Notes under the pieces: generated by a model
The model's input: the letters and a program-made list of their open reading frames with translations, nothing else
What the model was told of the DNA's origin: nothing
Databases searched by the model: none
Source of the DNA: a virus
Length of the DNA: 34,541 bases
IMG/VR virus record: IMGVR_UViG_3300031772_000146
Span: 1-34,541 of that record
Reading direction: 5' to 3' (one strand)
Program-made: the position numbers and the translations under genes
Shown here: one piece after another, positions 1 to 34,541 of the stretch
How the letters are laid out: every line of letters begins with the position of its first letter
Numbering within the stretch: position 1 is the first letter of the stretch

Positions 1-198
1 TTTGGTATAAAATTAAGGAGTTTCATCACTCTGGGAGAGAGAGCAAAGCCCAAAAGACTGATAACGAGTACTATCTGGAGCTAAAAAAATTTGTTGGAGA
101 TATTAAAATTAAGCAAATAATAATAGATCCTTCTGCTTCAAGTTTTGTGGCACTTATTAAAAAGTCCAACGATTTCAACGTAAAAAAAGCCAAAAATG
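1..198. repeat. Terminal direct repeat, left copy
   Basis: Identical to 34344-34541 except for C at 71 (T at 34414), a synonymous Tyr codon change. Shows that the window is a linearised circular map, or a terminally redundant molecule, opened inside terL. Confidence 0.95.
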
Positions 199-647
199 AC
201 GTACTTGCAGGCATAGCACAAGTTAATAGTTTTATAGCTTCTGACAATATTAAAATATTTAATACATGCAAAAAAACAATAGAAGAATTTGGAAAATATG
301 CATGGGATACGAAGGCAGGCGATGACACTCCGATAAAAGAAAACGACCACCATTGTCTTTTGGGGTCAACTCTAGTAGACACAGAGTTCGGACAAATTAA
401 AATATCTGATTTAGTCGGAAAAACAGGAAACGTAATTTGTTACGATGAAGCAAATGAAAAAGTTGTTACATCTCATTTTTATGACGTATGCAAAACAGGC
501 AATGAAGAAATATTTGAAATTGAGTTAGAGAATGGAAAAAAAATAGAGTGTACAGGAGACCACCCGATTCTAACAGATTTTGGTTGGGTGCGTGCCGATT
601 CTATCTCCAAACGGCATTCAGTACTTGATGTCAGACATTGTGTGTGA
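1..647 (+). CDS. terL: Terminase large subunit, C-terminal part of N-extein plus N-half of a split intein
   Basis: This is the continuation of the gene that begins at 33560; the two join across the 198-base terminal repeat, with the codon frame starting at position 3. Positions 3-353 encode residues 263-379 of the terminase, including the RNase H-like nuclease strand IIIDPSAS (Asp304). At codon 354-356 the protein changes abruptly into an intein: Cys1 in CLLGSTLVDTEFG (block A), then TGDHPIL with the block B T-x-x-H motif. The frame ends with TGA at 645-647, giving a 97-residue N-intein with no C-terminal splicing blocks. The extein stops at ENDHH, exactly where terminases carry the conserved H-x-x-D-x-LRY nuclease motif. 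The missing intein half and extein are encoded at 1211-1474. Inference: the protein is rebuilt by trans-splicing. Terminase identity and intein identity are both secure; splicing activity is inferred. Confidence 0.9.
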   Translation, partial: WYKIKEFHHSGRESKAQKTDNEYYLELKKFVGDIKIKQIIIDPSASSFVALIKKSNDFNVKKAKNDVLAGIAQVNSFIASDNIKIFNTCKKTIEEFGKYAWDTKAGDDTPIKENDHHCLLGSTLVDTEFGQIKISDLVGKTGNVICYDEANEKVVTSHFYDVCKTGNEEIFEIELENGKKIECTGDHPILTDFGWVRADSISKRHSVLDVRHCV

Positions 648-684
648 TACAATTATAATATCACGAAAAACACAGGAGGAAAAA

Positions 685-1317
685 ATGGTAGAGTATAAGA
701 ATAGCGGGAAGAATGCGATGCTAGACGGAATTCGCTTCACGAGAGATGAAAAAACACATTATTATTTGTCAACTACTAAAATTAAAAATAGTCGGAAAAG
801 ATTACATGTTTATGTTTGGGAAAGTAATAATAACGTAGTGCCTAGCGGTTTTGTTGTGCATCATATCGACCACGACAAAAGCAATAATAACTTAGATAAT
901 TTAAAAATAATATGTAAAAAGGAACATGGTGTATATCATACTAGCAAATTAACAAAAGAGCAAAAAGAAAAAAGGTTAGAATCTTTTTTAATTAATGCGT
1001 TGCCGAAAGCAGCAGCGTGGCACAGCACCGAGAAAGGCAAAAAATGGCACGGCGAGCACTCGAAACAAATTTGGGCAAATAAAAAAGAAGTCCCGCATAA
1101 ATGTGATTGTTGCAATAGTGTATTCATGTCAAAACGCCTAAAAAACAAGCGTAGTGTTTTTTGTTCAAACGCATGTAAATCCGCAGAAAGAAGGAAAAGT
1201 GGTGTAGATAATGAAACAAAATGTTGTGTTTTGTGTAACGGAAAATTCGAAACAAATAAATACGCAAGCAGGAAATATTGTAGCGAGTTATGTCGCAGTA
1301 AAAAAGGTAACACGTAA
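685..1317 (+). CDS. Free-standing HNH homing endonuclease between the intein halves
   Basis: A 210-residue protein starting at ATG 685, preceded by AGGAGG at 674-679. The open frame extends upstream to 580, but the strong ribosome site fixes this start. The centre has the HNH_3-type signature VVHHIDHDKSNNNLDNL with a downstream EHGVYH. The C-terminal half holds two Cys clusters, CDCC...CSNAC and CVLC...CSELC, each resembling a small zinc-binding treble clef. Families with this HNH form are homing endonucleases such as those in phage group I introns. Here the gene is in a different frame from both intein halves and has its own translation signals. It is therefore not an in-frame endonuclease domain. 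Its last 107 bases overlap the start of the C-intein frame. Likely role: cutting intein-less terL alleles to spread the element. Confidence 0.88.
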   Translation: MVEYKNSGKNAMLDGIRFTRDEKTHYYLSTTKIKNSRKRLHVYVWESNNNVVPSGFVVHHIDHDKSNNNLDNLKIICKKEHGVYHTSKLTKEQKEKRLESFLINALPKAAAWHSTEKGKKWHGEHSKQIWANKKEVPHKCDCCNSVFMSKRLKNKRSVFCSNACKSAERRKSGVDNETKCCVLCNGKFETNKYASRKYCSELCRSKKGNT

Positions 1318-1474
1318 AAATAAAGAGGATGTTTATAATATGACTGTAGCAAAATATCATAATTTTAGTGTTAACGGTGGGCTTATTGTAAGCAATTGTG
1401 ATAATCTTCGATATTTTGTCGCAACGAATGGTTTAGGATTGCCAAAAAGTTCATTAATTTTAACGAGGAGGTAA
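1211..1474 (+). CDS. terL: C-half of split intein plus 25-residue TerL C-extein
   Basis: An 87-residue frame. The intein C-terminal blocks are clear: VKKVTRKNKEDVYNMTV and YHNFSVNGGLIVSN (blocks F and G), ending in Asn at 1394-1396, followed by Cys+1 at 1397-1399. The penultimate residue is Ser instead of the usual His. The C-extein begins CDNLRYF and has 25 residues; its Asp is the third metal-binding residue of the terminase nuclease (the D of D-x-LRY). ATG 1211 is the only in-frame ATG upstream of the essential blocks. It has only a weak purine-rich stretch before it and lies inside the HNH gene, so translation is probably coupled to that gene. The first 25 or so residues have no intein counterpart and may be an overlap by-product. 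The portal ribosome site overlaps the stop codon. Confidence 0.85.
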   Translation: MKQNVVFCVTENSKQINTQAGNIVASYVAVKKVTRKNKEDVYNMTVAKYHNFSVNGGLIVSNCDNLRYFVATNGLGLPKSSLILTRR

Positions 1475-1477
1475 ACA

Positions 1478-2845
1478 ATGCATACTTTTCAAGATTTTGA
1501 AAAACTAACTTCGGAATTTGATAGACAACAATTTTTATTAGCGACGGTTACGGGGTTTCAAAGCGGCGAAGAATATAAAAATATGATAATTGCTGGCAAG
1601 TATTTTAATAGTGATAACATTTCAGTTTTGGATAGAGAAAAATTTACAGTAAAAACGCTAGATAGAGAATTTACAGTGTCAAAACAAATAGCGTCATCAA
1701 ATTTCTTTTTTAGACTTGTAACGCAACAAAACCAGTTTTTATTGGCAAACGGATTACAAATAGACAACGACAGCGAAAAAAACAAACTTGGTTTGGGGTT
1801 CGATACGAAACTCCAGGAAGCGGGAGAATTGGCTCTGGTTCACGGTATTAGCTGGATTTTTTACAACAGCGACCACGTGGAATTAATTCCAGCGACACAA
1901 TTTATACCGTTGTATGACGAATTTTCCAGCGAACCGTTGGCAGGAATTAACTTTTGGCAGCTAGACGAAACACGACCTGTTTATATAAGACTATTTGAAA
2001 TTGACGGTATTTCCTGGTATAAAATAACAAAAGATTCAAGAGAGCCGAACAAAAAAAACATAGAGTTGTATAAGGAAAAAGAATCATATGTTAAAGTTGT
2101 GCAAAATAATATATTAATAGATAATAAAAACTATGATAATCTGTTTCCTGTTGTCTCACTAAAAGCCAACGAAAACGCAGCTAGTGAGCTTAAAACAGCT
2201 ATAAAGACAAAAATAGATATGTATGATTTAGTATTGTCTGATTTTAGTGACAATCTACAGAAAACAAATTCCATATATTGGTTGATTGAGAATTTTAATG
2301 GGGACGCAACGGACGCCGATTTGTTGAGAGCTCAAATAGAAGATTACAAAATGATATTTACAAAAGATGAGGGGCAAAAAGCATCTGGCGAGTTTATGCA
2401 AGTGCCTTATGAAGCTCGTGCCGTAATTCTCGAACTCTTAGAATCTGGTATATACCGAGATTTTATGGGGCTTAACATGAAAGAAATCACGGGCGGAGCG
2501 TTGACCAACGTGGCTATAGACACGGCAAAATTTAATCTAGTAAACAAAGTAAACCGTTACGAATATAGAGTGTTCGAAACTTGTCAAAAGTTGTTAGCCC
2601 TTGCGGGTATAAAAACAGAGAATATTAGATTTAGGCGTGAGTTTATAGCAAACAAATATGAAACTATGCAAATGTTGTACATGTGTCGTGCTGATTTAGA
2701 CTTGACCACAGCACTCGAAAAAAATCCGCTTGTCGAAATGGATGAAGTTAGTATAATACTAGAAAGAATTGAAGAAGAAGAAACTTACAACGGCGGAAAT
2801 GAAATACCTCAAATTCCAGATGTCGAGAATGCACAAAATGAGTAA
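1478..2845 (+). CDS. Portal protein (SPP1 gp6-like)
   Basis: A 455-residue protein starting 3 bases after the C-extein stop, with GAGGAGG directly upstream. Length, position between terminase and MuF-type protein, and features such as the early QFLLANGLQIDN stretch and the acidic C-terminus fit the SPP1 gp6 portal family. This forms the dodecameric channel at one vertex through which terminase pumps DNA. The long central helical region (residues about 240-380) matches the stem/crown part of portals. Inference rests on family-like sequence and gene order; no short catalytic motif exists for portals. It overlaps the next gene by 8 bases, a sign of translational coupling. Confidence 0.85.
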   Translation: MHTFQDFEKLTSEFDRQQFLLATVTGFQSGEEYKNMIIAGKYFNSDNISVLDREKFTVKTLDREFTVSKQIASSNFFFRLVTQQNQFLLANGLQIDNDSEKNKLGLGFDTKLQEAGELALVHGISWIFYNSDHVELIPATQFIPLYDEFSSEPLAGINFWQLDETRPVYIRLFEIDGISWYKITKDSREPNKKNIELYKEKESYVKVVQNNILIDNKNYDNLFPVVSLKANENAASELKTAIKTKIDMYDLVLSDFSDNLQKTNSIYWLIENFNGDATDADLLRAQIEDYKMIFTKDEGQKASGEFMQVPYEARAVILELLESGIYRDFMGLNMKEITGGALTNVAIDTAKFNLVNKVNRYEYRVFETCQKLLALAGIKTENIRFRREFIANKYETMQMLYMCRADLDLTTALEKNPLVEMDEVSIILERIEEEETYNGGNEIPQIPDVENAQNE

Positions 2846-3680
2846 CCTTGTCAAGGATTTAGAGAAAAAACTCGCTGCATTGTACACGAACGCAACTAAA
2901 AAAATAGATAATATTTTGAGTGATATAGATTTTAATAGCTACACGCAAGATGATATAAATGACGTTGTTGCACAGATAAAAAAAAATAAAAACGCTATCG
3001 TTAGTGAGATAGCTTCGGCGGGAAATAATGCGAGAAGTGCGATGGACAACAACAGTTTACGACTTTATAAGCAAAGTTATTTACAATCACTAAATGATTT
3101 TAACAAAAAAATTGGTCATAATCTGGATTGGGACATTCCAAACAATGAAGAATTCGAAAGAATGCTAGAAAAAGAAATTAATATCTATGATAGGAAAGCC
3201 GCTGCAAATTTGAGCGATAAAAATATTATCAATAGACGTTTTGAGAATGCGTTGATTGCTGTTGTTGTCGCAAAGGTAGCCATAAACAAGATAAAAAAGG
3301 AAATAACAGACAAAACCGTTCGCCGAGGTTGGAACGATTCTACCAGACTAGCAAGAACAAAAAGCACAGGCATTTTAAACGGTGCTAGATTCGAAGGTTT
3401 TAATAATGCCGAAAAAATGGGAATCAGAGGTGTGAAAAAGTGGGTTTCCACATACGACGGGAGAACTCGGATGAGCCATGTATGGATGCAAGCTCAAAAA
3501 GAAGAATTGAATGATATTTTTGCAAATGAATGTATGTATCCCCGTGACCCGAATGGGCCTCCAGGTGAAGTTGTCAACTGTCGTTGTACTGTTTCTTACG
3601 TGATGGAAGGTTCGCAAGAGTTTAATTATAGCATTTACGAAGGCGACGATTTAGAAGAACTTTTGGAGGAGGTAGATTAA
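2838..3680 (+). CDS. Minor head protein, phage Mu gpF / SPP1 gp7 family
   Basis: About 280 residues. I chose ATG 2838, which overlaps the portal stop (ATGAGTAA). ATG 2829 is equally possible, and an upstream TTG at 2769 is less likely because it would add residues that overlap portal. The N-terminal half is helical. The C-terminal quarter has the MuF signature: STYDGRTRMSHVWMQAQ, then PRDPNGPPGEVVNCRCTV (residues about 210-265). Proteins of this family sit inside the head near the portal and are ejected or assist DNA delivery. No toxin domain is fused to its C-terminus, which ends shortly after the MuF motif. Confidence 0.85.
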   Translation: MSNLVKDLEKKLAALYTNATKKIDNILSDIDFNSYTQDDINDVVAQIKKNKNAIVSEIASAGNNARSAMDNNSLRLYKQSYLQSLNDFNKKIGHNLDWDIPNNEEFERMLEKEINIYDRKAAANLSDKNIINRRFENALIAVVVAKVAINKIKKEITDKTVRRGWNDSTRLARTKSTGILNGARFEGFNNAEKMGIRGVKKWVSTYDGRTRMSHVWMQAQKEELNDIFANECMYPRDPNGPPGEVVNCRCTVSYVMEGSQEFNYSIYEGDDLEELLEEVD

Positions 3681-3683
3681 TAG

Positions 3684-4034
3684 ATGGCAGACATGATAAA
3701 ATGGGAAATAAAAGACCACAGCAGTAAATTTAAACACGCATTACCAGCAAAAACAGGAGTTATATTAACAAAATGGGGTATTAAATGGCAGGAAATATCA
3801 ACAGGCTTGGTTACTAAAAAAGGTGTTGTTGACACTGGGCTATTGCGTGACACGCTAGGTTTTAAGATTGATATAGCTGGTAAAAAGGTAAATGTAGGAA
3901 GTCCGCAGCCGTATGCGGCAAAGCATGAATTGGGAACGCACGGAATGCGTGCGAGGTCGTTTATTGTTCCCGCTATTAGGGAACACGGAGCAGCGTATAA
4001 ACAAATTGCAGTAGAGCAACTAAAAAATCTATAG
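3684..4034 (+). CDS. HK97 gp10-like neck/tail-completion protein
   Basis: A 116-residue protein starting 3 bases after the MuF gene, with GGAGG at the end of that gene. It contains VDTGLLRDTLGF near residue 50, then VNVGSPQPYAAKHELGTHG and RSFIVPAI. That pattern (DTG-x-LR-x-S/T ... V-G-x-x-x-PYA-x-x-x-E-x-G...-R-P-F) is typical of HK97 gp10 family proteins, which complete the head-tail joint. In many phages this gene follows the connector genes; here it lies before the scaffold, an altered order. Family assignment is good; the exact assembly step is inferred. Confidence 0.75.
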   Translation: MADMIKWEIKDHSSKFKHALPAKTGVILTKWGIKWQEISTGLVTKKGVVDTGLLRDTLGFKIDIAGKKVNVGSPQPYAAKHELGTHGMRARSFIVPAIREHGAAYKQIAVEQLKNL

Positions 4035-4049
4035 AAAACTATAAAAATA

Positions 4050-4078
4050 TTGTTTTTATTATTATTTTGTGATATTAT
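4050..4078 (+). promoter_or_regulatory. Candidate promoter before scaffold and capsid genes
   Basis: TTGTTT at 4050-4055 and TATTAT at 4073-4078 are separated by 17 bases, in the 67-base gap between the gp10-like gene and the scaffold gene. It could give extra transcription of the abundantly needed scaffold and capsid. The -35 box is not a full consensus. Confidence 0.45.
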
Positions 4079-4101
4079 ATAGATAGTGGGGAGTTGATAG
4101 A

Positions 4102-4611
4102 ATGTCAATATTAGATATTTTTAAAAACAAAGAAACTTTAACTAGCGAAGAAATAAAGAACTTAGAAAAAGAAATTACAAGTTTGCAAGCACGGCATACC
4201 GCAGAAAAAGACAGTCTAATTAATAATTATGAGTCTGTTAAAAGCGTTTGGGAACAAGAAAAAACAAAATTAGCAGCAGAGGGAGAGACATTAAAATTGG
4301 AAAAAGAAAAGCATCAGCTTGAAAAACTACACGAAAAAAAAGAGCAAGCAATTGCTAATCATTTGACAAACGATGGCGTTAATCCTAAATTATTAAAATT
4401 GTTTAAAAAAGAGATTGATATAAATACGGTAGAATTGAGTGAGGACACCAATAGCATCACTAATTGGGACAGTTTGGCGGACGGGGTGAAAAAAGAATTT
4501 TCGGATTTTTTTGGAGCAGCAGAAATTAAAGGTGTGGAAACAGTTAACCCTATCGCTAAAAAAATAGAAGAGAAAGACCCTTTTTTAGACGGTTTTAACG
4601 ATAATAAATAA
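4102..4611 (+). CDS. Capsid scaffold protein (GP20-like)
   Basis: A 169-residue, strongly charged protein predicted to be mostly coiled coil from residue 10 to 95 (for example LEKEITSLQARHTAEKDSL). It has a compact C-terminal segment ending KDPFLDGFNDNK. Gram-positive phage scaffolds of the GP20 family have this length, a long N-terminal coiled coil and a short capsid-binding tail, and lie directly before the major capsid gene as here. It would direct procapsid assembly and leave before DNA packaging. The start ATG 4102 has GGGGAG upstream. Confidence 0.85.
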   Translation: MSILDIFKNKETLTSEEIKNLEKEITSLQARHTAEKDSLINNYESVKSVWEQEKTKLAAEGETLKLEKEKHQLEKLHEKKEQAIANHLTNDGVNPKLLKLFKKEIDINTVELSEDTNSITNWDSLADGVKKEFSDFFGAAEIKGVETVNPIAKKIEEKDPFLDGFNDNK

Positions 4612-4633
4612 TATAAAAGGAGATTCTAACAAA

Positions 4634-5455
4634 ATGGCAACAATTAATTATGCAGCTAAATATAGTGATTTAGTAGATGAGAGATTTACACAAGCGTCTA
4701 TTACTAGTCCAGCATTTTCCGAGATGTTCGACTGGTCGGGGGCAAATACGGTTAATGTTTATAGCCTCGGGACTTCAGCAATGCGAGATTACAACATGAC
4801 TGGAATGCAACGTTACGGAAATCCAGACGAGCTAAGCGACACTTTACAAACTATGATACTATCACAAGACAGAGCGTTCACGTATACAATAGATAGACGT
4901 AATTATGCCGATACCATGATGGTGCGTGAGGTTGGTCGGTCGTTAAGACGACAATTGGACGAAGTTGTAATACCAGAAGTAGATATTTATAGATTAAAAG
5001 TGTTGACTGATAAGGCAGGAACAACAGTCGAAGAAGTGATTACAGAAGACAATGCTTATTCCGCATTTATTGACGCGGTAGTTACTATCAGAGGAAACAA
5101 CGCCCCTTTGGTAGGAACTGTGGCATATATTTCCGCTAACTTCTTTAAATCTATTAGACTAGATAAAAGTTTTATAAAATCTGGTGATATATCTCAATCT
5201 ATGTTAATAAACGGACAGGTTGGAACAATTGAAGGAATACCAGTTATTACTGTGCCTTTTGGCTATTTGCCCGAGGGAGTAGAATTTTTAGTGACTAATA
5301 GAATAGCAGCTACATCACCGCAAAAAATAGATACATTCCAGGTGCACCAAACTCCACAAGGGGTTAATGGATGGCTTGTCGAGGGCAGAATCTACCATGA
5401 TGCTTTTGTTTTAAACAACAAAGCAAATGCTATTTACGTCCACAAAACGCCCTAA
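4634..5455 (+). CDS. Major capsid protein (HK97 fold)
   Basis: A 273-residue protein with ribosome site AAAGGAGA before ATG 4634. Length, position after the scaffold and motifs such as YAAKYSDLVDERFTQ at the N-terminus, GNPDEL and QSMLINGQVGTIEGIPVI fit Gram-positive HK97-fold capsid proteins. There is no cleavable delta domain; the separate scaffold takes that role. The gene ends ACG CCC TAA, and a very stable hairpin begins one base after the stop. In the +1 frame an LRR protein follows without a break (see the frameshift site entry). A minor extended capsid form is therefore likely. Confidence 0.9.
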   Translation: MATINYAAKYSDLVDERFTQASITSPAFSEMFDWSGANTVNVYSLGTSAMRDYNMTGMQRYGNPDELSDTLQTMILSQDRAFTYTIDRRNYADTMMVREVGRSLRRQLDEVVIPEVDIYRLKVLTDKAGTTVEEVITEDNAYSAFIDAVVTIRGNNAPLVGTVAYISANFFKSIRLDKSFIKSGDISQSMLINGQVGTIEGIPVITVPFGYLPEGVEFLVTNRIAATSPQKIDTFQVHQTPQGVNGWLVEGRIYHDAFVLNNKANAIYVHKTP

Positions 5456-6431
5456 GGACGGGGGTACGCCTCCGTTAAAAAGAGTTATTGATATATTCCC
5501 AGATGTAAACTTGGCAGAAATCATAGTTACGACTTTAGATGAACACAGCGTTACTTTGGAAGATGGAATATATTCGCACATTGAGATAGATGACCTAAAA
5601 GTGCTAAGCTATTTATATTTACCAAAACCGAACGGAGTAATCTCAAGTGCTAAATACGACGAAAGAGAGCAAGAGTTTTTAGAAAAAGCAAGCGAAAATC
5701 ACACACTATTAAACTCTGGAAGAGCACCGAATAGTAGAATTATAAACTTTGAAGGTTTGCAACATTTAACTGAGTTGTTAACGTTTGTTAGTAGCTATCA
5801 TGATTTTTATGACTTTAAATATTTAAAAAATAAAAACCTTGAAATGTTGCGAGTTGGAGATAACGGAGAAAATACTAGAATCATTAAAAACATGTCGGAT
5901 GTGGATACAACAAGTACTAATACAATAAATTTTGATTTTTACGGTTACGAAAGCGAGCATGATTTAATAGGCAACAAAGCAAATGTGGCCGTTAAAAAAG
6001 ACGACGTTCTTAATCTAGTAAACGTTCCATTTTTGCAAGTTGTCAATATTAATATGGATAATTTTAATCATTTTAATTATGTGAACCCGCCAAGCAACAG
6101 TCACGTTATAAGATTTTCATATTGTGCTATTGTAGATTTTACTGATTTGCCAGCTAATCAATTTGACGCTTATAACATGCGTGTCACCAGTTTTATGCAT
6201 TGGGACGTCACCAAAAACACTGCTTTTTTTGTCCCGATTACGCCTTGGGCGGGAGGAGTTTTAAAATTTGACAGCAGGAAAATAGGTTCTGACATTTTTG
6301 AGTGGGACGAAGAAACTCAAGAAATTACATTTTTGGAAGCTGCAACACCTGAAATTTATTGGATGGCATTTGAAATCAACGGTTATAATTTTAAAGTTGA
6401 TGTAGCGTTTAATGTTATGGAGGCTATATAA
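5427..6431 (+). CDS. Leucine-rich-repeat protein, probably made as a C-terminal extension of the capsid protein
   Basis: The open frame has 334 codons. Its first ATG (5427) is inside the capsid gene and has no ribosome site, so entry by +1 frameshift at 5454 (325 residues added) is more likely. The start of the domain, DIFPDVNLAEIIV, resembles the cap of internalin-like LRR proteins (FPD-x-x-LA). INFEGLQHLTELLTF, LKNKNLEMLRVGDNG and later repeats look like degenerate LRR turns. The C-terminal part, from about residue 255, is not LRR-like. Inference: displayed on the capsid surface in a minority of subunits, for adhesion to host, mucus or matrix. No signal peptide or membrane segment is present. 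It overlaps the next gene by one base. Confidence 0.7.
   Translation: MLFTSTKRPKDGGTPPLKRVIDIFPDVNLAEIIVTTLDEHSVTLEDGIYSHIEIDDLKVLSYLYLPKPNGVISSAKYDEREQEFLEKASENHTLLNSGRAPNSRIINFEGLQHLTELLTFVSSYHDFYDFKYLKNKNLEMLRVGDNGENTRIIKNMSDVDTTSTNTINFDFYGYESEHDLIGNKANVAVKKDDVLNLVNVPFLQVVNINMDNFNHFNYVNPPSNSHVIRFSYCAIVDFTDLPANQFDAYNMRVTSFMHWDVTKNTAFFVPITPWAGGVLKFDSRKIGSDIFEWDEETQEITFLEAATPEIYWMAFEINGYNFKVDVAFNVMEAI
5450..5477 (+). promoter_or_regulatory. Probable programmed +1 ribosomal frameshift site at the capsid stop codon
   Basis: The last sense codon of the capsid gene is CCC (5450-5452), followed by stop TAA. Proline tRNA could slip +1 from CCC to CCT (5451-5453), after which AAG 5454 continues into the LRR frame with no stop until 6431. 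From 5457 an 8-base-pair stem encloses a TACG loop (UNCG class, very stable), with its arms at 5457-5464 and 5469-5476. Known parallel: Listeria phage PSA uses +1 frameshifting at a proline codon before the stop of its capsid and tail genes. The downstream frame has no ribosome site of its own. Confidence 0.65.
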
Positions 6432-6874
6432 TGATATTGCAAATTATGCGGGAAGTTAACAATTTTTTTGCTGTCAACATAGTTAATGATACTTTTAAAA
6501 TAGTAGATAAAAAGCTAAATTTGTACGAATTTGGTTTTTTATCTGGGCAATATGTGGCAGTTACAGGCAGTATATTAAATAACAATGTATATCTAGTAAA
6601 CAATGATTTTACTATTGACTTAGCGGAGGACGAGGATTTTTCTGGGTCTGTGATTGGACTTGCTCCGCCCGCCGATTTTTTGGAGTTGGTAGCCGATATA
6701 ACAAAAACATCAGACAAAGAGATTAGTAGAGATGTCGGGATAACATCTGAACGCTTTGAAAACTATGCGTGGACTGCTGCAACTGACAAAAATGGGAATG
6801 TAGTCACGTGGCAAAATATTTTTAATAATCAACTTAACAAATATCGGAAAATGTACAACGGGGTAAAAATATGA
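6431..6874 (+). CDS. Head-tail connector (adaptor) protein
   Basis: A 147-residue protein; its ATG overlaps the stop of the LRR frame (TAATG). The C-terminal part has LAPPADFLELVADITK, then ITSERFENYAWTAATDKNG and LNKYRKMY. This pattern is common in connector proteins of Gram-positive phages that sit on the portal after packaging. The first 60 residues (a beta-rich stretch containing GQYVAVTG) are additional to the usual short connector. The role is assigned from these motifs and from its position between capsid and tail genes. Confidence 0.6.
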   Translation: MILQIMREVNNFFAVNIVNDTFKIVDKKLNLYEFGFLSGQYVAVTGSILNNNVYLVNNDFTIDLAEDEDFSGSVIGLAPPADFLELVADITKTSDKEISRDVGITSERFENYAWTAATDKNGNVVTWQNIFNNQLNKYRKMYNGVKI

Positions 6875-7209
6875 ACATTGAAAAATACTTTGAAGATTTT
6901 GTAATGCTAGATTGGCAAAGTGTCGAGATGCCAGGCGGCGGCATTGGCTGGGAACAGTCTGATGGTGCAAGGTTTAAAGCTGGTATAGCAATGTTGTCAA
7001 GCTCAGAATTAATAGTTGCTGAATCTAGCGGTATGAAATCTCAATTTAGAATAACAAGTAAAAAATTACTAGTTTTAGAGAAGGATGACATTGTTAGACG
7101 GTTAAAAGATGATAAAAAATACAGGATTACAACTAATCAGGAAGATTCCGAAACACCAGAAATAGCAATTGTACAGTTTGCGACGTGTCGGGCGGAAAGG
7201 ATAGATTAG
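6871..7209 (+). CDS. Putative head closure (stopper) protein
   Basis: A 112-residue, beta-rich protein overlapping the connector gene by 4 bases (ATGA). It has no recognisable short motif. In phages with this gene order the small gene after the connector encodes the head-closure or stopper ring that seals the portal before tail joining. The assignment is positional. Confidence 0.45.
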   Translation: MNIEKYFEDFVMLDWQSVEMPGGGIGWEQSDGARFKAGIAMLSSSELIVAESSGMKSQFRITSKKLLVLEKDDIVRRLKDDKKYRITTNQEDSETPEIAIVQFATCRAERID

Positions 7210-7210
7210 T

Positions 7211-7606
7211 ATGATTGAAATAAACGACGCTTTACGTATTTTTTGGACACAATTTGGTCTTCCTGTTTTCCACCAAAATCTAGCATTAGACCCACTTCCA
7301 TATATAACTTTTGACTATGGAGTTGCTGATTTTGCGGTAGAATATGCGATAACAGGAAGATTATGGACACGTGACGCAAGTCATCCTAAAATTTCAACAG
7401 GATTTCCGCAAATTTATTGGGACGCGTTGGATAGTATACAAAAAGTTGTGCAGCCAAAAACGGGAACAACAGTGGATTTAGCTAATGATTCGGGCATTAT
7501 TTTGTTGACAAGGGGCACACCTTTTATTGTGCATAATCTTCCAGATGATGAACGCACAATTAAATCAGCGTTAATTAATTTAGATGTAAAATATTACACA
7601 AAATAA
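7211..7606 (+). CDS. Putative tail terminator / tail completion protein
   Basis: A 131-residue protein beginning one base after the previous stop. The fold-like pattern (MIEINDALRIFWTQFGLPV, then PYITFDYGVADF, and a C-terminal strand) resembles minor tail-completion proteins that cap the tail tube. It lies directly before the tail tube gene, the normal place for a terminator. Positional and pattern inference only. Confidence 0.5.
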   Translation: MIEINDALRIFWTQFGLPVFHQNLALDPLPYITFDYGVADFAVEYAITGRLWTRDASHPKISTGFPQIYWDALDSIQKVVQPKTGTTVDLANDSGIILLTRGTPFIVHNLPDDERTIKSALINLDVKYYTK

Positions 7607-7627
7607 AAAAAGAAAGAAGTTGGTATT

Positions 7628-8269
7628 ATGTTAGCAGGCGTATCAGCAGCGAGTTTTAGAAATTTAAAATTGAATGCAGGCGTTTTAATAGAAGATTTAG
7701 TTTTTACAGGCGAAGAAACTTTATCAGCAATACTAGCAATAATTGAAACTGCAATAAAGTCACCAAAATGTTTGGGGGCAACTCGTGGCGGGTCTACTTT
7801 TGTCAGCGAAGCAGAAACTAGACAAATAGAGTTTGATGGTCAGCGTTTGCGTTTTAAGGGCGACATGGTGAAAGATTCTGTAACTGCTAGATTAGAAACT
7901 AATTTACTAGAGTTTACAGCGGATAATATACGTAGAATTATGCCGACGGCGGACATTGAGGTTGATGAGGCTTCTGGCTCTGTGAGCTACAGAGAGCGTA
8001 CTAGAATCAATATCGACACCGATTATATGAAAAAATTATCACTTGTTGCCGATCGCTCGGACGGCGGGGTTATCATATTTACACTATACAACCCAATGAA
8101 TACCAGCGGAATGAATTTGAGCGGGGAAGATAAAAGTGAAGGTGAAATACCTGTTGTTTTTGAAGCGTTTAATGCTAGTTATGATGATAGAGATTTTGCA
8201 CCGTATCAAGTAAATATGTGGATTGTGCCAAAGGTAGCAGCTCCAGGATCTCAATCTTTTAAAATATAA
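7628..8269 (+). CDS. Major tail (tube) protein
   Basis: A 213-residue beta-rich protein, start ATG 7628 after AAGAAAGAAG. It is located between the terminator-like gene and the tail chaperones, the conserved place for the tube protein. The early segment SAASFRNLKLNAGVLIED and the repeated charged strands are typical of Gram-positive tail tube proteins. The capsid-like +1 slip motif (CCC before the stop) is absent here: the gene ends AAA ATA TAA, so no extended tube form is predicted. Confidence 0.75.
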   Translation: MLAGVSAASFRNLKLNAGVLIEDLVFTGEETLSAILAIIETAIKSPKCLGATRGGSTFVSEAETRQIEFDGQRLRFKGDMVKDSVTARLETNLLEFTADNIRRIMPTADIEVDEASGSVSYRERTRINIDTDYMKKLSLVADRSDGGVIIFTLYNPMNTSGMNLSGEDKSEGEIPVVFEAFNASYDDRDFAPYQVNMWIVPKVAAPGSQSFKI

Positions 8270-8292
8270 AAATAATAAATGGAGGAATTAAA

Positions 8293-8649
8293 ATGAAAAA
8301 ATTAGCAGAATTGACAACTTTAGAAGGAATTAAAGTGCTTGGAAGATTGACAACCGAGATTAATAAATTGGTAACAAACGATAATTTCAAAGAAAAATGT
8401 AGGGATTTAGCTGAAAACGCAGGCAGTAAAACAACTTACGAACAATTTTCTATAATAGCAAATTTAATATTAAACGACCATCCAGAAGCAATTATAGCAA
8501 TTTTAGCATGTATCCAAAATAAAACAGCAGAAGAAATAGGTAAGCAACCAGTTTTAGAAACTATTAATCAGGCGAAATCTCTAATACAAGATAAAGACCT
8601 TCTAAATTTTTTTTCATCGTTTACCAAAAAGGTGCAAAAAACGTCATAA
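8293..8649 (+). CDS. Tail assembly chaperone, short form (gpG-like)
   Basis: A 118-residue helical protein with GGAGG before ATG 8293. It lies between tail tube and tape measure, where siphoviruses encode two overlapping chaperones related by a -1 frameshift. Near its end there is a T TTT TTT heptamer in the correct register (8607-8613) and an A6 run at 8636-8641. The -1 frame is open from before these sites to 8936. It would coat the tape measure protein during tail assembly and be absent from the virion. Confidence 0.75.
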   Translation: MKKLAELTTLEGIKVLGRLTTEINKLVTNDNFKEKCRDLAENAGSKTTYEQFSIIANLILNDHPEAIIAILACIQNKTAEEIGKQPVLETINQAKSLIQDKDLLNFFSSFTKKVQKTS

Positions 8650-8936
8650 GATTACTGCCTAATTGCTCAAATTTTGACACTGTTACAACTATTTTCTTTA
8701 TAAAATCGGAACTAGAATATACGCAAATCTCTGAATCTCGATTAAATTACATTGCTGACATGCTACACGTTACAGCAAGCAAAGAAAAAACGTTGGGCAA
8801 ACAAGCGAAAAGTTGGAGTGAACTGCTCGAAAAATTAAGTAGAGTTACAGATAAGAAAAGTACTAAGGTTGATTTATCTAAATATAGTAAAGAAGCGTTT
8901 ATAAAACGACTATACAAAAACAAAGCACCTATTTAA
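8607..8936 (+). CDS. Tail assembly chaperone, -1 frameshift extension (gpGT-like)
   Basis: Reading the -1 frame from the T TTT TTT heptamer gives FIVYQKGAKNVIRLLPNCSN, followed by a helical stretch (SELEYTQISESRLNYIADML) and a basic end, stopping at TAA 8934-8936. It has no ATG and no ribosome site near its beginning, so it is expected only as a fusion to the short chaperone. The alternative slip site is the A6 run at 8636-8641. The product carries the T domain that binds tube subunits in lambda-like tails. Position and overlap support the call; the exact slip site is undecided. Confidence 0.7.
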   Translation, partial: FFFIVYQKGAKNVIRLLPNCSNFDTVTTIFFIKSELEYTQISESRLNYIADMLHVTASKEKTLGKQAKSWSELLEKLSRVTDKKSTKVDLSKYSKEAFIKRLYKNKAPI

Positions 8937-8948
8937 AAGGTGCTTTTA
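8922..8948 (+). terminator. Hairpin terminator or attenuator before the tape measure gene
   Basis: A perfect 9-base-pair stem, AAAGCACCT (8922-8930) with AGGTGCTTT (8938-8946), has a 7-base loop and ends in T. It overlaps the chaperone stop codon and precedes the tape measure ribosome site. It may lower transcription of the long tape measure gene relative to the tube genes. Confidence 0.55.
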
Positions 8949-8967
8949 TCATAGGTGGTGTTCAAAA

Positions 8968-11900
8968 TTGAATTTATTTGAAGCTTTCGGCACAATAAGC
9001 ATGAAGGATGAAGGGTTTGCCAGCGGACTAAGTAACGCTAGCAGCAAGTTTGCTAGTTTTACAGGTTCGGCAGCAAAAGGAACAATTGGATTTACAAATG
9101 GGATTATAAAAGGCATGGCTGTAGGCGGTGTTGCTGCTGTTGGATTTGGTGTTGCCGCTGTTAAAGTCGGCATGGATTATGAGCAGTCGATGGCACAAGT
9201 TGCAGCGACAATGGGGATTACTGCTGACAAAGGGGATGCAGACTATTCAAGGTTATCAAAAGCTGCAAAAGACGCGGGAGCTAGTACTAAGTTTTCGGCG
9301 GGCGAAGCTGCGGAGGGTCTTAATTATTTAGCGTTAGCAGGTTTTTCGTCAACCGAGGCAGTAAACACAATGCCTAAAGTTTTAAATCTGGCTGCTGCAG
9401 GAAATTTGGATTTAGCGTATGCGTCGGACTTGGTAACGGACTCAATGACTGCTTTAGGGCTTGGCGTTGAGGATGTTGATAGTTTTGTAGACCAAATGGC
9501 GAAAACATCCCAAAAATCGAATACGAGCGTTGGACAGCTTGGCGAAGGAATGTTAACTGTCGGCGGTATTGCCAAAGGGCTCTCGGGCGGAACTGTAGAA
9601 TTGTCTACTAGTTTAGGTGTCTTGGCTAATGCTGGTATAAAAGGTTCAGAGGGCGGAACAAAATTAAGAAATGTTTTACTAGACTTGTCTAATCCGACCT
9701 CAAAAGCAACAAAAGGTTTGGATGATTTAGGTGTAGCTACTTACGATTTAGATGGCAACTTAAGACCTTTACCAGAAATTTTCGGCGACTTTAATGCAGC
9801 GATGGGAGAAATGACTACCGAAGAAAAACGTGAAATAATTGGGAAAATGTTTAACAAACAGGACATGGCAGCGGTTGAGGCGTTTTTGGGCACAAGCCCC
9901 GAGCAATGGGATGAACTGTCGTCGGCGATAGAAAACAGCGAAGGCACAGCTAAAGACATGGCTGACACTCTCCAAAACACACTAAAAGGTAGTTTTGATC
10001 AATTGAAGTCAGCATCATCTGTTTTCGCTATAGATTTCTATGAAAATATCGATTCCCCCCTTAAAGGCGGGGTACAATCTGTTACTAGTTTCGTAACTAA
10101 TCTTCGGGGCGAAATGAATAACATGTCCGCAGCTGTCAAAGATGGTACTATGACCAGCGGCGAAGCTATAAACCAATTTGCTGACGTTTTTGGTGAGGGT
10201 CTTTCGGCTATGGTAGGAAAAGCCATAGAATACATCCCGCAAATGATAGAGGCTGCAGCGTCTTTCATAAAAGGATTTATCACAGGAATAACTAGCAATA
10301 TAGCAGGAATTGCAAATTCAGCAAGTGAGATTATCCAAACATTTTACGGTGCACTTTATGACATATTTCCAATGCTTTCGACAATCGGCGTGGAAGTTAT
10401 TACTGCTTTAATAGAGGGATTTATTGCCCATTACGCCTTTGTTTTTACTGCAGGTGTCGAATTAATCGCTAAATTATTGGAAGGTATTACTACTAAACTA
10501 CCAGAATTAATCCCGCAGGCTCAAAAAGCTGTGATGGACATTGCTCAGGGTTTAGCTGATAATCTACCAATTATTTTAGAAGCAGGAATCCAGATTGTGA
10601 TGGCAATAATGAATGGTCTGTCAGAAACGTTGCCCGATTTAATTCCAATTTTGGTTGAAGGACTTTTGGGACTGATAGATGTTATTGTAGCAAATTTACC
10701 ACTTTTTATTGACGCTGCTGTTGCTTTGGCACTAGCTCTTGTTCAAGGATTATCTGAGGCTGCGCCTGAATTAACAGCGGGGGTAATGTTGCTAGTCGAA
10801 GCAATTATCTCAACATTAGTAAGCTCCGCCCCACAAATTTTATTGGCTGCCAAAAAAGCTTTAGAAGCAATTGCCGAGGCTCTGACTGGAGTTCTAGCAA
10901 ACATTCAAGCGGGCACCGACGCAATCATTGAGGGTCTCGTTTCGGCAATATCAAGCTGGTTTTCTCCTATTTTAAGTGCTGCTCAAAACGCTTTTTTATC
11001 AATAGTTGACGCTGTTACTAGTGTAGTAGGTTCTGTTACTGGTGCGATATCTGGCTTGTTTTCATCAATTTTAGCTACACTTTCGGGTTGGGGCTCTCAA
11101 ATTTCAGGCATTGCAACACAAGCATTCACAACTATAGTACCAGCGGTTACTAGTGTAGTAGGTTCCGTTGTCGGTGCACTAGCTAGCCTGTTTTCCTCTA
11201 TTTCGTCGGCAATTTCGGCGTGGGCGTCCCCGATTACAAACGTTGCCAAGAGCTCGTTCATGACTATAGCAACAGCAATTACTAGTGTTGTAGGTTCTGT
11301 TGTTGGTGCGTTGGGTAGTCTGTTTTCCTCTATTTCCTCGACAATTTCGGGCTGGGCTTCACAGGTTTTCAGTCTTGCAAAGACAATCTTCAGCAAAATT
11401 GGCGAGGCAGTAAGTTCAACTTTAGGGTCTTTATCTTCGGCTCTGGGCGGCGTTTGGAATACTATTAATAGTGTACTAGGCGGGATACCATCAAAAATGC
11501 TGGGGCTCGGAAAAGATATAATCCAAGGTTTGATTAACGGAATTGGGAGTATGGCGGGAGCTGTGCAGGACAAAGTTGCAGGAATTGCAAGCGGAATTAC
11601 CAGTAAGGTAAAAAGCATGTTTGAGATATTTAGTCCGTCTAGAGTCATGCACGAACTTGGTGGATTTGTAACTGAAGGCTTTGCGGACGGAATCGAAGAT
11701 GAAAAAGACGGACTAATTAAGGCGGCGGACGAAACTTTTGGCGGAGTTTTTGATGTACTAGACGACTTTAGTAAAAACGGTTATAATGGTAATATAGGAC
11801 TTAATGGGCAATCTAATTTAAGCGGAATAGAAAACAATAATAATAGTTTGGCAGGCGGTGGCACGGGGGCAAGCGTCAACGTAGTGCAAAACATATATGC

Positions 11901-11976
11901 TAAACCACAAAGCCCTGCCGAAATATTGGCAGAAGCAAGGCGACAACAGGAGATGGCGGTGCTGATGGGTGTATAA
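8968..11976 (+). CDS. Tail tape measure protein
   Basis: A 1002-residue protein starting at TTG 8968 with AGGTGG upstream. The N-terminal third has the TP901-type core (MDYEQSMAQVAATMG, DAGASTKFSAGEAAEGLNYL, NAGIKGSEGGTKLRN). The middle has several hydrophobic helices (residues about 400-620), then three to four repeats of about 44 residues built on AVTSVVGSV. The C-terminal SKVKSMFEIFSPSRVMHELG is a widely shared tape measure motif. It sets tail length and probably forms a membrane channel at DNA entry. By the usual 0.15 nm per residue rule the tail would be roughly 150 nm. The gene overlaps the distal tail gene by 8 bases. Confidence 0.92.
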   Translation: MNLFEAFGTISMKDEGFASGLSNASSKFASFTGSAAKGTIGFTNGIIKGMAVGGVAAVGFGVAAVKVGMDYEQSMAQVAATMGITADKGDADYSRLSKAAKDAGASTKFSAGEAAEGLNYLALAGFSSTEAVNTMPKVLNLAAAGNLDLAYASDLVTDSMTALGLGVEDVDSFVDQMAKTSQKSNTSVGQLGEGMLTVGGIAKGLSGGTVELSTSLGVLANAGIKGSEGGTKLRNVLLDLSNPTSKATKGLDDLGVATYDLDGNLRPLPEIFGDFNAAMGEMTTEEKREIIGKMFNKQDMAAVEAFLGTSPEQWDELSSAIENSEGTAKDMADTLQNTLKGSFDQLKSASSVFAIDFYENIDSPLKGGVQSVTSFVTNLRGEMNNMSAAVKDGTMTSGEAINQFADVFGEGLSAMVGKAIEYIPQMIEAAASFIKGFITGITSNIAGIANSASEIIQTFYGALYDIFPMLSTIGVEVITALIEGFIAHYAFVFTAGVELIAKLLEGITTKLPELIPQAQKAVMDIAQGLADNLPIILEAGIQIVMAIMNGLSETLPDLIPILVEGLLGLIDVIVANLPLFIDAAVALALALVQGLSEAAPELTAGVMLLVEAIISTLVSSAPQILLAAKKALEAIAEALTGVLANIQAGTDAIIEGLVSAISSWFSPILSAAQNAFLSIVDAVTSVVGSVTGAISGLFSSILATLSGWGSQISGIATQAFTTIVPAVTSVVGSVVGALASLFSSISSAISAWASPITNVAKSSFMTIATAITSVVGSVVGALGSLFSSISSTISGWASQVFSLAKTIFSKIGEAVSSTLGSLSSALGGVWNTINSVLGGIPSKMLGLGKDIIQGLINGIGSMAGAVQDKVAGIASGITSKVKSMFEIFSPSRVMHELGGFVTEGFADGIEDEKDGLIKAADETFGGVFDVLDDFSKNGYNGNIGLNGQSNLSGIENNNNSLAGGGTGASVNVVQNIYAKPQSPAEILAEARRQQEMAVLMGV
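10965..11410 (+). repeat. Tandem repeats in the tape measure gene
   Basis: Three clear copies of a module of about 132 bases, marked by ACTAGTGTAGTAGGTTC or near variants at about 11016, 11149 and 11281, encode [AI]TSVVGSV...GxLFSSI...I(S)xW. A fourth, diverged copy follows (about 11405-11450). Variation in copy number would change tail length in 44-residue steps. Confidence 0.7.
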
Positions 11977-12865
11977 ACTTAAGTATGTAAATTATGACGA
12001 TTTAGAAACGGAATTAAGCTTTGAAAATAATATAGCAATATCTCGAACTATTGGACTAACAGGAAATGCAGTGAGTTACGAAGAAAGTCAGTCTTTTAAT
12101 CATATAGGGACTGCCATTGAAAGATTTAGCACTAAATCAAAAGAAATAGAAATTTCTGGGGAAATTTTGGGTGATACACTTTTGATGAAAAGGCAGATCA
12201 CTAGAACAATCAGCCCGTTAAAACGGGGAAGATTATATTTTAATGATGTATTTTTTTTAGAAGTTATACCAGTTTCCACCCCGACGATTGAACAATATTT
12301 GGAAAATGCTAAGTTTACAATAGTCTTAAAAGCTGCATATCCTTTTTGGAGATTTAGAGAAATGACAACAGTCGGTTTGGGTCTTGTTTTGCCAAGATTT
12401 AAATTCCCAGTAGATTATTCAAAGTCTCATAGATTCGGCGAAAAAATAGAATCAGGTATTCATAATGTTTTTGTAAATGGCGACATCATAAGCGATATTA
12501 ATTATACTTTTGTTGCACGTGGCTTTGTCAAAAATCCAGTAATAACCGATGTTTATACTCAAAAATTTATTAAATTAAATACTGAAATGGAACAAAATGA
12601 TGTTATTCGTGTTCACCGTGATTCTAGCAGACTTTTAAGGATTGAGTTAACACGAGATAATAAAACTACTGATATTTTTGGAGTTTTGGACGAGGGCAGC
12701 AGGTTGTTTTTTGCTTCCCCAGGCGACAATTATTTAGAGTTAAAATCCGAAGACGGAAACAATCTTATAATAGTAAATATCGAGGTTTACGACACATATT
12801 TGGGGGTTTGGGATGGCATACAACGTATACAACAAGGAGTTTCTAAGGCTGTCGTTAGTAGATAG
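11969..12865 (+). CDS. Distal tail protein (Dit)
   Basis: A 298-residue protein with a GTG start at 11969, overlapping the tape measure stop. Gene order (after the tape measure) and sequence style match Dit proteins: an N-terminal ring domain, with GLTGNAVSYEESQSFNHIG and RQITRTISPLKRGRLYFND, then a C-terminal galectin-like domain. Dit forms the hexameric hub at the tail tip that carries the baseplate. No ATG lies close to the upstream end, so GTG is preferred; the AGGAGA at 11948-11953 is far but usable. Confidence 0.75.
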   Translation: MYKLKYVNYDDLETELSFENNIAISRTIGLTGNAVSYEESQSFNHIGTAIERFSTKSKEIEISGEILGDTLLMKRQITRTISPLKRGRLYFNDVFFLEVIPVSTPTIEQYLENAKFTIVLKAAYPFWRFREMTTVGLGLVLPRFKFPVDYSKSHRFGEKIESGIHNVFVNGDIISDINYTFVARGFVKNPVITDVYTQKFIKLNTEMEQNDVIRVHRDSSRLLRIELTRDNKTTDIFGVLDEGSRLFFASPGDNYLELKSEDGNNLIIVNIEVYDTYLGVWDGIQRIQQGVSKAVVSR

Positions 12866-13808
12866 TTTTATACACATACAGTGGTCAGAGGACTACCAAG
12901 GACTAGGAAATCTGGTTTTGGTAGTTTCCGAGACGGAAAGAAATGTAGAAATATTTAAAGCGGGAAACTTTATAACACGCCAAGACAATCAAAACGCTAT
13001 GATTATCACAGGCGTGGATTATGGAGATAATAGATTAATAACAGTTTTTGCAGTTAGTGCACTGAATTTATTGACTAGAAGAATAGTAGATACTACTTTA
13101 AGCGTGTCAAACGCAGAACAGGCTATGAGGGAAGCAGTAAACAAGTATAGACCTTTTAGGGACATAGCTTTGGGGTCTTACAACGGATTTAATATAATGG
13201 TAGACCCGCCTTTTGAAACAACGTATGAGACTGTTTTTGACTTATGCCAAAATATTTGCAGGCTAACTAATTTGGGAATGCGTATGTTACTAGATTCTAA
13301 AAATAAGCGTTTAATTTTTGATATTTACCAAGGGTCTGCCCGCACAAACGCCATATATTCAGACATTTGGGGTAATTTATTAGGTACTACACTCACAACA
13401 TCAGATATACAATATAAAAATGTTGCGTTAGTTGCTGGACAGGGATTAAATGATGAAAGAATACTAGTTTTAGTTGGGAACACGAGTGCACTCGAATTTG
13501 AGCGTTTTGAGATGTATGTTGACGCTAGAGACTTGCAGCAAAAAGATGGCGAGGACTTAAATGCGTATAAAAATAGATTAATAACTAGAGGTTTTGAAAA
13601 ATTAAACGAGAACGCTAAAATTTTTGAGCTTAATCTGGATATACCTTTTCAAGATTTTGGGTTAAAATTCGAGTTGGGCGACATTATAAAATGCAATTTA
13701 GAAAGATATAATATAAGTGTTGATATACGTATACAAGGATTTACAATAAAGCAAGTTGATAACTCTGAAACTATGACACTGGATTTAGGTATACCAGTTT
13801 TAAGATAA
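12813..13808 (+). CDS. Tail-associated protein, ReqiPepy6 Gp37-like (Tal hub)
   Basis: A 331-residue protein overlapping Dit by 53 bases. The N-terminus (MAYNVYNKEFLRLSLVDSF, IQWSEDYQGLGNLVLVV) and the C-terminal FELGDIIKCNLERYNISV are typical of the siphovirus Gp37-like family that forms the central tail-tip hub, equivalent to gp27/Tal. No peptidase or muralidase domain is attached, so it appears to be the short, purely structural form. Confidence is moderate to high from sequence style and position. Confidence 0.7.
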   Translation: MAYNVYNKEFLRLSLVDSFIHIQWSEDYQGLGNLVLVVSETERNVEIFKAGNFITRQDNQNAMIITGVDYGDNRLITVFAVSALNLLTRRIVDTTLSVSNAEQAMREAVNKYRPFRDIALGSYNGFNIMVDPPFETTYETVFDLCQNICRLTNLGMRMLLDSKNKRLIFDIYQGSARTNAIYSDIWGNLLGTTLTTSDIQYKNVALVAGQGLNDERILVLVGNTSALEFERFEMYVDARDLQQKDGEDLNAYKNRLITRGFEKLNENAKIFELNLDIPFQDFGLKFELGDIIKCNLERYNISVDIRIQGFTIKQVDNSETMTLDLGIPVLR

Positions 13809-13829
13809 TAATATAAAAGGAGAAATAAA

Positions 13830-14897
13830 ATGACTGAAATATTAGCATATCCTCTTAATACAGCAAGTTTTGACAATGAGTATTACGAAGCGACAGACGC
13901 ACAAACGTACACATGTACACGCACGACAGGCGTTTATAGTGCAGATGACGACCTAAGAGTTGTCGCAACAGGATCACGTGGAATTACTGTTCTGGAGGGG
14001 CTTGGCTGGCTTAAGTTTGCTAAGTTTCGTGGTATCGCTGTGGCAAATACCGTGGAAAAAAACGGGGTAGTTAGTTTTAATGTGACACCATCAGTAACAT
14101 TGTCGAGGATTGATAGGGTAGTAGTTTCATACAATTATAACACTGATAAAGTTGATATTTTGTTGCGACAAGGTACTGCATCAAGCAGTCCAGTTCCTCC
14201 ACCCCTTCGAAGAAACGGAACATATTTCGAGATTGGACTCGCTGATATTTTTGTAGGAATCGGGTCAGGAAACATCACACAAGCAAATATAACAGATTTG
14301 CGATTAAATGAGAGTTTGTGTGGGATAATGAGGGATGGTGTAACAGGCATTCCGACCCAAGGGCTATATGACCAATTTAACATCTGGTTTGAGGGGATAA
14401 AAAAAGAAATGGAAGGATTTGACCCTGCAGAAATTTTAAATAAAATAAGTTTAATAGATTCAAGAGTTAGCGACAATACTAATTTGGCTACATTGGCAAA
14501 TAATAGATCATTTGACAACTCTGTGCTGCTAGCCCTCATGGGCAGCGGTGCCCCAAACTTAAGTGCTTGGACACAATTGCCGCTAAATCCTGGATATTTG
14601 TATGGCAATCTTCAGGGCGTTAAATATTGGGTTGACAAGCTGGAATTTGTCCATCTAGTTTTTGAGGTTTATAGAGACAATCCAGCAAACTCGGCAATTA
14701 CTACTATGCCTTATGGTATAGTGCCGCCATTTAATCATTTTTTTATTGCACGAAAAGATGGCGGTTTTGACAAAATTCCGATTGAGATAAATCCGTTTGA
14801 CAGAATTTTAAGCCACGGGCCAGCAATTTATGGCGGCCATTGGGATAATTTTCAAACTATGTTAGGTTATACTTGTTACAAAGCAAACAGAAATTAA
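13830..14897 (+). CDS. Baseplate / receptor-binding protein
   Basis: A 355-residue protein with AAAGGAGA before ATG 13830. The N-terminal 160 residues (YSADDDLRVVATGSRGITVL, SRIDRVVVSYNYNTDKVDIL) match the widely shared upper-baseplate module of Gram-positive phages that docks on Dit/Tal. A short helical linker (residues about 180-225) follows. The C-terminal 130 residues, with AWTQLPLNPGYLYGN and a final HWDNFQTMLGYTCYKAN, look like a trimeric tip domain. It probably decides host binding; the receptor is unknown. This is the likeliest region to vary between relatives. Confidence 0.65.
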   Translation: MTEILAYPLNTASFDNEYYEATDAQTYTCTRTTGVYSADDDLRVVATGSRGITVLEGLGWLKFAKFRGIAVANTVEKNGVVSFNVTPSVTLSRIDRVVVSYNYNTDKVDILLRQGTASSSPVPPPLRRNGTYFEIGLADIFVGIGSGNITQANITDLRLNESLCGIMRDGVTGIPTQGLYDQFNIWFEGIKKEMEGFDPAEILNKISLIDSRVSDNTNLATLANNRSFDNSVLLALMGSGAPNLSAWTQLPLNPGYLYGNLQGVKYWVDKLEFVHLVFEVYRDNPANSAITTMPYGIVPPFNHFFIARKDGGFDKIPIEINPFDRILSHGPAIYGGHWDNFQTMLGYTCYKANRN

Positions 14898-14915
14898 TAA
14901 TAGGAGGTTACAAAT

Positions 14916-15212
14916 ATGCTAGTTTATGGTTATGATGCAAACGGATTTTACAACAAAGATATTTATGAGGCTGACGATCCTAATAAAAAATCAGGAAATT
15001 ACACAGATGTTAAAATGACACAATCCTATTATTTGCCAAAATTTGACGGTGTTGCGTGGTCGGAGGGTGCAACATCTGAACAATTGGAAGAGTTTAAGAT
15101 TGCGGCGGACGAGCTAAACAAAAAATCTCAAGAAGAAAATATTTACAATAAGATTGCTAGATTGGAAAAAAGAATGGAAGAGATAGAGGAAAAGATAAAC
15201 CTAAATATTTAA
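14916..15212 (+). CDS. Small tail-fibre-associated protein with C-terminal coiled coil
   Basis: A 98-residue protein, GGAGG before ATG 14916. The N-terminal half (FYNKDIYEADDPNKKSGNYT, YYLPKFDGVAWSEGA) reads like the short proteins that follow receptor-binding genes in Bacillus and Listeria phages (XkdW-like position). The last 45 residues form a charged coiled coil. It may be a chaperone or small fibre part. It is the last gene of the tail operon, followed by a strong terminator. Confidence 0.45.
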   Translation: MLVYGYDANGFYNKDIYEADDPNKKSGNYTDVKMTQSYYLPKFDGVAWSEGATSEQLEEFKIAADELNKKSQEENIYNKIARLEKRMEEIEEKINLNI

Positions 15213-15274
15213 CGTATAAAGTGGCAATTTCTGGGTTTATACCCTTAAACACGTTGCTTAATTTATATATATAT

Positions 15275-15310
15275 AGTATACTAAAAGTATGTTTTTAGTA
15301 TACTTTTTTT
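15275..15310 (+). terminator. Rho-independent terminator after the tail genes
   Basis: A perfect 12-base-pair stem, AGTATACTAAAA (15275-15286) with its complement at 15293-15304, a 6-base loop and a run of seven T (15304-15310). It ends the tail operon just before the endolysin ribosome site GGAGGGG. The rest of the 119-base gap shows no gene. Confidence 0.85.
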
Positions 15311-15331
15311 AATTAACGGAGGGGAAACTAT

Positions 15332-16090
15332 ATGTACTATGATAAAAGAAATAAAGAGAACATAGCAAAGCTGGCACCAAACACGCAAAAAGCAACGCTT
15401 GAATTATATGATTTTGCGGTTCGTGAGGGCATAGAAATACTAATATATGACACTATTAGAACAGAGGCACAACAGCGGTTAAATGTTGCTAACGGGGTAT
15501 CGCAAACTATGAAATCTTACCATCTAGTTGGTCAAGCACTAGATTTTGTAATGACGCATAATGCAACTACTAACTGGTCTGATTACGATTCGCCAAACGC
15601 TAAAAAATTAATTGCCAAAGCACGTGCTTTGGGCTTCGAGTGGGGTGGCGACTGGTCTGGTTTTGTAGATAAATGCCATTTACAATATAATTATAAAGGT
15701 TATGGCACTGATAAAATTGCAGAAGGCAACAGTACAACGCAAAGCAATAATAGTAGTAATAACGTCGGCAGTAGTTTAGTTGATTACCTAAAAAGTATTA
15801 ATATAGATAGTAGCTTGACTAATCGTAAAAAATTAGCTACTATAAATGGTATCGGCAATTACGCAGGCACAGCAGAACAAAATACGAAACTATTAAACGC
15901 ATTACGCAGCAATACAGCAATAAAAAAAAGTGGTTACCAAGGCAATAGCATAGTAGACTATTTAAAAAGTATTAACGTTGACAATAGTTTTAATAACCGT
16001 AAAAAATTAGCTACAAGTAAGGGTATTAGTAACTATTCGGGAACAGAACAACAAAATTTACAATTGTTGAAAACTATTAGAGGATTTTAA
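15332..16090 (+). CDS. Endolysin: M15 L-alanyl-D-glutamate peptidase with two wall-binding repeats
   Basis: A 252-residue protein. Residues 10-125 form an M15/VanY-type peptidase: zinc ligands His64 and Asp71 in SYHLVGQALD, and His116 in FVDKCHLQY. Listeria Ply500 and phage T5 lysin belong to this group and cut the L-Ala-D-Glu link of peptidoglycan. A Ser/Asn linker (residues about 130-145) leads to two copies of a 45-residue repeat of the form VDYLKSINxDxSxxNRKKLA...NYxGTxxQN, known from wall-binding ends of Bacillus and Lactobacillus phage lysins. There is no signal peptide, so release depends on the holin. It starts at ATG 15332 after GGAGGGG. Confidence 0.88.
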   Translation: MYYDKRNKENIAKLAPNTQKATLELYDFAVREGIEILIYDTIRTEAQQRLNVANGVSQTMKSYHLVGQALDFVMTHNATTNWSDYDSPNAKKLIAKARALGFEWGGDWSGFVDKCHLQYNYKGYGTDKIAEGNSTTQSNNSSNNVGSSLVDYLKSINIDSSLTNRKKLATINGIGNYAGTAEQNTKLLNALRSNTAIKKSGYQGNSIVDYLKSINVDNSFNNRKKLATSKGISNYSGTEQQNLQLLKTIRGF

Positions 16091-16121
16091 CAAGATTTGT
16101 TTAACTTTTGGAGGAATTAAA

Positions 16122-16505
16122 ATGACTAAACAAATGATAATTGTTTTAAATGGCAGGTTACCAGATTTAAATCAAGCTTTGAAATCCGCTTATTCTTGGC
16201 GTGGGGGGTTTGGTAGCCTTAAAAAAGAGACGGAATACAATATCAAATGGCAGATAATGACAGCAAAACCGTTTGAATGTTTTGATAAAAAGGTGCACAT
16301 TACTTACAAATGGTATGAGCTTAATAGATTACGTGATAAAGACAATATAGCATTTGCTAAAAAATTTATAAATGACGCCTTAGTTAGTTTAAAAATTTTA
16401 CATGATGACGGCTGGAAACACGTTGACGGATTTACAGATTTATTTTTTGTCGACAAGAAAAATCCGAGAATTGAAATTACAATAAAAGAAGTCTGTGAGG
16501 ATTAA
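16122..16505 (+). CDS. RusA-like Holliday junction resolvase
   Basis: A 127-residue protein, GGAGG before ATG 16122. It carries the RusA signature RLRDKDNIAFAKKFINDAL (Asp72 and Asp74) followed by DDGWKHVDGF (Asp95/Asp96), matching the acidic catalytic set and length (about 120 residues) of RusA nucleases. These cut four-way DNA junctions, which would clear branched DNA before packaging. It is oddly placed between endolysin and holin rather than with the replication genes, so it would be expressed late. Confidence 0.82.
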   Translation: MTKQMIIVLNGRLPDLNQALKSAYSWRGGFGSLKKETEYNIKWQIMTAKPFECFDKKVHITYKWYELNRLRDKDNIAFAKKFINDALVSLKILHDDGWKHVDGFTDLFFVDKKNPRIEITIKEVCED

Positions 16506-16508
16506 ACT

Positions 16509-16754
16509 ATGAAACATTTTTTTAAAACTTTTGACAGTAATGATGCTAAACTTTTAGCGAGAATAGCTATATTTTTAATTGCGTGGCTTAACCAAATTTT
16601 GTTGCATAACGGAAAACACATGATAAACATTGATAACGACACAGTTTATAGCATTATAACGCAAGTTGCAACATTAGCGTCATCTATTCATGTTTTGTGG
16701 CTAAACAACAATTTTACAAAAAAGGCGAGGAGCGTTGGGAAAAATGGAAATTGA
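16509..16754 (+). CDS. Holin, SPP1 family
   Basis: An 81-residue protein with two hydrophobic segments (IAIFLIAWLNQILL and VYSIITQVATLASSIHVLWL) and the family C-terminus LNNNFTKKA. SPP1-type holins have this length and end. It makes the membrane lesions that release the endolysin. It begins 3 bases after the resolvase stop and overlaps the next gene by 11 bases. Confidence 0.82.
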   Translation: MKHFFKTFDSNDAKLLARIAIFLIAWLNQILLHNGKHMINIDNDTVYSIITQVATLASSIHVLWLNNNFTKKARSVGKNGN

Positions 16755-17058
16755 TTTTTCTACGCTATTTCAAATTATCACATCTGTTTTTATTTTATTA
16801 TTGGGCTATAACCTGCAAAAAACAGACTACAGAAGGAAAAAACATGATAATCAAATGGCGCAATATTTATTTAATCTTACAAATTGTTTAGTAGTAACAG
16901 TTGACAGTGTCGCAGAAATAGCTAGCGAACTATCATCAGTTAAAAACGTTGACGATGTAGCTGGTGCTATAAAAGATTTGAAGATTGCTAGGAAAGAATT
17001 GGCGATATTCCAGCAAAAATTGGCGGCAGATCATATTGTTAGGGGGAGAAATGAATAA
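16744..17058 (+). CDS. Small membrane protein of the lysis cassette (XhlA-like position)
   Basis: I chose ATG 16744 (104 residues) with GAGGAG about 10 bases upstream; an in-frame TTG at 16735 is a possible alternative. It has one N-terminal membrane segment (LFQIITSVFILLLGYNL) and then a helical, charged domain. The layout, one membrane anchor plus coiled coil beside a holin, recalls XhlA-type accessory lysis proteins. No specific motif confirms that. Confidence 0.45.
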   Translation: MEIDFSTLFQIITSVFILLLGYNLQKTDYRRKKHDNQMAQYLFNLTNCLVVTVDSVAEIASELSSVKNVDDVAGAIKDLKIARKELAIFQQKLAADHIVRGRNE

Positions 17059-18259
17059 ATTTTATAAATTTATAGGGGTTTCTTACGTTTTTTTATTGGT
17101 ATTGTTGGCAGCATTGACTCATTTACATGTTATAGATTTAAAAATTTATGAATATATCAATATAAATAATACGTTAAATAATTTTTTAAAGATTTTACTT
17201 TATGCAATAAATCTATTTTTTATTATTAAAATAATTTCTAGAAGCAAAGATATTAAACATATTAAATATTTTTCTTTTTACATTTTGTTAACGCTGCCAC
17301 TGGTGTTTTTAGATAGTAAATTACAGTTTATACCAAGTTTTTTAGTACCTTTTTCAGCAATATTTTTCTTAAAAATGTTTAAAGAATTTGATAACTTGAC
17401 AATAAAAACGCTATTGCAAAGATTTGCTTGTTTTGCTATAATAACAAATATAGTTCAACTACTCATATTTTTTGTAAGATTTGGAGATTTTGGTGTTTCC
17501 AATATACAAAATCTAAATTTGAGAGAATACACTATTATATCTATTGATTTACTAGCTTACTATTTTATTTATTTGAAGGTGGTGATGACTAATGCCGCAA
17601 AGCCCGATTCCGTGGTCAATTTTTTTCTTGCCAAAGCCGACAGCATTTCAAAAAATGTTAGATTTAGCGAAGAAAGCATAATTCTTGACGGTTTAAAACT
17701 CCGTCAAAAAATAATTTTTTTAATTATGGTGTATAGTTATCAATTTTTTACGTTGTTTTTAGTTTTAGCGATAGGTATTATTAATAACAAATTTTATGAA
17801 TTATTAATAATGCTAGCAATGTTTTTTGTTGGTCGTTACATTTTAGGTCGTTCTTGGCATTCTGGAAAACTATGGATTTGTTCTATTACCACTTTTAGTA
17901 GTTTTTATATATTAACTTTATTTCCTATTAGCTTAAAATTTACTTTGCTTGGTGCCGTGTCTTTATCAGCTATTTTTACGTATGTACTACACAAAATAGC
18001 TGAAATTGAAGATGAAAACGCTGAATTAAGAATTATAAAAGCGTATATCAAAAACTTTGACATTGATAAAACTACTAAGGACGAATTAATAGATAGATGT
18101 ATGCTCGCTGGAATGTCGAGGGAAGAGACACTTTTGGCTGTGGAATTGTTTGTTGATAAAATCAACGCTAAAGATTTAGCAGAAAAATATCACATGGCAG
18201 TGTCAACGCTAAGAAATAAAAAAGTAGCATTTAAAAAAAGATTACTCAAACTATACTAA
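17051..18259 (+). CDS. Polytopic membrane protein with AgrB-like segment and C-terminal helix-turn-helix
   Basis: A 402-residue protein, start ATG 17051 after AGGGGGAG. Residues 1-178 have about six membrane segments. Residues 179-330 begin like AgrB peptidases (FSEESIILDGLKLRQK) and contain RYILGRSWHSGKLWICS, with His270 and Cys277 seven residues apart, the spacing of the AgrB catalytic pair. The R-x3-G pattern is present but the second Gly is lost. The last 60 residues (GMSREETLLAVELF, DLAEKYHMAVSTLRNKK) look like a sigma-region-4 or LuxR-type DNA-binding helix-turn-helix. An in-frame ATG at 17585 with GAAGGTGGTG directly before it could give a separate AgrB-HTH product. No AgrD-like pheromone gene was found nearby. 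Function unknown; the AgrB relation is tentative. Confidence 0.5.
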   Translation: MNKFYKFIGVSYVFLLVLLAALTHLHVIDLKIYEYININNTLNNFLKILLYAINLFFIIKIISRSKDIKHIKYFSFYILLTLPLVFLDSKLQFIPSFLVPFSAIFFLKMFKEFDNLTIKTLLQRFACFAIITNIVQLLIFFVRFGDFGVSNIQNLNLREYTIISIDLLAYYFIYLKVVMTNAAKPDSVVNFFLAKADSISKNVRFSEESIILDGLKLRQKIIFLIMVYSYQFFTLFLVLAIGIINNKFYELLIMLAMFFVGRYILGRSWHSGKLWICSITTFSSFYILTLFPISLKFTLLGAVSLSAIFTYVLHKIAEIEDENAELRIIKAYIKNFDIDKTTKDELIDRCMLAGMSREETLLAVELFVDKINAKDLAEKYHMAVSTLRNKKVAFKKRLLKLY

Positions 18260-18340
18260 ATAGTTTTTAAAGATTGATAATAACTATAAAAAAACTTACT
18301 CTTAAAATAAGATTTATTTATTTTTTGAGGAGGTTTTTTT

Positions 18341-18754
18341 TTGTTTAGTCAAAATGTTTTTACTGGTATTATTGACGATTCTGGCAACATTTGGGATTTT
18401 GTTGGTGGGCGGAAAAATGCTCAAATTGGAATTGATTTGCAAAAGGAACAAGCCTTACAAAAAGACTTAGTAGATTTACAAGAAATTGTTGACAACTATT
18501 ATAGTAAACTTGTAGAACTTGGTGTTATCACACGTCCAAAATCGGCGGAAGAGATAGCACAAGAACAAATCAATCTAATACAAAACAAACTAGATGAGCA
18601 AACTGCTATCAATTTAAGTTTAGTAGATACATTGCAAAAAATTAATGAAGATTTGAAAGAAATGAGGTCAGAAAATGGGACTTATGGACATGATAATAAG
18701 CAAAGCAGCTCCAGCACTCGGAAAAAACCAGACAGAGTTAAAAAGGGCGATTGA
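18341..18754 (+). CDS. Unknown helical protein, first gene of a small-gene cassette
   Basis: A 137-residue protein with a TTG start at 18341, eight bases after GAGGAGG. It has a mixed N-terminus (VFTGIIDDSGNIWDFVGGRK), a long helical middle, and a Ser/Lys-rich tail ending SSSSTRKKPDRVKKGD. It is cytoplasmic by appearance. It overlaps the next gene by 80 bases in another frame, which is unusual and suggests a tightly packed unit. I do not recognise the family. Confidence 0.6.
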   Translation: MFSQNVFTGIIDDSGNIWDFVGGRKNAQIGIDLQKEQALQKDLVDLQEIVDNYYSKLVELGVITRPKSAEEIAQEQINLIQNKLDEQTAINLSLVDTLQKINEDLKEMRSENGTYGHDNKQSSSSTRKKPDRVKKGD

Positions 18755-19025
18755 CGAAGGCAAAAAAATTATTGGCGGTATGCCGAATTCAATAGAGGGA
18801 GCCAAAAAAATCATGCAAGATAATAACATTCCTGCCGATTTTTTGGATAAAGCAGTTAATATTGTAACTCCTTTTAGCTCGATTTTTGGAGTAAAAAAAG
18901 AGAATATAATTAGTGATGTCGAAGCTCTGAAAGGGTCACAAAGTAATCAGCGTAAAAATATCGGGACGCAACGAACTCAAACCAACAAAAAAAATAACTT
19001 TAAATCTAAATATCCTAAAATATGA
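18675..19025 (+). CDS. Unknown small protein
   Basis: A 116-residue protein starting at ATG 18675 inside the previous gene (upstream AGAAATGAGGTCA gives a usable ribosome site). The first 80 residues are amphipathic helices (AIDEGKKIIGGMPNSIEGAK). The last 35 are a basic, Gln/Asn/Lys-rich tail. No membrane segment. Family not recognised. Confidence 0.6.
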   Translation: MGLMDMIISKAAPALGKNQTELKRAIDEGKKIIGGMPNSIEGAKKIMQDNNIPADFLDKAVNIVTPFSSIFGVKKENIISDVEALKGSQSNQRKNIGTQRTQTNKKNNFKSKYPKI

Positions 19026-19043
19026 AAATAGAGGTGTATCAAA

Positions 19044-19622
19044 ATGGCGTTTATGGCAGACCAAGAAAGTAATGTTGCAGCATTTGGTGGAAGTGGTGGG
19101 CACGGCATGTCTGGCTCGTGGTCTATGATTATACTGGTAATTGTAGTTGTTTGGTTATTATTTAAAGATAGTCATAGTGTTGGACACGCAGGAAACGGGA
19201 GTCATGATCTCGACTTTGGAAATTGTCACAATATTGGGGTTAATGTTAAGGACATGCCTGATTATTTAGTAGATAGAGATGTTTTACAATCGGCGTGTGA
19301 AACGAGAGCCGTCGCGTCAAACGAAGGCGACAAAACTAGAGCTTTAATCTCACATAATCAAGAAAGAGCAGATGACAAAGCATATCAACAATTAGTTATG
19401 CAAAGTTTACAGCAAGAAAATGCTATACAAACTCTTAAACTAGAAAATAATTTCCAAACTAGATTAGCAGTTTTAGGTAGTGAAGTTGAGCGTGGTTTTG
19501 CAGGAATTAACCACATCGCTGAAGGAATTAATTGCAATATGGTTAAGCGACCGCCTTATTATGCGGCTGGGTTTGTACCTTGCGGTGATTGCGTTCCGCC
19601 TGCTAGAGGTGCATGTATATAA
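19044..19622 (+). CDS. Gly-rich single-pass membrane protein with coiled coil
   Basis: A 192-residue protein. It has a Gly/Ser-rich start (FGGSGGHGMSGS), one membrane segment (WSMIILVIVVVWLLF), a His/Gly stretch, then a helical region (residues about 85-160) with long heptads (QQENAIQTLKLENNFQTRL). It ends in a Cys/Pro-rich tail with CGDCVPPARGAC. The same plan (Gly-rich head, membrane helix, coiled coil) is common in unassigned proteins of clostridial phages. The start is ATG 19044 after AGAGGTG; a terminator follows at once. Confidence 0.6.
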   Translation: MAFMADQESNVAAFGGSGGHGMSGSWSMIILVIVVVWLLFKDSHSVGHAGNGSHDLDFGNCHNIGVNVKDMPDYLVDRDVLQSACETRAVASNEGDKTRALISHNQERADDKAYQQLVMQSLQQENAIQTLKLENNFQTRLAVLGSEVERGFAGINHIAEGINCNMVKRPPYYAAGFVPCGDCVPPARGACI

Positions 19623-19630
19623 CAAAAGAC

Positions 19631-19661
19631 AAGGGTAGCTTTAAGTTGCTGCCCTTTTTTT
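19631..19661 (+). terminator. Rho-independent terminator
   Basis: AAGGGTAGC (19631-19639) pairs with GCTGCCCTT (19648-19656) with one G-T pair, followed by seven T (19655-19661). It lies between the Gly-rich membrane protein gene and the next ribosome site, and would reduce expression of the following small genes. Confidence 0.75.
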
Positions 19662-19676
19662 AAAAAGAGGTGCAAA

Positions 19677-19862
19677 ATGAATAAGTTGGTAATTGCTGTT
19701 GTAGCAGGTTTTTTTTTAGGAAACGACAAAGCTCGCAACGAATTAAGTAAGTTTATTAAATCTAGCACAACAAAAACGATAGACTTAATAAACAAAAATA
19801 AAGAAGATAGTGAGATTGATATTTTAGAATCAGAGGTAGGAGAAAGCAATGAGGTCAATTAA
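19677..19862 (+). CDS. Small membrane-anchored protein, YtxH-like start
   Basis: A 61-residue protein, AAAGAGGTG before ATG 19677. The N-terminus MNKLVIAVVAGFFLGNDKAR resembles YtxH-type proteins (short hydrophobic anchor followed by a charged helix). The tail is acidic. It contains no Cys, which argues against an AgrD-type pheromone precursor. It overlaps the next gene by 14 bases. Confidence 0.5.
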   Translation: MNKLVIAVVAGFFLGNDKARNELSKFIKSSTTKTIDLINKNKEDSEIDILESEVGESNEVN

Positions 19863-20127
19863 TTGCCCGCACCCGCCAAGAAAATACTATAAAAATGGTA
19901 ACAATAATAACCAAACTTTTGATATTTTAGCTATAGTTGCTTTGGGAATATCTATATATATCGCAAATTTAGGACGTCAAAACTTAGAATATAACAAAAA
20001 AAATTCAGAAACTAGTAAAATAATTTCTTCAGAATTAAAAAAATTAAATCAATCAACATTAATAAATGACATAAGATGTCATCTAAAAAAAGAGGAAGTG
20101 ACTAAAAATGATATTAATTCCCTGTAA
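19849..20127 (+). CDS. Small protein with central membrane segment
   Basis: A 92-residue protein, AGGAG before ATG 19849. A hydrophilic start (CPHPPRKYYKNGNNNNQ), one membrane segment (FDILAIVALGISIYIANL), then a charged helix. It overlaps the next gene by 20 bases. Family not recognised. Confidence 0.5.
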   Translation: MRSINCPHPPRKYYKNGNNNNQTFDILAIVALGISIYIANLGRQNLEYNKKNSETSKIISSELKKLNQSTLINDIRCHLKKEEVTKNDINSL

Positions 20128-20491
20128 TTTGAATATACATGCAGGAAATCAAGTGGAAATAGTTGTGCAAGATACAAATTTCCGTAACAAAGAAAAATGT
20201 TATTTACATTTTAAGTTGACAAGCGAGCTAATAAAAAAATTTGATACTTTGAAAGGAAACGAAAAAGTTATCATAAAAAATAACTTGGGCAGTTACGCAG
20301 TCGTTAACACACTAGCAAATATTTTTTATTCAGATATGCTAAGAATCGACAAATGTTATAATCTTTTTTACGGAACAGATGGAATAAACAATACTAAACA
20401 TTTTGTGGTTAGCAATCTATCTTGTTGTGCAAGACCGTATTGCCAAAATCCTACCAATCTAGAAGAAAAGCCTTTTTTGGAGGTGAAATGA
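20108..20491 (+). CDS. Unknown soluble protein
   Basis: A 127-residue protein starting ATG 20108 (GAGGAAG upstream). It looks beta-rich at the start (MILIPCNLNIHAGNQVEIVV) with several Cys near the end (LSCCARPYCQNP). Its tight overlap with the gene before suggests co-expression. Family not recognised. Confidence 0.5.
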   Translation: MILIPCNLNIHAGNQVEIVVQDTNFRNKEKCYLHFKLTSELIKKFDTLKGNEKVIIKNNLGSYAVVNTLANIFYSDMLRIDKCYNLFYGTDGINNTKHFVVSNLSCCARPYCQNPTNLEEKPFLEVK

Positions 20492-20495
20492 TCCA

Positions 20496-21047
20496 ATGGA
20501 AATAAATACGGAATTAAAAAAACATTTAGATGAAATCGTTACAATGTTGTCTAAAGGAGAAATTTGGCATAAAAAAGCAGCGAACGAATGCCGAAAAATA
20601 GGCATACGTGGCATGGGTCGCTATCATGACGAAATGGGAATAAATGACGCGATGGAATTATTTTATATTTGTAAAATAATATCCGACAAATTAAAACATT
20701 ATCCCGAAACTGACTATAGTCAGTTTGCAAAAGCGGAGACTTATACTATAAATAATCATGCTGATTTTAAGCGACATTTTGCGGTGTGGGACGAACACGA
20801 AAAAGAATTAATTAACAAAATAACTGCATTTTTGCCACATGCAATGGTTGACGTAGAACTATACGAAAAGCTAATACACATACTAAAATCAACGCAGAAT
20901 GAGAGATTCAGAGCGAACTTAGTCCGTGAATCTTTTGAATTCGGAAATTGGAATATGCAAGATATTAGCAATAAATCTATGATATTGCATGATTATTTTG
21001 AGCACCATTACAAAAATTTAGAACCAACCGATTTTAATATAGGGTAA
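20496..21047 (+). CDS. Unknown all-helical protein, His/Glu-rich
   Basis: A 183-residue protein, GGAGG upstream of ATG 20496. It appears all-helical with many His and Glu residues (EIWHKKAANECRK, HFAVWDEHEKELINK, LHDYFEHHYKN). The pattern is faintly like ferritin-type helical bundles, but I cannot place a proper E-x-x-H pair in two helices, so I leave the function open. It is followed after 4 bases by another helical gene. Confidence 0.5.
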   Translation: MEINTELKKHLDEIVTMLSKGEIWHKKAANECRKIGIRGMGRYHDEMGINDAMELFYICKIISDKLKHYPETDYSQFAKAETYTINNHADFKRHFAVWDEHEKELINKITAFLPHAMVDVELYEKLIHILKSTQNERFRANLVRESFEFGNWNMQDISNKSMILHDYFEHHYKNLEPTDFNIG

Positions 21048-21051
21048 TCAT

Positions 21052-21384
21052 ATGTTAACAAAAAATGACATCATAAAATTAAAAAAAGACGCAGATGAAA
21101 CTATTAATAATTTAGATATGTCAAAGTATAACAAAGATATGTTTATGCTGGCGGGTTCAGCTATTGCAATAAAAAATAATATTTTAGAAGAATCAGAAGT
21201 TAATATAAAAGTAAAAAAAAACGGATTTGATGATTATTTTAAAGAGGCAATAAATGCAATAAAAGAAGCATTGTCATTGTATGAAATTGCTGAAAAATCT
21301 GCATATACGCATGAAGACCTTGACAAATTAAAAACTTTTGATGGATATCTGGAACTTATACTACAAAAAAAACGGGGTTTTTAG
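21052..21384 (+). CDS. Unknown small helical protein, last gene of the cassette
   Basis: A 110-residue protein. It is helical and acidic (FDDYFKEAINAIKEALSLYE), with no membrane segment. Its stop codon lies within the hairpin of the terminator that closes the rightward late transcript. Like the gene before, it has no recognisable motif. The next genes point the other way. Confidence 0.5.
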   Translation: MLTKNDIIKLKKDADETINNLDMSKYNKDMFMLAGSAIAIKNNILEESEVNIKVKKNGFDDYFKEAINAIKEALSLYEIAEKSAYTHEDLDKLKTFDGYLELILQKKRGF

Positions 21385-21399
21385 CCTTGTTTTTTTTGT
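21363..21399. terminator. Terminator between convergent transcription units
   Basis: ACAAAAAAAAC (21363-21373) pairs perfectly with 21389-21399. The A-run and T-run arms let it act in both directions, which suits its place between the rightward cassette and the leftward small genes. Confidence 0.6.
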
Positions 21400-21463
21400 G
21401 TACATAAAAAACTTAGCTAAAAGTTTATCTTTTAACTAAGAAAATAATTACAATTTTTTATTG

Positions 21464-21562
21464 TTACCAAGGCAACGACCAGATTAAAAAAATAAACAAA
21501 ATGTTTGTTATTACTGCTGTAAAAATAATTGCATAAAGCTGCTTTTTATTTATATTTTTCAT
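21464..21562 (-). CDS. 32-residue single-pass membrane peptide
   Basis: ATG at 21562 (minus strand) shares its A with the stop of the upstream gene (TAATG), and GGAG lies about 9 bases before it. The product is almost all one membrane helix (LYAIIFTAVITNILFIFLIW) with a basic start MKNINKK. It is too short to be certain, but the coupling and ribosome site favour a real gene. Confidence 0.5.
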   Translation of the reverse strand: MKNINKKQLYAIIFTAVITNILFIFLIWSLPW

Positions 21563-21810
21563 TATTTACGCTCCTTTTTTTCATTTAAAAAACAAAAAAC
21601 GGCAAAAATTAATAAGTAAATCGGAAATTGGATTTGGAAATAATTAGGCATGTCAACAGTCATTACTAACGCTTGCCCAATAATTGCCAAAAAAAAGTAT
21701 ACTATTGTAAATAGATTTGCATTTTTTTTAAATACTAAATCAACTGATAAACCTGCAAATATTATTATTATACAAGTTGTATTTAATATATTGCCTATTG
21801 ATGATATCAT
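21562..21810 (-). CDS. Small membrane protein with three predicted helices
   Basis: An 82-residue protein, ATG 21810 after AAAGGAGAATTAAA. Three hydrophobic segments: ILNTTCIIIIFAGLSVDLVF, FTIVYFFLAIIGQALVM and FPIYLLIFAVFCFL, with a basic C-terminus. It belongs to a leftward set with the TM2 and Cys-repeat genes. Possible role in superinfection exclusion; no motif proves it. Confidence 0.6.
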   Translation of the reverse strand: MISSIGNILNTTCIIIIFAGLSVDLVFKKNANLFTIVYFFLAIIGQALVMTVDMPNYFQIQFPIYLLIFAVFCFLNEKKERK

Positions 21811-21827
21811 TTTAATTCTCCTTTTTT

Positions 21828-22055
21828 TTATTTTCTTAACGGCTGCCCCACGTTGTCACGGAAATTTCCCATTAAAATTTTTATAATATCAAGTCCCCAT
21901 CCAAACATAAAAAATCCGAAAGTCATCAAAAAAATTAAACCTTTAAAATATTTGCCTACATAAAACAAATGTAAACCTAAAAACCCACCAAAAAAACATA
22001 GTTTTAAAGCTGTTTTTTGGCTTTTGTCGCTTGTTTGCGTTGTATATACACTCAT
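21828..22055 (-). CDS. TM2-domain membrane protein
   Basis: A 75-residue protein, GGGAG before ATG 22055. It has the TM2 pattern: FFGGFLGLHLFYVGKYFKG, then a second helix (LIFLMTFGFFMFGWGLDII), ending in GNFRDNVGQPL. TM2 proteins are short two-helix membrane proteins found across bacteria, with no single agreed function. As a phage accessory gene it may alter the host envelope. Confidence 0.8.
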   Translation of the reverse strand: MSVYTTQTSDKSQKTALKLCFFGGFLGLHLFYVGKYFKGLIFLMTFGFFMFGWGLDIIKILMGNFRDNVGQPLRK

Positions 22056-22056
22056 T

Positions 22057-22275
22057 TTAATATTCTCCCTTTTTTATGCAATTTTCACAATTTTCACAAT
22101 GTTTACAATGTTTACAATGTTTACAGCCATTACAATTTTCACAATCATAACAATTGTAACAATTGTAACAATTTATCAAAGTTTTACTAGCTGCTTCCGC
22201 TTCTGCCTCACTAAATTTTTCTACGTTGAATTTGTTATTATTTTTGTCAATATAAAAATATTCGTCTTTTTTCAT
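22057..22275 (-). CDS. Cys-triplet-repeat protein, short paralogue
   Basis: A 72-residue protein, GGGGG before ATG 22275. The N-terminal head (EYFYIDKNNNKFNVEKFSEA) is shared with the proteins at 28880 and 29260. Then follow 11 cysteines at exact three-residue spacing (INCYNCYNCYDCENCNGC and on), ending at a short basic tail. It is driven by the consensus promoter just upstream and is the first gene of the leftward accessory set. Function unknown; the Cys ladder could bind metal or form a disulfide or solenoid structure. Confidence 0.75.
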   Translation of the reverse strand: MKKDEYFYIDKNNNKFNVEKFSEAEAEAASKTLINCYNCYNCYDCENCNGCKHCKHCKHCENCENCIKKGEY

Positions 22276-22304
22276 TTTAATCCCCCTTTTTTATTGTATA
22301 ATTT

Positions 22305-22333
22305 ATTATAGCATATAACTTTTTGCTTGTCAA
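22305..22333 (-). promoter_or_regulatory. Leftward consensus promoter
   Basis: On the minus strand, TTGACA (complement of 22328-22333), 17 bases, TATAAT (complement of 22305-22310). A perfect match to the sigma-A consensus; it would transcribe the Cys-repeat, TM2 and small membrane genes. Confidence 0.8.
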
Positions 22334-22347
22334 ACGATTTAGCTTTT

Positions 22348-23691
22348 TTAATAAAAATTGATATCAATAAATTTATTGTATTCTTTTTTAAATCCTAGTT
22401 TAATTTCGCCAACGGGACCATTCCGCTGCTTAGCGATAATTATTTCAATTGTATTTTGATCCTCGGTTTCCTTATCATAGTAATCATCTCTATATAAGAA
22501 TGCAACAATGTCAGCGTCTTGCTCTATACTTCCCGATTCTCTGATGTCAGACATAATAGGTCGTTTATCTTGTCGCAACTCTACGCCACGTGACAGTTGC
22601 GACAAAGCAATTATTGGAACATCTAGTTCTCTAGCAAGTCCTTTAAGCTGCCTTGATAGATCAGAAACTTCCTGCTGTCTATTTCCTGACTTGCTAGAGT
22701 TGCAGTGTATTAGTTGCAAGTAGTCAATAACTATCATGTCTAATGCGTTTTCCTGCTTCAATCGTCGTGTTTTTGCGATAATTTCACTAGTTTTTATACC
22801 TGCCGAATCATCAATATAAATGTTTGTTTTTGATAAACAAGCAACCGCCATAGTCAGGTTTTTCCAGTCATTGTCATCTAATTTACCCGTTCGCAGTTTT
22901 TGCAATTCTATGTTGCCTTCGGTCGCCAAAAGTCGCATTGCGAGCTGTTCCGCTGACATTTCCAAGCTAAATATTGCAACATGGTAGTTCTCTGGTTGCT
23001 TTGCCACATTTTTTGCAATATTTAAAGCGAAAGCAGTTTTTCCGACTGACGGACGAGCTCCGACAATAATTAAATCGCTTTTTTGGAATCCTGCAGTCAG
23101 ATTGTCTAAACTCTTAAAACCTGTTGCTAGTCCTGTTATTCCGCCTTTTTTCAGATGTAGTTGTTCGATTTTGTCGTAAGTGTCAAGCAAAACTTTTGGC
23201 AGTTTGTCAAATGTGCTTGTATTTTTTCTTTTTGCTACTGATAAAATTTTTCTTTCTGCGTCATCTAGCAATGTATCTAGTTCGTCTTGCCTAGTATAAC
23301 ACTCCTGAACTATTTCAGTTGCAACAGTCATAAGATGCCTCAACGTTGCTTTATTAAAAACTATTTCAGCATAATAACTAATGTTTGCTGCAGTAGGTAC
23401 AGCCATGGCTAACTCGGTTAAATACGACATTCCGCCAATTTCTTCTAAATAATTCTGGGACTTTAGTCGCTCTGCTACTGTAACAATATCCACACCTTTT
23501 TGCTCATCAAACAAAGCTTTCATACATGAATATACTCTTTGATGTGCAAGTTGATAAAAATCATCATCTTGTATAATTCGACTCGTTACCTCAAAAGATT
23601 TAGGCTCCAAAAAAATAGCACCTAAAACCGATTGCTCTGCCTCTATACTTTGCGGTGGTAAAAAATTACTTGCATTTTTATTTGTGTTCAT
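22348..23691 (-). CDS. dnaB: Replicative DNA helicase, DnaB family
   Basis: A 447-residue protein, AAGGAGA before ATG 23691. The N-terminal domain (LPPQSIEAEQSVLGAIF) binds primase. The RecA-like motor holds Walker A GARPSVGKT (residues 211-219), Walker B VIDYLQL (Asp323) and the late RESGSIEQDADIV and AKQRNGP motifs. It is full length for the family (about 450). It would unwind the fork after loading by the G39P-like protein encoded at 25927. The gene is transcribed leftward with ssb, opposite to the initiator and loader. Confidence 0.97.
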   Translation of the reverse strand: MNTNKNASNFLPPQSIEAEQSVLGAIFLEPKSFEVTSRIIQDDDFYQLAHQRVYSCMKALFDEQKGVDIVTVAERLKSQNYLEEIGGMSYLTELAMAVPTAANISYYAEIVFNKATLRHLMTVATEIVQECYTRQDELDTLLDDAERKILSVAKRKNTSTFDKLPKVLLDTYDKIEQLHLKKGGITGLATGFKSLDNLTAGFQKSDLIIVGARPSVGKTAFALNIAKNVAKQPENYHVAIFSLEMSAEQLAMRLLATEGNIELQKLRTGKLDDNDWKNLTMAVACLSKTNIYIDDSAGIKTSEIIAKTRRLKQENALDMIVIDYLQLIHCNSSKSGNRQQEVSDLSRQLKGLARELDVPIIALSQLSRGVELRQDKRPIMSDIRESGSIEQDADIVAFLYRDDYYDKETEDQNTIEIIIAKQRNGPVGEIKLGFKKEYNKFIDINFY

Positions 23692-23717
23692 CTAATTTTT
23701 ATCTCCTTCAAAAAATT

Positions 23718-24101
23718 TTAAAATGGTAATTCATCTTCTGCTATTTCTTTTAAAAAATCTGGTAATTCTGGTATATTTGTATTGCTTGTTTTTTTCTCTT
23801 TTTTAGTTTCGATAAAAGTTATATTTGTAATATTTACATAAGTTTTGACTATTTTAACAGATTCAGCGTTTACATAGCTGTTAGTTCTCAAACTGCCTTC
23901 AACCGCAATTCTTTCGCCTTTTTTGCAATAAGTTGTAATTAGTTCAGCTGTTTTCCCCCACCCAGTACACTCAAAAAAATCAGTTTCGTCATTTTTCCCA
24001 CCTCTTTTTACTGCCAAAGCAAAATTACATACTTCTGTATTTCCTAAATTTTTAAGCTGTAAATCGCGTGTAATGCGACCAATAAGCATTATTTTATTCA
24101 T
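23718..24101 (-). CDS. ssb: Single-stranded DNA-binding protein
   Basis: 127 residues from ATG 24101, chosen because GGAGG stands before it; the open frame extends 18 codons upstream. The OB fold is clear: MNKIMLIGRITRDLQLK, FALAVKRGG, DFFECTGWGKTAELI, KKGERIAVEGSLRT. The acidic tail ends DELPF, the usual protein-interaction tip of bacterial SSB. It coats single strands during replication and ERF-mediated annealing. Confidence 0.95.
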   Translation of the reverse strand: MNKIMLIGRITRDLQLKNLGNTEVCNFALAVKRGGKNDETDFFECTGWGKTAELITTYCKKGERIAVEGSLRTNSYVNAESVKIVKTYVNITNITFIETKKEKKTSNTNIPELPDFLKEIAEDELPF

Positions 24102-24450
24102 TTTTATTTCCTCCAAAAAATCTAGTAAATTTTTTATTAATTTTAATCTTTGCAAAATTATTATAGCTTACTTTTCTTGTCGTGTCAAACGTTGTACTAA
24201 AACTATCCAACTTTTTATATAAAACACTTAATTCTTCTAGTGTTGGACATGTTTTTGGGCATGTGTGAGGCTGTTTTGTATTGTCTTTTTTGTAGCAAAA
24301 TCTGGGACATGTATCTAAACAATCGTTTATAGCTTTCATCGCCTTTCTTTTTTGTGCACGCTTTTTTCTTTTTTTTGCAGCTAGTTTCTCAGATCTTTCC
24401 TCGATTTTTTTATTCGCTGCAATTATTTCTTTTTCCGTTATTTTTTTCAT
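24094..24450 (-). CDS. Small basic protein with Cys-Pro motifs
   Basis: A 118-residue protein, AAGGAG before ATG 24450, overlapping ssb by 8 bases. It is very basic in the first 40 residues (KLAAKKRKKRAQKRKAMK). It then has CLDTCPRFC and CPKTCP, four to six cysteines that could bind zinc. It is first in the leftward replication operon. Family not recognised; nucleic acid binding is likely from charge. Confidence 0.6.
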   Translation of the reverse strand: MKKITEKEIIAANKKIEERSEKLAAKKRKKRAQKRKAMKAINDCLDTCPRFCYKKDNTKQPHTCPKTCPTLEELSVLYKKLDSFSTTFDTTRKVSYNNFAKIKINKKFTRFFGGNKNE

Positions 24451-24480
24451 TTTTTTTCTCCTTTTTTTGATTATACTTTT

Positions 24481-24509
24481 ATTATATATTGCTTTTATGT
24501 AAAAGTCAA
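24481..24509 (-). promoter_or_regulatory. Leftward promoter for the basic protein-ssb-dnaB operon
   Basis: On the minus strand, TTGACT (complement of 24504-24509), 17 bases, TATAAT (complement of 24481-24486). The divergent gap 24451-24743 also holds the rightward promoter at 24674; between them there is only AT-rich sequence with no gene. Confidence 0.8.
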
Positions 24510-24673
24510 GCTTTTTTTTGTGTTGATAATAATGTATAAATTAATGCTATAAATTATTTCTTAAAATCAGCTGTTTTAGCTATGTTTATGCATACAACGA
24601 TAAAACAAAAAGTAACTTTCTTCATTATAAACAGATTTTTTTTAAAGTAAATTAAAATATTTTATAAAACTTG

Positions 24674-24702
24674 CTGACAACTAATTAAAAAAGTGCTATT
24701 AT
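24674..24702 (+). promoter_or_regulatory. Rightward early promoter, shared type
   Basis: CTGACA (24674-24679), 17 bases, TATTAT (24697-24702), followed by the leader AGCAAAACAA. The block GTGCTATTATATATTTAG is the same as at the 27439 promoter and close to that at 28808. Confidence 0.75.
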
Positions 24703-24743
24703 ATATTTAGCAGCAAAACAATAAAAAAATGGAGGAAACAAAA

Positions 24744-24949
24744 ATGAAAAATACTAAATATTTTGTAAACACTTATAACAAAAAAATCAGGTTGTCAGAG
24801 CAGACGAATTTTAAGCAACAAAACAAGCTCAAATTTGGGCGAAAGAGTTTCCAGATGAATATGTATACATTTCGTTTTTTCGGTCGTCAGACGGTCAGCA
24901 TGGCTATATAAATGTTGGCGGAGCAGATATGACAGGCAAACGCTTGTAA
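24744..24949 (+). pseudogene. Small gene with broken reading frame
   Basis: ATG 24744 has GGAGG upstream. The first frame reads MKNTKYFVNTYNKKIRLSEQ and stops at 24909-24911 after an unlikely, basic sequence. In the -1 frame, from about 24815, the sequence reads QAQIWAKEFPDEYVYISFF and then DGQHGYINVGGADM, ending at TAA 24947-24949. That looks much more like protein. Joined, they would give about 68 residues. The switch point lies between 24815 and about 24830. It is a frameshift mutation, a sequence error or recoding. Family not recognised. Confidence 0.55.
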
Positions 24950-24989
24950 ACATATCAACATCACAAATTAAATTTTTATTTAAAACTTG

Positions 24990-25018
24990 TTGACAACTGT
25001 TAAAAGTTTTGATATAAT
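24990..25018 (+). promoter_or_regulatory. Perfect consensus promoter of the replication initiator
   Basis: TTGACA (24990-24995), 17 bases, TATAAT (25013-25018). A leader with TTAGCAGCAAAA follows, then GGAGG for the initiator gene. Confidence 0.88.
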
Positions 25019-25063
25019 AAAATTAACAAAAAGTTAGCAGCAAAAAAGGAGGAATTTAAAAAA

Positions 25064-25924
25064 ATGGCAGAAAAAAGAATGTTTGCAAAACATATAATTG
25101 ATAGCGATATGTTTCTAGATTTATCAGCAACAGCACAAAACTTGTATTTCCATTTAGCGATGCGTGCAGACGATGACGGATTTATAAACTCTGTTAAAAA
25201 AATTATGCGTGTGGTCGGTGCTCAACAAAATGACATTGAACTATTAATCTATAAGTCTTTCATTATTCCGTTGGAAAGTGGTGTTTGTGTGGTGAAACAC
25301 TGGCGTATACACAATTATTTGCGGTCAGACAGATATAAAGAAACACTATATAAAAAAGAAAAAGAGTTAATTGAGTTAGATATTGACAATACTTATATGT
25401 TAAAAAAAGGGGATTCTGGTATACCAGTTGGTATACCAACGGTCTACCAGCGGTCTACCAACGGTCTACCAGCGGTAGACAAACGGTTGACGCAGTATAG
25501 TATAGATAAGTATAGTCTAGATCAGTATAGTCTAGATAAGTATAGTCTAGATAAAAAAAAAGAAAAAAAAGAAAAGAAAATAGATAATGTTTTACAGATG
25601 ATTAATGACTTAGAAGTTAGTCATAGTCTAAAAAATGCGTATTTAGATTATTATAATTATCGACAAGAAATCAAAAAGAAGCTAACAGTGTTAGCGTTTG
25701 AAAGAATTTTAAAAAAGTATGAAAAATGGGGCTATGACAACGAATTAATCATCAAAAGCATAGAAAATAGCATAGATAATAGCTGGACTGGACTTTTTGA
25801 GATACAAAAATCGCAAGCAAAAAAACAGGAAAAAACTGCAACAGGAAACATATTTTTAGACATGTTAGAGCAAAAAAAAGATGATAATATTATTAAAAAA
25901 GATTTTTTTGAGATGGAGGAATAA
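25064..25924 (+). CDS. Replication initiator (origin-binding replisome organizer)
   Basis: A 286-residue protein. The N-terminus (FAKHIIDSDMFLDLSATAQN, LYFHLAMRADDDGFI, then VKHWRIHNYLRSDRY) is the winged-helix domain of Gram-positive phage initiators. The middle is low-complexity because its DNA carries two repeat arrays, giving QRSTNGLPAVDKRL and four YS[IL]D units. The C-terminal half is helical (LKNAYLDYYNYRQEIKKKL, YEKWGYDNELIIKSIE), like DnaD-type or loader-binding domains. Having the origin inside the initiator gene is usual, as with lambda O. It begins at ATG 25064, and the loader gene follows after 2 bases. Confidence 0.85.
   Translation: MAEKRMFAKHIIDSDMFLDLSATAQNLYFHLAMRADDDGFINSVKKIMRVVGAQQNDIELLIYKSFIIPLESGVCVVKHWRIHNYLRSDRYKETLYKKEKELIELDIDNTYMLKKGDSGIPVGIPTVYQRSTNGLPAVDKRLTQYSIDKYSLDQYSLDKYSLDKKKEKKEKKIDNVLQMINDLEVSHSLKNAYLDYYNYRQEIKKKLTVLAFERILKKYEKWGYDNELIIKSIENSIDNSWTGLFEIQKSQAKKQEKTATGNIFLDMLEQKKDDNIIKKDFFEMEE
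25418..25493 (+). repeat. Iteron array A (candidate origin)
   Basis: Seven units beginning GGT at 25418, 25430, 25441, 25452, 25463, 25474 and 25485, spaced 11-12 bases. The best copies read GGTCTACCAGC or GGTCTACCAAC; the last two are diverged. Spacing of one helical turn puts all sites on one face of the DNA, as expected for an initiator-binding array. Confidence 0.7.
25494..25580 (+). repeat. Iteron array B and A-rich unwinding stretch
   Basis: Four 15-base units, AGTATAGTCTAGATA and close variants, at 25494, 25509, 25524 and 25539. A purine-rich tract, nearly all A, runs from 25554 to 25580. Array plus easily melted tract is the standard architecture of a theta or phage origin. Confidence 0.7.
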
Positions 25925-25926
25925 AA

Positions 25927-26481
25927 ATGAATAAGCAAGAAACTGCGAGTGTTTTAGGCATAATAAAGGCTAATTACAGAAATTTGTACAAAGATATGAC
26001 GGCGAAAGAAGCTCAATTTTTAGTTGATTTGTGGCACAAAATTTTTATTGACATGCATTGTGACATTGTTAGCAACGCAGTTATGCAGTTTATTACCCAC
26101 GATAAAAAAGGCTTTCCGCCCGCAATCGGGCAAATCACCGACATAATTTATAAAATGTCAGAAACTTACAAAAATGAAAAAACACCAGAAGAAATGTGGT
26201 CTACACTAGTTTCTGCTTTAAAAAAAAGTGGAATGCATGCAACGCAAGAATATAATAAAATGACGCCAATCTTACAAAAATTGGTGGGAAATCCTGAGAA
26301 TTTGAAGATTTGGGCAAATTTTGACGATAAAACATTAGCAACATCTGTTAAATTTAATTTGATTGCATCTTATAAAATTTTGCTTGAACGCCAAAAAAAC
26401 GAAATGAGCATAGATAATTTAAAAATCGCTTGCAACAACGATAATTATAAAATGATAAACGACAAAAAAGATGATTTTTAA
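25927..26481 (+). CDS. Helicase loader (SPP1 G39P-like)
   Basis: A 184-residue protein, GGAGG before ATG 25927. The N-terminal NKQETASVLGIIKANYRNLY, VDLWHKIFIDM and GFPPAIGQITDII follow the G39P pattern: a small helical protein that binds the phage helicase and delivers it to the initiator at the origin. Directly downstream of the initiator, as in SPP1 (genes 38-39-40), but here the helicase gene is elsewhere and on the other strand. The tail is Asn/Asp/Lys-rich, consistent with the disordered helicase-binding end of G39P. Confidence 0.78.
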   Translation: MNKQETASVLGIIKANYRNLYKDMTAKEAQFLVDLWHKIFIDMHCDIVSNAVMQFITHDKKGFPPAIGQITDIIYKMSETYKNEKTPEEMWSTLVSALKKSGMHATQEYNKMTPILQKLVGNPENLKIWANFDDKTLATSVKFNLIASYKILLERQKNEMSIDNLKIACNNDNYKMINDKKDDF

Positions 26482-26648
26482 AGCTTTTATTACTTTGACA
26501 GTTGCCCAACGATTCAAATATATGTAAAATTTGCACAAAACGGTACCAAAACAAGACGATAAACACAATTGGGTATATTTTATACTACTTTGTTTTAAAC
26601 GCACTTTAAACAGCCATTAAATCGTTATTAAAAAACAGTAAAAAACAG

Positions 26649-26677
26649 TTGACACGATAAAAAATATGTGTTACAAT
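26649..26677 (+). promoter_or_regulatory. Promoter of the HNH-repeat protein gene
   Basis: TTGACA (26649-26654), 17 bases, TACAAT (26672-26677). It lies in the 230-base gap 26482-26711, which otherwise shows no gene and no strong hairpin. Confidence 0.75.
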
Positions 26678-26711
26678 TAATTATAAAATAAAAAAAGGCA
26701 GGTATATAAAA

Positions 26712-27377
26712 ATGATAAGCAAAAAAGAAATTGATGACGCATTAAAAACATTTATAGTTGACGAAAAAGCACGAAAGTTGTCAGATTTTAAATATTATAC
26801 AGCTTGTCGACGGGAATACGACACAATTCAAAACGCACTTGACAAACTAAATTTAACAGAAATTTATCAAAATAATAAATACAACACATCCGTTGACAAA
26901 TTTGGAAAAATCAAGTATACTAACGATTTTTTAAAAAAACAAGTTGAGGATTTTTATGCTGAAAAAGGCGATGAAGCAAGGACGCGAGAATTTAAATATT
27001 ATGCAATTATTCGATATCGTTTTGGAAGTTACGAGGCAGGTATAAAAGCACTTAACGCAGACGTTGACATAAAAAAATATTCGTCAGGTTTTGCGGAAAA
27101 TGTGACAAACGAAGAAATTAAAAACGAATACAAAGAATACTTATTAAAAAAAATCAATGGGGAAGATGCTAATTTTGCAAGGAGGACACTAGCTATGTAT
27201 CGTTTTGGAACAACACAAATCGCAATGGAAACAATGCAAATTTATGCGTTAGATTTGCTTGAAAAAGTTAAAAGAATTGTAGAAAAAAGGAAGCATGGAA
27301 AAATGACGAAAAAAGAGGAAGAATTTATTAATTATTTAAGTAGCAGTATTTCAGATTTTGTAAAAAAAAATTATTAA
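26712..27377 (+). CDS. Protein with homing-endonuclease-associated (HNH) repeats, no nuclease domain
   Basis: A 221-residue, basic protein. It holds about three diverged copies of a 25-50 residue DNA-binding repeat: FKYYTACRREYDTIQNAL (residues about 25-43), FKYYAIIRYRFGSYEAGIKA (about 95-115) and RRTLAMYRFGTTQIAM (about 155-170). The R-[YF]-G-[ST]-x-x-x-A core is that of homing endonuclease-associated repeats, which help HNH enzymes recognise DNA. No HNH, GIY-YIG or other catalytic motif is present. It may be a free-standing DNA-binding regulator. It starts at ATG 26712 with a weak ribosome site (AGGCAGG). Confidence 0.6.
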   Translation: MISKKEIDDALKTFIVDEKARKLSDFKYYTACRREYDTIQNALDKLNLTEIYQNNKYNTSVDKFGKIKYTNDFLKKQVEDFYAEKGDEARTREFKYYAIIRYRFGSYEAGIKALNADVDIKKYSSGFAENVTNEEIKNEYKEYLLKKINGEDANFARRTLAMYRFGTTQIAMETMQIYALDLLEKVKRIVEKRKHGKMTKKEEEFINYLSSSISDFVKKNY

Positions 27378-27438
27378 CATTATATATAGTATAATTAACT
27401 TACAAATTAAAAACAAATAAATAAATTTAAAAAAACGC

Positions 27439-27467
27439 TTGACATTAAAAAAAGAAAGTGCTATTAT
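27439..27467 (+). promoter_or_regulatory. Rightward early promoter, shared type
   Basis: TTGACA (27439-27444), 17 bases, TATTAT (27462-27467), followed by the leader AGAAGCAAAACAA. It matches the promoters at 24674 and 28808 over more than the two boxes. Confidence 0.85.
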
Positions 27468-27508
27468 ATATTTAGAAGCAAAACAAATAAATTTTTGGAG
27501 GAATTAAA

Positions 27509-28135
27509 ATGATTGAATACGCAAATATTAAAAAAATGTTTTTAGAAGAAATTAAGAACGCCGTGGAAGAAAATGAGCTTTTGAAAGAAGTTTTAGAAGA
27601 CATCGACGAAGAAGCAGTCGAGTATGTAAACGAAATTTTAAAGGAATTAGAAGAAATCGAGGAAGAAAACGATAGAAGTTTTGATTTAACTGATGTCAAA
27701 AAAATAATTGAAAAAACAATTGACGAAATGCACGAAAGCGACGATTTTTATGTCGACGAAATTAGAAATGTTTTATTAAACGAACATCAAAATTTAAAAA
27801 TAGGCAAAAACGAAGCGAACATAAAAAATATGAATGAAATCGGGATTGCATGCATATATAGAAATTTTGCATATCATTTAGATAAAAAAATCACAAAAAA
27901 AGAAGCGTTAGATTTTTTTGAAGAATTAGAATCTGAGCATTTAGAATACACAGATGACAACAGTTGTTTCGTCGATAAAAATATAAACTTTGAAGAAATA
28001 GCAAAAATGATTATTTTTGAAGATTTAGCAAAATGTAATGGAAAAGTTCCGAAATTTGATAACTATCAAGATAGCTATTTTTACGAACATTTGTCAATAC
28101 GCAAATGTGAATTATACTACAATTTTTATAAATAA
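27509..28135 (+). CDS. Strongly acidic unknown protein
   Basis: A 208-residue protein, GGAGG before ATG 27509. The first 80 residues are almost entirely acidic helix (VEENELLKEVLEDIDEEAVE, LKELEEIEEEND). The C-terminal 100 residues are more mixed (IACIYRNFAYHLDKKITKKE). No catalytic motif. The charge resembles DNA-mimic inhibitors, a suggestion only. It has its own strong early promoter. Confidence 0.6.
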   Translation: MIEYANIKKMFLEEIKNAVEENELLKEVLEDIDEEAVEYVNEILKELEEIEEENDRSFDLTDVKKIIEKTIDEMHESDDFYVDEIRNVLLNEHQNLKIGKNEANIKNMNEIGIACIYRNFAYHLDKKITKKEALDFFEELESEHLEYTDDNSCFVDKNINFEEIAKMIIFEDLAKCNGKVPKFDNYQDSYFYEHLSIRKCELYYNFYK

Positions 28136-28148
28136 AATATAAACAACT

Positions 28149-28184
28149 ATTGTGTGTTGTTAACATTTGATAATAGCACACAAT
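28149..28184 (+). promoter_or_regulatory. Inverted repeat before the ERF gene
   Basis: ATTGTGTGTT (28149-28158) and AGCACACAAT (28175-28184) form a 10-base-pair stem with a 16-base spacer. No T-run follows, so it is more likely an operator or mRNA leader structure than a terminator. The GGAGG of the ERF gene lies a few bases downstream. Confidence 0.5.
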
Positions 28185-28204
28185 AAAAATGGAGGAAAAA
28201 AATT

Positions 28205-28783
28205 ATGAATATATACGGAAAAATACAAAAAGTTATTGTTGAATTGCAAAATATGCAAGTTAAAAAAAGTGGCAAAAATAAATTTGCGGGCTATGAATAT
28301 TTTGAATTAAGTGACATTTTGCCAAATTTAAATATACTTTTAAAAAATAATAATTTATTTTGTCAATTTAATTTTTTTGAGCACAACGCAACGTTGACAA
28401 TTCGCTGCACAGAAAAAGAAGAATCCGCAGAATTTTTATGTACAGTTGCTGAGGCAAAAATGAAAGGTTGTCAAGAAATCCAAAATTTGGGTGCAGTACA
28501 AACGTATGTTAGACGCTATTTATTAGTAAATGCGTTTGCCATATGTGAGTGTGATATGCTTGACAGCACTGCAAACGACTATCAGAATGAAAATAAAAAG
28601 CATGTTGCTATTGATAGTAAAATAGATAAAACTCAACAAAATGAGCTGTTTGATATTGCTAAAGATATACCAAAAAATCAAACGCTTGCTATTTTAAAAA
28701 AATACGGATGTGACAAATCAGCAGATATAAATAAAAAGGATTTTATAAAAATAATAAATGATTTTAACGACTTACAAAAATAA
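28205..28783 (+). CDS. erf: ERF-family single-strand annealing protein
   Basis: A 192-residue protein. The ERF core is visible: QVKKSGKNKFAGYEYFELSD (residues about 19-38), then a strand region, and MKGCQEIQNLGAVQTYVRRY with LVNAFAICE (about 90-120), the family's G-[AS]-x-x-[TS]-Y-x-x-R-Y signature. These proteins anneal complementary single strands in phage recombination and repair. The C-terminal 60 residues form a separate small helical domain (NQTLAILKKYGCDKSADINK). Works with SSB and probably RusA. Confidence 0.92.
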   Translation: MNIYGKIQKVIVELQNMQVKKSGKNKFAGYEYFELSDILPNLNILLKNNNLFCQFNFFEHNATLTIRCTEKEESAEFLCTVAEAKMKGCQEIQNLGAVQTYVRRYLLVNAFAICECDMLDSTANDYQNENKKHVAIDSKIDKTQQNELFDIAKDIPKNQTLAILKKYGCDKSADINKKDFIKIINDFNDLQK

Positions 28784-28807
28784 TAAAACAATTTTTTTTA
28801 AAAACGC

Positions 28808-28836
28808 TTGACATATAAATAAAAAAGTGTTATTAT
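28808..28836 (+). promoter_or_regulatory. Rightward early promoter, shared type
   Basis: TTGACA (28808-28813), 17 bases, TATTAT (28831-28836), followed by AAGCAAAACAA. Drives the two Cys-triplet-repeat genes and probably Gp157 and beyond. Confidence 0.85.
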
Positions 28837-28879
28837 TAATTTACAAGCAAAACAAAATAAAAAAATGGAGGAAAACAAA

Positions 28880-29212
28880 ATGATAGAAACTAAAAAATAT
28901 TATATTGACGAAAACAACAATAAATTCAGCGTTGAAAAATTTAGCGAGAAAGAAGCTGAAAAAGCTAGCGAAATTTTAATAGATTGTGAAGATTGCGTCG
29001 ACTGCACAAGATGCATATGTTGCAAAAATTGCGTTGATTGCAAAAGATGCACAATGTGTGTCGATTGCGAAGACTGTAATCATTGCCACAATTGTAAAAA
29101 TTGCGAAAATTGTAAGTGCTGCGCCAATTGCAAATATTGTAAAAATTGCAAAGATTGTGAAAATTGCATAAATTTTGAAAATCTGGAAGATTGCTGTGGG
29201 TGGAAACAATGA
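28880..29212 (+). CDS. Cys-triplet-repeat protein, middle paralogue
   Basis: 110 residues from ATG 28880, selected because GGAGG precedes it; a frame extension to 28865 has no site. The head is KYYIDENNNKFSVEKFSEKE (about residues 5-25), followed by a short helix rich in Ala and Glu. It then has 21 cysteines spaced exactly every third residue (DCEDCVDCTRCICCKNC and on); the tail ends EDCCGWKQ. The variable positions favour Asp, Asn, Lys and Glu. The head DNA, 28910-28981, is a 72-base exact repeat of 29290-29361 in the next gene, so duplication is recent. No known catalytic motif. Without a signal peptide it should be cytoplasmic, where reduced cysteines could bind metal. Confidence 0.8.
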   Translation: MIETKKYYIDENNNKFSVEKFSEKEAEKASEILIDCEDCVDCTRCICCKNCVDCKRCTMCVDCEDCNHCHNCKNCENCKCCANCKYCKNCKDCENCINFENLEDCCGWKQ

Positions 29213-29930
29213 AAAAATATGATGAAATTGTCCAGTGACAGAAAAAAGGAGGAAACAAAATGAAAAAAAACAAATATTTTTATGTGGATGAAAACAACAA
29301 TAAATTCAGCGTTGAAAAATTTAGCGAGAAAGAAGCTGAAAAAGCTAGCGAAATTTTAATAAATTGTAATGATTGCGTCGACTGCACAAGATGCATATGT
29401 TGCAAAAATTGTGTTGATTGCGTTAAATGCACAATGTGCGTCGATTGCGAAGACTGTAATCATTGCCACAATTGTAAAAAATGCGAAAATTGTAATTGCT
29501 GCAACAATTGCAAATATTGTAAAAATTGCACAAGTTGCAAAGATTGTAATGATTGCGACGATTGCATAAAGTGCGAAAATTGTAACGATTGCGTCAATTG
29601 TACAAATTGTAAAAATTGCAATGATGATAAAGATTGCAAAGAAAAAATTAAAATGATAATAGGCAAATATTTTTATGTGGATGATAACGAAAACAAATTT
29701 AGCAAAGAAAAATTTAGCGAGGCAGAAGCTGAAGCGGCTAGTAAAACATTGATATATTGTTACGATTGCGTCGATTGCGACGATTGCATCGATTGCGACG
29801 ATTGCTGCAATTGTAAAAATTGCAACGAGTGTAAAAGATGTAACAATTGCAAAAATTGTAATGAGTGCGAAGATTGTGACGATTGCAAAAATTGCTATGA
29901 TTGCAATTGCTGTCAAAAATGTAAACATTT
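28991..29930 (+). repeat. Nine-base periodic coding repeats in the Cys-ladder genes
   Basis: The DNA of both genes is built of 9-base units such as GATTGCGAC or AATTGTAAA, each encoding x-x-Cys. The units at 28991-29031 and 29371-29411 are identical over 41 bases. This makes long open frames on other frames and the opposite strand too; those are by-products. Copy number should be prone to change by slippage. Confidence 0.8.
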
Positions 29931-30030
29931 AGAAAGTCGCATAGAATTTGTAAACAATATTTGTGTTTATTGTACTGAATTGAAAAAATGCAGCGATTGC
30001 GCTGCTAAAGGAGTAGTTAAAAATGTTTAG
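29260..30030 (+). CDS. Cys-triplet-repeat protein, two-module long paralogue
   Basis: A 256-residue protein, GGAGG before ATG 29260. It has two head-plus-ladder modules in tandem. The first head is KYFYVDENNNKFSVEKFSEK, followed by 29 cysteines at three-residue spacing. After a short break (NDDKDCKEKIKMII), a second head (KYFYVDDNENKFSKEKFSEA) leads to 19 more cysteines at the same spacing, and a last CVYC...CSDC cluster. The second module is closer to the minus-strand paralogue at 22057 (shared EAEAEAASKTLI). It overlaps the Gp157 gene by 8 bases. Function unknown. Confidence 0.8.
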   Translation: MKKNKYFYVDENNNKFSVEKFSEKEAEKASEILINCNDCVDCTRCICCKNCVDCVKCTMCVDCEDCNHCHNCKKCENCNCCNNCKYCKNCTSCKDCNDCDDCIKCENCNDCVNCTNCKNCNDDKDCKEKIKMIIGKYFYVDDNENKFSKEKFSEAEAEAASKTLIYCYDCVDCDDCIDCDDCCNCKNCNECKRCNNCKNCNECEDCDDCKNCYDCNCCQKCKHLESRIEFVNNICVYCTELKKCSDCAAKGVVKNV

Positions 30031-30508
30031 ATTATACGATTTAACAGCAGCTTATAAACACGTTTTGGAGATGTTAGACGATGACGAAAATAATCAAGCG
30101 TTACAAGACACGCTTGAGGCTATCGATGAGAGTTTAGATGTTAAAATAATTAATTACGCTAAAATGATAAAAAGCGTAGAAACACCACTGGATGCCATTA
30201 AAAAGGAAGTGGAAAGACTAGAAAAGAAAAAGAAAAATTTACAAACAAAAAAAGATTTTTTTAAAAACGCTATACAGATGAGCATGGAAACAGCAGGAAA
30301 AACAAAAATAAAAGATGATTTATTTACTGTGTCATTACAAAAAAATCCGCCGAAATTAAAAATAAAAAATATGAGTGATATTCCAGATATTTATATAAAA
30401 GAAACAATTGTTAGTTATGACACAACAAAAATAAAGGATGATTTAAAAAACGGGCTAGAATTGTGGTGGGCAGAGCTGGAACAGGGTCAATCAGTAAGAA
30501 TAAAATAA
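30023..30508 (+). CDS. Siphovirus Gp157 family protein
   Basis: A 161-residue protein. The family plan is clear: an N-terminal LYDLTAAYKHVLEML, an acidic stretch (ALQDTLEAIDESLDVKI), a long coiled coil (EVERLEKKKKNLQTKKDFFK), then MSMETAGKTKIKDDLFTVSL and a C-terminal beta part. Gp157 proteins accompany recombination genes (ERF, SSB) in Gram-positive phages and have been linked to phage resistance in Streptococcus thermophilus. Overlap with the Cys-repeat gene ties that gene to this recombination operon. Confidence 0.9.
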   Translation: MFRLYDLTAAYKHVLEMLDDDENNQALQDTLEAIDESLDVKIINYAKMIKSVETPLDAIKKEVERLEKKKKNLQTKKDFFKNAIQMSMETAGKTKIKDDLFTVSLQKNPPKLKIKNMSDIPDIYIKETIVSYDTTKIKDDLKNGLELWWAELEQGQSVRIK

Positions 30509-30530
30509 AATAAAATCGGAGGAAATAAAA

Positions 30531-30791
30531 ATGAAAATGAGCGAGCGAGTAGAAGAATTTTTGCAGGAGCTGGTTGACGAAGGGAAATATGAAAATTTAG
30601 AAAGTGCATTAGCACATTTTTACAACTTGACAGACAAAATAAAAATTTACTACAAAGCAGAAAAAATCAGAGCGAAACAAGCAAACGAAAAATTAAAAGA
30701 AGCATGCGAAGGCGAAGAAATTTGGGATCTTGGCGAATACAGTTATTTTCCAAATTTAGGTGTATATTACACAAATAAAAAAGATGAATAA
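30531..30791 (+). CDS. Unknown small acidic helical protein
   Basis: An 86-residue protein, GGAGG before ATG 30531. Helical and charged (RVEEFLQELVDEGKYENLES), with an aromatic end (EYSYFPNLGVYYTNKK). It overlaps DUF3310 by 8 bases (ATGAATAA). Family not recognised. Confidence 0.55.
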   Translation: MKMSERVEEFLQELVDEGKYENLESALAHFYNLTDKIKIYYKAEKIRAKQANEKLKEACEGEEIWDLGEYSYFPNLGVYYTNKKDE

Positions 30792-31023
30792 AAAACAGAG
30801 TGATAAAATAAATCCAGACCATTATAAAAATGGAAGCTATGAAACTATAGACATAATAAGCGACACGCTTACAAATGACGGCTTTTTGGGTTATCTAGAG
30901 GGCAATACGCTAAAATATTTATCTAGATGGCGACACAAAAATGGCGTCGAGGATTTGAAAAAAGCGGAATGGTACTTAAAAAAAACAATAGAAGTTGCAG
31001 AAATGAAGGAAAAGGAGATATAA
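30784..31023 (+). CDS. DUF3310 protein
   Basis: 79 residues from ATG 30784, overlapping the previous stop; the open frame extends to 30760 but that start lacks a ribosome site. It carries the whole DUF3310 signature: DKINPDHYKNGSYETIDII, then FLGYLEGNTLKYLSRW and HKNGVEDLKKAEWYLKK. The family is common in phages of Gram-positive bacteria, often near nucleotide metabolism and recombination genes, and its biochemical role is not established. Confidence 0.88.
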   Translation: MNKKQSDKINPDHYKNGSYETIDIISDTLTNDGFLGYLEGNTLKYLSRWRHKNGVEDLKKAEWYLKKTIEVAEMKEKEI

Positions 31024-31025
31024 AA

Positions 31026-31592
31026 ATGAAAAATGAAGAAAATTATGTCGAGGATTTAAAAAAAGATGAGTTGTATGTTAAAAAAATAAATGAAATAAAA
31101 AAAAAGATGAAAAAATATGAAAAAAAAGAGTTTGATTTTATGCAATTATCAGAAATTGAAGCAGGATTAAAACGTGAACTAAATGTAGAAATATACGCAG
31201 ATAGAAAATTTAATTGGGAACAAATGCGTGAAATTCGAGGGGGATTATCAAGAAAAATAGATGTTAGCATATTCGCAGATACAAAATTTAATTGGCGACA
31301 AATGAGAGAAATCAGTTATGGTTTTTGGGGAAACGCAGATGTAAAACTGTACGCAGATACAAAATTTTGTTGGGAACAAATGCGTGAAATCAGATATGGA
31401 TTTTGGGATAAAGCTGACACAAAAGTGTATGCCAACCCAAAATTTTGTTGGGAACAAATGCAAGTTTTGCGAAAAGGATTATTAGCAGATTTAGATGTGT
31501 CGATATATGCAAAACCAGAGCTTAGTCATAATCAAATGTCAATTATATACGACAAGTTGATAGAGGTAAAAAAAATATTAAAAACAATATAA
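31026..31592 (+). CDS. Protein of 26-residue tandem repeats (Y-A-x-x-K-F-x-W-x-Q-M)
   Basis: 188 residues from ATG 31026, chosen for GGAG just upstream. After a charged start, five to six 26-residue repeats follow, for example YADRKFNWEQMREIRGGL, YADTKFCWEQMREIRYGF and YANPKFCWEQMQVLRKGL. The first and last copies are worn. Similar unnamed repeats occur in plasmid and phage genes of Clostridia; each unit likely forms a short helix-turn pair, together a solenoid for protein binding. Function unknown. Confidence 0.65.
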   Translation: MKNEENYVEDLKKDELYVKKINEIKKKMKKYEKKEFDFMQLSEIEAGLKRELNVEIYADRKFNWEQMREIRGGLSRKIDVSIFADTKFNWRQMREISYGFWGNADVKLYADTKFCWEQMREIRYGFWDKADTKVYANPKFCWEQMQVLRKGLLADLDVSIYAKPELSHNQMSIIYDKLIEVKKILKTI

Positions 31593-31610
31593 TTTTTGGA
31601 GGAAATAAAA

Positions 31611-32574
31611 ATGTTAAAATGTGCTAGTTTTTTTGCGGGAATTGGTGGTATAGATTTAGGTTTTGAGAAGGCAGGTTTTAAAACAATATTTGCTAATGAG
31701 TTTGACAAAAAAAGCAAACGTGACGTATACAGCAAATTTTCCGGAAACGGAATTAAATGTAAATGATATAAGAAATATAGATGTAAACAGTATACCAGAT
31801 TTTGATGTAATGCTTGCTGGTTTTCCGTGCCAACCATTTTCCCAAGCGGGGCTACGGCAGGGTTTTGACGATGAAAAAGGTCGTGGAAATCTAGTTTTTG
31901 ATTTAATTAGAATTGCAAAACAGAAAAAGCCAAAAGTTTTATTTTTTGAAAATGTTAAGAATTTGAAAAATCATGACGAAGGAAAAACATTAAAAACTAT
32001 AATAAGTGTGCTGGAAAAAGAGCTGGGATATTTTGTTATAAACAAAGTTTTTAATACTTGTGAATATACAAATATCCCTCAAAATCGAGAAAGAATAATC
32101 ATTATTGCTTTTAAAAATAAAGTTGATTTTGAAAAATTTGAGTGGATAGAACCTATTAAACTAGAAAATAAAATACACGATTTTATAGATTTCGAAAATG
32201 AACAAGATGAAAAATATTACTATAAAGATAAAAAGTATAAAATTTTGTATGAAAAAGTAATGTCAAGCAGCACAGTTTTTATGTGGCGAAGAGCTGATTG
32301 TGTAAGGGAAAACAAAAAAAATATGTGTCCATGCCTGCTTGCGTCGATGGGTGAAGGTGGAAATAATGTGCCAATTATTAAAACATTTGGAGGTGACATA
32401 AGAAAATTAACAGAAAGAGAGTGTTTCAATTTGCAAGGATTTCCACAAGATTTTATTCTTCCTAAAAATTTATCAAGCTGTTCGTTGTATAAACAAGCAG
32501 GGAACAGCGTTACTGTAAATTTGATAAAAAGATTAGCTAAAAAAATATTACAAACTATAGATTGCACAAATTAA
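31611..32574 (+). CDS. C5-cytosine DNA methyltransferase, frame interrupted at an A7 run
   Basis: The true start is ATG 31611 (GGAGG upstream): CASFFAGIGGIDLGFEKAGF is motif I with the S-adenosylmethionine loop. This frame fails after the run of seven A at 31707-31713. In the +1 frame the protein continues correctly (TANFPETELNVNDIRNID) with motif IV GFPCQPFSQAG (catalytic Cys near residue 73), FFENVKNL (motif VI), QNRERIII (motif VIII), a target region of about 130 residues, ERECFNLQGFPQDF (motif IX) and KQAGNSVTVNLI (motif X). With six A instead of seven the gene would be intact, about 320 residues. Slippage, phase variation or a base-calling error are possible. It would protect phage DNA from host restriction. 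Confidence 0.88.
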
Positions 32575-32664
32575 ATTTAACTGTTATAATAAAGAAGTGC
32601 AGTAAATAATAATCTTATTTTTTGTAAACTGTTCATTAAAATTTTTAATTCCTCCAAATGTTTA

Positions 32665-32691
32665 ATGTCTCCGTAAAAAGAGGCATTTTTT
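32665..32691 (+). terminator. Terminator after the early/middle operon
   Basis: ATGTCTC (32665-32671) pairs with GAGGCAT (32680-32686) with one G-T pair, followed by T6 (32686-32691). It closes the early rightward transcript before the late control region. Confidence 0.7.
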
Positions 32692-32759
32692 ATTAAAAGT
32701 CTTTGACACAAACAAATTTACGTAAATAGTCTGACGACAGAAAAAATTAAAGAAGTTAC

Positions 32760-33050
32760 AGATGTTTTAGTTGACAAAAAAACTAGTTAATGTTATTATA
32801 ACATTAAGGCAAAGTTTCAGAGTCTTTTCATAGAGTTTTTTATTATTACGGTTAAACTTCATGTTAATGTTATATTGCGATAACATTAATGCAATAATTA
32901 TGATAGATGTTTTAGTTGACAAAAAAACAAAAAGTTTATTTTTTAAAGAATAAACAGAGACACAATGTAATGTAACTTATGTTGTTAATTACGTTATTAT
33001 AACTTATGTTATAGTAGCGTTTTTTTTATTTTTATAGTATAATAGTAATA
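32760..33050 (+). promoter_or_regulatory. Control region before terS with operators and promoters
   Basis: The 502-base gap 32575-33076 has no convincing gene. A 24-base direct repeat occurs at 32760-32783 and 32905-32928, each with TTGACA. After the first, TATTAT at 32794-32799 completes a promoter with 17-base spacing. A perfect 21-base palindrome (32787-32807; arms TTAATGTTAT and ATAACATTAA) covers that -10 box. The same arms recur at 32864-32873 and 32880-32889, six bases apart. The core GTTATTATAAC recurs at 32993-33003, and TAACTTATGTT is repeated at 32973 and 33000. A TATAAT lies at 33038-33043 close to terS. Most likely a repressible or activated late-promoter region, possibly also the packaging (pac) site. 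Confidence 0.7.
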
Positions 33051-33076
33051 TAATATTAAAAAATGGAGGAAATAAA

Positions 33077-33526
33077 ATGGCAAGACCTAAAAAATACTTT
33101 ATAGAAAAAATGATACCGATAATTGACAAATATATAAAAGATACAGAAATGCCAATAGTTAAAGAACTGTGTTTTTTGAATGACTGGAATTACAAAAGAA
33201 TTTATATGATGGCAAGATTACCAGAAAACGAGGAACTATCTGATAGATTAGATAAACTAATATCAAAAAAAGAAGTCTTTTTGGAAAAAGGTTTGCTTAG
33301 CGGACACCTGAAACCAGCCCCCGCAATTTTTTCGTTGAAGCAACTTGGCTGGCGGGAAGAATATTTTTCCGACGAACAAAAAGAACAAATAAGTTTAAAT
33401 AACAAATTAACAGCAAAAAACACAGAAATTGCAGAGCAAAAATTGTCAATGATGAAAGGTGATACAGATTTAACGCAAATAAAAGATTTTCTTGTTGAGG
33501 TAAAAAACGTTGTTGATGGCAAATAA
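33077..33526 (+). CDS. terS: Terminase small subunit
   Basis: A 149-residue protein, GGAGG before ATG 33077. The N-terminus (MARPKKYFIEKMIPIIDKYI, then IVKELCFLNDWNYKRIY) is a helix-turn-helix for binding the packaging site. LLSGHLKPAPAIFSLKQLGW is the common terS segment (x-A-x-IF-x-LK-x-x-GW). The C-terminal helix would contact TerL. Directly before terL. Packages by pac or cos; the circularly closing map with terminal repeat does not decide which. Confidence 0.88.
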   Translation: MARPKKYFIEKMIPIIDKYIKDTEMPIVKELCFLNDWNYKRIYMMARLPENEELSDRLDKLISKKEVFLEKGLLSGHLKPAPAIFSLKQLGWREEYFSDEQKEQISLNNKLTAKNTEIAEQKLSMMKGDTDLTQIKDFLVEVKNVVDGK

Positions 33527-33559
33527 TATTAATTATTTTTGAGAATTGGATGTTATAAA

Positions 33560-34541
33560 ATGCACAAAACTAAAAAAATAGAGCTATCTACTAAACAATT
33601 AGATTTTTTAAGATGTTGTAATCATCGTTACAACGGTAAAATCGGAGCTACAAGATGTGGCAAAACGTGGCTAGATACAGCTATTTTAATACCGCAAAGA
33701 ATTATAGAAAGAAAAGGGAAAGCTGGCATCAACATACTTTTAGGAGTTTCGAAGGGAACAATTGAGCGGAATATTCTGGAACCAATGCGTAATTTCCACG
33801 GAACTCATTTAGTATCAGAGATTAATAGTCAAAACAAAGCAACATTGTTTGGGGAAGTGGTTTATTGCATCGGTGCGGAAAAAGTGTCACAAGTTTCAAA
33901 GCTGCGGGGAGCAGAATTTAAATATTGCTATTGTGACGAGCTAGTAGATTTTAACGAAGAGGTATTCCAGATTTTAAAATCGAGATTGAGTACTGAGTAT
34001 TCCGTTTGTGATTTTACAGGAAATCCCTCATTTCCAGACCATTTTGTAAAAAAATTTATTGAGTCGGAAGCAGATGTTTATTGTCAAAATTGGACTTTGT
34101 ACGATAATCCTTTTTTGCCAAAAGACTTTGTAAAAAATTTGGAAATTGAGTATAAAGACACTGTGTATTATGATAGATACGTTTTAGGCATGTGGAAAAA
34201 AGCAGAAGGATTAATATTTCCAAACTATGAAAATAGTATAATGGAACCTTTTGAACAAAAATATAGAGAGTTCCAGGTTGCGATTGACTACGGAATACAA
34301 AATCCTTTTACGATGGGACTTTTTGGTTTAGGGGCAAATAACGTTTGGTATAAAATTAAGGAGTTTCATCACTCTGGGAGAGAGAGCAAAGCCCAAAAGA
34401 CTGATAACGAGTATTATCTGGAGCTAAAAAAATTTGTTGGAGATATTAAAATTAAGCAAATAATAATAGATCCTTCTGCTTCAAGTTTTGTGGCACTTAT
34501 TAAAAAGTCCAACGATTTCAACGTAAAAAAAGCCAAAAATG
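33560..34541 (+). CDS. terL: Terminase large subunit, N-terminal part (continues at position 1)
   Basis: ATG 33560 starts the ATPase half of TerL; the frame is open to the window end and continues at position 3 after the terminal repeat. Walker A is GATRCGKT (residues 29-36), Walker B is YCYCDEL (Asp126, Glu127), and the coupling motif follows (DFTGNPSFPDHF). The nuclease domain begins with QVAIDYGIQNP, Asp243 being the first metal ligand. The complete extein would be 379 + 25 = 404 residues, normal for this Gram-positive terminase group. The ribosome site is weak (TTGGA), and a second ATG at 33550 is out of frame. TerL docks on the portal, pumps DNA and cuts it at headful. Confidence 0.92.
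   Translation, partial: MHKTKKIELSTKQLDFLRCCNHRYNGKIGATRCGKTWLDTAILIPQRIIERKGKAGINILLGVSKGTIERNILEPMRNFHGTHLVSEINSQNKATLFGEVVYCIGAEKVSQVSKLRGAEFKYCYCDELVDFNEEVFQILKSRLSTEYSVCDFTGNPSFPDHFVKKFIESEADVYCQNWTLYDNPFLPKDFVKNLEIEYKDTVYYDRYVLGMWKKAEGLIFPNYENSIMEPFEQKYREFQVAIDYGIQNPFTMGLFGLGANNVWYKIKEFHHSGRESKAQKTDNEYYLELKKFVGDIKIKQIIIDPSASSFVALIKKSNDFNVKKAKN
34344..34541. repeat. Terminal direct repeat, right copy
   Basis: The second copy of the 198-base terminal repeat; see 1-198. Joining the copies restores one continuous terL frame, which supports true circularity over chance duplication. Confidence 0.95.

What the first reader, a model, noticed from the sequence alone, without database searches (positions are those of the whole stretch)
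354..1399. Fractured terL: split intein with a free-standing HNH gene between the halves
The sequence shows an N-intein (354-644, Cys1, block A, T-x-x-H block B) ending at a stop codon, then an HNH gene with its own ribosome site, then a C-intein (blocks F/G, Ser-Asn, Cys+1) in a third frame. The noncoding space is about 37 bases, so a group I intron does not fit. Split inteins with a stand-alone endonuclease between the gene halves ('fractured genes') are known, mainly from metagenomic and phage data. This example lies in a terminase, uses an HNH_3-type enzyme, and has its C-intein start inside the endonuclease gene. Full TerL would need trans-splicing.
Basis: partly seen in the sequence, partly recalled or inferred. 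Interest (0 to 1): 0.95.

Follow-up and report, generated by a model that had tools for sequence, protein, structure and literature searches.

The report
Phage terminase split by intein, endonuclease
In this phage the DNA-packaging enzyme is encoded in two pieces that should be glued together after translation by a split self-splicing intein, with a gene-spreading HNH nuclease encoded between the pieces and sharing DNA with the second one; relatives show that this is one form of a widespread mobile element in which nuclease and intein are often encoded in different frames of the same DNA.

Summary
The terL gene of this 34.5-kb phage record is cut inside the conserved DHxxDALRY motif. The N-half ends in an N-intein (354-644) and a stop; an HNH_3 gene with its own ribosome site follows (685-1317); the C-intein plus the last 25 TerL residues (1211-1474) starts inside the HNH gene. 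A near-identical contig, Lactobacillus phage CL2 and about 70 other loci share the split. CL2 is 99.8-99.9% identical to intein-free CL1 on both sides of a 1.0-kb insert and is infectious, so this is a mobile element compatible with a working terminase.

The wider finding concerns frames. In 67 relatives terL and intein form one open frame with the HNH gene inside it in another frame; the intein frame is kept free of stops, and one model shows an intact Hint domain with a disordered out-of-frame linker. One split/contiguous pair differs by a 650-bp HNH module.

Fractured genes and out-of-frame HNH insertions are each published; their combination in TerL inteins was not found in papers I could read. 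New variant of a known kind. Splicing and cleavage are untested.

The parts
33560..34541 (+). 5' part of terL N-extein (ATG 33560); continues at window 1 (1-198 repeats 34344-34541)
   Evidence: terminal repeat and bridging contig L177; TerL translation
3..353 (+). terL N-extein, nuclease domain, ends ..KENDHH
   Evidence: phrog_10250 1.3e-25, TIGR01547 7.6e-10; PDB TerL 5oe8 2.1e-36 with profile A1
354..644 (+). N-intein, 97 aa: Cys1, block A, T-G-D-H block B; stop 645-647
674..679 (+). Shine-Dalgarno AGGAGG of the HNH gene
   Evidence: sequence
685..1317 (+). HNH_3-type endonuclease gene (210 aa) with C-terminal CxxC zinc-finger-like motifs
   Evidence: HNH_3 7.4e-11, phrog_15471 1.7e-36; invariant HH-D-NN-N-H residues
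1201..1213 (+). probable start of the C-half: GGTG (1201-1204) and ATG (1211-1213), overprinted on HNH codons for GVDNE
1211..1396 (+). C-intein reading frame; conserved domain 1292-1396 (blocks F and G, ..IVSN)
   Evidence: Intein_splicing 8.6e-5, TIGR01443 8e-5
1211..1317 (+). 107-nt overlap of HNH and C-intein genes in different frames; 1292-1317 lies inside the conserved C-intein domain
1397..1474 (+). terL C-extein (Cys+1, CDNLRYF..., 25 aa) and stop

Best explanation
The window holds a mobile, naturally split intein in terL with its HNH homing endonuclease gene between and partly overlapping the halves. Three proteins are made: TerL-N with the N-intein; the HNH enzyme from its own ribosome site; and the C-intein with TerL-C from an internal start inside the HNH gene. 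The intein halves associate into a Hint domain. Cys1, the block B His, the terminal Asn and Cys+1 then ligate NDHH to CDNLRY, rebuilding the 404-residue TerL whose conserved motif was interrupted. The HNH enzyme cuts intein-free terL alleles at this conserved site, and repair copies the whole element in. The HNH/C-intein overlap reflects a family-wide habit of encoding the HNH in another frame of the intein. Where the intein frame stays open across the HNH gene the intein is contiguous; where it does not, it is split. Shown by sequence: gene anatomy, conservation, insertion pattern, overlap. Inferred: translation starts, trans-splicing, cleavage and homing.
For: Domain matches. Same split in a near-identical contig, Lactobacillus phage CL2, Brochothrix BL3 with an HNH remnant, Staphylococcus borealis and a Clostridiales MAG, and about 70 loci in all. 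Cys1 in 54 of 54, and Asn-Cys or Asn-Ser in all, of the overlapping split class. CL1/CL2: flanks 99.8 and 99.9% identical, empty versus 1.0-kb insert; CL2 is counted as infectious phage (PMC6563197). L115/L116: 96-97% identical flanks, HNH module present (split) or absent (contiguous intein). Halves match contiguous mini-intein L099, predicted Hint fold. Internal start signals for the C-half: Shine-Dalgarno match >=5 in 44 of 71 split loci versus 6 of 67 contiguous ones, Fisher 4e-11. Overlapping-frame family: 67 loci, no stops where about 2 (60 loci) or 11 (7 loci) are expected from synonymous shuffles.
Against: No biochemical evidence of trans-splicing or cleavage. The penultimate residue is Ser, not the usual His, though this also occurs in other members. 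The window's C-half start has only a 4-base Shine-Dalgarno match. The tree on 122 columns is poorly resolved, so the order of split, overlapping and mini states is not settled. The shuffle test treats related loci as independent.
Confidence: 0.88

Rival explanations
1. The insert is a group I intron carrying an HNH gene; the intein resemblance is accidental.
For: HNH_3 enzymes often sit in phage introns; Exiguobacterium phage vB_EauM-23 has a relative of this HNH in an intervening sequence without intein motifs near the same terL codons.
Against: No Rfam match at E<=1; full N- and C-intein motifs with invariant catalytic residues; only 37 nt are non-coding; contiguous intein homologues.
Confidence: 0.01
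2. A decayed intein or assembly error: the terL gene is broken and the phage defective.
For: Metagenomic record; low-GC region.
Against: Dozens of stops, not one frameshift; near-identical contig; about 70 other split loci with catalytic residues kept; infectious CL2 has the same arrangement.
Confidence: 0.03
3. The halves work as a two-piece terminase held together by the intein domains without peptide ligation, as reported for a nucleotide reductase gene split by a homing endonuclease.
For: Functional genes in pieces exist (described in PMC10448857).
Against: Conservation of Cys1 and Asn-Cys/Ser would be unexplained; the C-piece has only 25 extein residues.
Confidence: 0.05
4. The HNH protein is a packaging cofactor next to terL rather than a homing enzyme.
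For: Some phage HNH proteins assist terminases (cited in PMC11855218); relatives lie free-standing next to terL or terS in other phages.
Against: Presence/absence pairs CL1/CL2 and L115/L116; loss in BL3 and mini-inteins.
Confidence: 0.08

Closest known systems
Fractured genes with split inteins and a stand-alone endonuclease (Dassa et al. 2009; paper not held, recalled)
   Same: Host gene broken into N-extein/N-intein, endonuclease gene, C-intein/C-extein
   Different: The endonuclease here is HNH_3-type, not the Vsr-like family I recall for that paper; the host gene is terL; the C-intein gene overlaps the endonuclease gene in another frame
Split PolB intein with HNH orf154 in Pseudomonas jumbo phage MIJ3 (PMC6892783)
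   Same: Phage, split intein, HNH gene between halves
   Different: Other host gene; the passages read describe no overlap and no contiguous out-of-frame relatives
Out-of-frame 'hidden' HNH endonuclease in phage methylases, ShiLan domain (PMC11855218)
   Same: HNH read in another frame of an insert that is open in the host gene frame; zinc-finger-flanked HNH; disjunct distribution
   Different: ShiLan has no self-splicing element by that paper; here the same trick sits inside a Hint intein that can remove the out-of-frame linker
AceL-TerL and other split TerL inteins (PMC11766414 mentions AceL-TerL; details recalled)
   Same: Split intein in a terminase large subunit
   Different: AceL-TerL as I recall is an atypical split with a very short N-part; here the break is at the usual endonuclease position, after about 97 residues
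Lactobacillus phage CL2 and Brochothrix phage BL3 terL (GenBank)
   Same: Same arrangement (CL2) or split with HNH remnant (BL3)
   Different: Not annotated as inteins in the records; CL2's C-half is not annotated at all

Membership tests
Naturally split intein | N-intein with Cys1 and blocks A/B fused to the N-extein, ending at a stop | tested here: met
Naturally split intein | C-intein with blocks F/G, Asn and Cys/Ser/Thr+1 on a separate reading frame | tested here: met
Naturally split intein | Joined exteins give an uninterrupted homologue | tested here: met
   404-residue TerL; CL1 empty allele of CL2
Naturally split intein | Protein trans-splicing | not testable with these tools
   needs co-expression
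Fractured gene | Endonuclease gene between the two halves | tested here: met
   HNH gene 685-1317
Fractured gene | Endonuclease of the Vsr-like family described with them (recalled; may not be definitional) | tested here: not met
   HNH_3 instead
HNH homing endonuclease | HNH active-site residues | tested here: met
   invariant HH, D, NN, N, H columns in A3
HNH homing endonuclease | Site-specific presence/absence with its vehicle | tested here: met
   CL1/CL2 and L115/L116 pairs of relatives
HNH homing endonuclease | Cleavage of the empty allele | not testable with these tools
   needs protein
Group I intron | Conserved ribozyme structure | tested here: not met
   no Rfam match at E<=1

The most novel reading that the evidence does not exclude
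There is a large family of phage TerL inteins whose homing endonuclease gene is overprinted: the HNH gene occupies the usual endonuclease position but in another frame, so the same DNA encodes the HNH and, in the intein frame, a disordered linker that splicing removes. Split forms such as the window are one state of this system, and gain or loss of the HNH gene toggles between split and contiguous inteins.
Probability: 0.8. Interest if true: 0.75.

Novelty: new variant of a known kind. Interest (0 to 1): 0.66.

Why it matters
It gives a simple route by which split inteins can arise: an endonuclease gene that overlaps the intein in another frame, with its own start, makes the intein frame dispensable in the middle. 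CL1/CL2 and L115/L116 are natural with/without pairs, and CL1 and CL2 are isolated phages, so trans-splicing and homing can be tested directly. The family is a ready source of new split inteins, offers an explanation for phrog_28563 (listed as unknown function), and shows that terL annotations need re-reading.

Tried and rejected
Group I intron: Rfam at gathering and at E<=1 on the window and on EauM-23 gave nothing. Assembly or sequencing error: rejected by the second contig and the number of stops. Direction of evolution from the tree: 122 columns cannot resolve it. A claim that selection fixes the AAT codon that makes the C-half ATG in the GVDNE motif: 15 of 16 against 11.1 expected from each gene's own Asn codons, suggestive only. 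Solved structures for the HNH: none found by sequence. Dassa 2009 and the bioRxiv paper 'Actinobacteriophage inteins ... non-canonical architecture' (10.1101/2025.01.02.630785, cited in PMC11855218) are not held; the latter may already describe out-of-frame endonucleases in inteins.

Full report
Observation. The terL frame stops at 645-647 after a 97-residue N-intein (Pfam Intein_splicing 1.5e-10, TIGR01445 4.4e-11). The HNH gene 685-1317 has AGGAGG five bases upstream of its ATG and matches HNH_3 (7.4e-11) and phrog_15471 (1.7e-36). The C-intein with the last 25 TerL residues is read in the third frame, 1211-1474. The ends of the window repeat each other over 198 bases with one mismatch, so the 5' part of terL lies at 33560-34541. 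A separate contig bridges the ends and matches the region over 5081 bases with two mismatches and no gap. Both the N frame and the C frame have many stops across the region, so no single sequencing error explains the split. Joined exteins give a 404-residue TerL.

Not a group I intron. Rfam finds nothing at E<=1, only 37 nt are non-coding, and both intein halves carry their catalytic residues. The halves align with L099, a contiguous mini-intein in a related terL (47% over 93 residues and 53% over 34). The AlphaFold2 model of L099 has pLDDT 94.8 and matches Ssp DnaB, Npu DnaE, Mtu RecA and NrdJ-1 inteins. L099 stands in for the window here, because the two window halves were not folded as one chain.

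The arrangement is common. Three scans of IMG/VR with the HNH, N-intein and C-intein alignments and tblastn of GenBank phages gave 158 distinct N-intein to C-intein regions; one scan of bacterial genome contigs added 3 pairs. About 70 are split, nearly all with a relative of this HNH between the halves. Named cases are Lactobacillus phage CL2, whose C-half is not annotated, Brochothrix phage BL3, which keeps only the HNH's zinc-finger end, Staphylococcus borealis and a Clostridiales MAG. In the overlapping split class Cys1 is present in 54 of 54 and Asn-Cys or Asn-Ser in all. Most insertions fall at or next to the terL motif DHxxDALRY. I recall this motif as holding catalytic residues of the TerL nuclease; that was not tested here.

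It is mobile, and a phage with it works. CL1 and CL2 are 99.8% and 99.9% identical left and right of the site; CL1 is empty (..HDHGLDATRYF) and CL2 carries a 1.0-kb insert. CL2 was isolated from a commercial L. paracasei culture and its survival was followed by phage counts (PMC6563197), so a phage with split terL is infectious. That trans-splicing makes it so is an inference. L115 and L116 have 96-97% identical flanks. L115 is split with HNH, and L116 is a contiguous mini-intein lacking a 650-bp HNH module. L116 still contains, in the other frame, codons resembling the HNH tail of L115 (CEKHR..DRV-stop), which fits HNH loss but does not prove the direction.

The overlap points to a larger pattern. 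In the window the C-intein start lies 107 nt before the end of the HNH gene, and 26 nt of the overlap lie in the conserved C-intein domain; over 57 split loci the median is 23 nt. In Acinetobacter phage Highwayman, Tetrasphaera phage TJE1 and Rhodobacteraceae phage LS06-2018-MD07, terL and the whole intein form one open frame, while the same HNH is encoded inside it in the -1 frame. By script, 60 loci have this register and 7 the other; only 2 have an in-frame HNH match. Of the 80 best HNH relatives in IMG/VR, 57 are of this overlapping type, 9 are split and 14 have no recognised intein pair.

Is the open intein frame more than chance? With synonymous codons shuffled within each HNH gene, 1.96 stops are expected on average in the 60 loci (median chance of none 0.06; summed ln P -179) and about 10.7 in each of the 7; none is seen. 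Loci are related, so the sum overstates the evidence, but the 7 loci in the second register are strong one by one. The HNH frame is conserved (37% mean pairwise identity) and the other frame is not (20%), so the HNH is the constrained protein and the intein frame is merely kept open. A predicted model of one such intein (L037) has the Hint parts at pLDDT about 97 and the 182 out-of-frame residues below 50; Foldseek aligns it to intein structures across that gap.

How the split form is translated. Split loci carry internal starts for the C-half with Shine-Dalgarno matches of 5 or more in 44 of 71, against 6 of 67 in contiguous loci at the same place (Fisher 4e-11). In the window the ATG 1211 and its GGTG are overprinted on HNH codons for GVDNE (ggt gta gat aat gaa); the match is only four bases. 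HNH starts in split loci also have good Shine-Dalgarno sites (58 of 69 with 4 or more).

Model. N-half, HNH and C-half are translated separately; the intein halves fold together and ligate TerL; the HNH cuts empty terL alleles and the element is copied in by repair. Gene anatomy, residue conservation, presence/absence pairs and overlap are shown. Translation starts, trans-splicing and homing are inferred. Splits are somewhat poorer in GC than contiguous forms (0.43 against 0.47). The tree groups most split and most overlapping forms separately but does not settle which came first.

Known or new. Fractured genes with split inteins are known (Dassa 2009, recalled; cited in PMC10448857), a split PolB intein with an HNH gene is reported in phage MIJ3 (PMC6892783), and an HNH hidden out of frame in phage methylases without any intein is reported as the ShiLan domain (PMC11855218). 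In the papers I could search, none describes out-of-frame HNH genes inside TerL inteins or links them to split forms. The preprint 10.1101/2025.01.02.630785, whose title mentions non-canonical architecture, is not held and may do so. I therefore call it a new variant of a known kind.

Noticed in passing
window 1-198 and 34344-34541: Ends repeat each other with one mismatch (position 71), so the record is an unjoined circular or circularly permuted genome of about 34.3 kb.
   Followed up: yes
L006 about 2776-3650 (Exiguobacterium phage vB_EauM-23): A relative of this HNH lies in an intervening sequence between terL NNHSM and DATRYA, about two codons from the intein site; no intein motifs and no Rfam match. 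Possibly an unrecognised intron: same enzyme family, different vehicle.
   Followed up: partly
L152, L154: Split TerL inteins in which the HNH gene between the halves is on the opposite strand.
   Followed up: no
L064, L071, L082, L091, L095, L163, L164: Contiguous TerL inteins with the HNH in the +1 instead of the -1 frame, where about ten stops would be expected: an apparently independent overlapping arrangement.
   Followed up: partly
phrog_28563: PHROG of unknown function whose profile matches C-intein plus TerL C-terminal residues; its length (98) equals that of Brochothrix BL3 gp3.
   Followed up: partly
L275 4676-5352: Neisseriaceae MAG locus: split TerL intein with the HNH gene broken over frames.
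   Followed up: no
window 26712-27377: Protein with a weak homing-endonuclease-associated repeat match (HNH_repeat 2.8e-4, below cut-off), a possible second mobile element in the same genome.
   Followed up: no
window 31663-32574 and 22348-23691: C-5 cytosine DNA methylase (7.7e-69) upstream of the terminase region; a DnaB helicase on the minus strand without intein.
   Followed up: no

Follow-up and report, generated by a model that had tools for sequence, protein, structure and literature searches.

In S. aureus AgrB, residues R70, G75 and H77 have been reported as necessary for proteolysis, and C84 is also needed (PMC10196373, in the part available). Genes of this kind are carried by bacteriophages as well. 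The Clostridioides difficile phage phiCDHM1 has an agr3 locus, composed of agrD, agrB and agrC, beside its endolysin gene, according to the available part of PMC3901668; a preliminary description of the locus reported here had rightly stated that a clostridial phage with agr genes was known. The Brevibacillus phages Davies, Emery and Abouo are also covered in that part of the account, which credits them with AgrB, a putative AgrD and membrane proteins. In these three phages and in the Paenibacillus phage Paisley we found an agr-like multi-gene cassette, in which a 219–222-aa membrane protein is followed by AgrB, a short AgrD-like peptide (its identity as AgrD being our own reading) and a 118–122-aa protein. 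In all four, agrB starts 8 nt before the end of the membrane-protein gene, and the genes are arranged alike in two regions of bacterial genomes. The last cassette protein of Paisley matched LytTR over the cut-off (29.1 bits), and the two others tested were below it; this match, seen at the level of sequence, appears to be absent from the PMC3901668 account as far as its available part goes. The cassette resembles LytTR regulatory systems plus AgrBD and may constitute a kinase-less agr-like circuit. Another arrangement was observed in the Ruminococcus phage NatCom_29429 (PV036441.1), where AgrB is accompanied by what by eye appear to be an AgrC-like kinase and an AgrA-like LytTR response regulator, all annotated as hypothetical. 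Finally, transmembrane transcription regulators, including BcrR, represent an established class (PMC10269533, in the part available). Among the papers listed by our literature searches, none was seen to describe an AgrB–HTH fusion, and it is such a putative fusion, encoded by a phage, that is described below.

The gene and its neighbourhood

The window, i.e., the whole stretch of DNA analysed, is one IMG/VR virus record of 34,541 nt. Its plus strand contains a single open reading frame running from the ATG at 17051 to the TAA at 18259 (17051..18259) and encoding a protein of 402 aa, referred to here as P0001, which was matched once in the record. The gene is real, and the open frame around it extends over 425 codons; when the bases of the 2.3-kb region were shuffled 2000 times, the longest frame obtained had 135 codons. 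The proposal that membrane helices, an AgrB-like part and a C-terminal helical domain are fused in one frame was confirmed by this 402-codon frame.

The genes upstream, all on the plus strand, are an endolysin of the L-alanyl-D-glutamate peptidase type (15332..16090, family matches), a RusA-like resolvase (16122..16505; PHROG 1682, E 1.8e-31), an SPP1-type holin (16509..16754; PF04688, E 1.3e-13) and an ORF (16735..17058) for a 107-aa protein whose single membrane helix is N-terminal, after which P0001 follows. The end of the 107-aa ORF and the start of P0001 share 8 nt, an overlap which supports late co-expression of P0001 with the lysis cassette. Downstream, a candidate hairpin lies between 18259 and 18341 (z -1.76). 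No integrase or repressor was seen among the window proteins tested for family.

As to the remainder of the genome, the endolysin and DnaB have their relatives in records labelled as phages of Listeria, Bacillus and other Bacillota, and the closest relatives of the portal occur in gut phages. The terminase large subunit (window positions 3–1474 and 33539–34540) appears to be interrupted by an intein: the N-part of Intein_splicing (PF14890) is in frame with the terminase and scores over the cut-off (41.5 bits), the C-part at 1211–1471 scores below it (22.8 bits), and an HNH endonuclease ORF (580–1317) lies between the two. Positions 1–198 and the last ~198 bases of the window share a stretch of the terminase, with matching translations and an exact match of 127 nt (72–198 versus 34415–34541). 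Because both ends carry the same stretch, the genome represented by the record is probably closed or permuted. Two neighbouring ORFs, at 28865–29212 and 29260–30030, both match PHROG 15341, a family of unknown function, which suggests a duplication.

An AgrB-like middle behind six predicted helices

When the full 402-aa sequence was compared with Pfam, no match was obtained at E <= 1 and the AgrB domain was missed. Residues 179–336 searched alone, on the other hand, matched AgrB (PF04647) with 28.6 bits and E 1.1e-6, over the curated cut-off of 23 bits; a second sub-segment reached 26.7 bits, and a six-frame search gave 26.8 bits for P0001 and a match over the cut-off in 0 of the 14 control genomes. 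Since whole-protein scans missed P0001, searching by sub-segment would seem worthwhile in the annotation of AgrB. The domain spans residues 216–327 (17696..18031, plus strand), corresponding to positions 17–133 of the 185 in the profile. A profile of our own, built from 17 other AgrBs with P0001 left out, assigned 22.6 bits to residues 179–335 versus 10.3 bits for the best of 1000 shuffles, and the runner-up among 7392 six-frame ORFs from 81 loci scored 9.9 bits.

Two alignments were used to follow individual residues: one of 12 rows, comprising P0001 and 11 phage and gut AgrBs (A2), and one of 41 rows, comprising P0001 and 40 AgrBs derived mostly from Lachnospiraceae or other clostridial genomes (A4). 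In both, Arg262 (17834..17836, plus strand), at the place of S. aureus R70, His270 (17858..17860, plus strand), at that of the catalytic H77, and Cys277 (17879..17881, plus strand), at that of the catalytic C84, are invariant. The His270–Cys277 spacing is 7, and it was from these two residues at AgrB spacing, together with an AgrB-like N-terminal pattern ahead of them, that an AgrB-like middle had first been proposed. Because the profile scores are joined by the invariant Arg262, His270 and Cys277, the kinship goes beyond a lucky spacing, and the middle of P0001 is, judged by its sequence, a distant AgrB relative whose likeness exceeds chance. The conservation of His270 and Cys277 thus holds with respect to other AgrBs; no homologue of the fusion itself was found for comparison.

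Catalytic competence is a separate matter. Ser268, two residues ahead of His270, occupies the place of G75, and Arg262 and His270 are 8 residues apart instead of the 7 in S. aureus AgrB, i.e., there is a one-residue insertion. At the G75 position, Gly was found in 49 of 51 readable rows and Ser in 2, both being P0001 counted twice (the tally comprised 53 rows, two of which were left out, one because its H–C spacing is shorter and one because the pattern misread it). Moreover, the PF04647 match extends no further than position 133 of 185; AgrB's C-terminal third is missing, its place being taken by a charged helix and the C-terminal domain. Owing to Ser268, the insertion and the missing third, we make no claim that P0001 is an active AgrB enzyme, and a working membrane peptidase appears doubtful; of the membrane enzyme that had been suggested, the His, Cys and Arg are kept, whereas G75 and the last third are not.

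A peptide substrate was sought in the window. NCBIfam searches of 9 window ORFs gave no AgrD match, and neither did a phage AgrD used as a control; a pattern fitting phage AgrDs occurred in 0 of 616 small window ORFs, and a looser canonical pattern in 9 of the 616, none near the P0001 gene. As nothing in the window was recognised as AgrD, the peptide could come from the host, or the module could have lost its processing function.

Ahead of the AgrB-like part, six membrane helices are predicted in residues 1–178 (17051..17584, plus strand). Hydropathy indicates six hydrophobic stretches before residue 180 and about four more in the AgrB part, and the AlphaFold (AF2) model of the full protein has six long helices in the N-terminal part, in agreement with the six extra helices of the preliminary description. 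Residues 1–178 matched no family in Pfam or PHROG. The last AgrB-like membrane helix continues into a charged linker helix (residues 299–334; 17945..18052, plus strand), modelled as one helix with pLDDT of about 65–80; the mean pLDDT of the full model is 60.3, with the highest values at about 211–345. Lys and Arg number, for instance, 5 in loop 60–75 and 6 in 180–219, both called inside, versus 1–2 in the outside loops. Since the helix numbers are even, the AgrB motif loop and the tail would lie on the side of the N-terminus, and since positive charge is concentrated in the loops called inside, that side would be the interior. The even helix numbers and the charge of the loops support this predicted topology, and the membrane segments and charge pattern fit a transmembrane transcription regulator, whose DNA binding is putative in P0001.

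This layout bears on an explanation in which the AgrB module is an active peptidase and uses Cys277 to cleave either a partner peptide or its own linker, with the freed tail going to DNA. The catalytic His and Cys and the Arg are retained, and the chain following the last membrane helix would be cytosolic and close to the catalytic face. Nevertheless, Ser at the G75 place together with the insertion speaks against it, given that R70, G75 and H77 were reported as necessary (PMC10196373, in the part available), as does the failure to find an AgrD-like substrate in the window; we consider this explanation quite unlikely.

The two membrane parts meet at Met179, where a Shine-Dalgarno-like stretch abuts ATG 17585 (17574..17587, plus strand). 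GC3 is 0.185 for residues 1–178 versus 0.253 for the remainder of the gene, a contrast which may reflect membrane-helix composition or separate origin. The strong ribosome site that had been ascribed to position 17585 was not borne out in that form. The stretch GAAGGTGGTG pairs very strongly with the anti-SD sequence but leaves no gap to the ATG. With spacing ignored, 17592 and 17585, both served by GAAGGTGGTG, occupy the first two places among the internal ATGs of seven phage genes (147 in all), 17585 being second; with a spacing of 4–10 nt required, 17585 ranks 23rd of 131 in six genes, and its pairing is -3.9 kcal/mol versus -8.2 for the start of P0001 itself. The frame opened by ATG 17592 is a different one and comprises 29 codons. 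With its spacing to the SD too short, ATG 17585 is at most a candidate start, and it is a fair guess that the position marks a former gene boundary. It was also considered that two genes are read as one here, namely a six-helix protein and an AgrB-HTH protein from ATG 17585, through internal initiation or recent fusion. The domain boundary, the anti-SD ranks obtained regardless of spacing, the unequal GC3 of the halves and the 8-nt overlap of the upstream gene with agrB in the Davies, Emery, Abouo and Paisley cassettes agree with this; the continuous frame, devoid of stops, the poor spacing at 17585 and the 29-aa product of 17592 weigh against it and make it very unlikely.

The C-terminal tail and the proposed role of P0001

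Residues 340–402 (18068..18256, plus strand) form a helical domain, probably a helix-turn-helix, according to weak profile matches and model helices. Residues 361–399 matched the Mga HTH model with E 0.0045 and 18.0 bits, under the cut-off of 21.1, and the tail matched PHROG 36, a transcriptional regulator, with E 0.026–0.033; all its HTH matches are under the curated cut-offs. Because unrelated families follow closely (E 0.04–0.1), the HTH assignment, drawn from sequence comparison, is suggestive only. A single-sequence model of the tail alone contains helices (pLDDT 65.4), and its comparison with the PDB by Foldseek and VIA-align gave nothing confident, with no Foldseek match at E <= 0.001. 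The DNA-binding HTH that had been announced is thus echoed by the Mga and PHROG 36 matches and not secured, these being below cut-off and the models of low confidence.

Our tentative preference is to regard P0001, encoded directly behind the lysis genes, as a one-component regulator that is tethered to the membrane and contains an AgrB-derived module; we consider this quite possible. The six N-terminal helices and the four-helix AgrB-derived module would sit in the membrane. The module would most likely bind a peptide, and possibly cut it, on the cytosolic side in the vicinity of Arg262, His270 and Cys277, and its final helix would extend into the cytosol, bearing the probable helix-turn-helix domain, so that a change in the membrane part could alter DNA binding by the tail. 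The protein would be made late, with the lysis cassette, and its sensing would take place via the AgrB-derived module. We infer a peptide as the putative signal from AgrB; any direction of regulation and any target promoters would be inferred as well. The regulator reading is favoured by the AgrB score, the R/H/C residues, the inside charge, the weak but consistent HTH matches, the unfused phage analogues, phiCDHM1 and the BcrR class; against it stand the sub-cut-off HTH matches, the poor tail models, the lack of a relative of the fusion, of a recognised AgrD and of kinship with the cassette, and Ser268.

A serious rival, which we nonetheless consider rather unlikely, is that P0001 is AgrB-derived and has no regulatory role, its tail bundle binding a protein and the whole modulating the holin or the envelope at lysis. 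The weakness of the HTH matches and the position directly behind the holin and the one-helix protein, with the 8-nt overlap, would suit such a lysis modulator, except that both top matches of the tail are families of DNA-binding regulators and that the AgrB relatives are signalling proteins. A more elaborate idea, that of a one-protein agr circuit combining receptor helices, a peptide-processing AgrB module and a DNA-binding output, possibly with self-cleavage freeing the regulator, seems unlikely.

Should the tail of the membrane-tethered regulator bind DNA, a single phage membrane protein, expressed together with lysis genes, would combine a transcription switch with the fold of a quorum-sensing peptidase. 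This would give a peptide or a membrane signal a compact path to the control of phage genes, with AgrB reused as a sensor, beyond a role as an enzyme alone.

Relatives of the fusion and comparison with known systems

By peptide patterns, no close relatives of P0001 were found in viral_contigs or genome_contigs, and the combined use of peptide patterns, tblastn and phmmer over several hundred genomes gave no close relative of the fusion. Searches by tblastn of phages (E <= 0.01 and E <= 10) and plasmids returned chance matches and one true AgrB (MT836101, E 0.9); a Variovorax match (E 0.1) was rejected, being a 100-aa ORF with no visible AgrB features. With phmmer, the AgrB-HTH part matched in 10 of 44 genomes or records at E <= 0.1, at least 3 of these being ordinary AgrBs. 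It also matched in 1 of 398 genomes at E <= 0.003, rejected for in-frame stops, and in 2 of 299 at E <= 0.005, one belonging to an ordinary AgrB locus and the other lying inside a 600-aa ORF read as penicillin-binding-like. The tail alone gave a match in 1 of 299 and the N-terminal part alone in 2 of 240, all rejected as containing stops. PF04647 itself was present in 117 of 299 genomes at E <= 1e-5 and in 88 of 249 at E <= 0.01 (72 over the cut-off). The two short, low-scoring complete matches over the cut-off that were opened (156 and 161 aa, cassette-type AgrBs) had no fused tail.

Among phages sharing the endolysin, AgrB was found in 0 of the 50 records searched, of 80 fetched, and tape measure and minor tail patterns yielded no sister phage. 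A portal pattern led to a 5.3-kb IMG/VR fragment (3300031885_000531), too short to include the AgrB region; because its portal is identical, it is the same phage seen again.

Fold searches of the full model against the PDB gave nothing confident, and no AgrB was found by sequence among solved structures. In BFVD, the top match among viral structures was A0A8S5R960, a 429-aa protein of virus sp. cti5L29 named 'Accessory gene regulator B', with a weak score (E 0.035, 17% identity, TM 0.23). The comparison of the fold with AgrB ended in a suitable name and a weak score. As this protein, which was compared by predicted structure, name and length, is close to P0001 in size and roughly two times longer than the ordinary AgrBs read here, the fusion may not be unique.

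Compared with AgrB (PF04647), P0001 has in common a domain over the cut-off, covering 17–133 of 185 profile positions, and the Arg, His and Cys of the active site. AgrB differs in having Gly75, no insertion and the C-terminal third, and P0001 in having 215 residues before the domain, a helical domain after it and no recognised AgrD. Like P0001, phiCDHM1 has a phage-borne AgrB adjoining an endolysin; in contrast, its AgrB is an ordinary one of 197 aa, accompanied by AgrD and AgrC, and a fusion is unmentioned in the available part of PMC3901668. BcrR-type regulators resemble P0001 in that a membrane sensor of several helices bears a predicted DNA-binding domain, whereas AgrB and a peptidase are absent from the available main text of PMC10269533. 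In LytTR regulatory systems, a membrane protein likewise controls a DNA-binding protein without a phosphorelay (PMC6193735, in the part available); these systems, however, consist of two proteins and employ a LytTR domain, and AgrB is absent from the main text of that source in the same part.

The closest analogue found to P0001 is the cassette of the Brevibacillus and Paenibacillus phages. A derivation of residues 1–178 from the cassette membrane protein was rejected as having no sequence support. In the comparison with the cassette, covering its membrane protein and LytTR partner, the hhalign probabilities were 0.2 and 0.05, and in hmmsearch with the cassette membrane proteins, shuffles outscored residues 1–185 of P0001. 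No sequence kinship of the P0001 tail with the cassette LytTR was found. The cassette is composed of separate genes, with LytTR instead of an HTH and with AgrD present; in Davies, Emery, Abouo and Paisley, as in P0001, the functions nevertheless follow one another in the same order, namely a membrane part, AgrB and a DNA-binding part.
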